In this document: positions 1 to 64,000 of the stretch, one piece after another
Position numbering within the stretch: the stretch's first letter is position 1
Layout: each line of letters opens with the position of its first letter
DNA from: Leeia aquatica
GTDB taxonomy: Bacteria > Pseudomonadota > Gammaproteobacteria > Burkholderiales > Leeiaceae
NCBI RefSeq assembly: GCF_012641365.1
Contig: NZ_JABAIM010000001.1
Span: forward strand, 1,116,001-1,180,000
DNA: 64,000 nucleotides
Direction: 5' to 3'
Position numbers and translations under genes: made by a program
The notes under the pieces: generated by a model
What the model was told of the DNA's origin: nothing
The model's input: the letters and a program-made list of their open reading frames with translations, nothing else
Databases searched by the model: none

Positions 1-421
1 CTAGCTCAGCAATCCGCAAGGGTGCCTCCGACCTGGGCATCAAATCCGGTATGGCCTCCAGCACCGGTGATGCGGACAGAAACAAGGGAACACGCCCCCG
101 CCAGGCCGCCCCCAGCAGCAGGAACAGTACCGCCCCCGCCAGAAGGAACCACCAGGGAGAACCTTGCCACCATTGCATCAGCAGCAGCATGGGGTACAGC
201 AGCAGGGCCGCGACCTGCCAGACACCCGGCAAGCCCAGCACGCGTCCGGGTAGCACGGTCAAGCCCGCCCACAGCAGCAGGGCCAGCCACAGGCGAGGCA
301 GTGCTAATGGGGGAATCTGCTGCAGCAGCCAGGACAGCAGCAGCCAGGCACTCAGTACCAGCAGGGTGAAGCGCCACAAGGCCTGCAGAAAGCGGCCTTG
401 CTCAGGGCGCGCTGCTGGCAC
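1..421 (-). CDS. Membrane-anchored class I SAM methyltransferase-like protein, 3' end beyond the window
   Basis: The reading frame is open from a GTG at 419-421, which overlaps the motB stop by a few bases, down to base 1, so about 140 residues are visible and the C-terminal part is missing. The visible part is very rich in Leu, Trp and Ala and forms about three membrane segments (roughly residues 12-35, 45-65, 75-100). It then has a short soluble stretch with a VPLFLS motif, ending in RIAEL at the edge. From memory, betaproteobacterial methyltransferases of this layout have a hydrophobic N-terminus, a PLFLS-like motif and then the glycine-rich SAM motif (LGSG), which would start just beyond the edge. 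Translational coupling to motB is likely. The function is inferred only; the catalytic domain is not in view. Confidence 0.55.
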   Translation of the reverse strand, partial: MPAARPEQGRFLQALWRFTLLVLSAWLLLSWLLQQIPPLALPRLWLALLLWAGLTVLPGRVLGLPGVWQVAALLLYPMLLLMQWWQGSPWWFLLAGAVLFLLLGAAWRGRVPLFLSASPVLEAIPDLMPRSEAPLRIAEL

Positions 422-1313
422 CTTGCGCCTGATCCAGCAACTGCTGGGCGGCGGGATCCGACTTGCCGCTGTTTTTCATGATGGCCGTAGTCGTCTCTTC
501 ATTCAGCACAATGATGCTGATACGGCGGTTGATCGGCGCATCCGGATGCTCGTCATCCAGCGGCACCGCTGAGCCCAGCCCGACTACGCGCAACACCTTG
601 CCATCTTGCAGGCCGCCAGCAATCATCTCGCGCCGCGAGGTGTTGGCCCGCTCCGCAGACAGCTCCCAGTTGCTGTAACCCCGATCACCACTGCTGTATT
701 GCACGGCATCGGTATGCCCGGACAGGCTGATCCGGTTCGGTACCTCATTCAGCAGCTTGCCGAGGTCACGCAGCAGCTGCACGGTGTAGGGTTGCAGCTT
801 GGCACTGCCACTATCGAACATGGGGCGGTTTTGTTCGTCCACCAGCTGAATGCGCAGGCCTTCCGGTGTCATGTCGATCAGCAGTTGATCCTTGAACTTG
901 GCCAGTTCAGGATTTTGCTCGATCACGGTCTGCACCTTTTCGCGCAGCTTGTCGAACATCATCTTCTCGGCAGCCTGCTTGGCTTTCTTGGCATCATCGT
1001 TGGCCGAATCCTGGCCTTTGGACACTTCACCCGAGATGCGTTGCAGATCCTGCCCGCCACCCGGGATGATACTAGTGGCGTTGCCGGTACTGTCGCCACC
1101 TTGCAGCGCTACTTTCAGCGGGGTATTGAAATAATCTGAGATACCGGACAGCTTGCCCTTGGACACGGACCCCAACAGCCACATCAGCAGAAAGAACGCC
1201 ATCATGGCGGTCACGAAGTCAGCATAGGCAATCTTCCACGCGCCGCCATGATGGCCGCCGTGACCCTTGTTGATCTTCTTGACGATTATGGGGCGCTGGG
1301 AGTCGTCGCTCAT
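402..1313 (-). CDS. motB: Flagellar motor stator protein MotB
   Basis: MotB (303 aa) is the peptidoglycan-anchored half of the proton-driven flagellar stator; with MotA it forms the ion channel that turns the rotor. The N-terminus has the typical short cytoplasmic tail, then a single membrane helix beginning YADFVTAMMAF, with the essential ion-binding Asp at residue 32 as in E. coli. The C-terminal third is an OmpA-like peptidoglycan-binding domain, with SGHTDAVQY and a final NRRISIIVL strand. It lies 27 bases downstream of motA on the same strand, as expected for a motAB operon, and it overlaps the start of the next gene. The length is usual for the family. Confidence 0.96.
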   Translation of the reverse strand: MSDDSQRPIIVKKINKGHGGHHGGAWKIAYADFVTAMMAFFLLMWLLGSVSKGKLSGISDYFNTPLKVALQGGDSTGNATSIIPGGGQDLQRISGEVSKGQDSANDDAKKAKQAAEKMMFDKLREKVQTVIEQNPELAKFKDQLLIDMTPEGLRIQLVDEQNRPMFDSGSAKLQPYTVQLLRDLGKLLNEVPNRISLSGHTDAVQYSSGDRGYSNWELSAERANTSRREMIAGGLQDGKVLRVVGLGSAVPLDDEHPDAPINRRISIIVLNEETTTAIMKNSGKSDPAAQQLLDQAQGASSAP

Positions 1314-1340
1314 CGCCGCTATCCTTGCCGCTCAGGCGGG

Positions 1341-2195
1341 TTATTTCTTCTGCTTGACGTGCTCTTCCAGCTCCTTGAAGCTGGGGCGCTCGGTGGAGTA
1401 CAGCACCTTGCGGCCAAACTCCACCGCCACTTGCGGCGCATAGCCATTCAGGCTGGCGAGCAGGGTCACTTTGACGGTCTGGTACACTTTGGTGGACTCA
1501 TCGCCCTTGAATTCCAGCACCGTGGACAAGGGACCGACGATGCCGTAAGCCAGCAAAATACCCAAGAAGGTCCCGACCAGGGCGGCACCAATCAACCCCC
1601 CCAGTTCAGGCGGTGGCAGGTGCAATGACCCCATGGTGTGCACTACCCCCATCACCGCCGCCACAATACCAAATGCCGGCAGCGCGTCACCCAGCTTGGC
1701 AATGGCCGCCGCCGGTACGGCACCCTCGTGGTGATGGGTTTCGATCTCGTTGTCCATCAGGTTTTCGATTTCAAAGGCATTCAGGTTGCCGCCGACCATC
1801 AGCCGCAGGTAATCCGTGATGAAATCGACCAGATGATGGTCATGCAGGATTTTGTCGTACTTGCTGAAGATGGGGCTTTTCTCAGGCTCCTCCACATCCG
1901 CCTCAATCGACATCAGGCCTTCCTTGCGTACCTTGCCCAGAATCTCGTAGAGCAAGGCAAACAGGTCCATGTAGAAGGCTTTGGTGTAGGCACTGCCCTT
2001 GAAAACCGAGGGCAAGGCTTTGAGCGTCGCCTTGAGTGGCTTGCCCCCATAGCCGACGACCAGCGCTCCCAGACCACCGCCAAAAATCATTACCACTTCA
2101 GATGGCTGCCACAAGCCACCCAGGTGTCCACCATGCGCAGCATAGGCCCCGAAAATGCAGCCCAGCATGATCACATACCCGATGAGTACAAACAT
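1341..2195 (-). CDS. motA: Flagellar motor stator protein MotA
   Basis: MotA (284 aa) is the four-helix membrane subunit of the stator; it surrounds MotB and couples proton flow to torque on FliG. All four residues known to matter in E. coli MotA fall at identical positions here: Arg90 and Glu98 in the cytoplasmic loop (VRKEGLMSIE), Pro173 (ALPAFGIV) and Pro222 (IVGPL). This supports a proton-type stator. The gene is first in a motAB pair that stands away from the fliLMNOPQR block at 35-39 kb. The 187 bases upstream, before rnhB, contain no sigma-28 promoter I could recognise on this strand. Confidence 0.96.
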   Translation of the reverse strand: MFVLIGYVIMLGCIFGAYAAHGGHLGGLWQPSEVVMIFGGGLGALVVGYGGKPLKATLKALPSVFKGSAYTKAFYMDLFALLYEILGKVRKEGLMSIEADVEEPEKSPIFSKYDKILHDHHLVDFITDYLRLMVGGNLNAFEIENLMDNEIETHHHEGAVPAAAIAKLGDALPAFGIVAAVMGVVHTMGSLHLPPPELGGLIGAALVGTFLGILLAYGIVGPLSTVLEFKGDESTKVYQTVKVTLLASLNGYAPQVAVEFGRKVLYSTERPSFKELEEHVKQKK

Positions 2196-2382
2196 CCGCC
2201 TCTTCCCCTCTGTCTGACGTACGAGCGGGTCACGCCTGACGGTGACACCTGCTCAACTCCGCGTACATCAGTATCTAGCCTAGCCGATTATGCCATGATT
2301 GCCAGCGTAAACCGTGTGACAGCCCCTGCAATAAATGACATTGTGGTCACTGTTGTGGCATGGATGCCGGTTCACCCACCGC

Positions 2383-2979
2383 TCAAAACTCGAACACCGC
2401 CTGTCCCTTACCATGCATCAGTACCTCCCGTACCGGCGCAAAGCTGCGGCGGTGTTCGCGCAAGACACCGTGCTCGCGAATCGCTGCCAGGTGTTCAGCG
2501 GTCGGGTAACCTTTGTGTGCAGCAAAACCATATTGCGGGTAGCTCTGGTGCAAGGCGCACAGCTCGGCATCACGCGCTGTCTTGGCCAGAATGGAGGCCG
2601 CCGAAATCGCAGGCTCCAGCGCATCCCCCTTGACGATGGCCGTCGCTGGAATCGCCAATTTAGGGACACGGTTACCGTCAATCAGGGCATGGCTGGCCGC
2701 AGGCTGCAGCTGCGCCACCGCCCGGCTCATGGCCAGCAGGCTGGCGTGCAGGATGTTCAGCTGGTCAATCTCCGCCACGCTGGATGAGGCAATGGCCCAA
2801 GCCAATGCCCGCTCACGAATCAATACCGCCAGATGTTCGCGTCGGGTGGCGGTCAATTTTTTGGAGTCCGCCAGACCCTCGATCGGGCGAGCGGGGTCCA
2901 GAATCACCGCCGCCGCAAACACGGCCCCGGCCAGCGGCCCCCGCCCGGCTTCGTCGACACCGCACACCCACAGCGTCAT
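2383..2979 (-). CDS. rnhB: Ribonuclease HII
   Basis: RNase HII (198 aa) cuts the RNA strand of RNA-DNA hybrids and starts removal of single ribonucleotides misincorporated in DNA. The N-terminus carries the metal-binding motif [12 protein letters not shown], with Asp9 and Glu10 as catalytic residues. The third acidic residue is in LIDGNRVP and the fourth in the KTARDAEL helix, so the DEDD set is complete. HKGYPT near residue 155 is the conserved C-terminal substrate-binding motif. The start codon overlaps the lpxB stop by four bases, which suggests translational coupling at the end of the long lipid A/envelope operon. The same lpxB-rnhB order is common in proteobacteria. Confidence 0.96.
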
Positions 2980-4136
2980 GCGCGGCTATCCAGTACGGTA
3001 GCCACCGCATCAGCAGCACGCTCGGAGGTGTTTTGCCGCAGCAGCTGATGCAGGGTGGTAAACCGCTCGACCAGCGCCTCGCGGAAGGTTTTGTCCCGAT
3101 ACTGCCGCAGCAGCTCGGTGGCCAGTCGTTCCGGTGTCGCCTCTTTCTGCAACAGCTCCGGCACCACAAACTCCTTGCACAGGATATTGGGCAGCCCCAC
3201 ATAAGGGAGGTACATCTTGCGGGTCATCAACCACCAGGAGAGGCGCGACAGCTTGTAGGTAATCACCATGGGGCGCTTGAGCAAGGCCGCCTCCAGCGTG
3301 GCGGTGCCACTCGCCACCAAGACCACGTCGGCGGCAATCATGGCATCATGCGCATGACCGTACATCAGCTGGATGTCCCGATCCGCGGCACCGCACTTGT
3401 AGACGGCCTGCTCAAACCGCTGCCGGGTTTCCCGTGTCGCCAGCGGCACCAGAAACAGGGCCTCCGGAATCTCATCTGCAATCCGCTTGACGGTTTCAAC
3501 AAACAGATTGGCATGCAGCGCCACTTCGCTCTGCCGACTGCCTGGCAGCAGGGCAAATACCGGACGGTTGGGCCCAATACGCATTTGTTCCCGCATCTCG
3601 CCTTGTTTGGGCTGCATGGGCAGCACATCGGCAAGCGGGTGACCGACATAGGTTACCGGCACCTGCTCGGCCTGATACAGCGCAGGCTCAAACGGGAACA
3701 GGGCCAGCATGTGGCTGACCGCCCGCTTGATTTTGTGAATGCGCTTGCCACGCCAGGCCCAGATAGAGGGGCTGACGTAGTGAATGGTGGGGATGCCACG
3801 CCTCTTCAGCGCCAGCTCCAGATCCAGGTTGAAGTCCGGCGCGTCAATGCCGATGAACACATCCGGCGGCTCACGCAGCAAGCGCTGGCGCAGGGCCTTG
3901 CGGATGCCAACGATTTCGCGGTAATGCTTCAGCACCTCTACATAACCGCGCACGGCCAGTTTTTCCTGTGGCCACCAGCTTTCCATGCCTTGGCTGATCA
4001 TGCGTGGTCCACCAATGCCCACAAAACGGGCCTGCGGAAATCGCTCTTTCAGCGCCGCCAGCAGGTGACCACCGAGCAGGTCGCCCGAAGCTTCACCCGC
4101 AACCAGTGCAATGGTAAAAGGCCGTGTGTCGACCAT
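2976..4136 (-). CDS. lpxB: Lipid-A-disaccharide synthase
   Basis: LpxB (386 aa) is a peripheral membrane glycosyltransferase (GT19) that condenses UDP-2,3-diacylglucosamine with lipid X to give the lipid A disaccharide. The N-terminus has the family signature [14 protein letters not shown]. Further on are FVGIGGPRM, the GIDAPDFN motif, [11 protein letters not shown] and the donor-site GTATLEAAL. The length is typical. It lies 54 bases after lpxA and overlaps rnhB by four bases, within the lpxD-fabZ-lpxA-lpxB order that is standard in Gram-negative bacteria. Confidence 0.97.
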
Positions 4137-4190
4137 TTACCCCTCCCTTTGTATTTTTGTTCTGTTATCCCGCATACCGCGACAAGGCGG

Positions 4191-4967
4191 TCAGCGGATG
4201 ATGCCGCGTGTTGCCCGCAGCAGTGAATCGGCCAGCACTTGCAAGGCTGGCTCTGCTTGGGCCTGTCGCACAATCTCATCGCGTGCTTCGGCAAAGGTCA
4301 GCCCGGCTTTGTACAGCGTCTTGTACGCGCGCCGGATGGCTTGCACCTGCTCCGGACTAAAACCGCGACGCTTCAGCCCTTCGGCATTGATACCGTGCGG
4401 TTGTGACGGATTGCCGGAGGCGGTGACATAGGCCGGCACATCCTGCAGCAGGATGGTGCCCATGGCGGTCATGCAGTGCGCACCGATCTGTACAAACTGG
4501 TGTACCACGGTAAAGCCGCCCAGAATGGCATAATCACCCACCACCACATGCCCGGCCAACTGGGCATTGTTGGCAAAGGTGGTGCGGTTACCCACCTGGC
4601 AATCATGCGCCAGATGCACATAGGCCATGATCCAGTTATGGTCGCCCATGCGGGTGACACCACCATCTTGCGCAGTGCCACAGTTGAAGGTGCAGAACTC
4701 ACGAATGGTATTGTCGTTGCCGATTTCCAGCCGGGTCGGCTCCCCCGCGTATTTTTTGTCTTGCGGGATGGCACCGATTGAGCTGAACTGAAAAATACGA
4801 TTACGTTCGCCAATGCGGGTATGCCCCTCGACCACCACATGCGGGCCTATCCAGCTACCGGCACCGATTTCAACATGCTCACCGATCAGGCTGTATGCAC
4901 CGACTTCGACATCCTCCGCCAGTCGGGCGGCCGGATGAACGATGGCGGTGGGATGGATGCGCGCCAA
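4191..4967 (-). CDS. lpxA: UDP-N-acetylglucosamine O-acyltransferase
   Basis: LpxA (258 aa) catalyses the first step of lipid A synthesis, the transfer of an (R)-3-hydroxyacyl chain from ACP to the 3-OH of UDP-GlcNAc. The protein is a left-handed beta-helix built from hexapeptide repeats, seen through about residue 180 (for example EVGAYSLIGEHVEIG), followed by a helical C-terminal tail. The conserved region around the catalytic His reads MAYVHLAHDCQVGN, and the HQFVQIGAHCMTAMG stretch is characteristic. Only two bases separate it from the upstream fabZ, so the two are almost certainly translated from one message. Confidence 0.97.
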   Translation of the reverse strand: MARIHPTAIVHPAARLAEDVEVGAYSLIGEHVEIGAGSWIGPHVVVEGHTRIGERNRIFQFSSIGAIPQDKKYAGEPTRLEIGNDNTIREFCTFNCGTAQDGGVTRMGDHNWIMAYVHLAHDCQVGNRTTFANNAQLAGHVVVGDYAILGGFTVVHQFVQIGAHCMTAMGTILLQDVPAYVTASGNPSQPHGINAEGLKRRGFSPEQVQAIRRAYKTLYKAGLTFAEARDEIVRQAQAEPALQVLADSLLRATRGIIR

Positions 4968-4969
4968 GG

Positions 4970-5431
4970 TCAGGCCTCCGCTGCGGCTGGCAGGTCACGC
5001 TGGGCACACATCAGGTCCGCCTCGGTGACCACTTGGCCATCCACCCGGGCCTCGGCCTTGTATTTCCAGACGCCGCGCTTGTGAGCCTGCACGGTGACGT
5101 GCAGGTCCAGGCGATCACCCGCCGACACCGGCTTCTTGAAGCGGGCCGCATCAATGCCCACAAAGTAATACACCGAGTCATCGGTCGGCAGCGTACCCAG
5201 GGTCTTGAAGCTGAGGATGGCCGCTGCCTGGGCCAGTGCTTCCAGAATCAGCACCCCCGGCATCACCGGGTGATGCGGGAAGTGCCCCGGAAAGAAGGGC
5301 TCATTGATGGTCACATTCTTGTAGGCGTGAATGTGTTTGCCGGCCTCCACATCCAGTACCCGGTCCACCAGCAGGAAGGGGTAGCGGTGTGGCAGGTACT
5401 TGAGGATCTGATGGATGTCCATGGTGTTCAT
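4970..5431 (-). CDS. fabZ: 3-hydroxyacyl-[ACP] dehydratase FabZ
   Basis: FabZ (153 aa) is a hot-dog fold dehydratase that converts 3-hydroxyacyl-ACP to trans-2-enoyl-ACP in fatty acid elongation. It competes with LpxA for the same substrate, which is why it is commonly placed in the lpx cluster. The catalytic His is in [14 protein letters not shown], and the catalytic Glu follows in [11 protein letters not shown]. The N-terminal [13 protein letters not shown] motif is typical. The gene overlaps lpxD by four bases and is followed by lpxA after two bases. Confidence 0.97.
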
Positions 5432-6450
5432 GCGTCGTTATCTCCGGGTTGCCTCTGCTGCTCCAGCGCTTTCAGGCGACTGCTCAGCTTGTCGTATTGT
5501 TTCAGCTGCGCAGCATGTCGCAGCCAGTCTTCATGGGGTTCAAACGGGTAGGCACCGGTGTAGGTACCGGGTTGCCGTATAGATTTGGTAATCAGCGTTG
5601 CTGCCGAGACGTGAACATGGTCTGCCAGGCTGAGGTGGCCCAAAATGATGGCACCGCCCCCCACCGTACAGTGGGCACCGATTTTGGCGCTGCCCGCCAC
5701 CCCCACACATCCCGCCATTGCGGTATGGTCGCCCACCTGCACGTTGTGCCCAATCTGGATCTGGTTGTCCAGCTTGACGCCGTTGCCGATCACGGTATCG
5801 GCCATGGCACCCCGGTCGATGGTGGTGTTGGCGCCGATCTCGACATCATTACCTATCCGTACAATACCAATCTGGGGGATTTTCTCCCAGCGACCGCCAT
5901 CGTTGGCCACACCAAAGCCGTCGGCACCAATCACCGCACCACTGTGAACCAGGCCCCGCTCCCCGATGATGCAGCCATGCTGTATCACCACGCGCGCCAT
6001 CAGCCGGGTATGCGCACCAATGCTGGCCCCTTCACCGACATAACACTGGGGGCCAATCAGGGCATGCGCGCCAACCATGGCATTGGCACCGATATACGCC
6101 AGTGCGCCCACTTCAGCACTGGGGTCCACCACCGCTCCCACTTCCACCACGGCTGAGGGATGAATACCTGGACGTATTGGCGGTACCGGGTTCAGCAGCT
6201 GTGAAACCCGGGCGAAATACAGATAGGGGTTATCCGCAACGATGCAATGGCCCGCATGGCCTGCTGCCAGATCAGCAGGCAGGATCACGGCTGTCGCCTG
6301 AGTCGTGGCCAACTGACGGGCATATTTGCGATTGGCCAGGAAACTGATCTGCCCGGCACCGGCGAGTTCGAGCGGCGCCACCTGGATGACGTCAACATCC
6401 TCGCCTTGCAAACACCCACCCAGCAGGCTTACCAGTTGGCTTAATCGCAT
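5428..6450 (-). CDS. lpxD: UDP-3-O-acylglucosamine N-acyltransferase
   Basis: LpxD (340 aa) transfers a second 3-hydroxyacyl chain to the 2-amino group of UDP-3-O-acyl-GlcN, the third step of lipid A synthesis. The N-terminal uridine-binding domain (about residues 1-100, with [13 protein letters not shown]) is followed by a hexapeptide-repeat beta-helix (about 105-300). The catalytic His is in the [13 protein letters not shown] region. A C-terminal helix follows. The gene ends in an ATGA overlap with fabZ and lies 88 bases after skp; that gap contains a perfect 10-bp hairpin, so expression relative to skp/bamA may be tuned. Confidence 0.97.
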
Positions 6451-6467
6451 GCTTATCCTGTAAACAC

Positions 6468-6490
6468 GGAATGCCCCAGCGGGGCATTCC
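6468..6490 (-). terminator. Perfect 10-bp hairpin between skp and lpxD
   Basis: GGAATGCCCC at 6468-6477 pairs perfectly with 6481-6490 around a three-base loop. On the minus strand it follows the skp stop and is followed by GTGTTTACAGG, not a true T-tract. It is therefore more likely a partial terminator, an RNA processing or stability element than a full stop, since lpxD downstream has no other obvious promoter. Confidence 0.5.
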
Positions 6491-6538
6491 TTGATTCACC
6501 TGGCCATCGCCAAGGTGACACCTGCATGGCTGGCGGCC

Positions 6539-7039
6539 TTATTTGCCGCCCAGCATCTTCAGCAGTTTATCGGTGACATCCACTTGCGGACCGTAATACG
6601 GCAACTCATCGCCTTGCACAATCAGGTCATACTTCTCCGTACTGGCCAGCTGCTTGATGGCCTTGCGCAGCAACTCACCGGTACGACTCTCGTCCTCGGC
6701 CTGCTTGGCGCTGACATCTTCACGAAACTCACGCAGTTTGCGCTGGAACTGGGTGCTCAAATCACGCAAGGCTTTTTGCTTCTTGGTTTTGTCGGCCTCC
6801 GACATGGTGGCCTCGTTCTTTTCCAGATCAGCCTGCATGTCCTTGGCTTGAGACTCCATCCTCTGGAGCTCTGCCTGGCGCCGGGCAAACTCTTCCTTGA
6901 CCTTCTTGTCATCTTTCTGATTCGACACCGCCTGAACGATGCGCTCCAGACTGAACACCCCGATCTTGGTTTCCGCCGCTGCGCCAGTCGCTACCGCCAA
7001 AGCCAACAGGCCGCCCATTACCTTGGAAAACTTGCTCAA
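6539..7039 (-). CDS. skp: OmpH/Skp-family periplasmic chaperone
   Basis: Skp (166 aa) is a trimeric periplasmic chaperone that holds unfolded outer membrane proteins on their way to BamA. I place the start at a TTG (7037-7039), preceded by GGAGA at good spacing. This gives a classic signal peptide (SKFSKVMGGLLALAVATGAAA, cut before ETK). An upstream in-frame ATG at 7136-7138 would run through the end of bamA and destroy the signal peptide. The mature protein starts with KIGVFSLERIV and is followed by a long Lys/Glu/Gln-rich coiled-coil region, as in the family. It lies 49 bases after bamA. Confidence 0.92.
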   Translation of the reverse strand: MSKFSKVMGGLLALAVATGAAAETKIGVFSLERIVQAVSNQKDDKKVKEEFARRQAELQRMESQAKDMQADLEKNEATMSEADKTKKQKALRDLSTQFQRKLREFREDVSAKQAEDESRTGELLRKAIKQLASTEKYDLIVQGDELPYYGPQVDVTDKLLKMLGGK

Positions 7040-7088
7040 CTTGTACTCTCCATCACATCTGTCGCCAGCGCCAGGCTGACAAAGGAAA

Positions 7089-9389
7089 TCAAAACACGCT
7101 GCCAATCTGGAACTGGAAACGCTGCTTGCGGTCGCCACTCTTCTTGCGAATCGGCTGCGCCATGCTGAACTTCAAGGGCCCCAGCGGGGAAATCCACGAC
7201 AAACCGACCCCCACAGACGCACGCAGCTCGCCTAGGCTGAATTTGTTGCTAGCCAATCCACTGACATCATTCGGACCAAAAACGTTCCCGGCATCCAGGA
7301 AGGCACTCAGTCGCAGCGTCCGGTCATGCTTCATGCCCGGGAAAGGGAAGAACATTTCGGCATTCAGCACCAGACGCTTGTCTCCACCTATGCTGGCGCC
7401 CGTACTGTCACGCGGACCCAGTGAGCTACCGTCAAAGCCCCGCACCGAGCCAACCCCGCCCGCAAAGTAGTTGCGGTAAAACGGCAGATCCTTGCCACCG
7501 GTCGCCTTACCCATGGCGATTTCACCGTTCAGCATCAGCGTCACTTCGCGCGACAGCGGGAAGAACTGCTGGTACTGATAACCCAGCTTGTAGTATGGCA
7601 CCTTGGTACCGACACCCGTTTCGAAGGTTGCACTCTGGTAACGACCCTCATTCGGTGCCACTGCACTGTCGCGGGTATCACTGGCCCAGCTGGCGCTACC
7701 AATAATGGTACGAATCCGGTTGCCGTTCTGATTGATGAAGGCATTGGCAATCGGCGAACCAGATATCGGGTCACTGGTCAGCTTGGTCTGATCGAAGGTC
7801 AGTCCGAAGTTGATCACGTCCTCTTCCGAGATCGGCATCCCCAAACGGGCGCCGATACCGGCCGTTGCCATCACATACTTGCCGGTGTCAATTTTTTCCG
7901 GCTTAGCATTATTCACATACAGGTCATAGCCCAGGCTCAAGCCATCCACCGTGAAATACGGGTCGGTATAAGACAGGTTGAGGCCACGCTGGCTCTTGCT
8001 GGTATTGATCGAGGCCGACACATACTTGCCGGTACCAAAGATATTGCTCTGCGTGATGCCGGCCTGTATCACGGCCCCCTCAGACTGGCCATAGCCGACA
8101 CCAAACTGGATGTTGCCGCTCGGCTTTTCCTTGACCTTGACCTCAACGTCCACCTGGTCAGTGGTGCCTGCAACTGCTGGCGTATCCAGCCCCACCTCGG
8201 TGAAGTAGCCCAGGTTATCCACCCGGTTACGCGAGCGCTTGACCTTGTCACCATCGTACGAGGCATTTTCCATCTGCCGCATTTCCCGGCGGATCACCTC
8301 ATCTTTGGTACGGGTATTGCCGCTGATATTGATACGGCGCACATACACCTTGCGGCCCGGATCCACATAGAAGGTAAACGAAGCGGTCTGCTTGTCGCGA
8401 TCCAGTTGCGGTACCGCATTGACATTGGCAAAGGCGTAGCCATCGTTGGACAGCCGGTCCGCCATGGCGCTGTTGCTGCTCACCAGTTTGTCGCGGTTGA
8501 ACACATCACCGGGCACCAGCTGAATCAGCTTGCGCAGTTCTTCTTCCGGCACCAGTAACTCACCAGCCAGCTTCAGCTCACCCACCTTGTACTGCTTGCC
8601 TTCCGTCACGTTGACGGTAACGTAGATGTCTTCCTTGTCCGGCGAGATGTTGACCTGGGTCGAGTCCACATTGAACTCAAGATAGCCCTGATTCTGATAG
8701 AAAGAACGCAAGGTTTCCAGGTCAGCTTCCAGCTTCTGCTTGGAGTACTGGTCTGCCTTCGACAGCCAGGTCATCCAGCCGCTGGTCGACAGGCGCATCT
8801 CGTCGATCAGGTCATCTTCCGAAAAAGCCTGGTTACCGACAATGCTGATGCGCTTGATCCGCGCCACTACGCCTTCGGAGATATCGAAGTTGACAGCGAC
8901 CCGATTACGCTCCAGCGGCGTCACCGAGGTCTTGATGTCCACACTGTATTTGCCACGGTTGAAGTACTGACGCTTCAACTCCTGCTCAGCCTGTTCCAGC
9001 AAGGACTTGTCAAAGATCAGCGACTCAGCCAGACCGGCACCCTTCATCGCCTTCTTCAGCTGATCCGCGTTGAATTCCTTGGCGCCGGTGATGTTGATCT
9101 GGGCAATGGAGGGACGCTCGACCAGTGTCACCACCAGCACATTGTCTTCCACTTCCAGACGCACATCCTTGAAGAAGCCGGTGCCATAGAGCGCCTTGAC
9201 AGCGGCACTGGCCTTGCTGTCATCAAAGGTCTCACCCACCTTGACCGGCAGGTAGGTAAAGATGGTACCGACCTCGGTTCGCTGCAGGCCCTCGACCCGG
9301 ATGTCCTTCACCACAAAAGGCTCCAGCGCCCAGGCTGGAGCCGCAAAGGCGGCGAGTAACGCAACCGCGAGGGTTTTTTGTTTGATCAT
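7089..9389 (-). CDS. bamA: Outer membrane protein assembly factor BamA
   Basis: BamA (766 aa) is the essential Omp85 protein that folds and inserts beta-barrel proteins in the outer membrane. A signal peptide ends in AAPAWA around residue 21. Five POTRA domains occupy about residues 22-420, and a 16-strand barrel fills the rest. The conserved lid-loop motif VRGF is present (GGVGSVRGFDGSSLGPRD), and the last residue is Phe (QIGSVF), the usual C-terminal beta-signal. The start codon overlaps the rseP stop by four bases. The rseP-bamA-skp order is conserved across proteobacteria. Confidence 0.97.
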   Translation of the reverse strand: MIKQKTLAVALLAAFAAPAWALEPFVVKDIRVEGLQRTEVGTIFTYLPVKVGETFDDSKASAAVKALYGTGFFKDVRLEVEDNVLVVTLVERPSIAQINITGAKEFNADQLKKAMKGAGLAESLIFDKSLLEQAEQELKRQYFNRGKYSVDIKTSVTPLERNRVAVNFDISEGVVARIKRISIVGNQAFSEDDLIDEMRLSTSGWMTWLSKADQYSKQKLEADLETLRSFYQNQGYLEFNVDSTQVNISPDKEDIYVTVNVTEGKQYKVGELKLAGELLVPEEELRKLIQLVPGDVFNRDKLVSSNSAMADRLSNDGYAFANVNAVPQLDRDKQTASFTFYVDPGRKVYVRRINISGNTRTKDEVIRREMRQMENASYDGDKVKRSRNRVDNLGYFTEVGLDTPAVAGTTDQVDVEVKVKEKPSGNIQFGVGYGQSEGAVIQAGITQSNIFGTGKYVSASINTSKSQRGLNLSYTDPYFTVDGLSLGYDLYVNNAKPEKIDTGKYVMATAGIGARLGMPISEEDVINFGLTFDQTKLTSDPISGSPIANAFINQNGNRIRTIIGSASWASDTRDSAVAPNEGRYQSATFETGVGTKVPYYKLGYQYQQFFPLSREVTLMLNGEIAMGKATGGKDLPFYRNYFAGGVGSVRGFDGSSLGPRDSTGASIGGDKRLVLNAEMFFPFPGMKHDRTLRLSAFLDAGNVFGPNDVSGLASNKFSLGELRASVGVGLSWISPLGPLKFSMAQPIRKKSGDRKQRFQFQIGSVF

Positions 9390-10732
9390 GCGTGTAGAAA
9401 CAGTCGTTGAACGTCGTTATACAACGCGATGGACATCAGCATCAGCAGGACGGCAACGCCGACATACTGGCCAATCTCCTGTGCGCGCACAGATACCGGG
9501 CTGCCCTTGATCAGCTCGGCGACATAATACATGAAATGCCCACCATCCAACATCGGCACCGGCAACAAGTTAAGCACACCCAGGCCGATACTGACAAACG
9601 CAATGGTCAGCAGGTAAGGCACCCAGCCAATGGCGGCCGCCTCACCCGACACTTTGGCCACCGAACCTGGCCCACCCAGATTCTCCACCCCCACCCGTCC
9701 GGTCAGCATCTTGCCCAGCATCTGCAAGGACAAGCTCGCTGTGATGCGGGTACGCACCATCGCATGTTGCAGCGCCTGCCACGGCCCAAGCTGCAGCACC
9801 ATGGCCTGCTTGCGGGTGGCTTCGACATCCCAGCCCAAGGATACTCCCAGCTTGCCGATTCGCTGACCATTCTCTTGCACGACATCAGGGGTCGCTTGCA
9901 GCGTCAGCACTTGCCCCTGACGCTGTACCTGCAACGTGATGAGCCGCCCGGCTGTCTGCTGAATCCGGTCGATCAGCATCCCGCCATCCAGCACCTTTTG
10001 CCCATTGATCGACAGGATACGGTCCCCTTCCTTCAATCCTGCTTTAAGTGCTGCCCCCTTGGGTTCTTTGCCCACCACCGTTGATCTGAACTCGGGAATC
10101 AGCCCCAACCGGTCTACCAGCCCAACATCGATCTTCTCTTGCCCTGCAGAAAAATCCAGCACCCGCGTGGCACGCGCCCCGCTCTCAGTCTGCACCTCCA
10201 GCGCTACGCGCTCATCGCCCAGCGCCGCACCGAACAAACGAAGACGAAAATCTTCCCAAGACAGGATTTCGGTGCCATTCATGGTCAGGATACGATCCCC
10301 ACTCTGAAACCCGGCCTGAGCGGCGGGCGTGGATGGGAATACTGAGCCTAGACGCGGCTGGAAATCCGCCATGCCAACCAGCAGCATGCCGCTGTAGATC
10401 AGGATCGCCAGCAGAAAATTGGCAAACGGCCCGGCCAGCACCACCAGCATGCGCATCCAGACCGGTCGGCGGTTGAAGGCACGATGCACCTCATGCGGCT
10501 CGACTGGAGCCTCCCGCTCGTCCAGCATGCGCACATAGCCGCCCAAGGGCAGCATGCAGATGGCGAACTCGGTCTGGTCCTGACCAAAACGGCGCAACCA
10601 GATCGGTTTGCCAAAGCCCAGCGCAAAACGCAGCACCTTGACACCGCAACGGCGCGCCACCCAGTAATGACCGAACTCATGGATGGTCACCAGCACCGAG
10701 ATCAGCCCGAGAAAGGCAAACAGGGTCAGCAT
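9386..10732 (-). CDS. rseP: Site-2 intramembrane zinc metalloprotease RseP
   Basis: RseP (448 aa) is an inner-membrane S2P protease that clips anti-sigma factors and remnant signal peptides within the bilayer. The zinc motif HEFGH is in the first membrane helix (His18, Glu19, His22). Two PDZ domains lie between about residues 115 and 300 (each with GDRIL motifs). The third zinc ligand is in [12 protein letters not shown] near residue 395. The gene overlaps dxr by seven bases and bamA by four, so it is tightly embedded in the envelope operon. Confidence 0.96.
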
Positions 10733-11922
10733 GCCAAAGCCTTCATTTGCACCATTGCCTGACGGCGCGCCTCTGTGTCCACCGCCAGCGTACTCTCCAT
10801 ATCGCTCGGGGCAGCCGGCTGATAATGCTCCAGCGTGGTTTCCACCAGCCGCGCAATGTCGGTGAAGCGGATACGGCGTGAGAGAAAGGCGTCTACCGCC
10901 ACCTCGTTGGCGGCATTGAGCACCGCGGGCATCGCCCCTGCCGCACGCAGGGCATCAAACGCCAGTCGCAGACAGGGAAAACGCTGCAGGTCGGGCGGGT
11001 AGAAATTCAGCGCACCGAACTTGCCAAACTCCAGCGGGCTGACGCCGGCTTCAATCCGCTGCGGGTAATCCAGGGCGTAAGCAATCGGCGTACGCATATC
11101 CGGGCTACCCAGCTGGGCCAGGATCGAGCCATCCAGATACTCCACCATCGAATGCACGATGCTCTGCGGGTGAATCACCACATCAATCAGTTCCACCGGC
11201 GTCGAGAACAGCCAGTGCGCTTCGATCACCTCCAGCCCCTTGTTCATCATGGTGGCGGAATCGACCGAAATTTTGCGGCCCATCGACCAGTTGGGATGCG
11301 CGCAGGCTTGCTCCGGCGTCACCTCGTGCAAGGTGGCCGGGTCACGGTCACGGAAGGGGCCACCGGATGCCGTCAGCAAAATACGCCGGATACCATGGCT
11401 GCGCGGATGTTCCCGCACCAGCGCATTGCGATAGTCACGTGGCAGGGTCTGGAAAATGGCGTTGTGTTCGGAATCAATCGGCAGCAACTGTGCACCCGAT
11501 GCCTGCACGGCATCCATGAACAGCTTGCCTGCCAGCACCAGGGTTTCCTTGTTCGCCAGCAGCACCCGCTTGCCAGCCTGAGCGGCAGCAAAGCTGGATG
11601 GCAACCCCGCCGCGCCGACGATGGCCGCCATCACGGTATCGACGTCCGGATGCGAAGCCACTGCCACCAGCCCTGCCTCGCCCGCCAGCACTTCGGTGCT
11701 CAAGCCGTGCTCGCGCAACTGCTGCTGCAGCTGGGCCGCCAGCGCTTCGTCCCCCAGCACCGCATAGCGGGGATGAAACTGCAGGCATTGCTCACGCAGT
11801 TTGTCCAGTTGGCGATGCGCGGTCAGCGCAAACACCTGAAAGCGTTCCGGGTGACGTGCCACCACATCCAGCGTGGATACCCCAATCGAACCGGTCGCCC
11901 CCAGTACGGTAATCTGCCGCAT
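10726..11922 (-). CDS. dxr: 1-deoxy-D-xylulose 5-phosphate reductoisomerase
   Basis: Dxr/IspC (398 aa) makes 2-C-methyl-D-erythritol 4-phosphate with NADPH, the committed step of the MEP isoprenoid pathway. The NADPH site is at the very N-terminus ([16 protein letters not shown]). Substrate and metal binding residues lie in [13 protein letters not shown] and in the flexible-loop region [21 protein letters not shown]. It starts in a TAATG overlap with cdsA and overlaps rseP. Together with ispH (44 kb) and uppS next door, it covers the isoprenoid supply for undecaprenyl phosphate. Confidence 0.97.
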
Positions 11923-12782
11923 TACAACCCTTTCACCAGCAACAACAGGGCGAAACTCACCGGCAATACCGCCAGCAAGGCATCCACCCGATCCAGCACA
12001 CCGCCATGTCCCGGCAGCAGCTGGCTACTGTCCTTGATCCCGGCGCAGCGCTTCAGCCAGGATTCATACAAATCACCCATGATGGACAAGGGGGTCAGCA
12101 ACACAGCCGCCAGGACCGCCTGCCCCAGGCTCAACTGCAACAGTCCCAGCCAGCCCCAATGCCAAGCCAGCGCGGCATACAGCGTGGTACCGGCAAACGC
12201 CCCGGCCACCCCTTCCCAGGTCTTGCCGGGGCTGATGGCAGGCGCCAGCTTGTGTTTGCCAAACGCGCGGCCCGCAAAATAGGCCGCCGAATCCGCCACC
12301 CACACCAGCGCCATCACCGCCAACGTCAGCTCCGCACCAGCCCGCCCGCTCGCCAATCCGAAACGCCAGCTGACCAGCGACCAGGCAAACGGCAGCAGCG
12401 CCAGCACACCGGCCAGCCACAAAAACCATGTTTGCTGGATTTTCAGCTGGCGCGCCAGCCACAGCGGTACGATCAGCAGCCAGAATCCCAGCACCGACAC
12501 TACCAGCAGCGACTGCACCAGGCCCGGCCGAATCCCCACATGCATCCACCACAGCGGCGACTGCAGACTGAGCCAGTACCAGCCCCCCGCCAGCGCGAGA
12601 CAGCAGAGGATGAACAGACTATGCTGCAGACGCCCCATCCGCGCCAACCGACCCCACTCCCAGGCGGCCAGTCCCAGCACCCCGGCGATTGCCAGCTGCC
12701 AGACGGTCATACTGGCCTCAAACAGCCCCAGCAGCACCAGCGGAATCAGGACCAGTGCGGTCAGGATACGGGTTTTCAGCAT
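11922..12782 (-). CDS. cdsA: Phosphatidate cytidylyltransferase
   Basis: CdsA (286 aa) is an integral membrane enzyme that makes CDP-diacylglycerol from phosphatidate and CTP, feeding all phospholipid synthesis. About eight hydrophobic segments are visible. The family signature near the C-terminus is complete: [19 protein letters not shown] followed by VLDRVD, with the metal-binding acidic residues. An earlier conserved motif, [12 protein letters not shown], is also present. It shares a seven-base overlap with uppS and a one-base overlap with dxr. Confidence 0.96.
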
Positions 12783-13534
12783 GGCGGGTCCGCCTGTTGC
12801 ACTTGCTCACTGGTGCGGCCAAATCGCCGCTCGCGCTCTTGATAGGAGGCGATGGCCTCCATCAGCGAGGCACGCTGAAAATCCGGCCACAGGGTCGGGG
12901 TGAAATAGAATTCGCTATACGCCAGCTGCCACAGCAGGAAGTTGCTGATGCGCTCTTCGCCGCCGGTACGGATAAACAGGTCCGGCTCCGGCGCATAGCT
13001 CATGGAGAGGTAGGGCGTGAAATCGGCCTCGGTAAAATCCTGTGCCTTGTCCGGCTGCTCCGCCAGCATGCGGCGCATGGCGTTAAGGATGTCCCAGCGG
13101 CCGCCATAGTTGGCGGCAATGGTCAGCGTCAGCTTCTGGTTGTTCGCCGTCAGCGCTTCAGCGCGCTGGATCAGCTGCTGCAGATTGGGGGCAAAACGGC
13201 TGAGGTCGCCCACCACCTTCAGGCGCACGCCATGCTTGTGCAGCTTGCCCACCTCGCCTTCCAGCGCATGGACAAACAACTGCATCAACAGCGACACTTC
13301 ATCCGCCGGGCGACGCCAGTTTTCGCTGGAGAAGGCAAACAGGGTCAGGTACGCCACCCCCTCCGCCACGCAGGCCTTCACCACCTCGCGCACCGACTCC
13401 ACCCCTTTGCGGTGGCCTGCCACCCGTGGCAGGAAGCGCTTTTTGGCCCAGCGGCCATTACCGTCCATGATGATGGCGATGTGGCGCGGCACCCGACGGC
13501 AGCCGGGGATGGTCTGGGTTGAACTTTCGAACAT
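12776..13534 (-). CDS. uppS: Isoprenyl transferase (undecaprenyl diphosphate synthase)
   Basis: UppS (252 aa) adds eight cis-isoprene units to farnesyl diphosphate to form the C55 lipid carrier used for peptidoglycan and O-antigen. The catalytic Asp is in [13 protein letters not shown], followed by HRKG. The FSSENWRRP motif and the C-terminal [15 protein letters not shown] motif are present. I chose the ATG at 13532-13534 (MFESSTQ). A longer in-frame reading from 13603 would run through the hairpin that follows frr and adds residues unlike the family. It is separated by 111 bases from frr and overlaps cdsA. Confidence 0.95.
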
Positions 13535-13571
13535 GCAGGAGCCTGTCTCTCTGATTCCGGCTGAAACAGCC

Positions 13572-13611
13572 AGAAACGAAACCGCCGCTGTCGGCCTGGC
13601 CAACAGCGGCG
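13572..13611 (-). terminator. Hairpin after frr, probable partial terminator
   Basis: On the minus strand, CGCCGCTGT (13603-13611) pairs perfectly with ACAGCGGCG (13583-13591) around an 11-base loop that can itself extend the stem. The sequence that follows is GTTTCGTTTCT, only moderately T-rich. It lies between frr and uppS and may attenuate transcription into uppS. Confidence 0.55.
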
Positions 13612-13645
13612 TCTTGCAAAGGTCAGAAGGAAAACATCAGACCGC

Positions 13646-14203
13646 TCAAACGGCCATCAGTTCCGCTTCCTTGGCCTGCAGCAGCTTGTCTGCTTCGGCG
13701 ATGTGCTTGTCGGTCAGCTTCTGCACATCGTCCTGCGCACGGCGCTCTTCGTCTTCCGAGATCGCCTTGTCCTTCAGGGCGCGCTTGAGCTGGTCGTTGG
13801 CATCACGGCGCACATTGCGGATAGCCACACGCGCGTTTTCCGCTTCCGCCCGCACCACCTTGGTCAGGTCACGGCGACGTTCTTCAGTCAGGGCCGGCAT
13901 CGGCACCCGGATCAGCTCACCACTGGACACCGGGTTCAGACCAAGGTCAGAATCCCGAATCGCCTTTTCTACTGCAGCGGCCATTTTCTTTTCATACGGG
14001 GCCACACCGATGGTACGCGCATCCACCAGTGTGATGTTAGCAACCTGGTTGATGGCCGTCGGCGAACCGTAGTAATCCACCATCACATGGTCCAGCAGGC
14101 CGGTATGCGCACGCCCGGTACGTACCTTGCTGAAATCCGATTTCAGGGTTTCCAGCGTCTTCAGCATCTTCTGTTCGGCGTTTTTTTTGACATCCGCAAT
14201 CAT
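13646..14203 (-). CDS. frr: Ribosome recycling factor
   Basis: RRF (185 aa, the canonical length) splits the post-termination ribosome together with EF-G. The ATG at 14201-14203 ([11 protein letters not shown]) is preceded by AGGAG at eight bases and gives the standard length; an in-frame ATG six codons upstream lacks this spacing. Typical motifs are [15 protein letters not shown], the PYEKK region and the C-terminal helix [13 protein letters not shown]-like segment. It follows pyrH after 35 bases. Confidence 0.97.
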
Positions 14204-14238
14204 GCTTCTTGCTCCTGACAACAGCTCAGCGCCCGTCT

Positions 14239-14958
14239 TCAGACGTGCACCAGGGTTCCTTCGTTTTCACCCATCACCACGCGTTTCAATGCACCCGCCT
14301 TGAAAATGCTGAATACCGAAATCGGCATTTTCTGGTCGCGGCACAGGGTCAGCGCAGTCGCATCCATCACCTTCAGGTTCTTGGCAATCGCCTCATCAAA
14401 CGTGATGGTCTGGTAACGCTCGGCATCCGGGTTGGTTTTCGGATCATCAGTATACACGCCATCCACCTTGGTGGCTTTCAATACGATGTTGGCCCCGATT
14501 TCCATGCCGCGCAGGGCGGCGGCGGTATCGGTGGTGAAGAAGGGGTTGCCGGTACCGGCGGCGAAAATCACCACCTTGCCTTCTTCCAGATAACGCATGG
14601 CCTTGCCCCGGATGTACGGTTCAGCCACTTGCTGCATGGTCAGCGCCGATTGTACCCGGCTGACCACACCAATATGCTTCAGGGCGTCCTGCAGGGCCAG
14701 GGCGTTCATCACGGTGGCCAGCATGCCCATGTAGTCGGCAGTGGCGCGGTCCATCCCGGCTGCTGCCGGTGCCACACCACGAAAAATATTGCCGCCGCCA
14801 ATCACCACGGCGACTTGCACGCCCAGATCAACCACGTCCTTGACCTCGCGCACCATCTGCTCGATGGTGGCACGGTTGATCCCGTAGCTGTCATTACCCA
14901 TCAGGGCTTCACCGGAAAGTTTCAGCAGGATGCGGGTGTAAGCAGGGTTTGTGCTCAT
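14239..14958 (-). CDS. pyrH: UMP kinase
   Basis: PyrH (239 aa) is the hexameric bacterial UMP kinase, of the amino acid kinase fold, that makes UDP for nucleotide and sugar-nucleotide synthesis; it is inhibited by UTP. The phosphate-binding N-terminal motif is [12 protein letters not shown]. Further motifs are [24 protein letters not shown] and the [16 protein letters not shown] segment. It is placed between tsf and frr as in most proteobacteria. A strong GC-rich hairpin lies in the 92 bases separating it from tsf. Confidence 0.97.
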
Positions 14959-15008
14959 GACTGGGCCTCTCTCGGGTTAACGGGCAATTCGGTACAGCAG
15001 GTACGACA

Positions 15009-15031
15009 CCGCCCCCGACCAGCGGGGGCGG
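15009..15031 (-). terminator. GC-rich hairpin between tsf and pyrH
   Basis: CCGCCCCC (15009-15016) pairs perfectly with GGGGGCGG (15024-15031) around a seven-base loop, 20 bases after the tsf stop. No T-tract follows on the minus strand (TGTCGTACC). It is probably a 3' end stabiliser or partial terminator, letting rpsB-tsf be expressed above the level of the downstream genes. Confidence 0.55.
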
Positions 15032-15050
15032 CTTGACGGTTGCAGCAGGA

Positions 15051-15929
15051 TCAGACCTTGGCAGCAGCAGCCACTTCAGCGGCGTAATCCACCACCTTCT
15101 TCTCGATACCTTCGCCCACCACGTACAGGGTGAATGCGTTCACCTTGGCGCTGTTGGCCTTCAGCAATTGCTCGATGGACTGCTTGTCGTCCTTGACGAA
15201 GGGCTGGCTCAGCAGCGTCACTTCCTTCAGGAACTTCTGCACGGTACCTTCGGCAATCTTTTCCAGCATGGCTTCCGGCTTGCCGGCTTCCTTGGCACGC
15301 TCGATGGCCACGCGGCGCTCGGTTTCGATCAGCTCGGCGTCCACGCCGGATGCGTCCAGCGACTTCGGCTTGGAAGCAGCAATGTGCATGGCAATATCCT
15401 TGCCCAGCACGTCGTCACCACCGGTCAGGTCCACCATCACGCCAATACGGGCACCGTGCAGGTAAGCGGCCAGCTTGCCTTCGGTGGTGTAGCGTACGAA
15501 GCGACGGATGGTCATGTTTTCGCCCAGCTTGGCGATGGCGGCCTTGCGCACTTCTTCCACGGTTTCACCGCTGGCGGTCTTCACGTCAGACAGTGCAGCC
15601 ACGTCGGCCGGGTTGGCGTTGGCAACAGCTTCAGCAGCTTGCTTGGCCAGTGCCACGAAGGTCGGGTCCTTGGCCACAAAGTCGGTTTCGCAGTTCACTT
15701 CCACCAGTGCGCCCAGCTTGCCGTCGGCGCTGATGAAGTGGCCCACGATGCCTTCAGCGGCCACGCGATCAGCCATCTTGCCAGCCTTGTTGCCCGCCTT
15801 GATGCGCAGCAGTTCTTCGGCCTTCTTCAGGTCGCCAGCGGTTTCCACCAGCGCCTTCTTGCATTCCATCATGCCCAGCCCGGTCATCTCACGCAGCTCG
15901 GACACCATCTTTGCGGTAATTTCTGCCAT
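15051..15929 (-). CDS. tsf: Translation elongation factor Ts
   Basis: EF-Ts (292 aa) is the nucleotide exchange factor that recycles EF-Tu-GDP. The N-terminal UBA-like domain is recognisable ([19 protein letters not shown]), and the core [14 protein letters not shown] motif that inserts into EF-Tu follows at about residue 80. The C-terminal end has the [11 protein letters not shown] and [11 protein letters not shown] segments. It forms the usual rpsB-tsf pair with a hairpin in the 148-base gap. Confidence 0.97.
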
Positions 15930-16036
15930 GGTTCTCTTCCTGAAGTTTTCTGTAGATCATTGGCGCATGCCCGCCACCCGGCGTTCATGCTACATCCTGC
16001 ATATTGCAAATTGCCCCACCCGAGGCGGCAGATACG

Positions 16037-16060
16037 ACAAGGGGGCTTACGCCCCCTTGT
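16037..16060 (-). terminator. Perfect 10-bp hairpin between rpsB and tsf
   Basis: ACAAGGGGGC (16037-16046) pairs perfectly with GCCCCCTTGT (16051-16060) around the loop TTAC. It starts 17 bases after the rpsB stop. On the minus strand it is followed by CGTATCTG and so lacks a T-tract. An rpsB-tsf intergenic attenuator is known in E. coli; here I infer the same role. Confidence 0.55.
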
Positions 16061-16077
16061 GTGTTCTGGCGTCCGCT

Positions 16078-16818
16078 TTATTCGGCGTCTGCGGCAACTT
16101 CCACCAGTTCTTCCTGGCTGGAGACCAGCTCCTTGATCACCTGGTTGCGGCCTTCGAGGATGGCATCGGCCACGCCACGGGCGTACAGGCGAATCGCACG
16201 GCTGGAATCGTCGTTACCCGGGATCACGTAGTTCACGCCTTCCGGGGAGTTGTTGGAGTCAACCACACCGATCACCGGGATGCCCAGCTTGTTGGCTTCC
16301 ACGATGGTACCCTTCTGGTAGCCCACGTCCACCACGAAAATGGCGTCCGGCAGGCCACCCATTTCCTTGATGCCGCCCAGGCTCTTTTCCAGCTTTTCCT
16401 GCTCGCGACGCATGTCCAGCAGTTCTTTCTTGCCGTACTTTTCAGAGGCTTCGCTGCTCAGCATGGCTTCCATGTCTTGCAGGCGCTTGATGGATTGCTT
16501 GACGGTCTTGAAGTTGGTCAGCATGCCACCCAGCCAACGCTGGTCCACGAACGGGGCGCCAGCGCGTGCAGCTTCTTCAGCCACGATCTCGCGGGCTTGA
16601 CGCTTGGTACCGACGAACAGCACCTTGCCACCGTTTGCCGACAGGGTGCGCACGAACTTCAGCGCGTCCTCGAACATCGGCAGGGTCTTTTCCAGGTTGA
16701 TGATGTGAATCTTGTTGCGGTGACCGAAAATGAACGGGGCCATTTTCGGGTTCCAGAAACGGGTCTGGTGGCCGAAGTGGACACCGGCTTCCAGCATATC
16801 GCGCATGGTAACGGACAT
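16078..16818 (-). CDS. rpsB: 30S ribosomal protein S2
   Basis: S2 (246 aa) binds the back of the small subunit near S1. Characteristic motifs are [19 protein letters not shown] at the N-terminus, [12 protein letters not shown] in the middle and the [19 protein letters not shown] segment, ending [14 protein letters not shown]. It is first in a long minus-strand gene series. A good sigma-70 promoter sits about 155-185 bases upstream, giving a leader of roughly 150 bases that could carry S2 feedback control. Confidence 0.97.
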
Positions 16819-16966
16819 TGTAATACTCCAATGGGGTCAGGGTTAAATACCGCCATCCGCGGGACTTACACGCGCAGCCGAAGCTGGCGCACCCTTGTTC
16901 ATCGCGGATGTGAGGATTCGCTGATCGCGTCTGGCGGGATGGCCAACAAAAACACGATCAAGCTAA
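16819..16966 (-). promoter_or_regulatory. 5' leader of rpsB, possible S2 autoregulatory region
   Basis: About 150 untranslated bases separate the predicted transcription start from the rpsB ATG. The leader contains several short complementary stretches (for example CGCGGAT at 16857-16863 and near 16902-16908). Long rpsB leaders that bind S2 are known in other proteobacteria; whether this one folds the same way was not tested. Confidence 0.35.
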
Positions 16967-16972
16967 CCAAAG

Positions 16973-17002
16973 ATTCTAGCACGGGTTCGCCCCTTCACTC
17001 AA
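16973..17002 (-). promoter_or_regulatory. Sigma-70 promoter of rpsB
   Basis: On the minus strand TTGAGT (16997-17002) and TAGAAT (16973-16978) are separated by 18 bases. Both match the sigma-70 consensus well. The promoter lies just after the stop of the reductase gene and upstream of rpsB, as expected for a strong ribosomal promoter that opens the long operon. Confidence 0.65.
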
Positions 17003-17028
17003 GTCAGGAATGAACCCGCGTACGCCGA

Positions 17029-17913
17029 TCAGGAGGCCGGTTTCGAGAAACGGTCTACCAGATGGTAGATGGCCGATGAATCCAGCTCCCCCTCCCCGCT
17101 GCCCACCAGTGCATTGAGGTATTGCAGCACCTGGGCTGACAGCGGCAGGCCCAGATTCAGGGCCAGCGCCTCGGCCATCACGATGTTCATGTCCTTCTGG
17201 TGCAGACGCCCTTTGAAGCCTGGCTTGAAGTTATCGTCCAGCATGCGCTGGCCATGCACCTCCAGCACCTTGCTCTGGGCAAAGCCCCCCAGCAGCGCTT
17301 CGCGCACCTTGGCCGCATCCACGCCTTGCCGTTTGGCAAAGGTCATGGCCTCCGCCACCGCCAGCACCGTGCCACCAATCACGATCTGATTGCAGGCTTT
17401 GGCCACCTGGCCGGCCCCACTACCCCCCACGTGGGTGATGGTCTTGCCCATGTGCTGGAACAGCGGCAACGCCCGCGCAAAGGCCTCCGCCTCGCCGCCC
17501 ACCATGATGGTCAGGGTGCCATTGATGGCGCCGACCTCGCCCCCGGACACGGGCGCGTCCAGCAGCTGCACCCCTTGCTGCGCCAGTCGGGCCGCGAAGG
17601 CTTGCGTCTGTGATGGCGAGCTGGTGCCCATGTCCACCACCACCAGCCCGGGCCGGGCACCCTGGCTGATACCCTGATCGCCAAACAGCACCTGCTCGAC
17701 ATCCGGCGTATCCGAGACATTGATGAACAGCACATCCACACACGCCGCGAGGGCCGCGGGTGAGGATGCCACTCCGGCCCCGGCCGCCTGCAGGGGCGCA
17801 GCGGCTTCCGGGCGACGGGCATACACCGTGACCGGCACCCCGGCTTTCAACAAATTGAGAGCCATGGGTCGCCCCATGATGCCCAGTCCTACGCACCCTG
17901 CTTGCACACGCAT
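17029..17913 (-). CDS. NAD(P)-dependent beta-hydroxyacid dehydrogenase, tartronate semialdehyde reductase-like
   Basis: This 294-residue protein belongs to the 3-hydroxyisobutyrate dehydrogenase/GarR/GlxR family, which reduces or oxidises beta-hydroxyacids. The Rossmann motif is at the start (CVGLGIMGRPMALNLLKAG). The substrate motif DAPVSGGEVGAINGTL and the catalytic-lysine region GAGQVAKACNQIVIG follow, and the C-terminal GFKGRLHQKDMNIV motif is closest to tartronate semialdehyde reductases (GlxR/GarR). No glyoxylate carboligase or glucarate genes are nearby, so the substrate is not fixed by context. It starts 45 bases after the solute-binding protein gene. Confidence 0.85.
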   Translation of the reverse strand: MRVQAGCVGLGIMGRPMALNLLKAGVPVTVYARRPEAAAPLQAAGAGVASSPAALAACVDVLFINVSDTPDVEQVLFGDQGISQGARPGLVVVDMGTSSPSQTQAFAARLAQQGVQLLDAPVSGGEVGAINGTLTIMVGGEAEAFARALPLFQHMGKTITHVGGSGAGQVAKACNQIVIGGTVLAVAEAMTFAKRQGVDAAKVREALLGGFAQSKVLEVHGQRMLDDNFKPGFKGRLHQKDMNIVMAEALALNLGLPLSAQVLQYLNALVGSGEGELDSSAIYHLVDRFSKPAS

Positions 17914-17958
17914 GTCCAGCCCTTTCCAGGTTTTGTCGGGGCCGGAGCTTGGCCAGCC

Positions 17959-18753
17959 TCAGTTACGAATGGTAAAGAAGCGCATCATCGGCATGCTGGA
18001 GTTCGGACCAAACCAGCGATCAAAGATTCGTTTGGCTTCGCCGGTATTCTCCATGTCCAGCAAGGCATCGTTGACGGCTTTCAGCAGCTTTTTCTCACCT
18101 TTGCGCATGCCTACGCCGTACGACTCAAACGTAATGGCGGTCGACATGATCTCAAACTTGCTGCGGTTGCTCATCTTGCCCAGCAAACCGGCCAGAATCG
18201 GCTCATCGGTCGATATGGCATCCAGCTGGCCGGCTTGCAGCATGCGTACCATTTCCGGGTAATCTTCATTCGGCATCACCTGCGCTTCCGGCATCTGCTT
18301 GCGCAAGGTCTTTTCCGAAGTCGAGGCATTTACCACCCCGATGCGTGCACGGTTCAGCTCTTCCACACGCTGATACTTGCCGGCAGCCACCAGAAACTTC
18401 TGCCCGGTGACAAAGTAACCCAGGCTGAACTCCAGCAAGCGCTCCCGCTCCGGTGATTTGGTAAAGGTGGCAATCACCAGGTCCACCTTGCGCTCTTGCA
18501 GGAAAGGGACGCGATCGTCCGGGTTCACCGTCCGGAACACCGGCTTGACGCCCAGCCGCTTGGCAATACCCAGCGCGAAGTCGATGTCGTAACCGCTGAC
18601 GGTGCCCTTGGCCTTGTCATACACCCCAAATGGTGGCGAGGCGTCTTTCACACCAATCACCACCTCCTGCTTCTGCAAGATGCTATCCAGATCATCGGCC
18701 CGCGCCACCAGACCCAGGCACAGCAGCAAAACCGCCCACAAACGCATTTTCAT
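17959..18753 (-). CDS. Periplasmic amino-acid-type solute-binding protein
   Basis: This 264-residue protein is a family 3 extracellular solute-binding protein. I start it at 18753 (MKMRLWAVLL), where AGGGGG precedes the ATG and a signal peptide ending LVARA is formed; an in-frame ATG at 18789 has no good ribosome site. The two-lobed fold is shown by VVIGVKDASPPFGV, GYDIDFALGIAKRLG and FRTVNPDDRVPFLQ, then the second lobe with RIGVVNASTSEKTLR. Such proteins usually bind polar amino acids such as Asp, Glu or Gln. No permease or ATPase gene is adjacent, so it is an orphan that may work with a remote transporter. Confidence 0.85.
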   Translation of the reverse strand: MKMRLWAVLLLCLGLVARADDLDSILQKQEVVIGVKDASPPFGVYDKAKGTVSGYDIDFALGIAKRLGVKPVFRTVNPDDRVPFLQERKVDLVIATFTKSPERERLLEFSLGYFVTGQKFLVAAGKYQRVEELNRARIGVVNASTSEKTLRKQMPEAQVMPNEDYPEMVRMLQAGQLDAISTDEPILAGLLGKMSNRSKFEIMSTAITFESYGVGMRKGEKKLLKAVNDALLDMENTGEAKRIFDRWFGPNSSMPMMRFFTIRN

Positions 18754-18826
18754 GGCAAACCCCCTGTCGGTGTGTAGCAGCAACCACACCTTCCCACCCC
18801 TGAGGGATTACCGGTGCAGCTGTCTG

Positions 18827-19414
18827 CTATTGACTATAGTCCATACCGTGCTCAACCCAGTCGATCAGACTGTGAATGACCTTGATATGGATCTCCTGGG
18901 TGCGATCCGCATAGCCAAAGTGCGGCACGATGACTTCTACATCGCAACGCCCCTTCAGCTTGCCGCCATCCTTGCCCAGCAGGCCGATTACCCGCATCCC
19001 GCGGGCCTGTGCGGCCTCCACCGCCCGCAGCACATTGGCTGAATTGCCGCTGGTAGTGATCGCCAGCAGCACATCCCCCGCGCGGCCAAACGCCTCGACA
19101 TGTCGCGAAAAAATGTGCTCAAAGCCGTAATCATTGCCCACGCAGGTAATGTGTGACACATCCGATATCGCCATGGCGGGCAGGCCTGGTCGATTATCCC
19201 GGTAGCGCCCGCTCAGCTCTTCGGCAAAGTGCATGGCATCACAATGCGAGCCGCCGTTACCGCAGGCAATCACCTTGCCACCGGCGCGGAAGCAGTCCAC
19301 CAGCAGGTCGCCCGCTTGCTCCACCGAGCGGATGAAGGCGGGGTCTTCCAGTACCTGGGTCAATAGCGCATGCGCTTCAGCCAGGTGGGACACAATACGG
19401 GATGCAGTCATCAA
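18827..19414 (-). CDS. gmhA: Sedoheptulose 7-phosphate isomerase
   Basis: GmhA (195 aa) converts sedoheptulose 7-phosphate to D-glycero-D-manno-heptose 7-phosphate, the first step to ADP-heptose of the LPS inner core. The SIS fold has [40 protein letters not shown] and [13 protein letters not shown], with zinc and catalytic residues in [17 protein letters not shown]. The sequence is closer, by eye, to the E. coli-type GmhA than to the other SIS-type isomerases often seen in betaproteobacteria. Two adjacent ATGs make the start ambiguous by one codon. The gene lies 24 bases after the aldolase gene. Confidence 0.93.
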
Positions 19415-19438
19415 ACAACCTCAACAAACAATTCAGGC

Positions 19439-20488
19439 TCAGGCCCGGGATTCAAAAAACTGGCGGGCAATGCGAATGGCCGCATCCACCTGGCTGCGGT
19501 CCACATCCAGATGGGTCACCCAGCGTTGCAAGGTGGTACCGGTAATCAGGATGCCATGCTGCAGCAGATGAGAGGCAAACGCTTCGGCCACTGCCGGAGG
19601 CACCCGCACGAAGACAATATTGGTTTGCGGTGGCGTCACCTGCAGGCCAGACAGGCTGCCCAAACCTTCGGCCAGCCGCTCAGCGTGGTAGTGATCCTCA
19701 CTCAGGCGTTCGACATGGTGTCGCAGCACATATTCACCCGCCGCCGCCAGGATGCCCGCTTGCCGCATGCCACCGCCCAGCATCTTACGCCAGCGACGGG
19801 CCTCGCCAATAAAGTCACGCGACCCCAGCAACAGGGAACCCACCGGCGCCCCCAGTCCTTTGGAGAGGCAGATCGACACCGAGTCGAAATGCCCGGCAAT
19901 CTCGGCAGCAGGCACACCCAGCTTCACCGATGCATTGAACAGGCGCGCGCCATCCAGATGCAGGGACAGGCGACGTTGCCGCGCCAGCGCCTCCACCTCG
20001 GCCAGATAAGACATCGGCAACACCCGCCCGCCGATAGTATTTTCCAGTGCCAGCAGGCGGCTGCGGGCAAAGTGGTAATCATCCGGTTTGATGGCGGCCG
20101 CGATGTCCGCCAGCGCCAGTGTGCCATCCGGCTGATTGAGAATGGGCTGCGGCTGGATGCTGCCCAGCACCGCAGCACCGCCGCCTTCGTAACGATAGGT
20201 GTGCGCTTCCTGCCCCACCAGATACTCGTCGCCGCGCTGGCAGTGTGTCAGCAGGCCGATCAGGTTGGTTTGCGTTCCCGAGGGGGCAAACAGGGCAGAC
20301 TCAAAACCCAGCATGTCGGCAGCAAACGCCTCCAGCCGGTTGACAGCGGGATCATCGTGGAAGACATCATCCCCCACCTCCGCATCGTGCATGACCTTGC
20401 GCAAAGTCGCTCCGGGCCGGGTGACGGTATCACTGCGGAAATCGGCCACGATGGCATGTTGGGAAGCGGTATTGGACTGCGGGTACAT
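19439..20488 (-). CDS. ltaE: Low-specificity L-threonine aldolase
   Basis: This 349-residue PLP enzyme splits L-threonine and L-allo-threonine to glycine and acetaldehyde. The fold type I motifs are clear: FRSDTVTRPGATLRK at the N-terminus, GDDVFHDDPAVNRLE, LSLHLDGARLFNA (with the PLP-contacting Asp), and the PLP lysine in SICLSKGLGAPVGSLLLG. Length and motifs fit the LtaE family well. It lies 65 bases downstream of the GNAT gene and 24 bases before gmhA on the same strand. Confidence 0.93.
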   Translation of the reverse strand: MYPQSNTASQHAIVADFRSDTVTRPGATLRKVMHDAEVGDDVFHDDPAVNRLEAFAADMLGFESALFAPSGTQTNLIGLLTHCQRGDEYLVGQEAHTYRYEGGGAAVLGSIQPQPILNQPDGTLALADIAAAIKPDDYHFARSRLLALENTIGGRVLPMSYLAEVEALARQRRLSLHLDGARLFNASVKLGVPAAEIAGHFDSVSICLSKGLGAPVGSLLLGSRDFIGEARRWRKMLGGGMRQAGILAAAGEYVLRHHVERLSEDHYHAERLAEGLGSLSGLQVTPPQTNIVFVRVPPAVAEAFASHLLQHGILITGTTLQRWVTHLDVDRSQVDAAIRIARQFFESRA

Positions 20489-20553
20489 GCAAGGCTCCTG
20501 ATCAGATGCGGCATGGAAGGATCAATTGTACGGCAAGCGGGCAGCATTATTGA

Positions 20554-21000
20554 TCACGCTTGTCGATAAAGGCTCAGGTCACGCTTTTCCATGACATTGG
20601 CGGGTGCGGCTGTCGCCTCAAAACCAAAGCGCCGATACAGCGTGTGCGCATCGCGTGTGACCAACATCATGCGGCGTAGCTGTTGCAGCCGTGGATGGGC
20701 CAGAACCCCCTGCATCATCCATTGCCCAAGCCCTTGCCCTCGACACTCGGCCCTCACCACCACGTCGGCCAGGTAGGCAAAGGTGGCGTAATCGGTAACT
20801 GCACGGGCAAAGCCCAGCTGCACACCATTGCGATACAGGCCAAAGCAGAGCGAGTGCTGCAGCATGCTGTCAAACCGTTCAGCAGGCAGCCCCGGTGACC
20901 AGTAAGCCTCTTCGGACAATTCATGGAAGAGCCAGGCCCGGTCAAGCTGCGCGGGGTCTGTACTCAGCAACAAGCCATCTTGCTCGACAACATAGTGCAT
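20554..21000 (-). CDS. GNAT family N-acetyltransferase
   Basis: This 148-residue protein has the GNAT acetyl-CoA site VVVRAECRGQGLGQWMM (Q/RxxGxG/A), the LVTRDAHTLYRRFGFEA helix-strand motif and a C-terminal ME-type strand. The substrate is unknown. I start it at the ATG 20998-21000, which is eight bases after the cupin gene stop; a longer reading from 21033 would overlap that gene. It closes the minus-strand cluster phzF-like/eamA/cupin/GNAT, which is divergent from the MocR-type regulator. Confidence 0.85.
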   Translation of the reverse strand: MHYVVEQDGLLLSTDPAQLDRAWLFHELSEEAYWSPGLPAERFDSMLQHSLCFGLYRNGVQLGFARAVTDYATFAYLADVVVRAECRGQGLGQWMMQGVLAHPRLQQLRRMMLVTRDAHTLYRRFGFEATAAPANVMEKRDLSLYRQA

Positions 21001-21007
21001 ATGGGGC

Positions 21008-21337
21008 TCAATCCACAATAAACAAGGTCGCACCCACCGCCGTACTGGAGCGGTGCGCTTCTGCCTGGTCGGCCACCTGATAGCTCATGCCGGGGCGCAG
21101 CACAAACCGGCGGCCGTCCTCCAGCTCGGTTTCCAGCTCGCCCTGCAGACACAGCAGGATATGCCCCTTGCTGCACCAGTGGTCGGCCAGATAGCCGGGG
21201 GTATAGCGCACCATGCGCACCCGGATCTCACCGAAGCGGCAGGTTTTCCACCAGGCCTCGCCTTGTTCGCCCGGATGCCGGGTTTCCTCGATAGCGGACC
21301 AGTCTGTTACACCAAACGGAATATCATGCATCTGCAT
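21008..21337 (-). CDS. Small DHCW-motif cupin protein
   Basis: This protein (109 aa) is a single-domain cupin. The metal/ligand barrel motif reads YLADHWCSKGHILLCLQGEL, and the second conserved strand pair is RFVLRPGMSYQVADQAEAHRS. The family is annotated as DHCW-motif cupin but has no known function. I chose the ATG at 21335-21337 because GGGAGAG lies upstream; the longer reading would extend back into the transporter gene. The gene is 40 bases after eamA and eight before the acetyltransferase gene. Confidence 0.85.
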   Translation of the reverse strand: MQMHDIPFGVTDWSAIEETRHPGEQGEAWWKTCRFGEIRVRMVRYTPGYLADHWCSKGHILLCLQGELETELEDGRRFVLRPGMSYQVADQAEAHRSSTAVGATLFIVD

Positions 21338-21377
21338 CCGTACTCTCCCAAGCCTTGTGTGACAACCCCACACCCCG

Positions 21378-22265
21378 TCAGGCGGAGCGGCGCCCCAGCG
21401 CCACACACACCACCACCGCCAGCGCCACCAGCCACATCACCGGCGGCACATGCTCCCTTAACATCAACGCCGCCAGCAGCAAGCTGAAGAAAGGCTGTAA
21501 CAACTGTACCTGCCCCACCCGGGCAATACCCCCCACCGCCAGACCACGATACCAGGCAAAAAACGCAAGGAACATGCTGATCAGGCTGACATAGGCGAAG
21601 CCGCCCCAGGCCACACCGGACACGGCGTGCAACGGGCGGGTATACCATACCGGCCACAACAGAAAGGGTAATGACATCACCAGCGCCCAGCAAATGGTTT
21701 GCCAACTCCCCAGCGTGCGCGCCACCCGGCCACCTGCCACATAGCCCAGTGCACCGATCCCGACCGCCAGCAACATCAGGCCATCCCCCCAGCTCAAACG
21801 CCAACCCGCACCACTGTGCGCGCTACGCCACAGGGCAAAGCCGACCACCAGACCACTCCCCAGAATCGACCACCACCAGAACGCCCTGCGCGGACGCTCT
21901 CCGGTCAGCCAAGCCGCAAGGACCGCCGTCGCCAGTGGCAAGGTGCCATTGATGACCGAAGCCTGCGATGAGGTCACATATTGCAGCGCCAGTGTAGAGA
22001 ACACCGGAAAACCCAGCACCACACCGATCACCACTCCGGCCAGCCATCCCCATTCGCGGCCCTGTGGCCAGCGGCTGCGATGCCACAACAGCAACAGGAT
22101 GGACAGCACCGCTGCAACCAGCGCACGCCCGAGACTGATGAACCACGGATTCAGGTCCACCACCGCCAGCTTGGTCATCGGCAATGAACCGGCAAAGCCG
22201 ATCACCCCCAGCAGACCCCAGCCCATACCACCCCAGCCTTGGGTGGATGGTTGTTGTGTACTCAT
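21378..22265 (-). CDS. EamA/DMT family transporter
   Basis: This 295-residue protein has ten hydrophobic segments in two EamA repeats, typical of drug/metabolite transporters (often amino acid or metabolite exporters). Motifs include GSLPMTKLAVVDLNPWFISLGR in the first repeat (beginning and end noted) and LLQPFFSLLLAALMLREHV in the second. I chose the start at 22263-22265 (MSTQQPS), preceded by AGGGG. Its start overlaps the stop of the PhzF-like gene by four bases. Transporters of this kind often sit beside MocR regulators, which fits the divergent neighbour at 23.3 kb. Confidence 0.88.
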   Translation of the reverse strand: MSTQQPSTQGWGGMGWGLLGVIGFAGSLPMTKLAVVDLNPWFISLGRALVAAVLSILLLLWHRSRWPQGREWGWLAGVVIGVVLGFPVFSTLALQYVTSSQASVINGTLPLATAVLAAWLTGERPRRAFWWWSILGSGLVVGFALWRSAHSGAGWRLSWGDGLMLLAVGIGALGYVAGGRVARTLGSWQTICWALVMSLPFLLWPVWYTRPLHAVSGVAWGGFAYVSLISMFLAFFAWYRGLAVGGIARVGQVQLLQPFFSLLLAALMLREHVPPVMWLVALAVVVCVALGRRSA

Positions 22266-23176
22266 CGTAATTGCCCCTGCATGATCGGCACCGCTCCGCC
22301 ACCCACCATCGGCGGCAACACCCTGCCCTGTTGTTTTCGTCCGGTCAGGTGCAGCACGCTGAAGCGGCCCATGTCCTCGCCCTGATGCAAGGTCCAGCGC
22401 CATTCACCGTCCGCTACCTCCTGCTGGCTTGCCAGCCAGCCGGCCAAGCTGGACGCAGCCCCACCGGTGGCGGGGTCTTCCATAGGCACATCCCGTTCCA
22501 TCCACATCATTCGTGCCGCGTAGACCCCATCCTGCTGCGGGACATAGCCCAGCACCCCATCCGGCGCAAACGCAAACAGCTTGCGCCATGCCGGATCGTA
22601 ATACCGATGCCAGGCATCGGCCTGCAAGCGCAGGCGTGACAAGGCCTCGCGGCTGCTCAAGGCCACCAGCAGGTAAGGCATGCCACAGGACACCATGACC
22701 GGCGCCACGCCCGGCGGGAAATCCCCCTCATCCAGTGCCAGCAGTTCAGCCAATTGTGCGGGTGTCAGCGAGACCGGCAGCACCGTCGGCACCTCGGGTG
22801 CCGTCAGCCGTGCGGACTGCACCTGTCCGTTCTGAACCGAGAACTGTACCGGTACAGGCCCTGCCATCGTCTGCAAGGTACGGGTAGCCCCGTCCTCCAG
22901 AGTCCCTAACAGCCCTTGCCAGGCCAGGTGCAGGGCGGCCCCAATAGTGGGGTGTCCCGCAAAGCGCATTTCCAGGCTGGGGGTGAAAATGCGCAAACAC
23001 CAGGCGCAGCCCGCTTCCGTGGCGGCTTGCAAGAACACGGTTTCCGAGTAATTGAACTCACGGGCAATCTGCTGCATGGTGGCCTCATCCAGCCCGTCGG
23101 CAGCAGACACCACCGCCAGCGGATTGCCGCCAAAACGTCGGTCGGTAAACACATCGTAAGTATGAAACGTCTGCAT
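22262..23176 (-). CDS. PhzF family isomerase/epimerase-like protein
   Basis: This 304-residue protein belongs to the PhzF (diaminopimelate epimerase-like) superfamily. It opens with the typical MQTFHTYDVFTDRRFGGNP and AVVSAADGL, with the conserved GNPLAVV. The FNYSETVFL motif holds the conserved acidic residue, and the RFAGHPTIGAALHL and DPATGGAASSLAGWL segments are characteristic. The exact substrate is not known. It is the first gene of a minus-strand set (PhzF-like, EamA, cupin, GNAT) starting from the intergenic region shared with the MocR-type regulator. Confidence 0.9.
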   Translation of the reverse strand: MQTFHTYDVFTDRRFGGNPLAVVSAADGLDEATMQQIAREFNYSETVFLQAATEAGCAWCLRIFTPSLEMRFAGHPTIGAALHLAWQGLLGTLEDGATRTLQTMAGPVPVQFSVQNGQVQSARLTAPEVPTVLPVSLTPAQLAELLALDEGDFPPGVAPVMVSCGMPYLLVALSSREALSRLRLQADAWHRYYDPAWRKLFAFAPDGVLGYVPQQDGVYAARMMWMERDVPMEDPATGGAASSLAGWLASQQEVADGEWRWTLHQGEDMGRFSVLHLTGRKQQGRVLPPMVGGGAVPIMQGQLR

Positions 23177-23224
23177 GGCGCCTGCCTTCGAGGTACATTT
23201 GGCTTCATGGTAGGTGAAAGCAAC

Positions 23225-23271
23225 TTGACGGTGTCAGGTACAGTTGGCCTACAATCAAGGTTAACTGTACC
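23225..23271. promoter_or_regulatory. Divergent promoter region with a perfect inverted repeat, likely MocR operator
   Basis: GGTACAGTT at 23237-23245 and AACTGTACC at 23263-23271 form a perfect 9-bp inverted repeat, with centres 26 bp apart. On the plus strand a TTGACG (23225-23230) and TACAAT (23250-23255) pair lies around the left arm, with 19-bp spacing, so regulator binding would touch the promoter. The region separates the MocR-type regulator gene from the PhzF-like gene. I infer autoregulation and control of the divergent operon. Confidence 0.6.
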
Positions 23272-23277
23272 GGTAAA

Positions 23278-24747
23278 GTGACCCTGCCAATGTTTGCCCT
23301 GCCTGAAGTCAGCTCCGAGCGTGATACGCCTCTGGTCGAGCAGATCGTGGACCAGATCACCCGCAATATCGACCAGAAGACCTGGCATGCCGGCATGCGG
23401 CTGCCGTCGATCCGGCAGCTGGCGCAATCGCTGACAGTGAGCAAATTCACCGTAGTCGAGGCCTACGACCGGCTGGTGGCGCGTGGCTATCTGGATTCCC
23501 GCCGTGGTGCGGGGTTTTTTGTGGCTCACCGCAGCAAGCCGGTGCAGCAGCCGGAAGCCGAATCTCCGGTAGAACGTGCAGTGGATACCGTGTGGCTGAT
23601 GCGGCAAATGCTGCTGTCTGATAACGACATGCTGAAAGCGGGCTGCGGCTGGCTGCCAACCGACTGGCTGATGACCGAAGACATCCGCCGCGCACTGCGC
23701 ACCTTGTCACGCACGCCGATGCTGCGCCCCACCTGCTACGGCCTGCCGGCAGGCTATTTGCCGCTGCGGCAGCAATTGCAGCAGAAGCTGGCTGACATCA
23801 ATATCGACGCCCGCCCCTCGCAGATTCTGCTCACCGCAGGCGCGATGCCAGCCATCGACCTGATCCTGCGCTACTTTCTGCGCCCCGGCGATACAGCACT
23901 GCTGGACGACCCCAGCTACTTCAATTTCCGTGGCAACCTCAAACTGCACGGCGTGACCTTGCTGCCGGTACCGCGCACCCCACAAGGGCCAGACCTGCAG
24001 GTACTGGAGCGTCTGGTGCTGGAGCACCGCCCGCGCATCTACCTGACCAACAGTGTGCTGCAAAACCCGATGGGGACCAATATCAGCCCCGGCGTCGCGT
24101 TCAAGCTGCTGAATCTGGCGCATGCGCATGATTTCTACATCATCGAAGACGATATCTACGCCGACCTGCTTAATGAGCCCAGCTCGCGGCTGGCCGCGCT
24201 GGACCAGCTGCAGCGGGTCATTTACGTTGGCAGCTTCTCCAAAACGTTGTCGGCCAATTTCCGGGTCGGTTTCATCACCGCCCAGCGTGACCTGATCCAG
24301 GAGCTGGCCGACCTCAAGCTGCTGACTGGCATCACCAGTTCGGAAGGCGTCGAGCAAGTGGTCTACCAGCTGCTGACCGAAGGCTTCTACCGCAAGCATG
24401 TGGACCGGGTGCGCGGCAAGCTGGCGCAGGCGATGTCGCGGGTACGGCCTGCGCTGGCACGGCTGGGCTGTGAGGCCGTGGCCGAGCCCGCAGGCGGCAT
24501 GTTCATCTGGGCCAGCCTGCCACCGGGGGTGAATGCCTGCGATCTGGCGGCCAGCGCGCTGCAATCCCACATCGTACTGGCGCCGGGTAACCTGATGAGT
24601 GTGGCCAGCAATGCCAATCGCTTCATGCGCTTTAACATTGCCCACTGCAATGACATGGTGTTTGACCGGCTGGGACGGCTGCTGGAGGGCTGCACCACAC
24701 CGCAGCCGGTGCTGCACGGTGCTACAATGCAGGCAGTCCTTGCCTGA
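23278..24747 (+). CDS. MocR/PdxR-type GntR transcription regulator with aminotransferase domain
   Basis: This protein (489 aa from the GTG at 23278; an ATG at 23290 is an alternative) has an N-terminal GntR winged helix (about residues 15-85, with RLPSIRQLAQSLTVSKFTV and RGAGFFV). A fold type I aminotransferase-like domain fills the rest. The PLP lysine is in YVGSFSKTLSANFRVGF, and the PLP-contacting Asp is in YIIEDDIYADL. MocR regulators sense PLP-linked or amino-compound ligands. It is divergent from the PhzF/EamA/cupin/GNAT genes and is followed after 11 bases by a small exported protein. Confidence 0.92.
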   Translation: MTLPMFALPEVSSERDTPLVEQIVDQITRNIDQKTWHAGMRLPSIRQLAQSLTVSKFTVVEAYDRLVARGYLDSRRGAGFFVAHRSKPVQQPEAESPVERAVDTVWLMRQMLLSDNDMLKAGCGWLPTDWLMTEDIRRALRTLSRTPMLRPTCYGLPAGYLPLRQQLQQKLADINIDARPSQILLTAGAMPAIDLILRYFLRPGDTALLDDPSYFNFRGNLKLHGVTLLPVPRTPQGPDLQVLERLVLEHRPRIYLTNSVLQNPMGTNISPGVAFKLLNLAHAHDFYIIEDDIYADLLNEPSSRLAALDQLQRVIYVGSFSKTLSANFRVGFITAQRDLIQELADLKLLTGITSSEGVEQVVYQLLTEGFYRKHVDRVRGKLAQAMSRVRPALARLGCEAVAEPAGGMFIWASLPPGVNACDLAASALQSHIVLAPGNLMSVASNANRFMRFNIAHCNDMVFDRLGRLLEGCTTPQPVLHGATMQAVLA

Positions 24748-24758
24748 ACGGAGTTGCC

Positions 24759-25229
24759 ATGCGCCTGCCAGCCCTGTTGCTGATGCTCACCAGCCTGCCC
24801 ACGCTGGCCGTAGACCTGCGCAACAATCTGATCGACCTGCCGCCCAAGAGCAAGCTGGTACTGACCCTGCCGGTGGAGATCAAGGCGGACCTCGCCTTCA
24901 CCATCCTGGGGCGCAACGAAAACAACAACTGCTATCTCGGCTCCGCCCCCGAGCGCCCGGTTGCCGGACAGGCGCCGCGCTTTCAGGCCAGCAGCAGCGA
25001 CCGTAAATTCAAGGTCGGCAGCAAGTTCACGGTGCGCAAGGTCAGCGGCTTTCGCTCTGGCAAGTCCTACCAGGGCTACACCGTCACCCTGGGCAACACC
25101 AAGAACGACGGGGTGATGGTATTGTATCTGGAGCAGACCGGACCATCGGTTGGTTTTACCTCCATCCAGAGCATGCTGCGTGAATGTGGCAACAAGCTCA
25201 CGGTAGAAGACCCGGCACCCGGGCAGTAA
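24759..25229 (+). CDS. Small exported protein of unknown function
   Basis: I do not recognise this 156-residue protein. It has a clear signal peptide (RLPALLLMLTSLPTLA, cut before VDL) and a mature part rich in beta-prone residues, with two cysteines (in NNNCYLG and RECGNKL) that could form a disulfide in the periplasm. No membrane segment or lipobox is present. It starts 11 bases after the MocR gene with an upstream GGAG, so it may be co-transcribed, but its C-terminal region meets alr convergently. Its last codons contain a 14-base sequence repeated in the end of alr. Confidence 0.7.
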   Translation: MRLPALLLMLTSLPTLAVDLRNNLIDLPPKSKLVLTLPVEIKADLAFTILGRNENNNCYLGSAPERPVAGQAPRFQASSSDRKFKVGSKFTVRKVSGFRSGKSYQGYTVTLGNTKNDGVMVLYLEQTGPSVGFTSIQSMLRECGNKLTVEDPAPGQ

Positions 25230-25250
25230 GTTTCAAACAGGAACGCACCC

Positions 25251-26315
25251 CTAGACCGGGCAGCGCGGCACCCGGGCAGACACCGCGGTGAGCAGCTCAT
25301 AGCCCAGGGTGCCTGCCGCCACCGCCACCTCATCCACCGGCAACTGCGTCCCCCACAGCTCGACCTCAGTGCCCACATCGGCGTCCGGGCAGCCGCTCAG
25401 GTCCACCGTCAGCATGTCCATCGACACCCGGCCCACCAGCTGGCAGCGACGCCCCCCCACCAGCACTGGCGTACCCGTGGGGGCATGGCGCGGGTAGCCA
25501 TCGGCATAGCCGCACGCCACCACACCAATGCGCATCGGGTACTCCGCCACCACGGTTGCGCCATAGCCAATGCTGCCGCCGGGCTCAACATGCTGCACGG
25601 CAATCAGCCGACTGAGCAGGCTCATCACTGGCCGCAAGCCCTGGCTGGCCGCAGAAGCAGCTCCGGAGCGTGCGCCATACAGCATGATGCCGGGCCGTAC
25701 CCAGTCTGCATGGGTGTCCGGATGTGCAAGGATGGCAGCCGAATTGGCCAGGCTCACCGGCAGCTGCATACCCTCGGTTTCCATCAGGAAGGTCACCAGC
25801 TGGGCCGCCACCCCGTCCGTTTCGTCCGCCGTTGCAAAATGGCTCATCAGCGTGACCCGGCCCACCTGCGGCCAGCGGGACAACTGCTGCACCACCTCAC
25901 GGTATGGCCCCGGCGGAAACCCCAGCCGGTTCATGCCGGAGTTCAGTTTCACCCACACATCCAGCCGCAGCGGCAACCAGGCCTGCTGCAGCCAGGCCAG
26001 CTGCTGTGTACTGTGAATCACCGGCGTCAGCTGGTGTTCGGCCAGCAGGGGCAGTTCATCTGCGGTGAAGTACCCCTCCATCAGCACGATGGGGCGGCGC
26101 TCCCCTGCCGCTCGCAAGGCCAGCGCCTGCTCCAGCTCCAGCACCCCCAGCGCATCGGCCTCTTGCAGTGCGCTTGCCACGGTCTGTACGCCATGGCCAT
26201 AGGCATCGGCCTTCAACACCGCCAGCACCTTGCTGGCTGGCGCCAGCGCGCGCACCTGCCGCAGGTTGTGCTGCAAGGCAGCGGTATCAATCCGGGCAAA
26301 CAGGGGACGGTACAT
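25251..26315 (-). CDS. alr: Alanine racemase
   Basis: Alr (354 aa) interconverts L- and D-alanine for peptidoglycan. The PLP lysine is in VLAVLKADAYGHG near the N-terminus, and the catalytic Tyr of the second half is in SIGYGATVVAE. VACGYADGYPRHA and VGRVSMDML are conserved. I start it at the ATG 26313-26315, preceded by GAGGA at about nine bases; an upstream in-frame TTG at 26318 is too close to that site. It is divergent from dedA with a 99-bp shared region and convergent with the small exported gene. Confidence 0.95.
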   Translation of the reverse strand: MYRPLFARIDTAALQHNLRQVRALAPASKVLAVLKADAYGHGVQTVASALQEADALGVLELEQALALRAAGERRPIVLMEGYFTADELPLLAEHQLTPVIHSTQQLAWLQQAWLPLRLDVWVKLNSGMNRLGFPPGPYREVVQQLSRWPQVGRVTLMSHFATADETDGVAAQLVTFLMETEGMQLPVSLANSAAILAHPDTHADWVRPGIMLYGARSGAASAASQGLRPVMSLLSRLIAVQHVEPGGSIGYGATVVAEYPMRIGVVACGYADGYPRHAPTGTPVLVGGRRCQLVGRVSMDMLTVDLSGCPDADVGTEVELWGTQLPVDEVAVAAGTLGYELLTAVSARVPRCPV

Positions 26316-26354
26316 CAACAGGTTTCCTCAAAAAACAGCGCTGTCATACGGCTG

Positions 26355-26363
26355 TGCTATTAT
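26355..26363 (+). promoter_or_regulatory. Extended -10 promoter before dedA
   Basis: TGC followed by TATTAT at 26358-26363 matches an extended -10 element; no good -35 lies at the usual distance. It is 51 bases upstream of the dedA ATG in the divergent alr-dedA region. Confidence 0.4.
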
Positions 26364-26414
26364 ACGCCGACCTGTGACCGCAGCCGGAATCAACTGTTCC
26401 GGCATGACCCTTGA

Positions 26415-27074
26415 ATGGATATTCTGCAAACCCTGCTGGACCTGTTTTCTGGCGTCAGCTCTCACCCTTACTTTGCTTATATCGCGGTGTTTTCCGTGCT
26501 GCTGCTGTGCGGCTTCGGGGTGCCGATCCCGGAAGACATCTCGCTGGTTGCCGGTGGGGTGATGGCCGGTTTGGACATGGCCAATGTGCACATCATGTTT
26601 CTGGTCGGGCTGGCTGGCGTACTGGCAGGTGACACCATCATGTTCGTGGTCGGCCGCATCTATGGCGAACGCGTGCGCCGCTTCCGCATCGTGGCCCGCT
26701 ATCTGACACCGGAACGCTACGAGGCCGTACAGGACAAATTCCACAAGTATGGCAACCGGGTGATGTTTGTCGCCCGCTTCCTGCCGGGCTTGCGCTCCCC
26801 CATCTTCCTCACCGCCGGCATGACCCGCCGCATTTCCTTCTGGCGCTTTATTGCGGCAGACGGCTTTGCCGCGCTCATCAGCGTGCCGATCTGGGTCTAC
26901 CTCGGCTACTACGGCGCCGACAACCGCGCCTGGCTGATGGAGCAAGTCCATGCTGGGCAGCGCGGCATCCTGCTGGTTCTCGCCGTACTGCTGGTAGCGG
27001 TCGCTTGCCTGTGGTGGCGCAAACGCAGCAAAGCACGCGCCACCCTGCCCGATGGTACAGCCGGTACCGACTAA
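26415..27074 (+). CDS. DedA family membrane protein
   Basis: This 219-residue inner-membrane protein belongs to the DedA/SNARE-associated (VTT) family, whose members are linked to undecaprenyl phosphate and phospholipid recycling and to membrane stress. Signature motifs are GFGVPIPEDISLVAGG in the first half and FVARFLPGLRSPIFLTAGM in the second, with the conserved F..R..P.LR core. About five hydrophobic segments and a basic C-terminal tail are visible. It stands alone, followed after 82 bases by a strong terminator hairpin. Confidence 0.93.
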   Translation: MDILQTLLDLFSGVSSHPYFAYIAVFSVLLLCGFGVPIPEDISLVAGGVMAGLDMANVHIMFLVGLAGVLAGDTIMFVVGRIYGERVRRFRIVARYLTPERYEAVQDKFHKYGNRVMFVARFLPGLRSPIFLTAGMTRRISFWRFIAADGFAALISVPIWVYLGYYGADNRAWLMEQVHAGQRGILLVLAVLLVAVACLWWRKRSKARATLPDGTAGTD

Positions 27075-27156
27075 GCCAAATTTCGGCCTTGCATTCCCAT
27101 ACCGGGGGAGCTATACCCAAACCTGAGTAGGCTTGTGTCTCCTCATTCCCCCTGAA

Positions 27157-27183
27157 ACCCGCCGCCAAGGCGGGTCTTTTTTT
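27157..27183 (+). terminator. Rho-independent terminator after dedA
   Basis: ACCCGCC (27157-27163) pairs perfectly with GGCGGGT (27169-27175) around the loop GCCAA, followed by CTTTTTTT. It lies 82 bases after the dedA stop. The AT-rich segment that carries the orphan ATPase begins right after it. Confidence 0.85.
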
Positions 27184-27354
27184 GGGGATAGCATCATGTC
27201 ACATCACGCGATAGCTCACATTCGGCTGTTGCGTACTGAGACTACAGTTGATTAAATACGAAACATCCACATACTCGACAGAAATTTTCTAACTAAATTG
27301 TCATGGCATGTGCTTTCTTATAAGCACAGCAAAACAACATCTTTCGGGGCCGCA
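27184..27354 (+). promoter_or_regulatory. AT-rich leader of the orphan ATPase gene
   Basis: This gene-free stretch is AT-rich. A weak promoter pair, TTGATT (27248-27253) and CATACT (27270-27275), is spaced 16 bases apart. Downstream, TGTGCTT (27309-27315) and AAGCACA (27322-27328) form a perfect 7-bp inverted repeat with a 6-base loop. The promoter is tentative. Confidence 0.35.
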
Positions 27355-28653
27355 ATGAAACGCACACAAGATGTCTTTGGAATGTCAAGCTTGATTCTTC
27401 CAGATTCATACGTGGATCGCGGAAGCCTTGATGGCATACTTACACTCCTGACCAAGAGAAATATTCACGTAGCGATTCGAGGACCATCAAAATGCGGGAA
27501 GTCATGGCTTCGCCAAAAAGTGACACCTAATGCCTTAGTTGTTCAATGCAGGCACGGATTCACCAACATCAATATATATGAGACAGCACTAGCTCAATTA
27601 GGCATTGAACTTCCAAAAGAATCAATAATCAGGCATGGATCAAAAGAACAAAAAGAAGGGAGTATCACCGCAGGCAACGACCTTATAGGCAAACTCTCCG
27701 CAAAAGCCACGATAGATACCCAGACTGAGTCCTCAAGAAAGACCGAGGCGGTTGGACTAGACGTTAATAACTTGCAGTTGGTTGCGAAAGAAATAGTCAA
27801 ATCTGGCAGAAGACTGATCATTGAAGATGTTCATTATCTCTCAACTGAGCAAAGAGAAGCCTTATCTTTTGACTTAAAAGCCTTATGGGATCTAAATTGC
27901 TTTGCAACAATAGTAGGCGTCTGGGGAGACGCCAACATGTTTGTAAGCTTGAACACTGACCTGAGCGGAAGGCTAGAAGAAATTTCCATAGAATGGTCTA
28001 TCGAAGAGTTGTTCTCTATTATCGAAAACGGATCTAGGTCATTAAATATTCAAATTTCAAAGAAAATACAAACATCATTAGTTGGTGATGCTTTTGGAAA
28101 TGCGGGTCTACTCCAAATCTTGCTTTTAAAAACCCTTGACGAATTCAAAATCACTCAGACCCAACCGCACTCCAAAAGACTTGAGGACACCTCTAAATAC
28201 AAAGATGCGGCAATGCATGTAGCCGAGCAACTAAATGCAGTTTACCTAACATTTGGAGAAAGGGTTGCCAAAGGTATTAGGCATAGGAATGATTCGACCG
28301 GCATATATGCTCACGCCATGGAGGCAATTATCAAAGCCCCTGATAAACTCCATATGAGCGGAATCCCCGTTGATTATATATACGAAAATTCCATTAAACG
28401 GCAACCTAGAATACAAAAGTCAAATTTGAAAACAATTCTATCAAAAATAGATAGTCTTCAAGTTGACAATCACGGACGAGGATTGGTCGTCACTTATGAT
28501 CGTGACAAAGAATGGGTTTTAAATGTAGATAGGCAATTATTGTTCTACAGAAAATACCAGACTGCTCAATGGCCTTGGGAAAATTTAATTTCAGCAACCG
28601 TTCAGCAGCAATTAACATCAAACAATGATCCACAATTAGATTTAGATTTTTAG
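27355..28653 (+). CDS. Orphan P-loop ATPase in an AT-rich, probably acquired segment
   Basis: This 432-residue protein has no family I can name with certainty. After a short N-terminus (SYVDRGSLDGILTLL) comes a Walker A motif, GPSKCGKS at residues 43-50, and a Walker B, RLIIEDVHYL around 153-162. A sensor-1-like strand, TIVGVWGDANMF, is at about 185-196, followed by a helical lid with GNAGLLQILLLKTL. The C-terminal region (about 365-410) looks like a winged helix. This is the layout of AAA+/STAND-like switch proteins. I start it at the ATG 27355-27357, where GGGG precedes it; an in-frame TTG at 27298 lacks support. Base composition is roughly 35-40% GC by eye against about 60% around it, with many AGA, ATA and TTA codons, which suggests horizontal transfer. 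It is convergent with rmuC. Confidence 0.75.
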   Translation: MKRTQDVFGMSSLILPDSYVDRGSLDGILTLLTKRNIHVAIRGPSKCGKSWLRQKVTPNALVVQCRHGFTNINIYETALAQLGIELPKESIIRHGSKEQKEGSITAGNDLIGKLSAKATIDTQTESSRKTEAVGLDVNNLQLVAKEIVKSGRRLIIEDVHYLSTEQREALSFDLKALWDLNCFATIVGVWGDANMFVSLNTDLSGRLEEISIEWSIEELFSIIENGSRSLNIQISKKIQTSLVGDAFGNAGLLQILLLKTLDEFKITQTQPHSKRLEDTSKYKDAAMHVAEQLNAVYLTFGERVAKGIRHRNDSTGIYAHAMEAIIKAPDKLHMSGIPVDYIYENSIKRQPRIQKSNLKTILSKIDSLQVDNHGRGLVVTYDRDKEWVLNVDRQLLFYRKYQTAQWPWENLISATVQQQLTSNNDPQLDLDF

Positions 28654-28675
28654 CTCGATAACATAAGCTATATGC

Positions 28676-30106
28676 CTACTCCTCCAGCTCCGGCAGCTCA
28701 TCCCCCTCCAGCTGCACATGCTCGATGGCGGCGAAGCGTTTGCTGATTTTCTGGCTGGTGATGTGCACTTCCTGTACATCACGATGCGCCTGCCCAATGT
28801 GGGTGGCGAGGTTTTGCATGCGTTTGTCGAAGCGGCCAAATTCTTCGGCCAGTTTGACCAGCTCATGCTGCATCACGTGCAGCTGTTCGCGCATCTGGGC
28901 ATCACGCAGCACGGCGCGGGCGGTATTGAGCACCGCCATCAAGGTGGTGGGGGAAACAATCCATACCCGCTTTTGCTGGGCGTAGGCCACCACGTCGTCG
29001 TGGTAGGCGTGCACTTCGGCAAACACGGCCTCGGCGGGCACAAACATCACCGCGCCATCGGCGGTTTCACCGGGCAGGATGTATTTGCTGGCAATGTCGT
29101 CGATGTGCTTTTTCACATCACGGACAAACTGGCTGCGGGCCAGCTTGCGCTCGCCTTCTTCGGCGGCGTCGAACATGCGGCGGTAGTTTTCCAGCGGGAA
29201 CTTGGCGTCCACCGCCACTCGCCCAGTCGGCGGTGGCAGCTCCAGCACGCAGTCGGCCCGCACGCCTGAAGAGAGCGTGACCTGGAAGCCAAATACCGCT
29301 TCCGGCAACACATTGCGCACCAGATGCTCCAGCTGCACTTCGCCAAACGCGCCCCGTGAGCGCTTGTCCCCCAGCAGCTCCTGCAGGCTGACCACATTGC
29401 TGGCGAGGCCGTCGATCTTCTTTTGCGCTTCGTCGATGGTGGCGAGCCGGGCCATCACGTTGACAAAGGTTTCATTGGTTTTCTTGAAGCCTTCGTCCAG
29501 CCGCTCGCTGACCTTGCCGGAAATCTGCTCCAGCCGCTCGCCAACGGTCTGATTGAGTTTGTCGATGGTCTGGGTGAGGGATTGGCTGACGTGCTGCAAT
29601 GTCGCCAGCAAGGTGTCCTGTGCCTGCTTGCCTTGTCCGCTGAGAGTGGTGCTGACTTTTTCCAGCAGCTCGGTACGCAGGGCATCCAGCCGCTGCTGCA
29701 GGTTGACGGTAAGCTGGCCCAGCTCACGCTGCAGCATTTCCTGGTTCTGCCCCAGTCGTTCTTGCTGGTTGTGCTGCAGTTGGGTGAGGGCCTGCCGGGT
29801 TTGCAGCAGCTCGGTCGATACCGCCTGGCGCAGGGTTTCACCGCTGCCCGCCACCATTTGCCGCAGGCGCTCACCAGTATCGAGCAACGCACGCTGCTGG
29901 CGTTCGCTGGCATCTTGCAGGGCATGCGCCGTACGCTCGGCTTGCTGCTGCAGGCCTTGATGCAGGTCACGCAGCATGTCGCGGTGGCGCTGCTCGAGTT
30001 GCTCCGGGGTAATGGCCTGCTGCTGCGAGCGCAACAGGCGGGTGAGCTGCCAGCCCAGGCCGGCCATCCCCAGCAGCAATGCCCCTACCAGCACCCAATC
30101 CAGCAT
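28676..30106 (-). CDS. rmuC: DNA recombination protein RmuC
   Basis: RmuC (476 aa) limits DNA inversion and rearrangement and has a predicted nuclease-like domain. A single N-terminal membrane helix (LVGALLLGMAGLGWQL) is followed by a long Gln/Leu-rich coiled coil (about residues 25-230). The conserved RmuC domain has SRGAFGEVQLEHLVRNVLPE, VDAKFPLENYRRM and the ETADGAVMFVPAEAVFAE stretch. It starts 60 bases downstream of the PilZ-like gene and ends 22 bases from the orphan ATPase gene, which points toward it. Confidence 0.93.
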   Translation of the reverse strand: MLDWVLVGALLLGMAGLGWQLTRLLRSQQQAITPEQLEQRHRDMLRDLHQGLQQQAERTAHALQDASERQQRALLDTGERLRQMVAGSGETLRQAVSTELLQTRQALTQLQHNQQERLGQNQEMLQRELGQLTVNLQQRLDALRTELLEKVSTTLSGQGKQAQDTLLATLQHVSQSLTQTIDKLNQTVGERLEQISGKVSERLDEGFKKTNETFVNVMARLATIDEAQKKIDGLASNVVSLQELLGDKRSRGAFGEVQLEHLVRNVLPEAVFGFQVTLSSGVRADCVLELPPPTGRVAVDAKFPLENYRRMFDAAEEGERKLARSQFVRDVKKHIDDIASKYILPGETADGAVMFVPAEAVFAEVHAYHDDVVAYAQQKRVWIVSPTTLMAVLNTARAVLRDAQMREQLHVMQHELVKLAEEFGRFDKRMQNLATHIGQAHRDVQEVHITSQKISKRFAAIEHVQLEGDELPELEE

Positions 30107-30166
30107 GCCCGCCTCCTTGTCTGCAAAGCCTGATTGTAGCGCGGCTGCAGGCAGGGCGGGGCTGAA

Positions 30167-31762
30167 TCAGGCGGCCTTCTGCTCCACCACCGAGAAGGGG
30201 AACAGGTTGCCACCGCTGTAAAAGCGGACATCGGCCGACAGGGTGACCTGATATTCGCGCCCCTTGTAGAGCAGGGTGTAAGGGTCCGGGCGCGGCTCGA
30301 ACTGGCTGGGCAGCAGCAAGGTACGGAAGCGCTGGCCTTCATCCTGCCCCACGGCAAAGATGGCCTCCAGCGTGACGCCGCTAACGCTGCGCAGTTGCAC
30401 CATTTGCGGCTCTTCGGCCACGATCTCGACGCCAATGTACTGGCGGCCGTCTTCCATGGCGATGCGTCGAACCACGCCAATGCGCAGTTTTTGCTGGTAG
30501 CGGACAGCCAGCAGATCGTTGATCACCGGGCGCTTGGCCACCGTATTATGCTGACGCAGGCCAATGCCCTGGCTGCTGATGTCTTCCAGTAGCCACATGC
30601 TGGAGGAAGCGGTATCCGACAGCATGCTTTCATCCACCATCACCGTACTGACACCGGCGCGGCTGTGGACACGGGTGCTGAACGAGGCCTGACTCTGGCT
30701 GGGCTCTGGCGGCGACTTGATCGTTTCCAGAATGGTAGGCACGCCTTGGTACAGCAGCACCAGCTCGGGTGTGGCTTGCCGTTCGTCCCGGCGTTTCGGA
30801 TAGTGGCTGCGTGACCAGCAGCGGCTGACGCGGTCAAACATGGCCAGTGCATCGCGCGGGGTCATGGCGGTGGGCAAGGACAATGCCTTGCAATCCTGCC
30901 CCTGCTGCAGCTGCTTGACCATGTTCTGAGCACGGGCAATCAGCGGGCGGGTATTCAGGTAGCGCTTGTCTGCGCCCTCTTCACGCTTCTTGAGCTGGGT
31001 GGGTGGACGGAAGCCTTCCAGCCCCAGCACAAAGCTTTGTGCCTCTGGTGCCAGCTCCATGTCCACCTGCATCACGGTCAGGTTACGTTGCAGCCAGTCA
31101 TTCAGGGTGGCAATCTGCAGTGGGGTCAGGCATTCCGGCTGGGACAGGTAGAGCAGCTGCATGCGCAGGAATTCCTGCTCAATGCTCCGCTCACCTTCTT
31201 TGCCACCATAAGGGGCAACAGCAACGCGCTGCAGCCCTAATTGCTCCGCTTGGGCGTAGAGTCGATTGACCTGCCCCCACTGTGCGGTTTCCAGCGCCTC
31301 GTAACGCAGCATGCGCACCATGGCTGAATCCGCAATCAGCGCCAGGGTGCGGCAGAAAATCTGGGGGGCGACGCCCTTGCCCAGCGAACGCTCCAGCGCA
31401 CTATCTGCGCTCAGCAGCGACTGATAACAGGTGATCAAGGCATCCTGATAGCCCAGCACCATATGATAGAGGTTATGTGCAGACAGCTCCTGCCGCTCCA
31501 GCAGGCGAACCAGCTGGGCCAGCAACTGGTGATAGTAACGGCGGGAGGTATCCTCGGCATACAGGAAGGCCTTGGCCCGCTTTTTCGGGTTGCTGCGCTC
31601 TTGATTGTCGATCTGGCGCAGTGCCTGCACCATCGTGGCGAAAGCCGCGTTGAAATCTTTGGCGGCATAGCCCGCCAGCATGGTGGTTGCGCCTTCCAGC
31701 GCCTCCAGCTCTTTGCGCGACTTGCCGCCACCCAGCAAACGCGACACCAACAAATCCAGCAT
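30167..31762 (-). CDS. Large protein with a C-terminal PilZ-like domain
   Basis: This 531-residue protein has no signal peptide or membrane segment. About 340 residues of mostly helical sequence (MLDLLVSRLLGG at the start) are followed by a degenerate PilZ-like region: RVHSR at about residues 364-368 fits RxxxR, and DISSQG at 394-399 fits D/NxSxxG. These are the two c-di-GMP-binding motifs. The spacing is compatible with a PilZ fold, and VRRIAMEDGRQYIGVEIV is the expected strand after it. I infer a c-di-GMP effector; the ligand and target are unknown. I start at the ATG 31760-31762, where GGGGAAGG lies upstream; the reading from 31804 adds residues that look non-coding. Confidence 0.7.
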   Translation of the reverse strand: MLDLLVSRLLGGGKSRKELEALEGATTMLAGYAAKDFNAAFATMVQALRQIDNQERSNPKKRAKAFLYAEDTSRRYYHQLLAQLVRLLERQELSAHNLYHMVLGYQDALITCYQSLLSADSALERSLGKGVAPQIFCRTLALIADSAMVRMLRYEALETAQWGQVNRLYAQAEQLGLQRVAVAPYGGKEGERSIEQEFLRMQLLYLSQPECLTPLQIATLNDWLQRNLTVMQVDMELAPEAQSFVLGLEGFRPPTQLKKREEGADKRYLNTRPLIARAQNMVKQLQQGQDCKALSLPTAMTPRDALAMFDRVSRCWSRSHYPKRRDERQATPELVLLYQGVPTILETIKSPPEPSQSQASFSTRVHSRAGVSTVMVDESMLSDTASSSMWLLEDISSQGIGLRQHNTVAKRPVINDLLAVRYQQKLRIGVVRRIAMEDGRQYIGVEIVAEEPQMVQLRSVSGVTLEAIFAVGQDEGQRFRTLLLPSQFEPRPDPYTLLYKGREYQVTLSADVRFYSGGNLFPFSVVEQKAA

Positions 31763-31925
31763 GCCCTGCACCTTCCCCGGTATCAGCGACGGCCCGCATG
31801 GCACCGTCAGCCCCGACCCTTATTCAGCGTTGATTGTATCCAGACTTCACTTATAACTCGTCTCTGCGTGTAACACAATCCAAATAAAAGCGGGGAAACA
31901 AGAATTTGCATATCATGCCCTGAAT

Positions 31926-31962
31926 GGAAAAACCCACCTCTGGCCATGGCCTCAGGTGGGTT
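31926..31962 (-). terminator. Rho-independent terminator after yceI
   Basis: On the minus strand AACCCACCT (31954-31962) pairs perfectly with AGGTGGGTT (31931-31939), with GGCC/GGCC pairing inside the loop, followed by TTTCC. It begins 27 bases after the yceI stop and closes the cytochrome b561/YceI/YceI operon. Confidence 0.8.
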
Positions 31963-31989
31963 CATTCGGGTCTGTACGGTGTGCAGCGC

Positions 31990-32559
31990 TTACGACTTGC
32001 TGGCTTCCACCTGCACCATGATCTTCACTTCATCGCCAATGGCAGGCAGGAAGGTGGTCATGCCGAAATCCGAGCGCTTGATGGTGGTGCGCACTTCGGC
32101 GCCACACATCGCCTTCTTGCTCATCGGGTGAGCACCGCACTTGAAGTTGCTGACATCCAGCTTCACCGGCTTGGTCACGCCCAGCAGGGTCAGCGTCCCC
32201 TCCGCAGCCACCACGGCATCGCCGTCAAACACGAACTTGCTGGCCTTCACCGTCATGGTCGGGAATTTTTCAACGTTGAAAAAATCCGGGCTCTTCACGT
32301 GGGCATCACGCTTGTCAAAACCGGTGTTCAACGATGCGGTCTGAATGGTGGCCTCCAGGCTGCCGGTGCGGGCGGCCATGTCCAGCATGATCTTGCCTTC
32401 GGTTTTGTCAAAACGACCACGGGTAATGGAATAACCCAGGTGATTGATTTCAAAGCTGGGGTAGGTGTGGGTCGAATCCAGCACATAGGTATCCGCTGCA
32501 AAGCTGCTTGCAGCCACGCCCAAGGCCAGTGCGGCCACCATCAGTTTGGTTTTCATCAT
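31990..32559 (-). CDS. YceI family periplasmic lipid-binding protein (first of two)
   Basis: This 189-residue protein has a signal peptide ending ASSFAA before DTYVLDSTH. YceI proteins form an eight-stranded lipocalin-like barrel that binds polyprenoid or other lipids in the periplasm. Typical motifs are DSTHTYPSFEINHLGYS, RGRFDKTEGKI and the FPTMTVKASKFVFDG segment. It ends in a strong terminator. The gene is 65 bases downstream of a second YceI gene and a cytochrome b561 gene; this combination is known in proteobacteria and may handle a lipid-soluble electron carrier. Confidence 0.93.
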   Translation of the reverse strand: MMKTKLMVAALALGVAASSFAADTYVLDSTHTYPSFEINHLGYSITRGRFDKTEGKIMLDMAARTGSLEATIQTASLNTGFDKRDAHVKSPDFFNVEKFPTMTVKASKFVFDGDAVVAAEGTLTLLGVTKPVKLDVSNFKCGAHPMSKKAMCGAEVRTTIKRSDFGMTTFLPAIGDEVKIMVQVEASKS

Positions 32560-32624
32560 GCTATGCTCTCCTGCCTCTATGTTGTTGCGGGCAACATGCC
32601 CGGTCTACAGGGTCTTGCCTGTCT

Positions 32625-33173
32625 TTATGGGTTCACCAACAGCTTGAACTGCACCTGCACCGCATCCGCCACCGAATCGGTATCTGCCCAGACACCATCG
32701 CCTACCGCAAATGCCAGCCGGTTGACCGTCGTGCTGCCAGTCAACAGCAGGCCCTTGCCTTCCGGCTTGCTGGTAAAGGTCACGGTCACCGGCAAAGTCT
32801 TGCCTTTGAGGCTCAGCTTGCCGGGCGCCTGAAATTTGCCGCCACCCAGCGCCTTGAAGCCACTGGCGCTGAATTTGGCTTGCGGGAAGTGGGCACTGTC
32901 GAACCAGCTTTTCTTGCCCAGCTCACCCGTGGCATCCGGGCTGCCCCCATCCACGGAGGAGAGCTCAACACTGACCTCCGCCTTGCCGGCCTCCGGCTTG
33001 GCCGGGTCAAAGCTGACCTGCGCCGCAAACTTGCGGAATTGCCCTTCTACCGGCACTTCTTCCTGCTTGAAAGTGAACTTCAGCTGGCTCTTCGCCAGAT
33101 CCACCGTTTGCGCCTGAGCCGCCAACCCCGCACTCAACAGCAGGCCAGCCAGGCCATAACGTAATGCACCCAT
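32625..33173 (-). CDS. YceI family periplasmic protein (second of two)
   Basis: This 182-residue protein has a signal peptide (LRYGLAGLLLSAGLAAQAQ, cut after AQA). The mature barrel has SQLKFTFKQEEVPVEGQF and RKFAAQVSFD, then HFPQAKFSASGFKALGGG and the LTGSTTVNRLAFAVGDGVW region (the last part of the binding pocket). It diverges clearly from its neighbour, so the two are not a recent duplication. Three bases separate it from the upstream cytochrome b561 gene, so the two are almost surely co-translated. Confidence 0.9.
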   Translation of the reverse strand: MGALRYGLAGLLLSAGLAAQAQTVDLAKSQLKFTFKQEEVPVEGQFRKFAAQVSFDPAKPEAGKAEVSVELSSVDGGSPDATGELGKKSWFDSAHFPQAKFSASGFKALGGGKFQAPGKLSLKGKTLPVTVTFTSKPEGKGLLLTGSTTVNRLAFAVGDGVWADTDSVADAVQVQFKLLVNP

Positions 33174-33176
33174 TGC

Positions 33177-33716
33177 TTACTCCCCTACCTTGGCGAACGG
33201 CAGCATGCGACGCAGCACCGTATCGCGATTCACAAAATGATGTTTCAGGGCGGCCAGCACATGCACCACGATCAAGGCGACCATCAGCCAGGCCAGTGTT
33301 TCGTGCACTTCCGCCAATTGCTCACCCAGCGCCTTGTCGGGGCCGATCAGGTCGGGCAGGCGCACCAGCTTGAAGTAGACCACCGGCACCCCTTTGGCGG
33401 AGCTCATCAGCCATCCCACCAGCGGCACGCCGATCATCAGCAGATACAGACCCAGATGCCCGAGGTGGGCCGCCAGTTTTTCCCACGGCTTCATGCTGTC
33501 CGGCATGGCGGGCACCCCTTTGAGCAGACGCCAGAGCAGGCGCAATGCCACCAGCGCCAGTACGGTGATGCCGATCCATTTGTGGTAACTGAATTGCGCC
33601 AGCACCTTGGGCGACAGCGGTGCGTCTGCCATGGCGAGGCCAATACCGAAAGCGACCAGGATCAGTACAGCCATCAGCCAGTGCAACAGCTTCGACAATG
33701 GGTGGTAACGGTTCAT
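33177..33716 (-). CDS. Cytochrome b561
   Basis: This 179-residue inner-membrane protein has four helices that carry two b haems. Haem-ligand histidines lie in SKLLHWLMAV, FSYHKWIGITVL, AHLGHLGLYLL and VHETLAWLMVALIVVHV. It probably passes electrons from ubiquinol to periplasmic partners. The start at 33714-33716 has AAGGAG at nine bases; the longer in-frame reading from 33740 is less well supported. It is first in an operon with two YceI genes. Confidence 0.93.
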   Translation of the reverse strand: MNRYHPLSKLLHWLMAVLILVAFGIGLAMADAPLSPKVLAQFSYHKWIGITVLALVALRLLWRLLKGVPAMPDSMKPWEKLAAHLGHLGLYLLMIGVPLVGWLMSSAKGVPVVYFKLVRLPDLIGPDKALGEQLAEVHETLAWLMVALIVVHVLAALKHHFVNRDTVLRRMLPFAKVGE

Positions 33717-34100
33717 CTCTACATGCTCCTTGCATTGCACGACGGCACAATCGCCCCTTGAGAGTATGCCGACCGATCATTGGTTCCCGAAAAAATCAAA
33801 AAAACTGAATTAATTTTGCGAGGAGCTTCCAAGCATTTGCCCACCAGCCCATCCATCCAAGCACATATAAATGCCCAAAAAAGCGCACCATAGATAGACA
33901 AGGCTCAATGCACACATTGCAAGGCCCTCATTTTGACAGAGAGAACAAGAATTACTACTAAAATAACCTGAATTATTAATCAAAAAAAATGAACATTAAG
34001 GCAACTGCGCCATCATTGGTCGAACATGCGGCATACCGGCTGCACGCTGCGACGACCAACACTACAATGTCTTCAAGCTCACCCGTATTCACCATACCTC
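33717..34100. promoter_or_regulatory. Gene-free AT-rich region between cytochrome b561 and astE
   Basis: This 384-base divergent region is AT-rich from about 33,780 to 34,010 and has no convincing gene. A perfect -35, TTGACA, is at 33933-33938 on the plus strand, with TACTAA at 17 bases or TAAAAT at 20 bases as candidate -10 elements. Either could drive astE. No operator-like repeat was evident. Confidence 0.4.
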
Positions 34101-35126
34101 ATGATCGCCCCTTTTACGCCTGACCTTCTGACCCGGGATTTCCTGACCGCGCTGTTACAGCAGCAAGCGCATCAAGCACAACGCTGGGCGGGACACGGCG
34201 GCCACTGGCAGTGGCTGGGCGAAGGCGCGCTGCAATGGGAGCCTGCAGATCTGGCACATCGGCACGCCGACCTGGTACTCTCCTGCGGCATCCATGGCGA
34301 TGAGACGGCACCGGTAGAGGTCTGCAATCACCTGATCAGGGATCTGGCCGCCGGCCACTTGTCGTGCCGCGCCCGCGTGCTGTTCCTGTTTGGCAACCCG
34401 GAAGCCTTGCGCCAGCACCGTCGCTATCTGGACGATGACCTCAACCGGATGTTTGATGGTCGCCACCAGCAGCACCCCGGCAGCCGTGAGGCCACCCGCG
34501 CCGCCCAGCTGGAGCGCTGGCTCAGCGCCTTTTTCATGGCGGCCCCTGCAGCTGCCCATGCGGTGCCGCGTCTGCACTACGACCTGCACACCGCCATCCG
34601 CGGCTCCCGCTTCGGGCGTTTTGCCCTCTACCCCTACCGGGCGGATCTGCAGTGGAACGAGCAACAGATGGCCTGGCTGCAGCGCTGTGGGGTGGATGCC
34701 GTCCTGCTGAACGAAAAACCGGCTGGCACCTTCTCCTATTTCAGCAGCAGCCGCTTCGGGGCTGATGCGTTTACGCTGGAGCTGGGCAAGGTCCGACGCT
34801 TTGGAGAAAACGATCTCAGTCGCTTCAGTGGCATGGATCAAGGTCTGCGCACCTTGCTGGCGGCCCCGGCGGACAGCACCACTACCCCGCTACCGCGACG
34901 TTTCCGGGTGGCCGGTGAGATCGTTCGCCAGAGCGAGGCGGGTTTTCAATTGCACATCCCGGATGACGTGGAGAATTTCACGGCATTTCCACGGGGGACG
35001 GTGCTCGCAACTGATGGCGACTACCGCTATGTGGTGGGGCATGATGAGGAATGCATTGTGTTCCCCAACCCCAAGGTCAAACCCGGCCTGCGTGCCGGGC
35101 TGCTGGTGGTGGAAATCAAGCCCTGA
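34101..35126 (+). CDS. astE: Succinylglutamate desuccinylase
   Basis: AstE (341 aa) is a zinc carboxypeptidase-like enzyme that splits N-succinylglutamate in the last step of the AST arginine pathway. Motifs are GIHGDETAPVEVCNHL (zinc His and Glu), LFGNPEALRQHRRYLDDDLNRMF, LHYDLHTAIRGS (third zinc ligand) and FTLELGKVRRFGENDL with the catalytic Glu. The start is uncertain: the ATG at 34101 fits the family length but has no clear ribosome site, and an in-frame ATG at 34026 would add 25 poorly conserved residues. No other ast gene is nearby. Confidence 0.9.
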   Translation: MIAPFTPDLLTRDFLTALLQQQAHQAQRWAGHGGHWQWLGEGALQWEPADLAHRHADLVLSCGIHGDETAPVEVCNHLIRDLAAGHLSCRARVLFLFGNPEALRQHRRYLDDDLNRMFDGRHQQHPGSREATRAAQLERWLSAFFMAAPAAAHAVPRLHYDLHTAIRGSRFGRFALYPYRADLQWNEQQMAWLQRCGVDAVLLNEKPAGTFSYFSSSRFGADAFTLELGKVRRFGENDLSRFSGMDQGLRTLLAAPADSTTTPLPRRFRVAGEIVRQSEAGFQLHIPDDVENFTAFPRGTVLATDGDYRYVVGHDEECIVFPNPKVKPGLRAGLLVVEIKP

Positions 35127-35141
35127 CCGCAGGGCAAGGGC

Positions 35142-35930
35142 TCAGACAGGACGCAAGGCGCGAAGCAGATCCAGCATCATGTGCACCTGCATGTCGAATA
35201 CCCGCGACAGCACGCCCTGCATGGAAGGCAGCGAAAAGTACAAGGCCGCCAAGCCAATCACCAGTGTAATGGGGAAGCCCACTGCAAACAGGTTCATCTG
35301 GGGCGAGGCGCGCGCCACCACACCGATGACCAGGTTGGTCAACAACAAACTGGCCACCACCGGCAGCGATAACCACAAGCCGATACTGAAAATGCGAGCG
35401 CCAAACAGGGCGATGTCTTTCATGCCTGCCAGCTGCAAGGGCTGTGCGCTGACCGGCAGCAGGTGAAAACTCTCCACCAGCACCGACAGCATCAGCAAAT
35501 GGCCATTGAGGGCCAGAAACAGCAAGGTGGCAAACAAGCTCATCCACTGTGCCACCACCGGCGTCTGTGAGCCATGCACCGGGTCCACTTGAGCCGCAAA
35601 CGACAAGCCCATCTGCAAACCCGCCAAGCTGCCCGCCATTTCAATGGCGGTGAACACCAGCCGGGCGACAAAACCCATACCCACACCGATCAGGATCTGC
35701 TGCACCAGCAACAGCATGGCAACCGGCCCACTGGGCAGGCTGGTGGGGGTCGTTTCCAGCAGTGGGACCACCACCACCGTCAAGGCGAGCCCCAGTCCCA
35801 ACCGGACCCGGCGCGGCACCGCCCGCACCGACAGCAGGGGCTCCACCGCCATGAAGGCCAGAATCCGGGCCAGCGGCCAGAAATAGAGGTTGATCAGGTG
35901 GTAGAGCTGCTCCTGCGTGATGTGGATCAC
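35142..35930 (-). CDS. fliR: Flagellar export gate protein FliR
   Basis: FliR (262 aa) is part of the FliPQR export gate of the flagellar type III system, in the inner membrane. It has about six hydrophobic segments. Conserved features are LARILAFMAVEPLLSVRAVP and GVGMGFVARLVFTAIEMAG, then the DPVHGSQTPVVAQWMSLFAT region. It ends 15 bases from astE, which points toward it, and follows fliQ by 10 bases. It is the last gene of fliLMNOPQR here; flhB and flhA are not in the window. Confidence 0.96.
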   Translation of the reverse strand: MIHITQEQLYHLINLYFWPLARILAFMAVEPLLSVRAVPRRVRLGLGLALTVVVVPLLETTPTSLPSGPVAMLLLVQQILIGVGMGFVARLVFTAIEMAGSLAGLQMGLSFAAQVDPVHGSQTPVVAQWMSLFATLLFLALNGHLLMLSVLVESFHLLPVSAQPLQLAGMKDIALFGARIFSIGLWLSLPVVASLLLTNLVIGVVARASPQMNLFAVGFPITLVIGLAALYFSLPSMQGVLSRVFDMQVHMMLDLLRALRPV

Positions 35931-35940
35931 CGCAGCATCC

Positions 35941-36210
35941 TTAGCCGATCAGCCCCGGAATGTCGTTGAACAGCCGGATGGTGTAATCGGTAATGACCGA
36001 CAGCATCCACGGCCCGGCCAGCACAATCACCAGAAAGGTGACGATCAGCTTGGGGATGAAGGTCAGCGTCATCTCGTTGATTTGGGTGGCCGCCTGGAAA
36101 ATGGACACGATCAGGCCAGTAATCAACCCTGCCAGCAGCATGGGGGCAGCGACCATGATCAGTACCAGCAATGCGCGCTCGATGATGGTAATCACCATTT
36201 CTGGCGTCAT
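35941..36210 (-). CDS. fliQ: Flagellar export gate protein FliQ
   Basis: FliQ (89 aa, the usual length) is a two-helix membrane protein; several copies form a helical gate with FliP and FliR. It reads MTPEMVITIIERALLV at the start, followed by the conserved QAATQINEMTLTFIPKL between the helices. It lies 9 bases after fliP and 10 before fliR. Confidence 0.97.
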   Translation of the reverse strand: MTPEMVITIIERALLVLIMVAAPMLLAGLITGLIVSIFQAATQINEMTLTFIPKLIVTFLVIVLAGPWMLSVITDYTIRLFNDIPGLIG

Positions 36211-36219
36211 GGCAGCCCC

Positions 36220-36987
36220 CTAGACATAAAAGCTCTTCACCAGCGCGCCAATCAGCAGCGGCCAGCCATCCACCAGCACAAACAGCATCAGCTTGAACGG
36301 CAGCGAGATCACCACCGGCGAGATCATCATCATCCCCATCGACATCAGCACCGAGGCCACCACCATGTCGATGATCAGGAAAGGGATATAGATCAGGAAA
36401 CCGATCTGGAACGCTGTCTTCAGCTCACTGGTGACATAGGCGGGGACCAGCGCCTTGAAGCCGACATCTTCCGGCCCATTGGGGCGCGCGCTGCCGGACA
36501 GCTCAATGAACAGTGCCAGGTCTTTCTCACGGGTATGCTTGAGCATGAAGGCCTTGAGCGGCTTGCCCCCCGCCTCCAAGGCCTGATTGAAATTGATCTG
36601 ATCCTGCGAAAACGGCACATAGGCGTCGGTATACACCTTCTCCAGCGTCGGTGCCATCACGAACAAGGTCAGAAACAGGCTCATGCCGACAATCACCTGA
36701 TTGGGCGGTGACTGGATGGTACCCATCGCCTGCCGCAGCAGCGACAGCACGATCACGATACGGGTAAACGCCGTCATCATCAGCAAGATGGCGGGCAGGA
36801 AGGTCAGCGAGGTGAGCAGCAGCAGGGTCTGGATCGACAGACTGTATTCGGTACCGCCATCCGGTGTGGGCTGGCTGGTGAACGCCGGCAGGGTGTTGGC
36901 CGCCAAGGCCAGCCCGCCTGTCAGGGCCAGTGCCACCGGCAGCCCCCAGCGCCGTATCCGGCCCCAGTCAAGCAGACGGTGGCGCAT
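36220..36987 (-). CDS. fliP: Flagellar export gate protein FliP
   Basis: FliP (255 aa) is the main subunit of the export gate. A cleavable signal peptide (ALALTGGLALAAN) is followed by the conserved SIQTLLLLTSLTFLPAILL and MMTAFTRIVIVLSLLRQAMG, with QSPPNQVIVGMSLFLTLFVM. The C-terminal LIYIPFLIIDMVVASVLMSM is typical. The start overlaps the end of fliO by about 20 bases, so translation is coupled. Confidence 0.97.
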   Translation of the reverse strand: MRHRLLDWGRIRRWGLPVALALTGGLALAANTLPAFTSQPTPDGGTEYSLSIQTLLLLTSLTFLPAILLMMTAFTRIVIVLSLLRQAMGTIQSPPNQVIVGMSLFLTLFVMAPTLEKVYTDAYVPFSQDQINFNQALEAGGKPLKAFMLKHTREKDLALFIELSGSARPNGPEDVGFKALVPAYVTSELKTAFQIGFLIYIPFLIIDMVVASVLMSMGMMMISPVVISLPFKLMLFVLVDGWPLLIGALVKSFYV

Positions 36988-37405
36988 GGTGCTCCTTGTT
37001 GCGATTGAGGGCGCGTTGCAGCCATTGCTGAAACGGTGGCGACGATTCTGCCTGTGGTGGCACGCCTTCCGGGCGTGGCTGCTCGGTCAGCAGCTGAACA
37101 GACTGGGCGGTGACACCCAGCACCAGCCAGCGATCCCCAAGCTCCACCACCACCACCCGTTCGCGGGTACCCAAGCTCAGCAATCCCACCATCTTCAGCG
37201 GAGACTGCCGCCCCGGCAAGCCATGCGAAAAGCGCTTCATCAACAGCAAGGTGCCGAACAGCAGCGCCAATACCAGCACCAGACTGATCAGCACCTGGAA
37301 GAAATAGCCAAAGGAGAGTGGCTCGGCCGAGCCCGGTGCAGCCATCACCATGACAGGCATGACGAGACCCAACGCCGCCCAGCGGCGCAGCACGCTGGCG
37401 GTCAT
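36968..37405 (-). CDS. fliO: Flagellar biosynthesis protein FliO
   Basis: FliO (145 aa) assists assembly of the FliP ring. It has an N-terminal hydrophobic leader, one main membrane helix (FQVLISLVLVLALLFGTLLL) and a cytoplasmic beta-rich part with SLGTRERVVVVELGDRWLVLG, the best-conserved segment of the family. It overlaps fliN by four bases and fliP by about 20, in the standard fliN-O-P order. Confidence 0.92.
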   Translation of the reverse strand: MTASVLRRWAALGLVMPVMVMAAPGSAEPLSFGYFFQVLISLVLVLALLFGTLLLMKRFSHGLPGRQSPLKMVGLLSLGTRERVVVVELGDRWLVLGVTAQSVQLLTEQPRPEGVPPQAESSPPFQQWLQRALNRNKEHHAPPSA

Positions 37406-37848
37406 TTGTGCAACCGGCGGATGCGCTCGGCGGGGGTGATGATATCGGTCAGGCGGATACCAAACTTGTCATTCACCACCACCACTTCACCCTGCGCAAT
37501 CAGGCAGCCATTCACCAGCACATCCATCGGCTCACCCGCCAAGCCATCCAGCTCCACCACCGAGCCCTGCGCCAGTTGCAACAGGCTGCGGATGGCGATC
37601 TTGGTGCGACCCAGCTCCACCGTCAGCGCGACCGGGATGTCCAGGATCATGTCCAGATTGCTGGGCGCACCCGCCGGGGGCGCACCCTCACCAAACTGCT
37701 GGAAAATCTGCGCGGCGGCGGCAGGTGCTGCAGCCAGCGCATCCCCCCCGTCCGAGGGCTGTTGTGCCGCATCGAAGGCTTCCTGCTCGGCCAGCGCCGC
37801 CGCCCAGTCGTCGAGACCGGTTTCTTCGCTGTCGTTTGCTTCAGCCAT
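37402..37848 (-). CDS. fliN: Flagellar motor switch protein FliN
   Basis: FliN (148 aa) forms the base of the C-ring with FliM. A long acidic N-terminal region (AEANDSEETGLDDWAAAL) is followed by the SpoA domain with DIPVALTVELGRTKIAIR and VNGCLIAQGEVVVVNDKFG, then IRLTDIITPAERIRRL. I start it at the ATG 37846-37848 because AGGGG lies at good spacing; GTG and ATG codons upstream lie inside that ribosome site or in fliM. This placement removes most of the overlap with fliM. Confidence 0.94.
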   Translation of the reverse strand: MAEANDSEETGLDDWAAALAEQEAFDAAQQPSDGGDALAAAPAAAAQIFQQFGEGAPPAGAPSNLDMILDIPVALTVELGRTKIAIRSLLQLAQGSVVELDGLAGEPMDVLVNGCLIAQGEVVVVNDKFGIRLTDIITPAERIRRLHK

Positions 37849-38842
37849 GTTCATCCCCTGCACCCAGCACCTGATCCGCGCCGGCTAAAATCTTGTCCAC
37901 TTTCAAGGCATACTGCCCGTTCAGGATACCATACTGGCATTCCAGCACCGGAACACCATCCACTTCGGCCACAATGGCCTCCGGAATGTCGAGCGAAATC
38001 ACATCGCCGACTTTCAGGTTGAGAATCTCGCCCAACGTCACCGGCGCCGACCCCAGATTCGCCACCAGATCCACTTCCGCCACCTGAATCTGCTTGGACA
38101 GCAGCTTCACCCAGCGGTCATCGGCCTCAGCCCGGTCGGCCTGCATCGAACTGTACAGCACATCCCGAATCGGCTCGATCATGGAATACGGCAGGCACAC
38201 GTGAAAATCACCCCCGCCGGAGCCCAGCTCGATCTTGAAGGTCACCGCCACCACCACCTCGGTCGGCGTGGCGATGTTGGCAAACTGGGTATTCATCTCC
38301 GAGCGCACATACTCGAATTCCACCGGGAACACGGGCGTCCAGGCACGCTGGTATTCCTCAAACACCACTTCCAGCATGCGGTGGATCACCCGCTGTTCGG
38401 TCGAGGTGAAGTCACGCCCTTCCACCCGCATGTGGAAACGGCCATCCCCGCCGAACAGGTTATCGACCACCAGAAACACCAGATCGGGGTCGAAGATGAA
38501 CAGCCCGGTACCGCGCAGAGGCTTCACATGCACCAGGTTCAGGTTGGTTGGCACCACCAGGTTACGAATGAACTCGCTGTACTTCAGCACCCGCACCGGC
38601 CCGACCGAGATTTCAGCATTGCGGCGCAGGAAGTTGAAAATGCCAATGCGGAAATAACGGGCAAAGCGCTCGTTGAGGATTTCGTAGGTCGGCATGCGCC
38701 CACGGACGATCCGCTCCTGACGACCAATGTCGTAGGAGCGAACGCCCGCGCCGTCGCCACCCTCCTCCGGCGCGTCCTCTTCTCCGGTCACCCCGCGCAG
38801 TAGCGCGTCGACCTCTTCCTGGGAGAGGATATCGTCTGCCAT
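37841..38842 (-). CDS. fliM: Flagellar motor switch protein FliM
   Basis: FliM (333 aa) is the central C-ring subunit and binds phospho-CheY. The N-terminal CheY-binding motif is LSQEEVDALLRG (residues about 6-17). A CheC-like middle domain follows (YDIGRQERIVRGRMPTYEI, LRGTGLFIFDPDLVFLVVD), and the C-terminal SpoA domain interacts with FliN. It lies 35 bases after fliL and just overlaps fliN. Confidence 0.97.
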   Translation of the reverse strand: MADDILSQEEVDALLRGVTGEEDAPEEGGDGAGVRSYDIGRQERIVRGRMPTYEILNERFARYFRIGIFNFLRRNAEISVGPVRVLKYSEFIRNLVVPTNLNLVHVKPLRGTGLFIFDPDLVFLVVDNLFGGDGRFHMRVEGRDFTSTEQRVIHRMLEVVFEEYQRAWTPVFPVEFEYVRSEMNTQFANIATPTEVVVAVTFKIELGSGGGDFHVCLPYSMIEPIRDVLYSSMQADRAEADDRWVKLLSKQIQVAEVDLVANLGSAPVTLGEILNLKVGDVISLDIPEAIVAEVDGVPVLECQYGILNGQYALKVDKILAGADQVLGAGDEHG

Positions 38843-38877
38843 GTCCGCTTGCCGGGCACCTGCCTATTGGCCGGCGC

Positions 38878-39435
38878 TCAGCGCTCCTCCAGAATCAGGG
38901 AGGTAAAGGCAATGCTCTTCACCCCTTTTTTCGCCGATTTGACACCAATCACTTCGTTCACCTTGTCCTGCAGAGCCTTCTGCAGCTTCTTCTTGCCTTC
39001 CGGCGTGGACAGTTCGTCAAACTTCTGACTGCCCAGCATCAGAATGATTTCACTCTGAATCTTGGGCTTGTAGGCATTGAGCGTTTCCTTGGCGTGCGGG
39101 TCACCCAATTCAGCCTGGATTTCCACCGACATCACGCCACGCTTTTCCGGATTGCCATCCACATTGACGACAAAGCGATCAATCTTTTCAAACACAGGCG
39201 GCTTCTTGTGCTCTTCGTCGGCAGCTTCCTCTTCCTCAGCAGGGGCTTCTTCGCCACCATGCGCTTCGCCGCCGCCCTCTTCACCGGCATCCGCCTCTTC
39301 ACTGGCCGCATGCTGTTCAGTTTTGGGCTTGCCCTTGGTCGGCTTGTGCTTGGAAGACAGGTAGAACCAGACCCCGCCGCCAACGCCACCCAGCAGCAAT
39401 ACAACCGCAACCACAATGATGATGATTTTTTTCAT
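38878..39435 (-). CDS. fliL: Flagellar basal body-associated protein FliL
   Basis: FliL (185 aa) surrounds the stator and supports torque. An N-terminal membrane helix (IIIIVVAVVLLLGGVGGGVW) is followed by an unusually acidic and Glu/Ala-rich linker of about 50 residues (EEADAGEEGGGEAHGG) and a C-terminal domain with VNVDGNPEKRGVMSVEIQAE and KPKIQSEIILMLGSQKFDEL. It is the first gene of the block, with a 285-base divergent region before ribF. Confidence 0.94.
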   Translation of the reverse strand: MKKIIIIVVAVVLLLGGVGGGVWFYLSSKHKPTKGKPKTEQHAASEEADAGEEGGGEAHGGEEAPAEEEEAADEEHKKPPVFEKIDRFVVNVDGNPEKRGVMSVEIQAELGDPHAKETLNAYKPKIQSEIILMLGSQKFDELSTPEGKKKLQKALQDKVNEVIGVKSAKKGVKSIAFTSLILEER

Positions 39436-39671
39436 GCGCCCTCGCCCGCCTGGAATGCAGACACCCTTTTTGCCTCTAATAATCGAATTCTAATTAAAAA
39501 ACAAATGTTTTCAAAAATTTGTTGATGTCATTTATCAGGATTGTGGCGGGGATACATCGAAACTCCTCTGCTTACGCCACAAGTGGGGTACCACATCTGC
39601 TGAAGCCAACTATACAGCAAGCCTGCATTGAATCCTAAGCCCACTCATGCGTTGCCAGACTGCATGCCTGC
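39436..39671. other. Divergent region fliL-ribF, AT-rich segment with inverted repeat
   Basis: This stretch holds no gene I can support. AACAAAT (39500-39506) and ATTTGTT (39517-39523) form a perfect 7-bp inverted repeat inside an AT-rich tract just upstream of fliL. No clear sigma-54 or sigma-28 flagellar promoter was found for fliL. Confidence 0.35.
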
Positions 39672-39700
39672 TGGACCGGCTGCCTGCCGCCCGTTAAAAT
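39672..39700 (+). promoter_or_regulatory. Sigma-70 promoter of ribF
   Basis: TGGACC (39672-39677) and TAAAAT (39695-39700) are spaced exactly 17 bases apart, 20 bases upstream of the ribF ATG. It may drive the whole ribF-ileS-lspA-ispH set. Confidence 0.6.
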
Positions 39701-39720
39701 GACTGTTTTTTGAACTGCTT

Positions 39721-40695
39721 ATGCGCGTTTTCAGAGGCCTGACCACTCGCCTGCCTGACCCAGCGGCCATCACCATCGGCAATTTTGATGGCGTACACCA
39801 GGGGCACCAAGCGCTGCTTGCCCGCCTGATGCAACAGGCTTGGGCACGCGGTCTGCCATCCACCGTGGTGACGTTTGAGCCGCACCCCCGCGAGTTTTTC
39901 ACCCCACAAGCCGCGCCTGTTCGCCTGACCAGCCTGCGCGAAAAGCTGGAGCTGCTGGCAGCCTGTGGTGTGGCACAGACCGTGGTGCTGCCCTTCAATC
40001 ACACGCTGGCAAGCCAGACCGCTGAGCAGTTCATGTATGACACGCTGCGTGATCAGCTGCAGTGCCGCTATCTGTTGATCGGCGATGATTTCCGCTTCGG
40101 CCAGCGCCGCAGTGGTGATTTTCAGACCCTGCAACAGCATGCCGCGCAGCTGGGGCTGGCGCTGGAGGCCATGACCACCATCGAGCACGCGGGCCTGCGC
40201 GCCTCCAGTACCGCCGTGCGCGCAGCGCTGGCTCAAGGTGAGTTGGCCAGCGCCACTGCCCTGCTGGGCAGGCCGTACCGCATCAGCGGGCGGGTAATGC
40301 ATGGCAACAAGCTGGGCCGTACCATTGGCTACCCGACCGCCAACGTGCAGATCAAACACAATCGCCCGCCCCTCTCCGGCATCTTTGCGGTCAGTGTGGA
40401 TGGACTGGGCGACCGCCCCTGGCCGGGTGCGGCCAGCCTGGGGGTACGCCCTACGGTGACGAATGACGGGCTGGTCACGCTGGAAGTGTATCTGTTCAAC
40501 TTTGACCGGCAGATCTATGGCCAACACCTCGGTGTTCGCTTTCATCACAAGCTGCGCGATGAAGCCCGCTTCCCCGATCTGCCCACGCTGGTGGAACGCA
40601 TTGGGCAGGATGTGACCGAGGCCCAAGCCTACTTCGCACAACACCCCGCACTGCTGCAGCCAGAAGCACTCGCACTGGCACAGCCACTGATTTGA
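39721..40695 (+). CDS. ribF: Bifunctional riboflavin kinase/FAD synthetase
   Basis: RibF (324 aa) phosphorylates riboflavin to FMN and adenylates it to FAD. The N-terminal FAD synthetase half has the nucleotidyltransferase motif ITIGNFDGVHQGHQALL, plus LLIGDDFRFGQRRSG and SSTAVRAAL. The C-terminal riboflavin kinase half has GNKLGRTIGYPTANV and the catalytic Glu in VTLEVYLFNFD. The ribF-ileS-lspA-ispH order is common in proteobacteria, and ileS starts 77 bases downstream. Confidence 0.97.
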   Translation: MRVFRGLTTRLPDPAAITIGNFDGVHQGHQALLARLMQQAWARGLPSTVVTFEPHPREFFTPQAAPVRLTSLREKLELLAACGVAQTVVLPFNHTLASQTAEQFMYDTLRDQLQCRYLLIGDDFRFGQRRSGDFQTLQQHAAQLGLALEAMTTIEHAGLRASSTAVRAALAQGELASATALLGRPYRISGRVMHGNKLGRTIGYPTANVQIKHNRPPLSGIFAVSVDGLGDRPWPGAASLGVRPTVTNDGLVTLEVYLFNFDRQIYGQHLGVRFHHKLRDEARFPDLPTLVERIGQDVTEAQAYFAQHPALLQPEALALAQPLI

Positions 40696-40772
40696 CCACC
40701 GGATTGCATTTTTCGATTAAAGTTAAGGGTTTACAGGCCCCGCGCCTGCCCCGTCAGCCAACAGGATAAACC

Positions 40773-43586
40773 ATGAGCACCACCCCACCGGGCGACAAGC
40801 CGGACTACAAGCCCACCCTGAACCTGCTGGATACGCCCTTTCCGATGCGGGGCGATCTGGCCAAGCGGGAGCCGGGCATGCTGCAGCAGTGGCTGGAGCG
40901 GCAGACCTATCAGCGCATCCGCAAGGTCGCAGCGGGTCGCCCCAAGTTCATCCTGCACGATGGCCCGCCGTACGCCAATGGTGAAATCCATATGGGTCAT
41001 GCCGTCAACAAGGTGTTGAAGGACATGATCGTCAAATCCAAGACCCTGGCCGGCTTTGATGCCCCCTACGTGCCGGGCTGGGATTGCCACGGCCTGCCGA
41101 TTGAGCACAAGGTGGAAAAGGAGCACGGCAAGCTGGCGGACAAGGCGGCTTTCCGCGCGCTGTGCCGTAGCTATGCAGAATCGCAGATCGAGCTGCAAAA
41201 GCGGGATTTCGTGCGACTGGGCATCTTGGGCGACTGGGACAACCCCTATAAGACCATGAATTTTGCCACCGAGGCGGCCATCATCCGCACGCTGGGCAAG
41301 ATCTATCAAAACGGCTATCTGGTCGCGGGCAAGAAGCCGGTGCACTGGTGTGTGGACTGCGGTTCGTCACTGGCAGACGCCGAAGTGGAATACGAAGACC
41401 GCACCTCACCGGCCATCGACGTGGCGTTCCGCGTGGTGGACGAGGACCGTGCCAAACTGGCCGCGGCCTTTGGTACCTCGTTGGGTGACGAAGCAGCCTA
41501 CGCTGTGATCTGGACCACCACGCCGTGGACCCTGCCCGCCAACCAAGCCGTGAGTGTGCACCCGGAACTGACCTATGACCTGATTGCCACGCCGGCGGGT
41601 CTGCTGATTCTGGTGCGTGAACTGGCTGAAGCCGCCATCAAGCGCTATGGTTTTGAATCGGTGGAAGTGGTGGGGCAAGCCAAGGGACAGGCGCTGGAGC
41701 TCATCCGCCTGCAACACCCTTTCCTTGACCGCACCGTACCGCTGATCCTGGGCGACCACGTCACCACCGACGCGGGTACCGGCTTGGTGCATACTGCACC
41801 CGCACATGGTCAGGAAGACTATGTGGTGGGCCTGCGCTACCAGTTGCCAATTGACAACCCGGTGGGTGGCGATGGCCGCTTCCTGGACGGCACTTGGCTG
41901 GTGGAAGGCCGCAGCGTGATGGAGGCCAACCCGCTGATTGTGGATGTGCTGAGCGAGAAGCAGGCACTGCTGTGCCACGCGAAGCTGCGCCATAGCTACC
42001 CGCATTGCTGGCGGCACAAGACACCGATCATCTTCCGCGCCACCAACCAGTGGTTCATCGCCATGGACAAGCCGGTAGCCGATGGCAAGACCCTGCGTGA
42101 CAAGGCGCTGGCCGCCGTGGACGAAACCGAGTTCTTCCCCGGCTGGGGCCGCGCTCGGCTGGAGGCGATGCAGAAGAATCGCCCGGACTGGTGTGTATCC
42201 CGGCAGCGCTTCTGGGGCGTGCCGATGGCCATGTTTGCCCACAAGCAAACCGGTGAGCTGCACCCACGCACTCCGGAGCTGCTGGAACAAGTCGCACAGC
42301 GGGTGGAACAGCAAGGTATCGAGGCCTGGTGGGCGCTGGACCCGGTAGAGCTGCTGGGCAGCGATGCTGAGCACTACAGCCGGCTGCCAGACACATTGGA
42401 TGTGTGGTTCGACTCTGGCTCGACCCACGCCGCCGTGTTACGCACTCGCCCGGAGCTGCAACGCAGCGAGCGCCACCCGGCGGATCTGTATCTGGAAGGC
42501 TCCGACCAGCATCGTGGCTGGTTTATGTCGTCGATGCTGACCGGCTGCGCCACCGATGGTCACGCCCCTTATCGCCAGCTGTTGACCCACGGCTTTCTGG
42601 TGGACGGGCAAGGCCGCAAGATGTCCAAATCACTGGGCAACGGTATCCTGCCGCAGGAGGTGTTCGATACGCTGGGTGCCGACGTGCTGCGACTGTGGAT
42701 TGCCTCTACCGACTATTCGGGCGAGATGTCGCTGTCGAACGAGATCCTGAAGCGGGTGACAGAAACCTATCGTCGCCTGCGCAATACCCTGCGCTTCCTG
42801 CTGGCCAATCTGACCGACTTTGACGCCAGCCAGCACAGCGTGCCGGTAGCGCAGATGCTGGAGATCGACCGCTATGCGCTGGCGCTGGCCGAGCGTTTCC
42901 AGAACCAGCAGATCCTGCCGGATTATGAGCGCTATGTGTTCCACCATGCTGTATCAGCCATCTCGGTATGGTGCTCGGAGGACCTCGGCGGCTTCTATCT
43001 GGACATCCTGAAAGACCGGCTGTACACCAGCGCGCCGACATCGCTGGCACGTCGCTCGGCGCAGACCGTGCTGTGGCATCTGGCGCATAGCCTCACCAAG
43101 CTGCTGGCGCCCATCACCAGCTTCACCAGCGAAGAAGTGTGGCAATCGCTAGGCTATCGCGACAGCGTGTTCGAACACCTGCACCACGCCTTCCCGGAAG
43201 TCGCCGATGCCGAGCCTCTGCTGCAGCGCTGGGAGCGCGTGCGTCAGGTGCGGGGACAGGTCAGCAAGGAGCTGGAACAGCTGCGCATGGATGGCAAGAT
43301 CGGCGCCTCCTTGCAGGCTGAAGTGACCTTGCACGCCAGCGGTGACACCTACGCCGCGCTGGCGGCACTGGGCGACGACCTGCGCTTTGTACTGATCACC
43401 TCCAGTGCGCAGGTGCTACAAGCCGAGGGTGAGCTGCGCATTGAGGCGCACGCCACCCGCGAGCACAAGTGCGAGCGGTGCTGGCATTACCGCAAGGATG
43501 TCGGCCAGCAGGCCGCCCATCCGCACCTGTGCGGGCGTTGCTTCAGCAATCTGTACGGTCAGGGAGAAACCCGTGAGCATGCCTAA
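40773..43586 (+). CDS. ileS: Isoleucyl-tRNA synthetase
   Basis: IleS (937 aa) charges tRNA-Ile and edits misactivated valine. The class I HIGH motif appears as HMGH (in [17 protein letters not shown]) and the KMSKS motif in [11 protein letters not shown]. The CP1 editing domain is in the middle ([14 protein letters not shown] and [16 protein letters not shown]). The C-terminal zinc site is complete: [10 protein letters not shown] and CGRCFSN. Size and arrangement match bacterial type I IleS. The stop overlaps the start of lspA. Confidence 0.98.
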
Positions 43587-44073
43587 ACCACGCCGCTTTG
43601 TGGCCTGGCTGGCATTGTCCCTGCTGGTCATCGTGCTGGACCGCTGGAGCAAAAGTGCCATCCTGGCCCACTTTGTCGATTATGAGCGGGTGACTTATAC
43701 CTCGTTCTTCAATCTGCACCTGATGCATAACCCGGGTGCGGCCTTTGGTTTGCTGGACGATGCCGGTGGCTGGCAGGTGGTCTTTTTCACAGTGCTGGCT
43801 CTGGCCGCTGCAGGCTTGATCCTGTGGCAGCTATGGCTGCATGCCGATCGCTTCCGCTACAGCCTGGCATTAGCCTGGATCATGGGTGGCGCGCTGGGCA
43901 ATGCCTACGACCGGGTAACCCGGGGGCAGGTGGTGGACTTTCTGGAATTCCATTGGGGCCCGCATTACTGGCCTGCGTTCAATATCGCTGACTGTGCCAT
44001 CGTCGGTGGCGCGGGGCTGCTGATCCTGGACAGCTTTCTGCACAAGCCCAAGGCACAAGGGGCGTCTTCATGA
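43573..44073 (+). CDS. lspA: Lipoprotein signal peptidase
   Basis: LspA (166 aa) is the inner-membrane aspartyl protease that removes the signal peptide from prolipoproteins. It has four hydrophobic segments. Conserved motifs are [33 protein letters not shown] (first catalytic Asp) and [15 protein letters not shown] (second catalytic Asp). I favour the GTG at 43573-43575, eight bases after AGGGAG; the ATG at 43579 is also possible and only two codons later. It overlaps ileS and ispH. Confidence 0.96.
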
Positions 44074-44999
44074 GTGAAACCCGACAGATCATCCTGGCCA
44101 ACCCACGAGGCTTCTGTGCCGGGGTGGATCGCGCCATCAGCATTGTGGAGCGGGCGCTGGAAAAGTTCGGCGCGCCGATCTATGTCAAGCATGAAGTGGT
44201 ACACAACCGCTTTGTGGTGGATGGCTTGCGGGCCAAGGGGGCCATCTTCATTGAGGAGCTGGATGATGTGCCGCCCGGCAGCACGCTGATTTACAGCGCG
44301 CACGGGGTGTCACAGCAGGTACGCCGCGATGCTGAGGCACGCGGCCTGACCATTTTTGATGCCACCTGCCCGCTGGTCACCAAGGTGCATCTGGAAGTCC
44401 GCCGACTGCGTGAGCAGGGCTTTGAGATCGTGATGATCGGCCACGCCGGCCACCCGGAAGTGGAAGGCACCATGGGCCAAAGCCAGGGCGGCATGTATCT
44501 GGTGGAAACGCCGGCAGATGTGGCACAGCTGCAGGTGGGCACCCCTGACAAACTGGCTTATGTCACCCAGACCACCCTCTCGGTGGACGACGCCCGTATC
44601 ATGGTACAAGCCCTGACCGCACGCTTCCCTGGCATCGTTGGCCCCAAGAAGGACGACATCTGCTACGCCACACAAAACCGGCAGGATGCCGTCAAACAGC
44701 TGGCCAGCCAGAGTGACCTGATCATTGTGATTGGCTCACGCACCAGCTCCAACTCCAACCGGCTGCGTGAAGTGGCGGTGCAACTCGGCGTACCCGCTTA
44801 TATGGTCGACAATGCCACGGAGTTGCAAGCCGAGTGGCTAGCGGGCAAGGCTCGCATTGGCGTGACGGCTGGCGCATCGGCACCGGAAGTGCTGGTCGAA
44901 GGCGTGGTTACCCGCTTGCAGGCGCTGGGCGCCAGCGCGGTCGACACCCTGCGCACGGTGGAAGAGAATGTGGTGTTCAATCTGCCGAAGGGTTTGTAG
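44070..44999 (+). CDS. ispH: 4-hydroxy-3-methylbut-2-enyl diphosphate reductase
   Basis: IspH (309 aa) is the [4Fe-4S] enzyme that makes IPP and DMAPP in the last MEP-pathway step. The three cluster cysteines are in [22 protein letters not shown] and [14 protein letters not shown]. Catalytic residues are in [11 protein letters not shown] and [14 protein letters not shown], and the substrate motif is [11 protein letters not shown]. It overlaps lspA by four bases and ends before a strong bidirectional hairpin. Together with dxr (11 kb) it belongs to the MEP route. Confidence 0.97.
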
Positions 45000-45018
45000 G
45001 TCCAAACGGCTATTCGCA

Positions 45019-45052
45019 ATAATAAACGCGGGCTTTTGCCCGCGTTTATTAT
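45019..45052. terminator. Bidirectional terminator between ispH and the pilin operon
   Basis: A perfect 15-bp stem (45019-45033 with 45038-45052, core AAACGCGGGC) with loop TTTT begins 20 bases after the ispH stop and 21 bases after the last pilin gene (on the minus strand). The A/T-rich outer stem serves as T-tract in both directions, so it can stop both convergent operons. Confidence 0.85.
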
Positions 45053-45072
45053 CATACAAGCACAGCGAAGGC

Positions 45073-45474
45073 TTAACTACCCCAACGCCCGCTGGCCACC
45101 GTACCACTCTTGAAACCCGTATTATTCAGCGTCAAATCCCCATCCCCATCCTGGGATTTCCCCGCCACGGGGGCCGCGGTAAGCGTAAAGCTGGTAGGCC
45201 CGCTCGCCACGCAGGATATTGTGTAATACAAGGTGCTGGAAGCACTCGCTGCACAGGTTGTAGACGAACCTGCTGTGTCATAGCGGCCATTCACAGAGTA
45301 AGCGCGTTCCATTCTAGCCGCATAATCCACCAGTAACTGTTGCGCATCCGTACGGCGGCTTTTCACCACATGCCGGGTATACGCCGGATACGCCACTGCC
45401 GCCAGAATACCAATAATGGCCACCACGATCATCAACTCCACCAAGGTGAACCCAGCGTGACGTACTTTCTGCAT
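45073..45474 (-). CDS. pilE: Type IV pilin (PilE-like minor pilin)
   Basis: This 133-residue protein has a class III prepilin leader: KVRHAG followed by FTLVELMIVVAIIGILA, with the cleavage after Gly and Glu5 of the mature protein present. Two cysteine pairs are possible in the globular head (TTCAAS and ISCVAS). The start at 45472-45474 is preceded by AGGAG at eight bases. As the last gene of the pilY1-fimT-pilV-pilW-pilX set, it corresponds to the PilE minor pilin of Pseudomonas-type clusters rather than the major subunit; this is inferred from order. Confidence 0.88.
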   Translation of the reverse strand: MQKVRHAGFTLVELMIVVAIIGILAAVAYPAYTRHVVKSRRTDAQQLLVDYAARMERAYSVNGRYDTAGSSTTCAASASSTLYYTISCVASGPTSFTLTAAPVAGKSQDGDGDLTLNNTGFKSGTVASGRWGS

Positions 45475-45496
45475 AGTATTCAACTCCTGTAGCCTG

Positions 45497-46024
45497 TTAG
45501 CTAACGGGACACACAATGACCTGACTTTGTACCACGGCGCCTTCATTGGCGTCCAGCGTGCCGGCTGATGCATTGAGAGAGCTGTATGCCTTGGCAGTAA
45601 CCGCCCAGCGGTAGCAGGAGGTAAGGGGGAGGATGCGCCCCGAAGCCGTAAACGTTCCAAGCGGTTGCACCACATACCGTCCAGCGTTCGCCACTGCGAC
45701 AGCGGTAGTTCCTGAAGCGACTGACCATGCTGTGATCGGATTACTCGCCGGGCCAGAAGACTCATTCAAACCTTGAGCATTGGTCAGGCAGTTCCATGCC
45801 GTAGCACAACTTGGCTGACGCAAGGCCAGTTCGCCTTGGCGCAATGCTTGTTCGGCACGCTGAATGGTCTGACTGCGTTCACGGTAATCCCCCGCAGCTC
45901 GCTCCCCCACCACCACCCCGCGCATGCTTCCCATCACCAGCAAGGTCACCACCAGCAGCATGATCAGCGTCACCGCCATGGTAAAGCCCCGGGCTGCGCG
46001 TAACTGTGTTTGACGATTCTGCAT
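45497..46024 (-). CDS. pilX: Minor pilin assembly protein PilX
   Basis: This 175-residue protein has a short leader ending RAARG, then FTMAVTLIMLLVVTLLVMGS, the hydrophobic helix of PilX-like proteins, which lack the usual Glu5 and have a bulk of small residues. The segment GERAAGDYRERSQTIQRAEQ is conserved in PilX. Two Cys pairs lie in the head region (PSCATAWNCL). It starts two bases after pilW and lies 22 bases before the PilE-like gene. Confidence 0.85.
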   Translation of the reverse strand: MQNRQTQLRAARGFTMAVTLIMLLVVTLLVMGSMRGVVVGERAAGDYRERSQTIQRAEQALRQGELALRQPSCATAWNCLTNAQGLNESSGPASNPITAWSVASGTTAVAVANAGRYVVQPLGTFTASGRILPLTSCYRWAVTAKAYSSLNASAGTLDANEGAVVQSQVIVCPVS

Positions 46025-46026
46025 GT

Positions 46027-46797
46027 TCAGCTCCGGTTACGCATGGCCACGGTGGTGCGGAAGATCCGGTACACCTTACGGTCCGTGGTCGATGCCGCAA
46101 TATTGGCACCCGTACAATTCGTAAATGCGGCCGGACGGGAAACTGCCATTGCACTCTGCTCACTACGCAACACCGCACAGACTCGCACAGCCACAATCCG
46201 TGCCCCCGTCCCCGGTGTGGAAGTGTATCTATCCGGAATACAGTCCCTGCTGGGCGCACACTGATAGGCCGATGCGACGGTAGACACATTGTCGTCTATG
46301 CCATATTGCAGATTGAAATCCACCACCTCCACACCGCGGCTGGTACCTGATGCTGCGGCCACTACCCAGTTGGTTATTGTTGAGCCTGATGCATTGGTAA
46401 ATCTACAGTCCAACCCAGAGCCTGATTGAAAGATGGTAACGCGCAGGTTGACTTCGCTTGCTACAGCCACACCATTACAGCCAACCTGGTTGATACCATC
46501 AGCATCAAACACAATTGCCACAGAGCTCGCGGTGGACACAGCACCACTGACCGACTGGAAAGGCGCGCTCCCATAACCAGGATTTTGCTTGTAACCCGCT
46601 TGCAATAGCAAACGACTACTGATCCCCATCACAAACCGCCCGTCTTCCGCCAAACGGGATTGCATCTCCTGCACCCGGCGGCTGGCACTGGTGGAGCTGT
46701 AGATCTGGCCCAAGGCCAGGATGACCAAGGAACCCAAGGTCAACGACACCATCAATTCCACCAGAGAGAAGCCAAACTGCTGTGCTCTTTGTTTCAT
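46027..46797 (-). CDS. pilW: Minor pilin PilW
   Basis: PilW (256 aa) is a minor pilin required for type IV pilus initiation with PilV, PilX and PilY1. The prepilin motif is QQFG-FSLVELMVSLTLGSLV, with Glu5 present, and the PilW-type segment RLAEDGRFVMGI follows. The head has many Ser/Thr/Ala and a few Cys. I choose the ATG at 46795-46797 because GAGGGGGG lies just upstream; an ATG five codons earlier is possible. It lies 11 bases after pilV. Confidence 0.88.
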   Translation of the reverse strand: MKQRAQQFGFSLVELMVSLTLGSLVILALGQIYSSTSASRRVQEMQSRLAEDGRFVMGISSRLLLQAGYKQNPGYGSAPFQSVSGAVSTASSVAIVFDADGINQVGCNGVAVASEVNLRVTIFQSGSGLDCRFTNASGSTITNWVVAAASGTSRGVEVVDFNLQYGIDDNVSTVASAYQCAPSRDCIPDRYTSTPGTGARIVAVRVCAVLRSEQSAMAVSRPAAFTNCTGANIAASTTDRKVYRIFRTTVAMRNRS

Positions 46798-46808
46798 GTC
46801 CGCCCCCC

Positions 46809-47276
46809 TCATTCCACCACCGCAGCGTAGCTTTGCGATGCAATGTTATTACTCCAGGTCATGGTAACGGTATAGCGTCCATAATTATCTGCCGTTGCTG
46901 TCCTTGTAATGACAATATTGGCAGTAGGCGCCAGTTGATTCCGCGCGTCATTTAATGCCTGCGTATAATCTGAAGCCGCAAGTGCATTGCCTGTAATGGG
47001 TGTCGTGTAGTCCGGCAAAGTAGGTCCCGTCGTCACTCCCGACTGTGCCACAATCGGTGAGCGGTTGGCGCGGATACTGTCAGCCAGGCTATTGACCACG
47101 TCCGCTGCAATGCCCTGCTCATAGGCATTGCGTGCACTGTTCAGCGCACGGGTCTGCGCCCCTGCCAAGCCAAGAATGCCGACCGCCAGAATCAGGATGG
47201 ATACCATCACCTCGAGGATGGTAACACCCGACTGCCGGGATACCGGGGGACGGTGTAAATGACGTGCACTCAGCAT
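46809..47276 (-). CDS. pilV: Minor pilin PilV
   Basis: PilV (155 aa) has a rather long basic leader ending SRQSG, then VTILEVMVSILILAVGILGLA, with Glu5 present, and the PilV-like segment GAQTRALNSARNAYEQGIAA. It helps initiate pilus assembly in complex with PilW, PilX and PilY1. It overlaps fimT by seven bases. Confidence 0.88.
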   Translation of the reverse strand: MLSARHLHRPPVSRQSGVTILEVMVSILILAVGILGLAGAQTRALNSARNAYEQGIAADVVNSLADSIRANRSPIVAQSGVTTGPTLPDYTTPITGNALAASDYTQALNDARNQLAPTANIVITRTATADNYGRYTVTMTWSNNIASQSYAAVVE

Positions 47277-47782
47277 GCGGCACCTCCTGTCGAGCGCGTT
47301 ACCCTACCCGTTGTCAGGACAATGACGCGGCGAATCTCTGTGCCCTTCGAAAAACAAAGCGTGACAGTATTGTCTGTACCACCTAATACGCCCGAAAATG
47401 TAACACCACTGGCAGCACTGGCAAGCCCCGGGGGGGCAACCGCACCCACCATAGTCAGCCCCTTGTTGGCAGTATGGCGCGACACTACGGCCCCCGTTGC
47501 TCTATTCAATACAATCCAGCCATTGCCCCAGCCGTTGGCATTATTACTGCAGGTGGTTGCCGTATCCGGGTTTGTGACCGCACATACCGTGTATTGACGA
47601 CGATAGCGGATGGCATCCAGCCGGGCCGCGACCAGATCATTGGTCAGCACCTCGGCGGTAGATGACACCCGCGAGCCATTGATGAGGCCGATCATGCTGG
47701 GTACGGCGATGGCGGCGATTATCGCCGCCACCGCCAGCACGATCAGCAACTCGACCAGACTAAAACCGGTCTGACGTTTCAT
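47270..47782 (-). CDS. fimT: FimT/FimU-type pseudopilin (GspH family)
   Basis: This 170-residue protein has the prepilin leader KRQTG-FSLVELLIVLAVAAI with Glu5, followed by VPSMIGLINGSRVSSTAEVL and NDLVAARLDAIRYRRQYTV, the GspH/FimT signature. FimT proteins bind DNA in natural transformation in some species (Legionella) or act as minor pilins (FimU). The C-terminus is basic with a terminal Cys (STGGAAC). It starts 11 bases downstream of pilY1. Confidence 0.87.
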   Translation of the reverse strand: MKRQTGFSLVELLIVLAVAAIIAAIAVPSMIGLINGSRVSSTAEVLTNDLVAARLDAIRYRRQYTVCAVTNPDTATTCSNNANGWGNGWIVLNRATGAVVSRHTANKGLTMVGAVAPPGLASAASGVTFSGVLGGTDNTVTLCFSKGTEIRRVIVLTTGRVTRSTGGAAC

Positions 47783-47793
47783 GCCCTATCCTT

Positions 47794-50700
47794 TTACTGA
47801 ATCAGTTCCCGCCAAGTGACCCGCTCGACCGACACCGTTGACGGCGGTTTACCCCCTGTAGGGATATCCTTAACGCACAACGAGCCTTGGCACGGTATCA
47901 TGATTGAGCCGCCGGTCGGGATGGAATATGGCACCGAAGCCCCCGTCGTTACCCCACTTGCGGCCCCCACCTTGGCCATCCGGAAAATCCCAGACGAATT
48001 ACCTTCTCGCACCCCAACCGGTGCAGTGATGCCACTCAGTTGAGACGACACGGTGGAAGGTAATCCAGGAGCAATTGTAGACTCTGTTGAGCCTCGGGTC
48101 AGCTCCCCAGGAAATACCGTCAAGTGATAGGCGCTGGCAGGTCGTGTCACTGCCGTAGGCGTCGTATTGAAAGTCAGGTCATCACCCGCATCAAAGTAAC
48201 CGCTCAGGTTGACGTCAATGAATCCCCGTTTCGGTTGCCCGCTCTGTGGGTCGACACCGTATAACCATCCATCCCCGCCTGCAGAACACTGCGAAGTCGA
48301 CACCGGGATGGCAGAAGCGAACAGCACCACGTCCGCCTCCTGATTAAAGTATGGAGCACTGGCATTCCGCTCACCGGTATTGGGGAGGTCGATTACCCAT
48401 CCCTTGTTGGCACCACTCAGGCTAACTGCGTTCATGGTGCTGGTCCGATACTCACCAGGGAATTTACCAACGGCACTGACGGTTGTCGTAGCAGCGCCCG
48501 TATGGATGGTTTGGGCTTGCAAATCGGCTCTTGTGAGTGTGCTGCTGTTATTCAGGGCATCAATACGGTCCAGCACCCCGTACAAAGACTGAACTGTATT
48601 GTCCGTCTTGTCTGAGGCATACAAAAAGCGCCCAGTCCCAAACACCACCATATTGCCAACTGGCGAATTGTAATCAATATTGCCATCGACATCCTTGTCG
48701 AAAACCGGGGTCAGCGTGGGACGCTGCACAATAGGTTGATTCTGGTTAGACCCATTCTTAGCCTTGAAGAATGGCGCACTGCCACTGGACCATTGACTAC
48801 TGTCATCACTGGTCAGGTTAAAACGCCACAAATTGCCTTGGTTGTCCCCAACATAGACAAAATCGATAATCCCATCCCAACCTATGTCACCACCAGCTGG
48901 AGCACTCAGGGTCAGATTCTTGCTGTAGTCTGTTGGACTGCTGGGCAGGGTAATCTTGCGAATCAATGCACCGGTGGTCTGGTTAACCACAAACAGGGCT
49001 GGGCTGTTGTTGCTATCTACCCGAGAGGTCTGTTGCGCCGGGTCAGCCGTATGATTATCAAATCCAGAGGTAAAAATAGCGGCTTGTACCACCTTGTCAG
49101 TGGTGTTGGTACGCACTGCAGTCATCAAGGGGCGGCCAAACTGATAGCCCACAGAAGGATCGTGGCGATCCGTGAACTCCCACTTGATGGTAGTACTCGG
49201 GGCGCCCTCGCTGAACTGGCTCATGGACGTCACGTCCAGCGTAAAGACGCCCTGCCCCCCTTGACCCATGCTGCCCATGAGATAAGTGTGCCAATTGCCT
49301 GCACTTTCCCTCACATCATTCATTTGCAGAGGGCCATTCACAAAATAGGTATGTGGGTGCGCACTGGCAACCTGACCATATGTCGGTTCTACCAGGGTTC
49401 TCAAATTGTAATAGGACTTGGAAGGCACGTAGGCCATCACTTCATCCATGGGCTTGATGCTACCCGAATTCACGTCCCCACCATAAAAGCCATGCAGCAT
49501 GCCATCGTTCGCGCCAACGAAAAGCATGCTCCGACTGGCATGGGTAGACAGGAAGCCATTAAAATCAGGATCCAGTGACTGGCTATCCGGTTTGGCCACA
49601 ATCTGTGCTGTAGAGCCAATGATATCGCCCAACAAATTGAAATTGCTACCATTACTGCGGCTTCGCAGGCCCGCCACGCCCTCCTTGCCACGTACAAAAT
49701 TCACTACGTTGGTACGCGCAGTATTATCCGCACCCAGCACATTCCAGTACTGCTCACCTGAAGCGTTGGTCTGAATCGCTGCATCACGGAATGCAAACTT
49801 CCGAGTGGTCGCTGCACCATCATCGCCAGCCACAACGCTACTCAGCACAACGCGAGAGCTATCCCACCAGTTGCTATTGGACACAGCCCTGTTTTCCAGC
49901 CGACCCAGCGCGCCAGGCCCGGTAACCGGCGTCGTGTTCCCAGTCAAGGGGTTTTTGACATATGCCGTCACATCTCCGGACCACCGATCAAATCCATCTG
50001 CTTTCGGGTTATAGGTGGGCTTGTACAGCATCAGTTTGCTACTGCTACTGGCTGAAGCTGCCATCGATTGCGAGTTTGATGCCTGGCGGTTAATGTCATT
50101 CACTGCATTGGTCAGTGCAGCCGTCAATTCAGACTGCGACTGGGCAGAGTACACCTGGCCCCCCGCATCCAGAGCGGTTTTTTCCAGCCGTTTGTATGCA
50201 GTTGAGCTTGGGTTACTAAACTCAACGCCAAAACCGACGGTATACGTCACCAGATTCTGTTTCAAATAATTTGGATCGTTAAAGGAAACCCCATCGGCAT
50301 CCGTCGCCGTGGTATTGAGGATATCCTCGGTGTACATCATCTTGCTGTAGTCATACAGCTCATTGCCGGGATAGCCTGTCTTCAGGCTGTCCTGACCAGA
50401 TGTGGGGAAAGTGGCATCCTGGGTTGGTTCACCATCGGTCAGCACAATGGTGAAATTCTTCTGACAGCGCAGGGTAATCGGTCGGGTATAAGGCGAAATC
50501 GGCGTAATACTGGTAGCTGGCGTACCACCCGTCCAGTAAAAGGTGTTCATACCCCGCCAGTAGCGGGTCATTTCATAGTAGGCTTCAGCCAGCGGCGTCC
50601 AGGTGTCTGGATTCAAACCGTCGATAGAATTGTTGATCGCCGTCTGATCAGCGGCCACCGAGCGCGATTTTATAACCTGCCGGATCACACCCGCCGTTGT

Positions 50701-51036
50701 GTTATTGCTCGGGTTGAATGCGGCCAGACCCCAGTTAAGGGTCTTGTTATTGTTGATCAGGTCTTTGGCCACCGTCTTTGCCACCGACATCCGGGTCCCC
50801 GTCCCCCCACCGGATAGCGGGATATCGTTTGCTGCCATACTCCCGGAGTTGTCGATAAACAGCATGATGTTCGGCGTCACACTGGTCGCCGAGTACTGTG
50901 GCAGGCTGGGGTATGGCGTAGGTGCCAGTGCAGCGTGGCTGGCGGTGCCCAGCGCAGTCAGCAGAACAGCCGTCACACAGCGGGACAGCACGGTAGGCTG
51001 GAAGCGGGCAGGAAAAGTGGCGTGGACGGCTTTCAT
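47794..51036 (-). CDS. pilY1: PilY1-type pilus tip adhesin
   Basis: This 1,080-residue protein sits at the pilus tip and controls extension, surface sensing and adhesion. A signal peptide (SRCVTAVLLTALGTASHAA) is followed by a von Willebrand A-type domain with the MIDAS motif DNSGS at about residues 62-66. The C-terminal half is a PQQ-like beta-propeller. A canonical EF-hand-like calcium loop, DKDVDGNID (residues about 780-788; encoded near 48,673-48,699), lies in the propeller, as in Pseudomonas PilY1. I choose the ATG at 51034-51036, preceded by GAGG; an ATG four codons upstream has no ribosome site. It is first in the minor pilin operon. Confidence 0.92.
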   Translation of the reverse strand: MKAVHATFPARFQPTVLSRCVTAVLLTALGTASHAALAPTPYPSLPQYSATSVTPNIMLFIDNSGSMAANDIPLSGGGTGTRMSVAKTVAKDLINNNKTLNWGLAAFNPSNNTTAGVIRQVIKSRSVAADQTAINNSIDGLNPDTWTPLAEAYYEMTRYWRGMNTFYWTGGTPATSITPISPYTRPITLRCQKNFTIVLTDGEPTQDATFPTSGQDSLKTGYPGNELYDYSKMMYTEDILNTTATDADGVSFNDPNYLKQNLVTYTVGFGVEFSNPSSTAYKRLEKTALDAGGQVYSAQSQSELTAALTNAVNDINRQASNSQSMAASASSSSKLMLYKPTYNPKADGFDRWSGDVTAYVKNPLTGNTTPVTGPGALGRLENRAVSNSNWWDSSRVVLSSVVAGDDGAATTRKFAFRDAAIQTNASGEQYWNVLGADNTARTNVVNFVRGKEGVAGLRSRSNGSNFNLLGDIIGSTAQIVAKPDSQSLDPDFNGFLSTHASRSMLFVGANDGMLHGFYGGDVNSGSIKPMDEVMAYVPSKSYYNLRTLVEPTYGQVASAHPHTYFVNGPLQMNDVRESAGNWHTYLMGSMGQGGQGVFTLDVTSMSQFSEGAPSTTIKWEFTDRHDPSVGYQFGRPLMTAVRTNTTDKVVQAAIFTSGFDNHTADPAQQTSRVDSNNSPALFVVNQTTGALIRKITLPSSPTDYSKNLTLSAPAGGDIGWDGIIDFVYVGDNQGNLWRFNLTSDDSSQWSSGSAPFFKAKNGSNQNQPIVQRPTLTPVFDKDVDGNIDYNSPVGNMVVFGTGRFLYASDKTDNTVQSLYGVLDRIDALNNSSTLTRADLQAQTIHTGAATTTVSAVGKFPGEYRTSTMNAVSLSGANKGWVIDLPNTGERNASAPYFNQEADVVLFASAIPVSTSQCSAGGDGWLYGVDPQSGQPKRGFIDVNLSGYFDAGDDLTFNTTPTAVTRPASAYHLTVFPGELTRGSTESTIAPGLPSTVSSQLSGITAPVGVREGNSSGIFRMAKVGAASGVTTGASVPYSIPTGGSIMIPCQGSLCVKDIPTGGKPPSTVSVERVTWRELIQ

Positions 51037-51205
51037 CTCGGGCCTCATCGGTCTGGAGGGGTCGGCAGATAGTGTCTGGACTATCCCGGTTTTCTCATAA
51101 CCTGCAGCTTAACCGAAAGCCGAGCTCATGACACCTGATTACCGACAAGCGTACCGTTCATCAGAATGAGCGGTAAAGTGTTCCGCTCATCGCTCACACC
51201 TGCAT

Positions 51206-51240
51206 GAAAAAGCCCTGCGGACACTCGGCTCGCAGGGCTT
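51206..51240 (-). terminator. Rho-independent terminator after acs
   Basis: On the minus strand AAGCCCTGCG (51231-51240) pairs perfectly with CGCAGGGCTT (51210-51219) around an 11-base loop, followed by TTTCA. It begins 21 bases after the acs stop and separates acs from the pilin operon. Confidence 0.85.
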
Positions 51241-51261
51241 CTGGTCTGACGCGTGAACTGC

Positions 51262-53229
<1,968 letters not shown>

Positions 53230-53290
53230 TACCGTGCAACTCCCAGGTCAGAAAGATAGGAAAGCGAATCAGTGGCATGAAACTGGTGCT

Positions 53291-53325
53291 ATTGCATTGT
53301 GCGCATGCAGCCCATGCGCTGCAAT
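53291..53325. promoter_or_regulatory. acs promoter embedded in a long palindrome
   Basis: On the minus strand TTGCAG (53319-53324) and CACAAT (53296-53301) are spaced 17 bases apart, about 65 bases upstream of the acs start. The region is palindromic: GCGCATG (53301-53307) mirrors CATGCGC (53313-53319), and ATTGCA (53291-53296) mirrors TGCAAT (53320-53325), with a 4-base asymmetry. It may be an operator for the divergent LysR protein or another regulator. Confidence 0.55.
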
Positions 53326-53470
53326 CGGATTTCATGATGACCGACTGTGGGTCACATTGATAAGCATGCAGTATGGCCGCCTGCGGCTTGGTTGGGCGGG
53401 CTCGGGCTTCCAGCAAAGCCGCTTCGCCTGCTAAGATGGTCACTTACACACCTTTTACGCCCTGCCCGCC

Positions 53471-54352
53471 GTGGAGCTATACCAGTTACGCACCTTTGTA
53501 ACCGTCGCCCGCCATGGCCACCTGACCAAGGCGGCGGAAGCACTGCATCTGTCGCAACCCGCCGTCACCGCCCAGATCAAGGCACTGGAGGAGGAATGGG
53601 GCAGCCCCCTATTTGCCCGCACCTCCACAGGCGTGGTGCTGACTGCGGCAGGCAAGGTGCTGCTGCCAGACGCTGAACAGTTGCTACAAGCGGCCCATCT
53701 GCTACGCAGCAAAGCCCGGCAGTTGTGCCACGAAACCGCCGTGACCTTACGCATCGGCGTCCCCCTGCCCCCCTCCCAGTTGCAGCTGGGTCTGCTGCTG
53801 CAGCAATTGCGTCAGCAGCAACCGCTGCTGGAAATCCAGGTCAAGCAGCTACCGGCTGGGCTGATCCTGAACCAGGTCAGAAAGAAAGAGCTGGAATGCG
53901 GCTTCTATTTGGGTGAGAACCCTTACAGCTCCCTGCATGTGCTGCCCTTGACCAGCATCGCCATGAGCGTGATTGCCCCTGCAGACGCAACGCAACACCC
54001 TTGGGAGCAATTACGCGATGTCCCTGCAGATCGCTGGATTGGCTATGGGCCATTCAGCGGCTATGACATGCTGCTGCAGCAATGCTGCCGTCAGCACAAT
54101 CTGACGCCACATCCCAGGCTGGAAGTGGACCATGAAGCCGCCGCGCTGGAGCTGGTGATGGCAGGAGAAGGCGTGGCGCTGGTCCAGCATGCGCTGGCCG
54201 AACAAGCCGCACAAGCGGGTCAGGTGCGCCTGCTGCAGATACAGGCCACAGCAGCGCCCTTGCAGTTCATCTATCCGGCAGAGCTGGAGCACAGCCCATT
54301 GAACATCCGCCTGTGCAATATCTTGCGGCAACACTGGCCACCTCCGGCTTGA
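53471..54352 (+). CDS. LysR family transcription regulator
   Basis: This 293-residue regulator has an N-terminal winged helix-turn-helix (ELYQLRTFVTVARHGHLTKA and LHLSQPAVTAQIKALEEEWG) and a periplasmic-binding-like effector domain from about residue 90. The start is a GTG at 53471-53473, the only position giving the family N-terminus, and no ribosome site is obvious. It is divergent from acs, so acetate metabolism is the first guess for its target; that is inference. Its stop codon lies in the loop of a perfect hairpin. Confidence 0.9.
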   Translation: MELYQLRTFVTVARHGHLTKAAEALHLSQPAVTAQIKALEEEWGSPLFARTSTGVVLTAAGKVLLPDAEQLLQAAHLLRSKARQLCHETAVTLRIGVPLPPSQLQLGLLLQQLRQQQPLLEIQVKQLPAGLILNQVRKKELECGFYLGENPYSSLHVLPLTSIAMSVIAPADATQHPWEQLRDVPADRWIGYGPFSGYDMLLQQCCRQHNLTPHPRLEVDHEAAALELVMAGEGVALVQHALAEQAAQAGQVRLLQIQATAAPLQFIYPAELEHSPLNIRLCNILRQHWPPPA

Positions 54353-54366
54353 CCGGAGGTGGCCAG
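54334..54366. terminator. 14-bp convergent hairpin between lysR and mcp
   Basis: CTGGCCACCTCCGG (54334-54347) pairs perfectly with CCGGAGGTGGCCAG (54353-54366) around a five-base loop that includes the lysR stop codon. It is six bases from the end of the chemoreceptor gene on the other strand. There is no T-tract, so termination or mRNA stabilisation for both convergent genes is inferred. Confidence 0.6.
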
Positions 54367-54371
54367 CAGCC

Positions 54372-56366
54372 TCACACCTTGAAGCGGCCCACCAAGCCTT
54401 GCAGCTGATCGGCCATCCCTTGCAGATTGGACACCGCGCTGACGCTGTCCTGCACCGATACATCATTTTCCTGCGCCATGCTGCTGATGTGCTCCAGACT
54501 GCGCGCGATGTCATTGCCAGCCGCCTTCTGCTCTTCGGCTGCGTGAGCGATCTCGCCAATCTGCGCCACCAGGCGGCGAGACGCCTGCTGAATGCCATCA
54601 ATCGAGGCTGCGGCTTCCTGTGACAGGCTCACCCCGCGATCGACCTGCTCAACGGCACGGTCCACCCCCCCGACCGCCTGTGCGGTTTCCTGCTGGATGG
54701 CGGCCAGCTTCTCGCTGATCTCGATGGTGGCCTGCGTGGTGCGCTCAGCCAGCTTGCGCACCTCATCGGCCACCACCGCAAAGCCGCGACCTTGCTCCCC
54801 GGCTCGCGCGGCTTCAATGGCAGCATTCAGGGCCAGCAGATTGGTCTGACCGGCAATTTCCTTGATCACATTGGCAATCGAGCTGATGTCACGAGCACGA
54901 CCATCCAGCTTCTCAACCAGCTGCGCCACCAGTTGCATGCCTTCGTTGATACGACTGATTTCATGCACCGTATCACCAAGCTGACGATGCGCCGTTTGCG
55001 TCAAGCGATCCGCCTCATCCACAGCAGAGCGGGCCTCACCGGCACTTTCTGCCACATGGGCGATGCTGACAGCGATTTCTTCCATGGCCGCAGCGGTGGC
55101 GGTAGACGCGTCGGATTGCTGGTGCGAGCGTTGCGCCACCTCCCGGCTACTGCCCGCCAGCCCGCCAGCCGCGCTGTCCAGTTGGCTGCTCTGGTTGGCC
55201 ACCTCACTCACCAGATCACGCAGCTTGCGCATGAAGGCGTTGAATGCACTGGAAATCTGCCCGATTTCGTCGCCGGAGGTCACCGGCAGCTGGCGGGTCA
55301 GGTCACCCTGCCCTTCCGCCAGCTCACGCATGGTACCGGTCAGGGAGACGATCGGTTGCGTCATCCGGCGCAGCAGCGGCAGCAGGATCACGGCCAGGAT
55401 GGCAATACTGGCCAGGGCCAGCACCACCGACACCCACATGATCTGGTTGGCCCCACCCATCACGGCTGACAGCGGGAAGCTGACCTTCAACGACCAGAAA
55501 CTGTCAGACTGGCCAATCCGCACCGGCTGGAAAACATGCACCATGCCGGCATCGTCAATATACTGCGCTGGCTTGCCTTGCTTGATCTGTGCCAGGATAT
55601 CCGCCGACACATCCTTGGCCGGCTTGTTCATCATCGCAGCCTGCGGATGGCTGGCGTAAGCTCCACCCGCGCTGATCAGTGCGGCATAGCCACTGCCATA
55701 GGGCTTCACCTTGCTGAGGATGTCCTGCAGGGTCGCCAGCGGATAGTCTGCACCAGACACCCCGACGAACTTGCCGTCCTTCAGGATGGGGGCCATCAAG
55801 GACGCCATCAGAACGTCCTTGCCTCCCACCGAGAAAGCGTAGGGTTCCGTAACATAGAATTGTCCAGTCTTGCGCGGTGTGTAGTACCACTCGTTGCCTG
55901 CTTCCGTCTCGTAGCCTTTTACCACCTCCACCGCCAGCTGACCCGCACCACGGTTCCAGTAGGTCATAAAGCGGCCTGAAGCATCGTGCGCAGGCTTGTT
56001 GGCCCACTCACTGTCCTTGCCATCAAATCCATTGGGCTCCCAGTAGCTGGAGAGACCGATAAGCTGAGTATTTTGCTCCAGCAGCGACTTGGCCACCTCT
56101 TGCGCCAGCATGCGGTCGGTGTGGCCATTCTTCAGCATGGCCTCCAGTGAACGCGACAAGCCATTGACCGTGGAATAGGTCTGCATGAAGCCAGTTTCCA
56201 CATCATTGGCATAACTGCGCGCCATGTCCTGCGCCGCCTGCAGTGCTGAGGTTTTGGCCTGGTCCCGCGCCAGCCAGGAGATCAGCGAAAACGCGATCAC
56301 AAAGGTGATGGCAGCAACCCCGATGGCCGTGCCGGATATTTTGGTACGCAGCGATGTGTGTCGCAT
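54372..56366 (-). CDS. Methyl-accepting chemotaxis protein with dCache sensor
   Basis: This 664-residue chemoreceptor has a first membrane helix at about 10-32, a large periplasmic dCache domain (about 35-305; [18 protein letters not shown] and [13 protein letters not shown]), a second helix at about 309-332, HAMP (about 331-385), and a cytoplasmic signalling domain with the hairpin motif [20 protein letters not shown] and [16 protein letters not shown]. It has no C-terminal CheR/CheB pentapeptide. The ligand is not predictable from what I can see; dCache domains in related receptors often bind amino acids or organic acids. It follows lysR convergently. Confidence 0.94.
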
Positions 56367-56593
56367 TGAAACTCTCCACGCGGTTTCTTGTGTTCTGGAT
56401 ATCTTCCCTGTACGCCCATGTCTTATCCTGACGGGTCATACCGACCTCGGGAAGCCCCCTGAGGTCTCGTGAAGATATCCTGTGCTTGCCACCAGCCCCT
56501 TGCTGCACGCACAATCAAAAGGCTGGCGACTGTCCTGCTCGTTTTACTCTAGGCGTTGACCGGCTGCCCTGCAAACCCGTTTTCGTCCACCTC

Positions 56594-57421
56594 ATGCCTT
56601 TCCACGACCCAGACCATCCCGCAACCGATTTAGCCCTGCATCACCAGCCGGCCTCACACGCAACGGCCGCGCCCCCTTTGCTGTTCATTCATGGCGCCTA
56701 CACCTCAGCCGCCTGCTGGCAGCCCCACCTGATGCCGTGGCTGTCGAACCATGGACATGACTGCTGGGCGCTCAGCCTGCCCGGGCATGGCGATAGCCCG
56801 GACAAGGCTCGCCTGCATCAATACAGCCTGGAAGACTATGTCGCGGCAGTGGAAGCGACGGTGCCACGCTTGCCTGCGCCCCCCATCCTGATTGGCCACT
56901 CCCTGGGAGGCACCGTCGTACTGCGCCTGCTGGAACGGATCAGCGTCCCTGGCGCCGTACTACTGGCTCCGGTACCGCCACATGGGGTGGTACCTTCCGC
57001 CAGCCGTCTGTTCTGGCAGCGCCCACCCTTGCTGCAGGCGCTGGGTCATGTGGTGCAGGGGCAGCTGCAAGCAGCAGATGCCCCCCAACTGGGGGCCGCG
57101 TTGTTCAGTCCCAGGTATCCGCCGCCTGCACTGGCCGAGATGGCGACGCTGTTCCAGCCCGAATCCATGCGGGCGTTGTTCGACCTGAGCTGGCAAGGCT
57201 GGCGCAGCGCGCCGACCTTGCCACAGCTGCCCGCTTTGATTCTGGCCGCGGAAGATGACGCCCTGTTTACGGTGGAGGAAGTCGACGCTTGTGCCCGCTT
57301 GCTGCACACCCATGCCCACGTCCTGCCGGGGCTGGGGCACGCGATGATGCTGGATCACAACTGGACATTGCTGGCACAAGCGCTGCATACCTGGTTGCAG
57401 ACACACTTTCCAGCACGGTAA
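56594..57421 (+). CDS. Alpha/beta hydrolase
   Basis: This 275-residue protein has the alpha/beta hydrolase fold. The oxyanion strand is FIHGAYTSAACWQPHL, the nucleophile elbow is GHSLGG (Ser catalytic), and the acid and His follow in LAAEDDALFTVEEV and GLGHAMMLDHNW. The substrate is unknown. The ATG at 56592-56596 region (56594) fits the family N-terminus, though no good ribosome site is seen; longer in-frame reading to 56486 has low-complexity, unlikely sequence. It points into the PepSY operon, with a strong nested hairpin following. Confidence 0.83.
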   Translation: MPFHDPDHPATDLALHHQPASHATAAPPLLFIHGAYTSAACWQPHLMPWLSNHGHDCWALSLPGHGDSPDKARLHQYSLEDYVAAVEATVPRLPAPPILIGHSLGGTVVLRLLERISVPGAVLLAPVPPHGVVPSASRLFWQRPPLLQALGHVVQGQLQAADAPQLGAALFSPRYPPPALAEMATLFQPESMRALFDLSWQGWRSAPTLPQLPALILAAEDDALFTVEEVDACARLLHTHAHVLPGLGHAMMLDHNWTLLAQALHTWLQTHFPAR

Positions 57422-57441
57422 GCGTGCGGTAAGCCAGACGC

Positions 57442-57483
57442 GGTTGAATACCCCCATGCCAGCAGCGGCTGGCACATTCAACC
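57442..57483 (+). promoter_or_regulatory. Nested inverted repeat upstream of the PepSY gene
   Basis: GGTTGAAT (57442-57449) pairs with ATTCAACC (57476-57483), and inside it TGCCAGC (57457-57463) pairs with GCTGGCA (57468-57474) around a four-base loop. Seven bases on the left and one on the right are unpaired between the two stems. It ends two bases before the AAGGAG of the PepSY gene. It may terminate the hydrolase transcript, be an RNA regulatory element, or be a regulator binding site. Confidence 0.5.
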
Positions 57484-57499
57484 TCAAGGAGCTTTCACC

Positions 57500-57766
57500 A
57501 TGCGTACCGTTCTGTCCCTGCTGGCCTTGCTGACCGTGACCTCCCTTGCCCACGCCGACCCCAAGTGCCCGACCCACCCCAAGTCCCAATGGATGCCGCA
57601 AGACACCTTGCGCAAGCAACTGGAAGGCCAGGGCTACCAGATCAAGACCTTCAAGGTTTCCGGACAGTGCTATGAAATCTATGGCAAGGACAAGGCCGGC
57701 AAGAAAGTGGAAATTTACTTTGACACCGTCAGCGGCCAGCCAGTCAAGAGCAAGGTAGAAAGCTGA
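57500..57766 (+). CDS. Small periplasmic PepSY-domain protein
   Basis: This 88-residue protein has a signal peptide (LSLLALLTVTSLAHA, cut before DPK) and a single PepSY domain with KQLEGQGYQIKTFKVSGQCYE and VEIYFDTVSGQPV. Cysteines at the start of the mature part and in the middle may pair. Such small PepSY proteins often accompany cytochrome b and QseBC-type two-component systems, as here. A good AAGGAG precedes the ATG. It lies 43 bases before the cytochrome b gene. Confidence 0.9.
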   Translation: MRTVLSLLALLTVTSLAHADPKCPTHPKSQWMPQDTLRKQLEGQGYQIKTFKVSGQCYEIYGKDKAGKKVEIYFDTVSGQPVKSKVES

Positions 57767-57809
57767 GCCGGTAGTACGGCGGGTTTCATCCGGGAAGGAG
57801 GATCGAATC

Positions 57810-58331
57810 ATGAATGCGTCCCCAATCACTTGGGACCGGCTGGTCCGGACGGCACACTGGAGTCTGGTCAGTTGCGTGGCCGCCAACCTGTTTCTGCTGG
57901 AAGAGGGCGACCCGCCGCATCGCTGGGCAGGTTATCTGGCAAGCGGCATTGTGCTGGTGCGCTTGCTGTGGGGGTTCATCGGCAGCGCTCATGCCCGCTT
58001 CAGCGACTTCTTCCCGACCCCTTCCCGCCTGTTGCAACAGTGGCAAGCCTGGCGTAAGGGAGACTTTACACCGCACGCGGGCCACAACCCCTTCGGCGCG
58101 GTGATGATGCTCAGCCTGCTGACGCTGGTGCTGGCGCTGGGCCTGACGGGCTGGCTGATGGGTACCGACCGTTTCTGGGGCGAAGAATGGCTGGAGGAAC
58201 TGCACGAAGGCCTTGCCAATCTGCTGATGGGCTTGGTCGGGCTGCACGCGCTGGCGGCCATCATCATGAGTCGGCTGGAACGGGTTCGTTTGATCCGGGC
58301 CATGTTCACCGGCCGGAAAGAGCCGCTATAG
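57810..58331 (+). CDS. Cytochrome b/b6-type (b561-like) membrane protein
   Basis: This 173-residue protein has four membrane helices and the haem-binding His of the Ni/Fe-hydrogenase b-type/cytochrome b561 family: RLVRTAHWSLV, HRWAGYLASG, and LHEGLANLLMGLVGLHALAA. GFIGSAHARFSDFF is characteristic. It probably accepts electrons from quinol and may work with the PepSY protein. It lies in an operon with pepSY and the two-component genes downstream. Confidence 0.9.
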   Translation: MNASPITWDRLVRTAHWSLVSCVAANLFLLEEGDPPHRWAGYLASGIVLVRLLWGFIGSAHARFSDFFPTPSRLLQQWQAWRKGDFTPHAGHNPFGAVMMLSLLTLVLALGLTGWLMGTDRFWGEEWLEELHEGLANLLMGLVGLHALAAIIMSRLERVRLIRAMFTGRKEPL

Positions 58332-58359
58332 TGCAACCATCCCTTGTCAGGCTTGAACC

Positions 58360-59022
58360 ATGCGCATCCTGTTGATCGAAGATGACCCGCTGATCGGGGA
58401 CGGCCTGCATGTGGGGCTCAGCCAGCTGGGTTTCACTGTGGACTGGTTTCAGGACGGACACACAGGTCAGGCTGCGCTGGCGCAAGCCCCGTTCGACGCG
58501 GTGGTACTGGACCTGAACCTGCCCGACGAAGACGGCATCGCCATTCTCAAAGGCTGGCGGGAGCAGGGACTGGACACGCCGGTGCTGATCCTGACCGCGC
58601 GCGATACGCTGGCACAGCGGGTCAGCGGCCTGCATGTCGGTGCCGACGATTACCTGGGCAAGCCCTTCGCACTGGCCGAAGTGGCCGCCCGGCTTCATGC
58701 CTTGATCCGTCGCCGCAACGGTCACACCCGGGCCACCCTGCAGCATGGCGCATTACGGATGGACCCGGTTGGCAGACAGGTCTGGCTGGGTGAACACACC
58801 ATTACCCTGAGTGCCCGCGAATTCAGCCTGCTGGAACTCTTTCTGCAAAACCGGCAGCGCTGGTGGACCCGTGAGCAGCTGGAAGAAAAGCTCTATAGCT
58901 GGGACAGCGATGTGGAGAGCAATGCGGTGGAAGTACACGTCCACCGGCTGCGCCGCAAACTGGGGAACGACATCATCGTGACCCAGCGCGGGCTGGGCTA
59001 TCAGCTGGGCAAGGCCCCATGA
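58360..59022 (+). CDS. OmpR family response regulator (QseB/PmrA-like)
   Basis: This 220-residue regulator has a receiver domain (about 1-115): acidic pocket [12 protein letters not shown], phospho-acceptor Asp51 in [13 protein letters not shown], Thr in LILTARD and Lys in YLGKPF. The C-terminal winged helix has [15 protein letters not shown] and [13 protein letters not shown]. By eye it is closest to QseB/PmrA-type regulators. It shares a four-base overlap with the histidine kinase gene. The nested repeat upstream of pepSY is a possible target site. Confidence 0.93.
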
Positions 59023-60350
59023 GCATTCAGCGGCGCCTGTTGCTGTCTGCCTTGCTGGCCACCCTGCTGGTGTGGGGATTGGCTGTCCTTGCGGCCTGGT
59101 CCCAGGCCCGTCGGGAAGCCGATGAGCTGTTTGATGCCGAGCAGATCCAGTTTGCCCATCAATTGCTGGATGCCTATGCCCGCCTGCCGGTATCACAGAT
59201 TCAACCCGCCCCTCAGGCCGGGTCGGCGCAGCGGCAGCATGGCAAGGAACACGACGGACTGGGCTTTGCCTTATGGAATGCACAGCAACAGTTGATCTTG
59301 AGTGATGGCTCTGACGGCGCGTTTCCCTTTCCCGCCCATGAGGGCTTCCGCAATGTAACCCTGCACGGTGAGCAATGGCGACTGTACAGTGCGCGGGACC
59401 AGCATAGCGGCCTCCGTGTCACCGTTGGGCAAGAGCATGAATTCCGGCTGGAGGTCGCCGGTGAATTGACTGGCAGCATGCAGCTGGCCTGGCTGCTGGC
59501 CCTGCCGCTGCTGTTATTGGCCCTCATCTGGGCCATCCGCACCGGCCTGCGCCCCCTGCGCGACCTGACCTTGCTATTACAGCGACGACAACCCGAAGAC
59601 ACTGCCCCCCTGCCCGACGACGCCCCCCAGGAGGTGCGGCCCTTGGTGCAAGCCCTCAATCAGTTATTGAACCGCTATCAGGATCTGCTCGACCGCGAGC
59701 GCCGCTTTATCGGGGATGCCGCCCATGAACTGAAGACCCCGCTAGCCGCCTTGCGGGTGCAGGCAGAGGTCGCCAGCCTGGCGCAGGAGCCTGCGGTACA
59801 GCAGCGCGCCCTGCAACAGCTGGTGCGAGGCGTGGTGCGTAGCGAGCGTTTGTTGCAGCAACTGCTGTTGCTGTCACAGCTGGACCCGATGTCGCAGGTA
59901 CCCGATGCCCAAGCCATTCACTGGCCTGAACTGCTGGAAACCTTGCTGGAAGACTGGGGGCTGACACACCCGGCAGACGATTTTCCCATTCAGGTCATCT
60001 GGTCTGATGCCCAGCCGCTTCCGCTACAGGGCAACGCCATGTTACTGAGCCTGCTGCTGCGAAACCTGCTGGAGAATGCCCGCCTCTATGCGGCAAGTGA
60101 AGCCGGTGTCAGACTGACCCTGGCCAAGGATGGCCTCACCGTCAGCGACCATGGCCCCGGCATGACAGCAGAACACCTCGCCCGTCTTGGCGAGCGGTTT
60201 TACCGCCCGGCAGGACAAGCTCAGCCCGGCAGTGGGCTTGGGGTATCAATTGCGATGCGGATTGCCCAGTTGCATGGCCTGCAACTGGACTTCCACAACC
60301 GCCCGGAAGGCGGGCTGGCGGTCCGTCTGCACCGGCCTGCAGCAGCGTAA
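59019..60350 (+). CDS. Sensor histidine kinase (QseC-like)
   Basis: This 443-residue kinase has two membrane helices (about 8-30 and 150-170) with a periplasmic domain between them, rich in His/Gln ([13 protein letters not shown]) and possibly metal- or redox-sensitive. The phospho-acceptor His is in [19 protein letters not shown]. The ATP-binding N, G1 and G2 boxes read [21 protein letters not shown] and [18 protein letters not shown]. It forms a pair with the adjacent response regulator. Confidence 0.93.
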
Positions 60351-60359
60351 ACAGGCCTG

Positions 60360-60812
60360 TCAGGTCAGCAGGCAGTGTGCCCGGGCCACCGCGATCGGCT
60401 TGCTGCGATCCTCCTGCCAGGCCTCGATAGTGATGTGGGCCACTCGCTTACCCTGTCGGGTCAGATGGCAAGCGGCATACGTGTCCTGCGCGCGGCCTGA
60501 GCGCAAATAGTCAATGGCAAAATCCACTGTCAAGGGGATGGCTTCGCTTTCCTGCCGCCACAGGATGTAGAGCTGCGCACAGCACTCCATGAAACCGCCA
60601 ATCACGCCGCCGTGCAGGGCGGGCAGCAGCATATTGCCCACATGCCTCTCCTGATAAGGCAAGGTAAACCACAGCTCGCCCGCCGCTTCGGTCACCTGCA
60701 TGCCCAGCCCTGCAGCATAGGGTACGCTATCCAGCACCCGCTGATATTGATGATCCTGCCGGGATTGTGCCAAGGCGACAAACACCGGGTGGCGTTCCAT
60801 ATCCTGTTCCAT
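60360..60812 (-). CDS. Hot-dog thioesterase, PaaI family (downstream copy)
   Basis: This 150-residue protein has the hot-dog fold signature HGGVIGGFMECCAQL, and ETLKLDF-like strands TVDFAIDYLRSGRAQDTYA. PaaI-type thioesterases hydrolyse acyl- or aryl-CoA thioesters. I start it at the ATG 60810-60812, preceded by GAGG, seven bases after the second thioesterase gene. The two are different in sequence but clearly of the same family, probably co-transcribed. Confidence 0.88.
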   Translation of the reverse strand: MEQDMERHPVFVALAQSRQDHQYQRVLDSVPYAAGLGMQVTEAAGELWFTLPYQERHVGNMLLPALHGGVIGGFMECCAQLYILWRQESEAIPLTVDFAIDYLRSGRAQDTYAACHLTRQGKRVAHITIEAWQEDRSKPIAVARAHCLLT

Positions 60813-60819
60813 GTTGGCC

Positions 60820-61269
60820 TCAGCTGCTTTGACGCATGAAGGTCGCCACGGCCGTGGCGATGGGTTGTTGCGGGTCATCGTGATAGATGCAGCCCCGCAC
60901 GAAAGCGATCTGGCGGGTCATGCGATAACACTCGGCACTGGCCGTCAGCGCCAGGCCGGGCGTGGCCCGCTTGAGGAAATCCACCCGCAAGTCCAACGTG
61001 GCAATCATTTCCCACTCGGACAAGGCACAGAACACCGCAATACCACAGGTACTGTCCAGCAGGGCAGTCAACACCCCGCCATGCACCGTCCCGCTCACCG
61101 GGTCTCCCACCAGTTGCGGCTGGTAAGGCACACGCAAGGTCGCACAGCGGCGAGCCATGCTGACGAACTGGTACTGGTAAGCCAGACCATGCGGCATGCG
61201 TCCGAAAAACTGTTTGATGGCGATGTCTTCAAACTCTGGCGAATCCACCAGATACGTGGTGTGGGGCAA
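60820..61269 (-). CDS. Hot-dog thioesterase, PaaI family (upstream copy)
   Basis: This 149-residue protein begins at a TTG (61267-61269) with a very strong AAGGAGG five bases upstream. The longer in-frame reading to 61353 would run through the Shine-Dalgarno. The fold motif is VHGGVLTALLDSTCGIAVF, and TLDLRVDFLKRATPG follows. By eye it differs from its neighbour, so the pair may have different acyl-CoA substrates. It points away from the nagK gene. Confidence 0.88.
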   Translation of the reverse strand: MPHTTYLVDSPEFEDIAIKQFFGRMPHGLAYQYQFVSMARRCATLRVPYQPQLVGDPVSGTVHGGVLTALLDSTCGIAVFCALSEWEMIATLDLRVDFLKRATPGLALTASAECYRMTRQIAFVRGCIYHDDPQQPIATAVATFMRQSS

Positions 61270-61411
61270 TGTCGCCTCCTTGTTCAAGCACTTGCTTGAT
61301 TTTATACAGTCACCCGAGCAAAAGCGAGCCAATCGGACAGGGTACAATACCACCCGGCAACATCCCCCGGGCTGAGTGAGCAGCGTCCCGACGCACGACT
61401 CTGATCAGTGC

Positions 61412-61440
61412 TTGACTTCAACTTTCATTGGTATTACATT
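61412..61440 (+). promoter_or_regulatory. Sigma-70 promoter of the GlcNAc operon
   Basis: TTGACT (61412-61417) and TACATT (61435-61440) are spaced exactly 17 bases apart. The -10 element lies within the first TGGTAT operator-like site. The distance to the kinase start is 54 bases. Confidence 0.7.
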
Positions 61441-61469
61441 GGCCTCATGTATCTAACTGGTATCAATTC
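61427..61469 (+). promoter_or_regulatory. Two TGGTAT operator-like sites, probable NagR targets
   Basis: ATTGGTATTACATTGG (61427-61442) and AACTGGTATCAATTC (61455-61469) share a TGGTAT core 28 bases apart and are each partly palindromic. GntR-type amino-sugar regulators are known to use TGGT-containing inverted repeats. Site one covers the -10 element and site two lies just after the start, a typical repressor arrangement. Confidence 0.55.
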
Positions 61470-61494
61470 AACCTCCAACCCGAATGGAGACAGA

Positions 61495-62364
61495 ATGCGT
61501 ATGGCGTTGCGTTATCTGATTGGTGTGGACGGTGGCGGCAGTGGTACCCGTCTGTGCCTGGCAGACACGCAAGGCCACATCCTGACCACCCAGACCGGTG
61601 GTCCTTCTGCGCTGGGCCAAGGCATTGAAGCCGCTTGGCAGACCATTACCGGCCTGTGCCAACAAGCCTTCAACCAGCAGCATCTGACCTTCAACCCTGC
61701 TGAATGTGGTATTGGGCTCGGTCTGTCCGGCGTACACAATCCGCAGTGGGCACACGCCTTCCAGGTTCGCGCCCCCGGCTTTGGCCATCTGCAGCTGGAT
61801 ACCGATGCCTTTACCACCCTGCTGGGCGCGCATGCCGGTGCCCCCGGTGCCGTGGTGGCCATCGGTACCGGCAGCGTGGGTGAGGCCCTGTACGCGGACG
61901 GCAGTCGACGCGGTGTCGGCGGCTGGGGCTGGACCAGTGGCGATGAAGCCAGTGGTGCCTGGCTGGGCAAACATGCCTCAGCCCGCACCCAGAAAGCACT
62001 GGATGGCCGCCTGCCGGATGGTCCGCTGGCTGCGGCTGTGATCCAGCATTGCGGTGGCAGTGCCGATCACTTCATGGCCTGGCTGGGAGAAGCCGACCAG
62101 AACGCCTATGCCCAACTGGCGCCGCTGGTCTTGCAGCACAGCGACGACGATACTCACGCCCGCCCCTTGCTGCAGCAGGCGGGTCAGGAAGTCGCCTTGC
62201 TGGCGCAGGCGCTGGACCCGGAAGGGACGCTGCCGCTGGCCTTGTGCGGTGGACTGGCCCAGGCCCTGACCCCCTGGCTACCGGAAGCCCTGCGTCAACG
62301 CATTCGTCCCGCACAGGGCGATTCGATGCAAGGTGCCCTCATTTTGATTCAGAAAGCGTGCTGA
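61495..62364 (+). CDS. BadF/BadG-type N-acetylglucosamine kinase
   Basis: This 289-residue protein belongs to the BadF/BadG/BcrA/BcrD ATPase family; eukaryotic and bacterial GlcNAc kinases have this fold. The phosphate-1 motif is IGVDGGGSGTRLCLAD, and IGLGLSGVHN, AIGTGSVGEAL, GGWGWTSGDEASGAWLG and CGGLAQAL follow. It probably phosphorylates GlcNAc (or chitobiose-derived sugars) to GlcNAc-6P for NagA. I start at the ATG 61495-61497, which has GGAGA upstream. The stop overlaps the start of nagR in TGATG. Confidence 0.85.
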   Translation: MRMALRYLIGVDGGGSGTRLCLADTQGHILTTQTGGPSALGQGIEAAWQTITGLCQQAFNQQHLTFNPAECGIGLGLSGVHNPQWAHAFQVRAPGFGHLQLDTDAFTTLLGAHAGAPGAVVAIGTGSVGEALYADGSRRGVGGWGWTSGDEASGAWLGKHASARTQKALDGRLPDGPLAAAVIQHCGGSADHFMAWLGEADQNAYAQLAPLVLQHSDDDTHARPLLQQAGQEVALLAQALDPEGTLPLALCGGLAQALTPWLPEALRQRIRPAQGDSMQGALILIQKAC

Positions 62365-63104
62365 TGGACTATCAGGACAAATTGCTGGCCTTGCGCCCCG
62401 ACGAGGACAACGCCACCCCGCTCTACCTGCAGTTCAGCCAGAAGCTGGCTGCGGCCATCAATGCCGGGGTCTGGCAGGCGGATGAAGCGCTCCCCTCCGA
62501 GCGGACTTTCTGTGAGGCACTGGGTATCTCCCGCGTCACCGCGCGCAAAGCCATGGACCTGCTGCTGGAGCAAGGTCTGATCGACCGGCGACAAGGCTCC
62601 GGCACCTATATCACCCCCAAGCTGGAGCAACCGCTGTCCCGGCTCTCCAGTTTCTCCGAGGAGCTGCGGCAGCGGGGTTTCAAACCGGCCTCTCGCTGGT
62701 TGTCCCGCGAAGTGGCGCACGCCACGCAGGAAGAGGTATTGAAGCTGGGGCTGTCGCCCAACAGCAATGTGGCCCGCCTGCGTCGCTTGCGGACGGCGGA
62801 CGACGTAGTGATGGCGATTGAAACCAGTACCTTGCCTCTGAGCAGCATGCCCGATCCCAAGCAGGTGGGCGACTCACTGTATGCCTGGCTGGATCAGGCG
62901 GGCACACCGATTGTGCGCGCCCTGCAGCACATCAAGGCCATCAACGCCAGCGAAGAGCAGGCCCGGCTGGCCGGGGTCAAAGTGGGCACCGCCATGCTGC
63001 TGATCACCCGGATTGGCTATCTGGAAAACAATATTCCCATCGAGCTGACGCATACCTATTGCCGCAGCGATTATTACGATTTTGTCGCAGAACTGCGGCG
63101 GTGA
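62364..63104 (+). CDS. GntR family regulator of amino-sugar genes (NagR/YvoA-like)
   Basis: This 246-residue protein has an N-terminal GntR winged helix (about 15-85: LPSERTFCEALGISRVTARKAMD and RRQGSGTYI) and a UTRA effector domain (about 95-240: RLSSFSEELRQRGFKP and ELTHTYCRSDYYDF), the HutC subfamily that includes NagR/DasR. It likely represses the operon until GlcNAc-6P or GlcN-6P binds. The ATG at 62364 overlaps the kinase stop. It lies seven bases before nagA. Confidence 0.88.
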   Translation: MDYQDKLLALRPDEDNATPLYLQFSQKLAAAINAGVWQADEALPSERTFCEALGISRVTARKAMDLLLEQGLIDRRQGSGTYITPKLEQPLSRLSSFSEELRQRGFKPASRWLSREVAHATQEEVLKLGLSPNSNVARLRRLRTADDVVMAIETSTLPLSSMPDPKQVGDSLYAWLDQAGTPIVRALQHIKAINASEEQARLAGVKVGTAMLLITRIGYLENNIPIELTHTYCRSDYYDFVAELRR

Positions 63105-63111
63105 GGTAGCA

Positions 63112-64000
63112 GTGCTGAACGGAAACATCCTGACCCCGGACGGCTGGTATCACGGCACCCTGCATTTTGCAGAGCGCGTGGCCCGCATTGAGGGACAGCC
63201 ACAGTCACCCGACAGCAATGGGGATGACTACCTGTTGCCGGGCTTCATTGACCTGCACGTCCACGGCGGCGGCGGGCGTGACGTGATGCAGGGTCAAGGG
63301 GCCATTGAGGTGATTACCCGGCAGCATGCCCGGCATGGCACCACCTCCCTGCTGGCCACCACCATGACCGCGCCGCGCGAGCACATTGAAGCGGCACTGC
63401 GTGATCTGGGTGCCAGCATGCAGCAGCGCAGCCCACACGCTGCCCGGGTGCTGGGGGTGCATCTGGAGGGACCGTTCATCAACTCCGGCAAGCTGGGTGC
63501 CCAGCCCAACTTTGCCCGCACCGCCTTGTGGGACGAGCTGCAGGCCTACCACGAACTGGCCCCGATTCGGGTACTGACGGTCGCACCAGAGATTTCCGGC
63601 CATCTGGAGCTGATCCAGAAGGTGGTGGCGCAAGGCATTCGCGTACAGCTGGGCCACACCCTTGGCAGTTATGAAGATGGCGTGGCCGCGCTGCAGCACG
63701 GCGCCACCGGTTTCACCCACCTCTACAACGCCATGAGCCCGCTCCACCACCGTGAGCCCGGCATCGTGGGCGCTGCGCTGGCGCACGCTGAATTCTCTGA
63801 GTTGATTCCGGACCTGCTGCATGTCCATCCCGGCGCCATTCGCGCCGCCATGCGCGCCATCCCCAAGCTGTTCTGCGTCACCGATTCCACGGCCGCCGCC
63901 GGCATGCCGGATGGTGACTACCAGCTGGGCAGCCATACCGTGACCAAATGCCTGGGCGGGGTGCGCCTGCCGGATGGCACGCTGGCCGGCAGCACGCTGA
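63112..64000 (+). CDS. nagA: N-acetylglucosamine-6-phosphate deacetylase, cut by the right edge
   Basis: NagA removes the acetyl group of GlcNAc-6P to give GlcN-6P. The gene starts at a GTG (63112-63114), with GAGG five bases upstream and seven bases after the regulator. It runs off the window after 296 codons, so the C-terminal part is missing. Metal and catalytic residues are visible: HVH at residues 49-51 (a two-metal-type motif that E. coli NagA lacks), Glu119 in HLEGPF, His182 in LGHT, His203 in FTHLYNAM and the catalytic Asp258 in CVTDSTAAAG. It is third in the kinase-regulator-deacetylase operon. Confidence 0.94.
   Translation, partial: MLNGNILTPDGWYHGTLHFAERVARIEGQPQSPDSNGDDYLLPGFIDLHVHGGGGRDVMQGQGAIEVITRQHARHGTTSLLATTMTAPREHIEAALRDLGASMQQRSPHAARVLGVHLEGPFINSGKLGAQPNFARTALWDELQAYHELAPIRVLTVAPEISGHLELIQKVVAQGIRVQLGHTLGSYEDGVAALQHGATGFTHLYNAMSPLHHREPGIVGAALAHAEFSELIPDLLHVHPGAIRAAMRAIPKLFCVTDSTAAAGMPDGDYQLGSHTVTKCLGGVRLPDGTLAGSTL

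Follow-up and report, generated by a model that had tools for sequence, protein, structure and literature searches.

A lone AAA+ ATPase gene between dedA and rmuC of Leeia aquatica as a member of the candidate defence family PDC-S59

A short, GC-poor segment separates dedA from rmuC in Leeia aquatica, and its only gene encodes an AAA+ ATPase with a predicted C-terminal winged helix. Judged by its profile matches, this gene is a new member of the catalogued candidate family PDC-S59, and we regard it as somewhat probable that it represents a horizontally acquired single-gene anti-phage (superinfection-immunity) cassette. The gene was studied within a stretch of 64,000 nucleotides (contig NZ_JABAIM010000001.1), hereafter the window, whose positions are used below wherever no other contig or locus is named.

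Composition and probable insertion of the segment

The segment, its gene and its two flanks are delimited as follows.

26415..27074, + strand: dedA (VTT domain, DedA type), left flank, by Pfam and tblastn
27075..28675, no strand: segment from dedA stop to rmuC stop, 1601 bp (9 and 20 bp in two same-genus genomes)
27355..28653, + strand: PDC-S59 gene, 432-aa AAA+ ATPase with C-terminal winged helix, by ORF, PADLOC and AlphaFold
28676..30106, - strand: rmuC (Pfam RmuC), right flank, by Pfam and tblastn

The flanking genes are convergent and the PDC-S59 gene is the sole gene between them, as the initial annotation had claimed for a lone gene of 432 residues (here from the list of open reading frames, with the flanks named by Pfam). 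The start was placed at the ATG at 27355, with the listed frame opening at an in-frame TTG (27298, 451 aa). Its GC content (0.401) departs from that of the window (0.599) to such an extent that none of 1255 same-length windows (step 50) was found at or below it. The GC island described earlier therefore stands, although the estimate of 35-40% made by eye was slightly low, since a 400-bp profile runs at 0.385-0.445 inside (windows 27200 to 28799) and at 0.57-0.69 outside (22000 to 26999). The wealth of AGA, ATA and TTA codons remarked on at the same time was likewise recovered by counting them against five neighbouring genes (AGA 8 vs 0, ATA 13 vs 1, TTA 14 vs 1); AGG (8 vs 0), CTG (3 vs 211) and the GC3 (0.37 vs 0.78) deviate as well. 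A smaller GC dip (0.46) is found away from the gene, at 33600-33999.

In both same-genus genomes used for comparison (two in number) dedA and rmuC lie side by side with no copy of the gene (tblastn), and the stop-to-stop gap, read from the printed sequences, measures 9 and 20 bp as opposed to 1601 bp here. Given that the junction is short and empty in both, the gene is most likely an insertion. A protein search of other relatives recovered no copy (0 of 59), and the family profile (threshold E 1e-5) was matched in 2 of 398 other genomes of an order sample and in 6 of 397 genomes of a phylum sample, the two samples being overlapping. The horizontal acquisition put forward in the initial annotation, which had proposed precisely this comparison of dedA-rmuC in related genomes, is consistent with the empty junctions, the lack of a copy in the 59 other relatives and the low GC. 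The same-genus comparison comprises two genomes, and an ordinary native gene of the lineage, odd in composition and lost in two relatives, would thus be conceivable; the deviant composition, the rarity in the order and the nearest relatives, which sit in other families and on viral contigs, make such an origin very improbable.

No direct repeats mark the ends, in line with what had been noted before (longest word common to 27061-27360 and 28641-28720: 7 bp direct, 8 bp inverted), and no tRNA was found within the window. To the left of the gene, a hairpin with a T-run (27157-27175) is present where a dedA terminator had been proposed; the hairpin stands, although it may, instead of serving as a terminator only, close a small-RNA-like element. 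This element (27136-27183, + strand) is situated a short way to the left of the PDC-S59 gene, ends in the hairpin and T-run, and resembles RF02278 (Betaproteobacteria toxic small RNA) at a score below threshold (26.7 bits vs 50). Two better matches, also sub-threshold, occur elsewhere in the genome (C2:246790 and C2:624572, both of which have TGTCTCCTC and a terminator in common); a further listed match (C1:516767) overlaps, by eye, an apparent tRNA. The RF02278-like element was not found in the dedA-rmuC gap of the two same-genus genomes.

Closer to the ATG, we observed by eye a TTGTCA followed after 15 bases by TATAAG (27298-27327, + strand), overlapped by the inverted repeat GTGCTT-TCTTAT-AAGCAC (27310-27327), and from these letters the arrangement could be a putative promoter with an operator. 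A promoter scan, run with spacers of 16-18 bases only, performed at chance level (4 found vs 4.0 expected) and did not list this pair, whose spacer is 15.

Family assignment, fold and invariant residues

The HMM search advised in the initial annotation returned a full-length match to PADLOC PDC-S59 (PDLC05049; E 8.2e-175, residues 1-421 to profile positions 1-422 of 428), a profile that all 42 members of our alignment match too. The length is the same, the entry likewise consists of a single gene, and nothing was found that would exclude membership. PDC entries stem, as predicted candidates that are mostly unvalidated, from a 'guilt-by-embedding' screen (PMC12988326), and PDC genes also appear in PMC11514479. 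No mention of the name PDC-S59 was found in the open-access library searched, and among the papers listed by broader searches none dealt with a one-gene AAA+/winged-helix defence or with an AAA+ pore hairpin.

Partial similarity was detected to phrog_6841, a PHROG with no assigned function (E 9.2e-7, residues 25-268), which is matched by 37 of the 42 aligned members. A weak match to the MADS mad8 profile (E 0.0015) covers the ATPase part, and none of the aligned members reaches E 0.001 with it (0/42). Pfam and NCBIfam contained no family above cut-off: only sub-threshold AAA domains were recovered from the former (AAA_22 at 17.1 bits vs a curated cut-off of 27), and from the latter a hydroxypyruvate isomerase (E 0.089), which we consider a chance match. 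A sequence-profile search of solved structures produced nothing significant (best E 0.19). Among 50,697 phage records, no match was found for the window protein or two relatives and a fourth query gave one weak match, so that these four queries identified no clear relative in isolated phages. The two outcomes that had been named beforehand as speaking against acquired cargo, a copy at the same locus in most relatives with matching composition and assignment to a known housekeeping family, were both not observed.

According to an AlphaFold2 model built from 42 sequences (mean pLDDT 84, pTM 0.79), the protein is composed of an AAA+ core, a helical lid (helices between 216 and 263) and then a C-terminal winged helix, without an attached enzyme domain. 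The features discussed below are these.

27481..27504, + strand: Walker A, GPSKCGKS, residues 43-50 (G43, S45, K46, G48, K49 and S/T50 in 42/42)
27619..27756, + strand: insert after strand 2, residues 89-134, possible amphipathic beta-hairpin (pLDDT <50, polar/hydrophobic alternation)
27814..27840, + strand: Walker B strand and Glu-Asp-Val-His-Tyr-Leu (LIIEDVHYL), residues 154-162 (E157, H160 and Y161 in 42/42)
27970..27972, + strand: R206 at the base of strand 5 (207-211), candidate arginine finger (42/42)
28186..28650, + strand: C-terminal region with winged helix, residues 278-432 (folded alone, mean pLDDT 92.6)

Both Walker motifs, which had been read from the letters at the outset, hold up in this invariant core, with positions 44 and 47 of Walker A varying among the 42 relatives; W190, Q254 and D392 are invariant as well. 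The best Foldseek match was Cdc6/Orc1 (2qby; E 2e-8, TM-score 0.43, rmsd 9.6). Upon structural realignment a Pyrococcus Walker-type ATPase ranked first (2qen; Z 18.8, 4.8 A over 305 residues), accompanied by Cdc6/Orc1 2qby (Z 17.2, 6.0 A over 303 residues, aligned from residue 2 to 412), Aeropyrum Orc1 (2v1u; Z 16.9), an archaeal AAA+ ATPase (2fna; Z 16.6), TnsC (Z 14.6, 3.7 A over 244 residues), a STAND protein (6mfv; Z 13.7), MuB (Z 13.2) and CED-4 (about 13). A viral structure library yielded mainly clamp loaders and unnamed proteins. The C-terminal winged helix suspected earlier is present in the model and is of the DNA-binding type; searched alone with Foldseek, this domain matched nothing at E 0.001 or better (best E 0.54), and among realigned chains the Cdc6 winged helix came first, ahead of those of Fur type and of ORC, with a modest Z of 8.1 that is close to what common arrangements reach.

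ORC/Cdc6-type ATPases, among them the BREX proteins BrxC and BrxD, share with the window protein the AAA+ core, an arginine at the base of strand 5, a helical bundle and the winged helix (hallmarks as given in PMC12839542, where the arginine finger lies directly before strand 5, e.g. in BrxD). Their helix-extension-helix insert after strand 2 may have a counterpart in the window protein, where the model shows a helix (71-81), a disordered stretch (89-134) and a second helix (140-150). The Walker signature of this group is kept throughout the family (G-x-S-K-x-G-K-[ST] and E157 in all 42), and from its position R206 is inferred to be the arginine finger; DNA binding and oligomerisation, too, are inferred from fold and motifs. 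The window protein differs from this group in that it stands alone, has a long, zigzag-patterned insert and carries an invariant Q254, with no conserved arginine at lid positions 247-251 and 254. The STAND ATPases and NLR-like defence proteins resemble it in combining AAA+ with a winged helix, unlike it in that its 432 residues comprise neither a repeat sensor nor an effector domain.

Relatives, their neighbours and prophage slots

Scanning genome contigs with the single protein found nothing, and 45 genome loci emerged once four close proteins had been aligned and used as the query; another 59 loci came from viral contigs (L088 being the same place as L022). The resulting 104 loci form 75 clusters at 85% identity, and after leaving out near-copies at this identity and rows <380 aa, 72 rows plus the window protein entered the tree. 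The nearest kin are encoded in a Rhodocyclaceae bin, a viral contig and a Comamonadaceae bin (61, 55 and 54%, respectively), and six plasmid records hold relatives (the best 48% and 44% identical). The close clade mixes Pseudomonadota, Bacillota, Actinomycetota, Nitrospirota and Verrucomicrobiota (some of them metagenome bins). The make-up of the distant clades is biased, because these were sought mainly in viral contigs.

The GC of the gene falls below that of the DNA on either side at 44 of 45 close loci and at all 59 distant ones (103 of 104, near-copies included), by a mean of 14 and 13 points, respectively; low GC is therefore a habit of the family and not of this host alone. The gene is also constrained by purifying selection (L137 vs L143: dN 0.022, dS 0.70, dN/dS 0.03; in the other pairs dS was saturated or nearly so, with dN of 0.06-0.34).

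P2-like prophages (recognised by at least 2 matching proteins of an E. coli P2-like prophage) harbour 23 of the 104 loci, in 9 non-redundant clusters. Six of the 23 lie between V and S and 12 within 312 bp of Q; three more have Q as the nearest such gene at 1.3-2.1 kb, and two are placed elsewhere. In E. coli, a gene with 79% identity to the V-S type was detected in 4 of 5426 genomes; the two regions that were read have it between the S and V genes, encoded on the opposite strand. Phage P2 itself carries in this slot (NC_001895 9439-10224) the nonessential orf30, also directed against the late genes. We suggest that the S-V (orf30) slot may be a further cargo slot of P2-like prophages; neither orf30 nor gpV is mentioned in the main text of PMC9122126. 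In E. coli, this slot houses the PDC-S59 candidate at L147 (11398-13843).

A more distant type is present in 11 of the 5426 E. coli genomes, and the one region read places it in the A-Q slot, beside the portal gene Q. This slot is a defence hotspot in which P2 keeps the exclusion genes old and tin (PMC9122126), and 4 of 21 systems recovered by functional selection came from it (PMC9519451). The distant relatives resemble old and tin by position, and the close relatives differ from them in occupying the orf30 slot between S and V. In E. coli IMT5155 (L150, 3856-4596), a gene for a DUF4145 protein shares the A-Q slot with a family member. Taken with the PDC-S59 match, the prophage slots of the relatives support the view, put forward at the outset, of an acquired lone AAA+/STAND-like ATPase of the defence-cargo type.

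The association with neighbouring TIR or other effectors, mentioned in the initial annotation for similar ATPase domains, was not recovered. Clustering of neighbours over the 104 loci found no partner gene at a fixed place across clades, and 30 of 37 close loci lacked a co-directional ORF of at least 90 aa within 60 bp (a simple ORF caller was applied to 40 close loci, 32 genome and 8 viral, 37 of them with both flanks readable). The clusters that were examined comprised phage structural genes, integrases, a resolvase, a histidine kinase and a CI-like repressor.

On chromosomes, the neighbours of close relatives are mainly housekeeping and regulatory proteins (best 25 of the 95 Pfam families matched by 109 proteins around 32 close genome loci, these proteins being hand-picked from 170 in a listing that left out proteins >900 aa). 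These 109 neighbours matched 62 PADLOC profiles, none of which (among the best 25 of the 62) was found in more than one protein, and owing to this scatter the general defence-island signal is weak. The matches listed include DpdF, a type II methyltransferase, a type II restriction enzyme and PsyrT (one protein each). Ten neighbours were additionally scanned singly and two had matches (a histidine kinase, E 3e-6, and the protease part of RT-Protease_XI, E 3e-20).

Two loci are described here in their own right. At L065 (7317-10693) a relative seems to have landed by itself in a two-component operon: a response regulator gene lies 16 bp away on one side, and on the other a histidine kinase gene overlaps it. 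On the Methylobacterium indicum plasmid pVL1_5 (L016, 7175-11281), the 48% identical relative directly follows a BrnT/BrnA toxin-antitoxin pair and an 'abortive infection family protein'.

A CI-like repressor gene is situated directly upstream on the same strand at L109, L113, L114 and L120 (viral contigs, two prophage clusters); it was identified at L109 by Pfam and PHROGs (Peptidase_S24; L109 7305-9335) and at the other three by similarity. The position after such a repressor is often home to genes expressed in the lysogen.

This placement would also suit a regulator, i.e. an ORC-like AAA+ protein which is not an initiator and which, equipped with a winged helix, governs prophage or host transcription and does not stop phages. 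The domain composition and the presence of Cdc6/Orc1 among the best structural matches agree with such a role, and haloarchaeal Orc1-2, a relative of Orc1, has been reported as a DNA-damage regulator (PMC9738581). Nevertheless, no conserved neighbour or target operon was seen across clades, the contexts and phyla are very different, and the slots are known for exclusion genes; we deem a regulator unlikely.

Somewhat further down in our estimate, and quite improbable, comes a transposition or replication ATPase (TniB/TnsC/MuB-like) left behind by, or serving, a mobile element. The AAA+ fold is shared and the TnsC and MuB scores given above are appreciable; TniB is weakly matched by 5 of 42 members (for the window protein it was unlisted at E 10, where filters remove many weak matches), and a PHROG annotated as 'DNA transposition protein' is matched by one member. 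At 8 of the 104 loci (7 clusters) a phage-type integrase is encoded in the vicinity, recognised in one case by profile and in the others by similarity to that one, and Resolvase is present in 3 of the 109 neighbours. These recombinases are, however, scattered in distance and lie on either side, as expected of mobile elements generally, and no transposase recurs beside relatives (104 loci clustered, 109 neighbours by Pfam). The window gene, moreover, is flanked by dedA and rmuC, the family is constrained and no common word >8 bp was found at the insertion ends. It is because neither a target operon nor a transposase accompanies the gene family-wide that we favour both readings less than an anti-phage cassette.

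The insert after strand 2 and a proposed mode of action

In the model, the insert is disordered (89-134) and framed by helices at 71-81 and 140-150. Within the set used here (67 rows including the window protein, with six more distant rows left out) it is present in 67 of 67 members, spans 41-51 residues and is rich in Gly, Ala, Ser, Thr and Lys. Its beta-periodicity exceeds that of shuffled sequences in 67 of 67 members at 180 degrees, in 65 at 170 and in 42 at 160, and its helical periodicity (100 degrees) does so in 23 of 67. In three separately aligned clades, the longest polar/hydrophobic zigzag found anywhere in the protein starts at the same profile position (16, 17 and 17 residues), and the second-longest (12 and 13 residues) follows one position later in two of them; the third clade has another run, of 16 residues and outside the insert, that is almost as long. 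Runs of such length have a per-clade chance of 0.076, 0.043 and 0.043; the agreement in place is the stronger point, with the reservation that the clades share ancestry. A scan of the beta-moment over 11 residues did not single out the insert, other segments being equal or higher, as the comparison of run lengths had done. We reason that the insert may be an amphipathic hairpin that becomes ordered in the oligomer only.

If so, it could act as a built-in effector, with the ATPase as sensor: upon activation each subunit of a ring would contribute one amphipathic beta-hairpin to a barrel, the membrane would be breached and infection aborted. Such a protein would unite sensor, switch and pore in a single 430-aa chain, a one-gene abortive-infection system. 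The presence of the insert in all 67 members tested, its preference for beta over helical periodicity, the shared place of the longest zigzag and its unfolded state in the monomer model are compatible with this. Against it weigh run lengths little beyond those of shuffles, the drop to 42 of 67 at 160 degrees, the rival run in the third clade, the even-handed moment scan and the common ancestry of the clades, and channel loops touching DNA would also fit; a pore is thus improbable, about on a par with a transposition ATPase or slightly above it.

Returning to the anti-phage cassette, we tentatively propose a mode of action that is considerably less secure than the cassette itself and is extrapolated from the model. 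With ATP bound, the protein would oligomerise by way of R206, placed where subunits meet; a feature made during infection (most likely phage DNA or its replication complex) would be read by the winged helix together with the strand-2 insert, and assembly on this target would block the invading phage directly, without a nuclease. Several observations count against a defensive role in general: cargo slots also hold non-defence genes, the chromosomal close relatives are found mostly among ordinary genes, and four queries of phage records found no clear relative.

Should the gene prove protective, it would constitute a one-gene, nuclease-free AAA+ defence and pose the question of how a lone, origin-initiator-like ATPase stops a phage. 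PDC-S59 has so far been a database name, and its fold class, invariant motifs, low GC, prophage slots and strand-2 insert now make of it a testable system, of which E. coli prophage versions exist. An ORC/Cdc6-like ATPase that comes as a single gene and lacks an effector leaves its mechanism open to study in E. coli, which lends this otherwise ordinary piece of defence-type cargo a more than usual interest.
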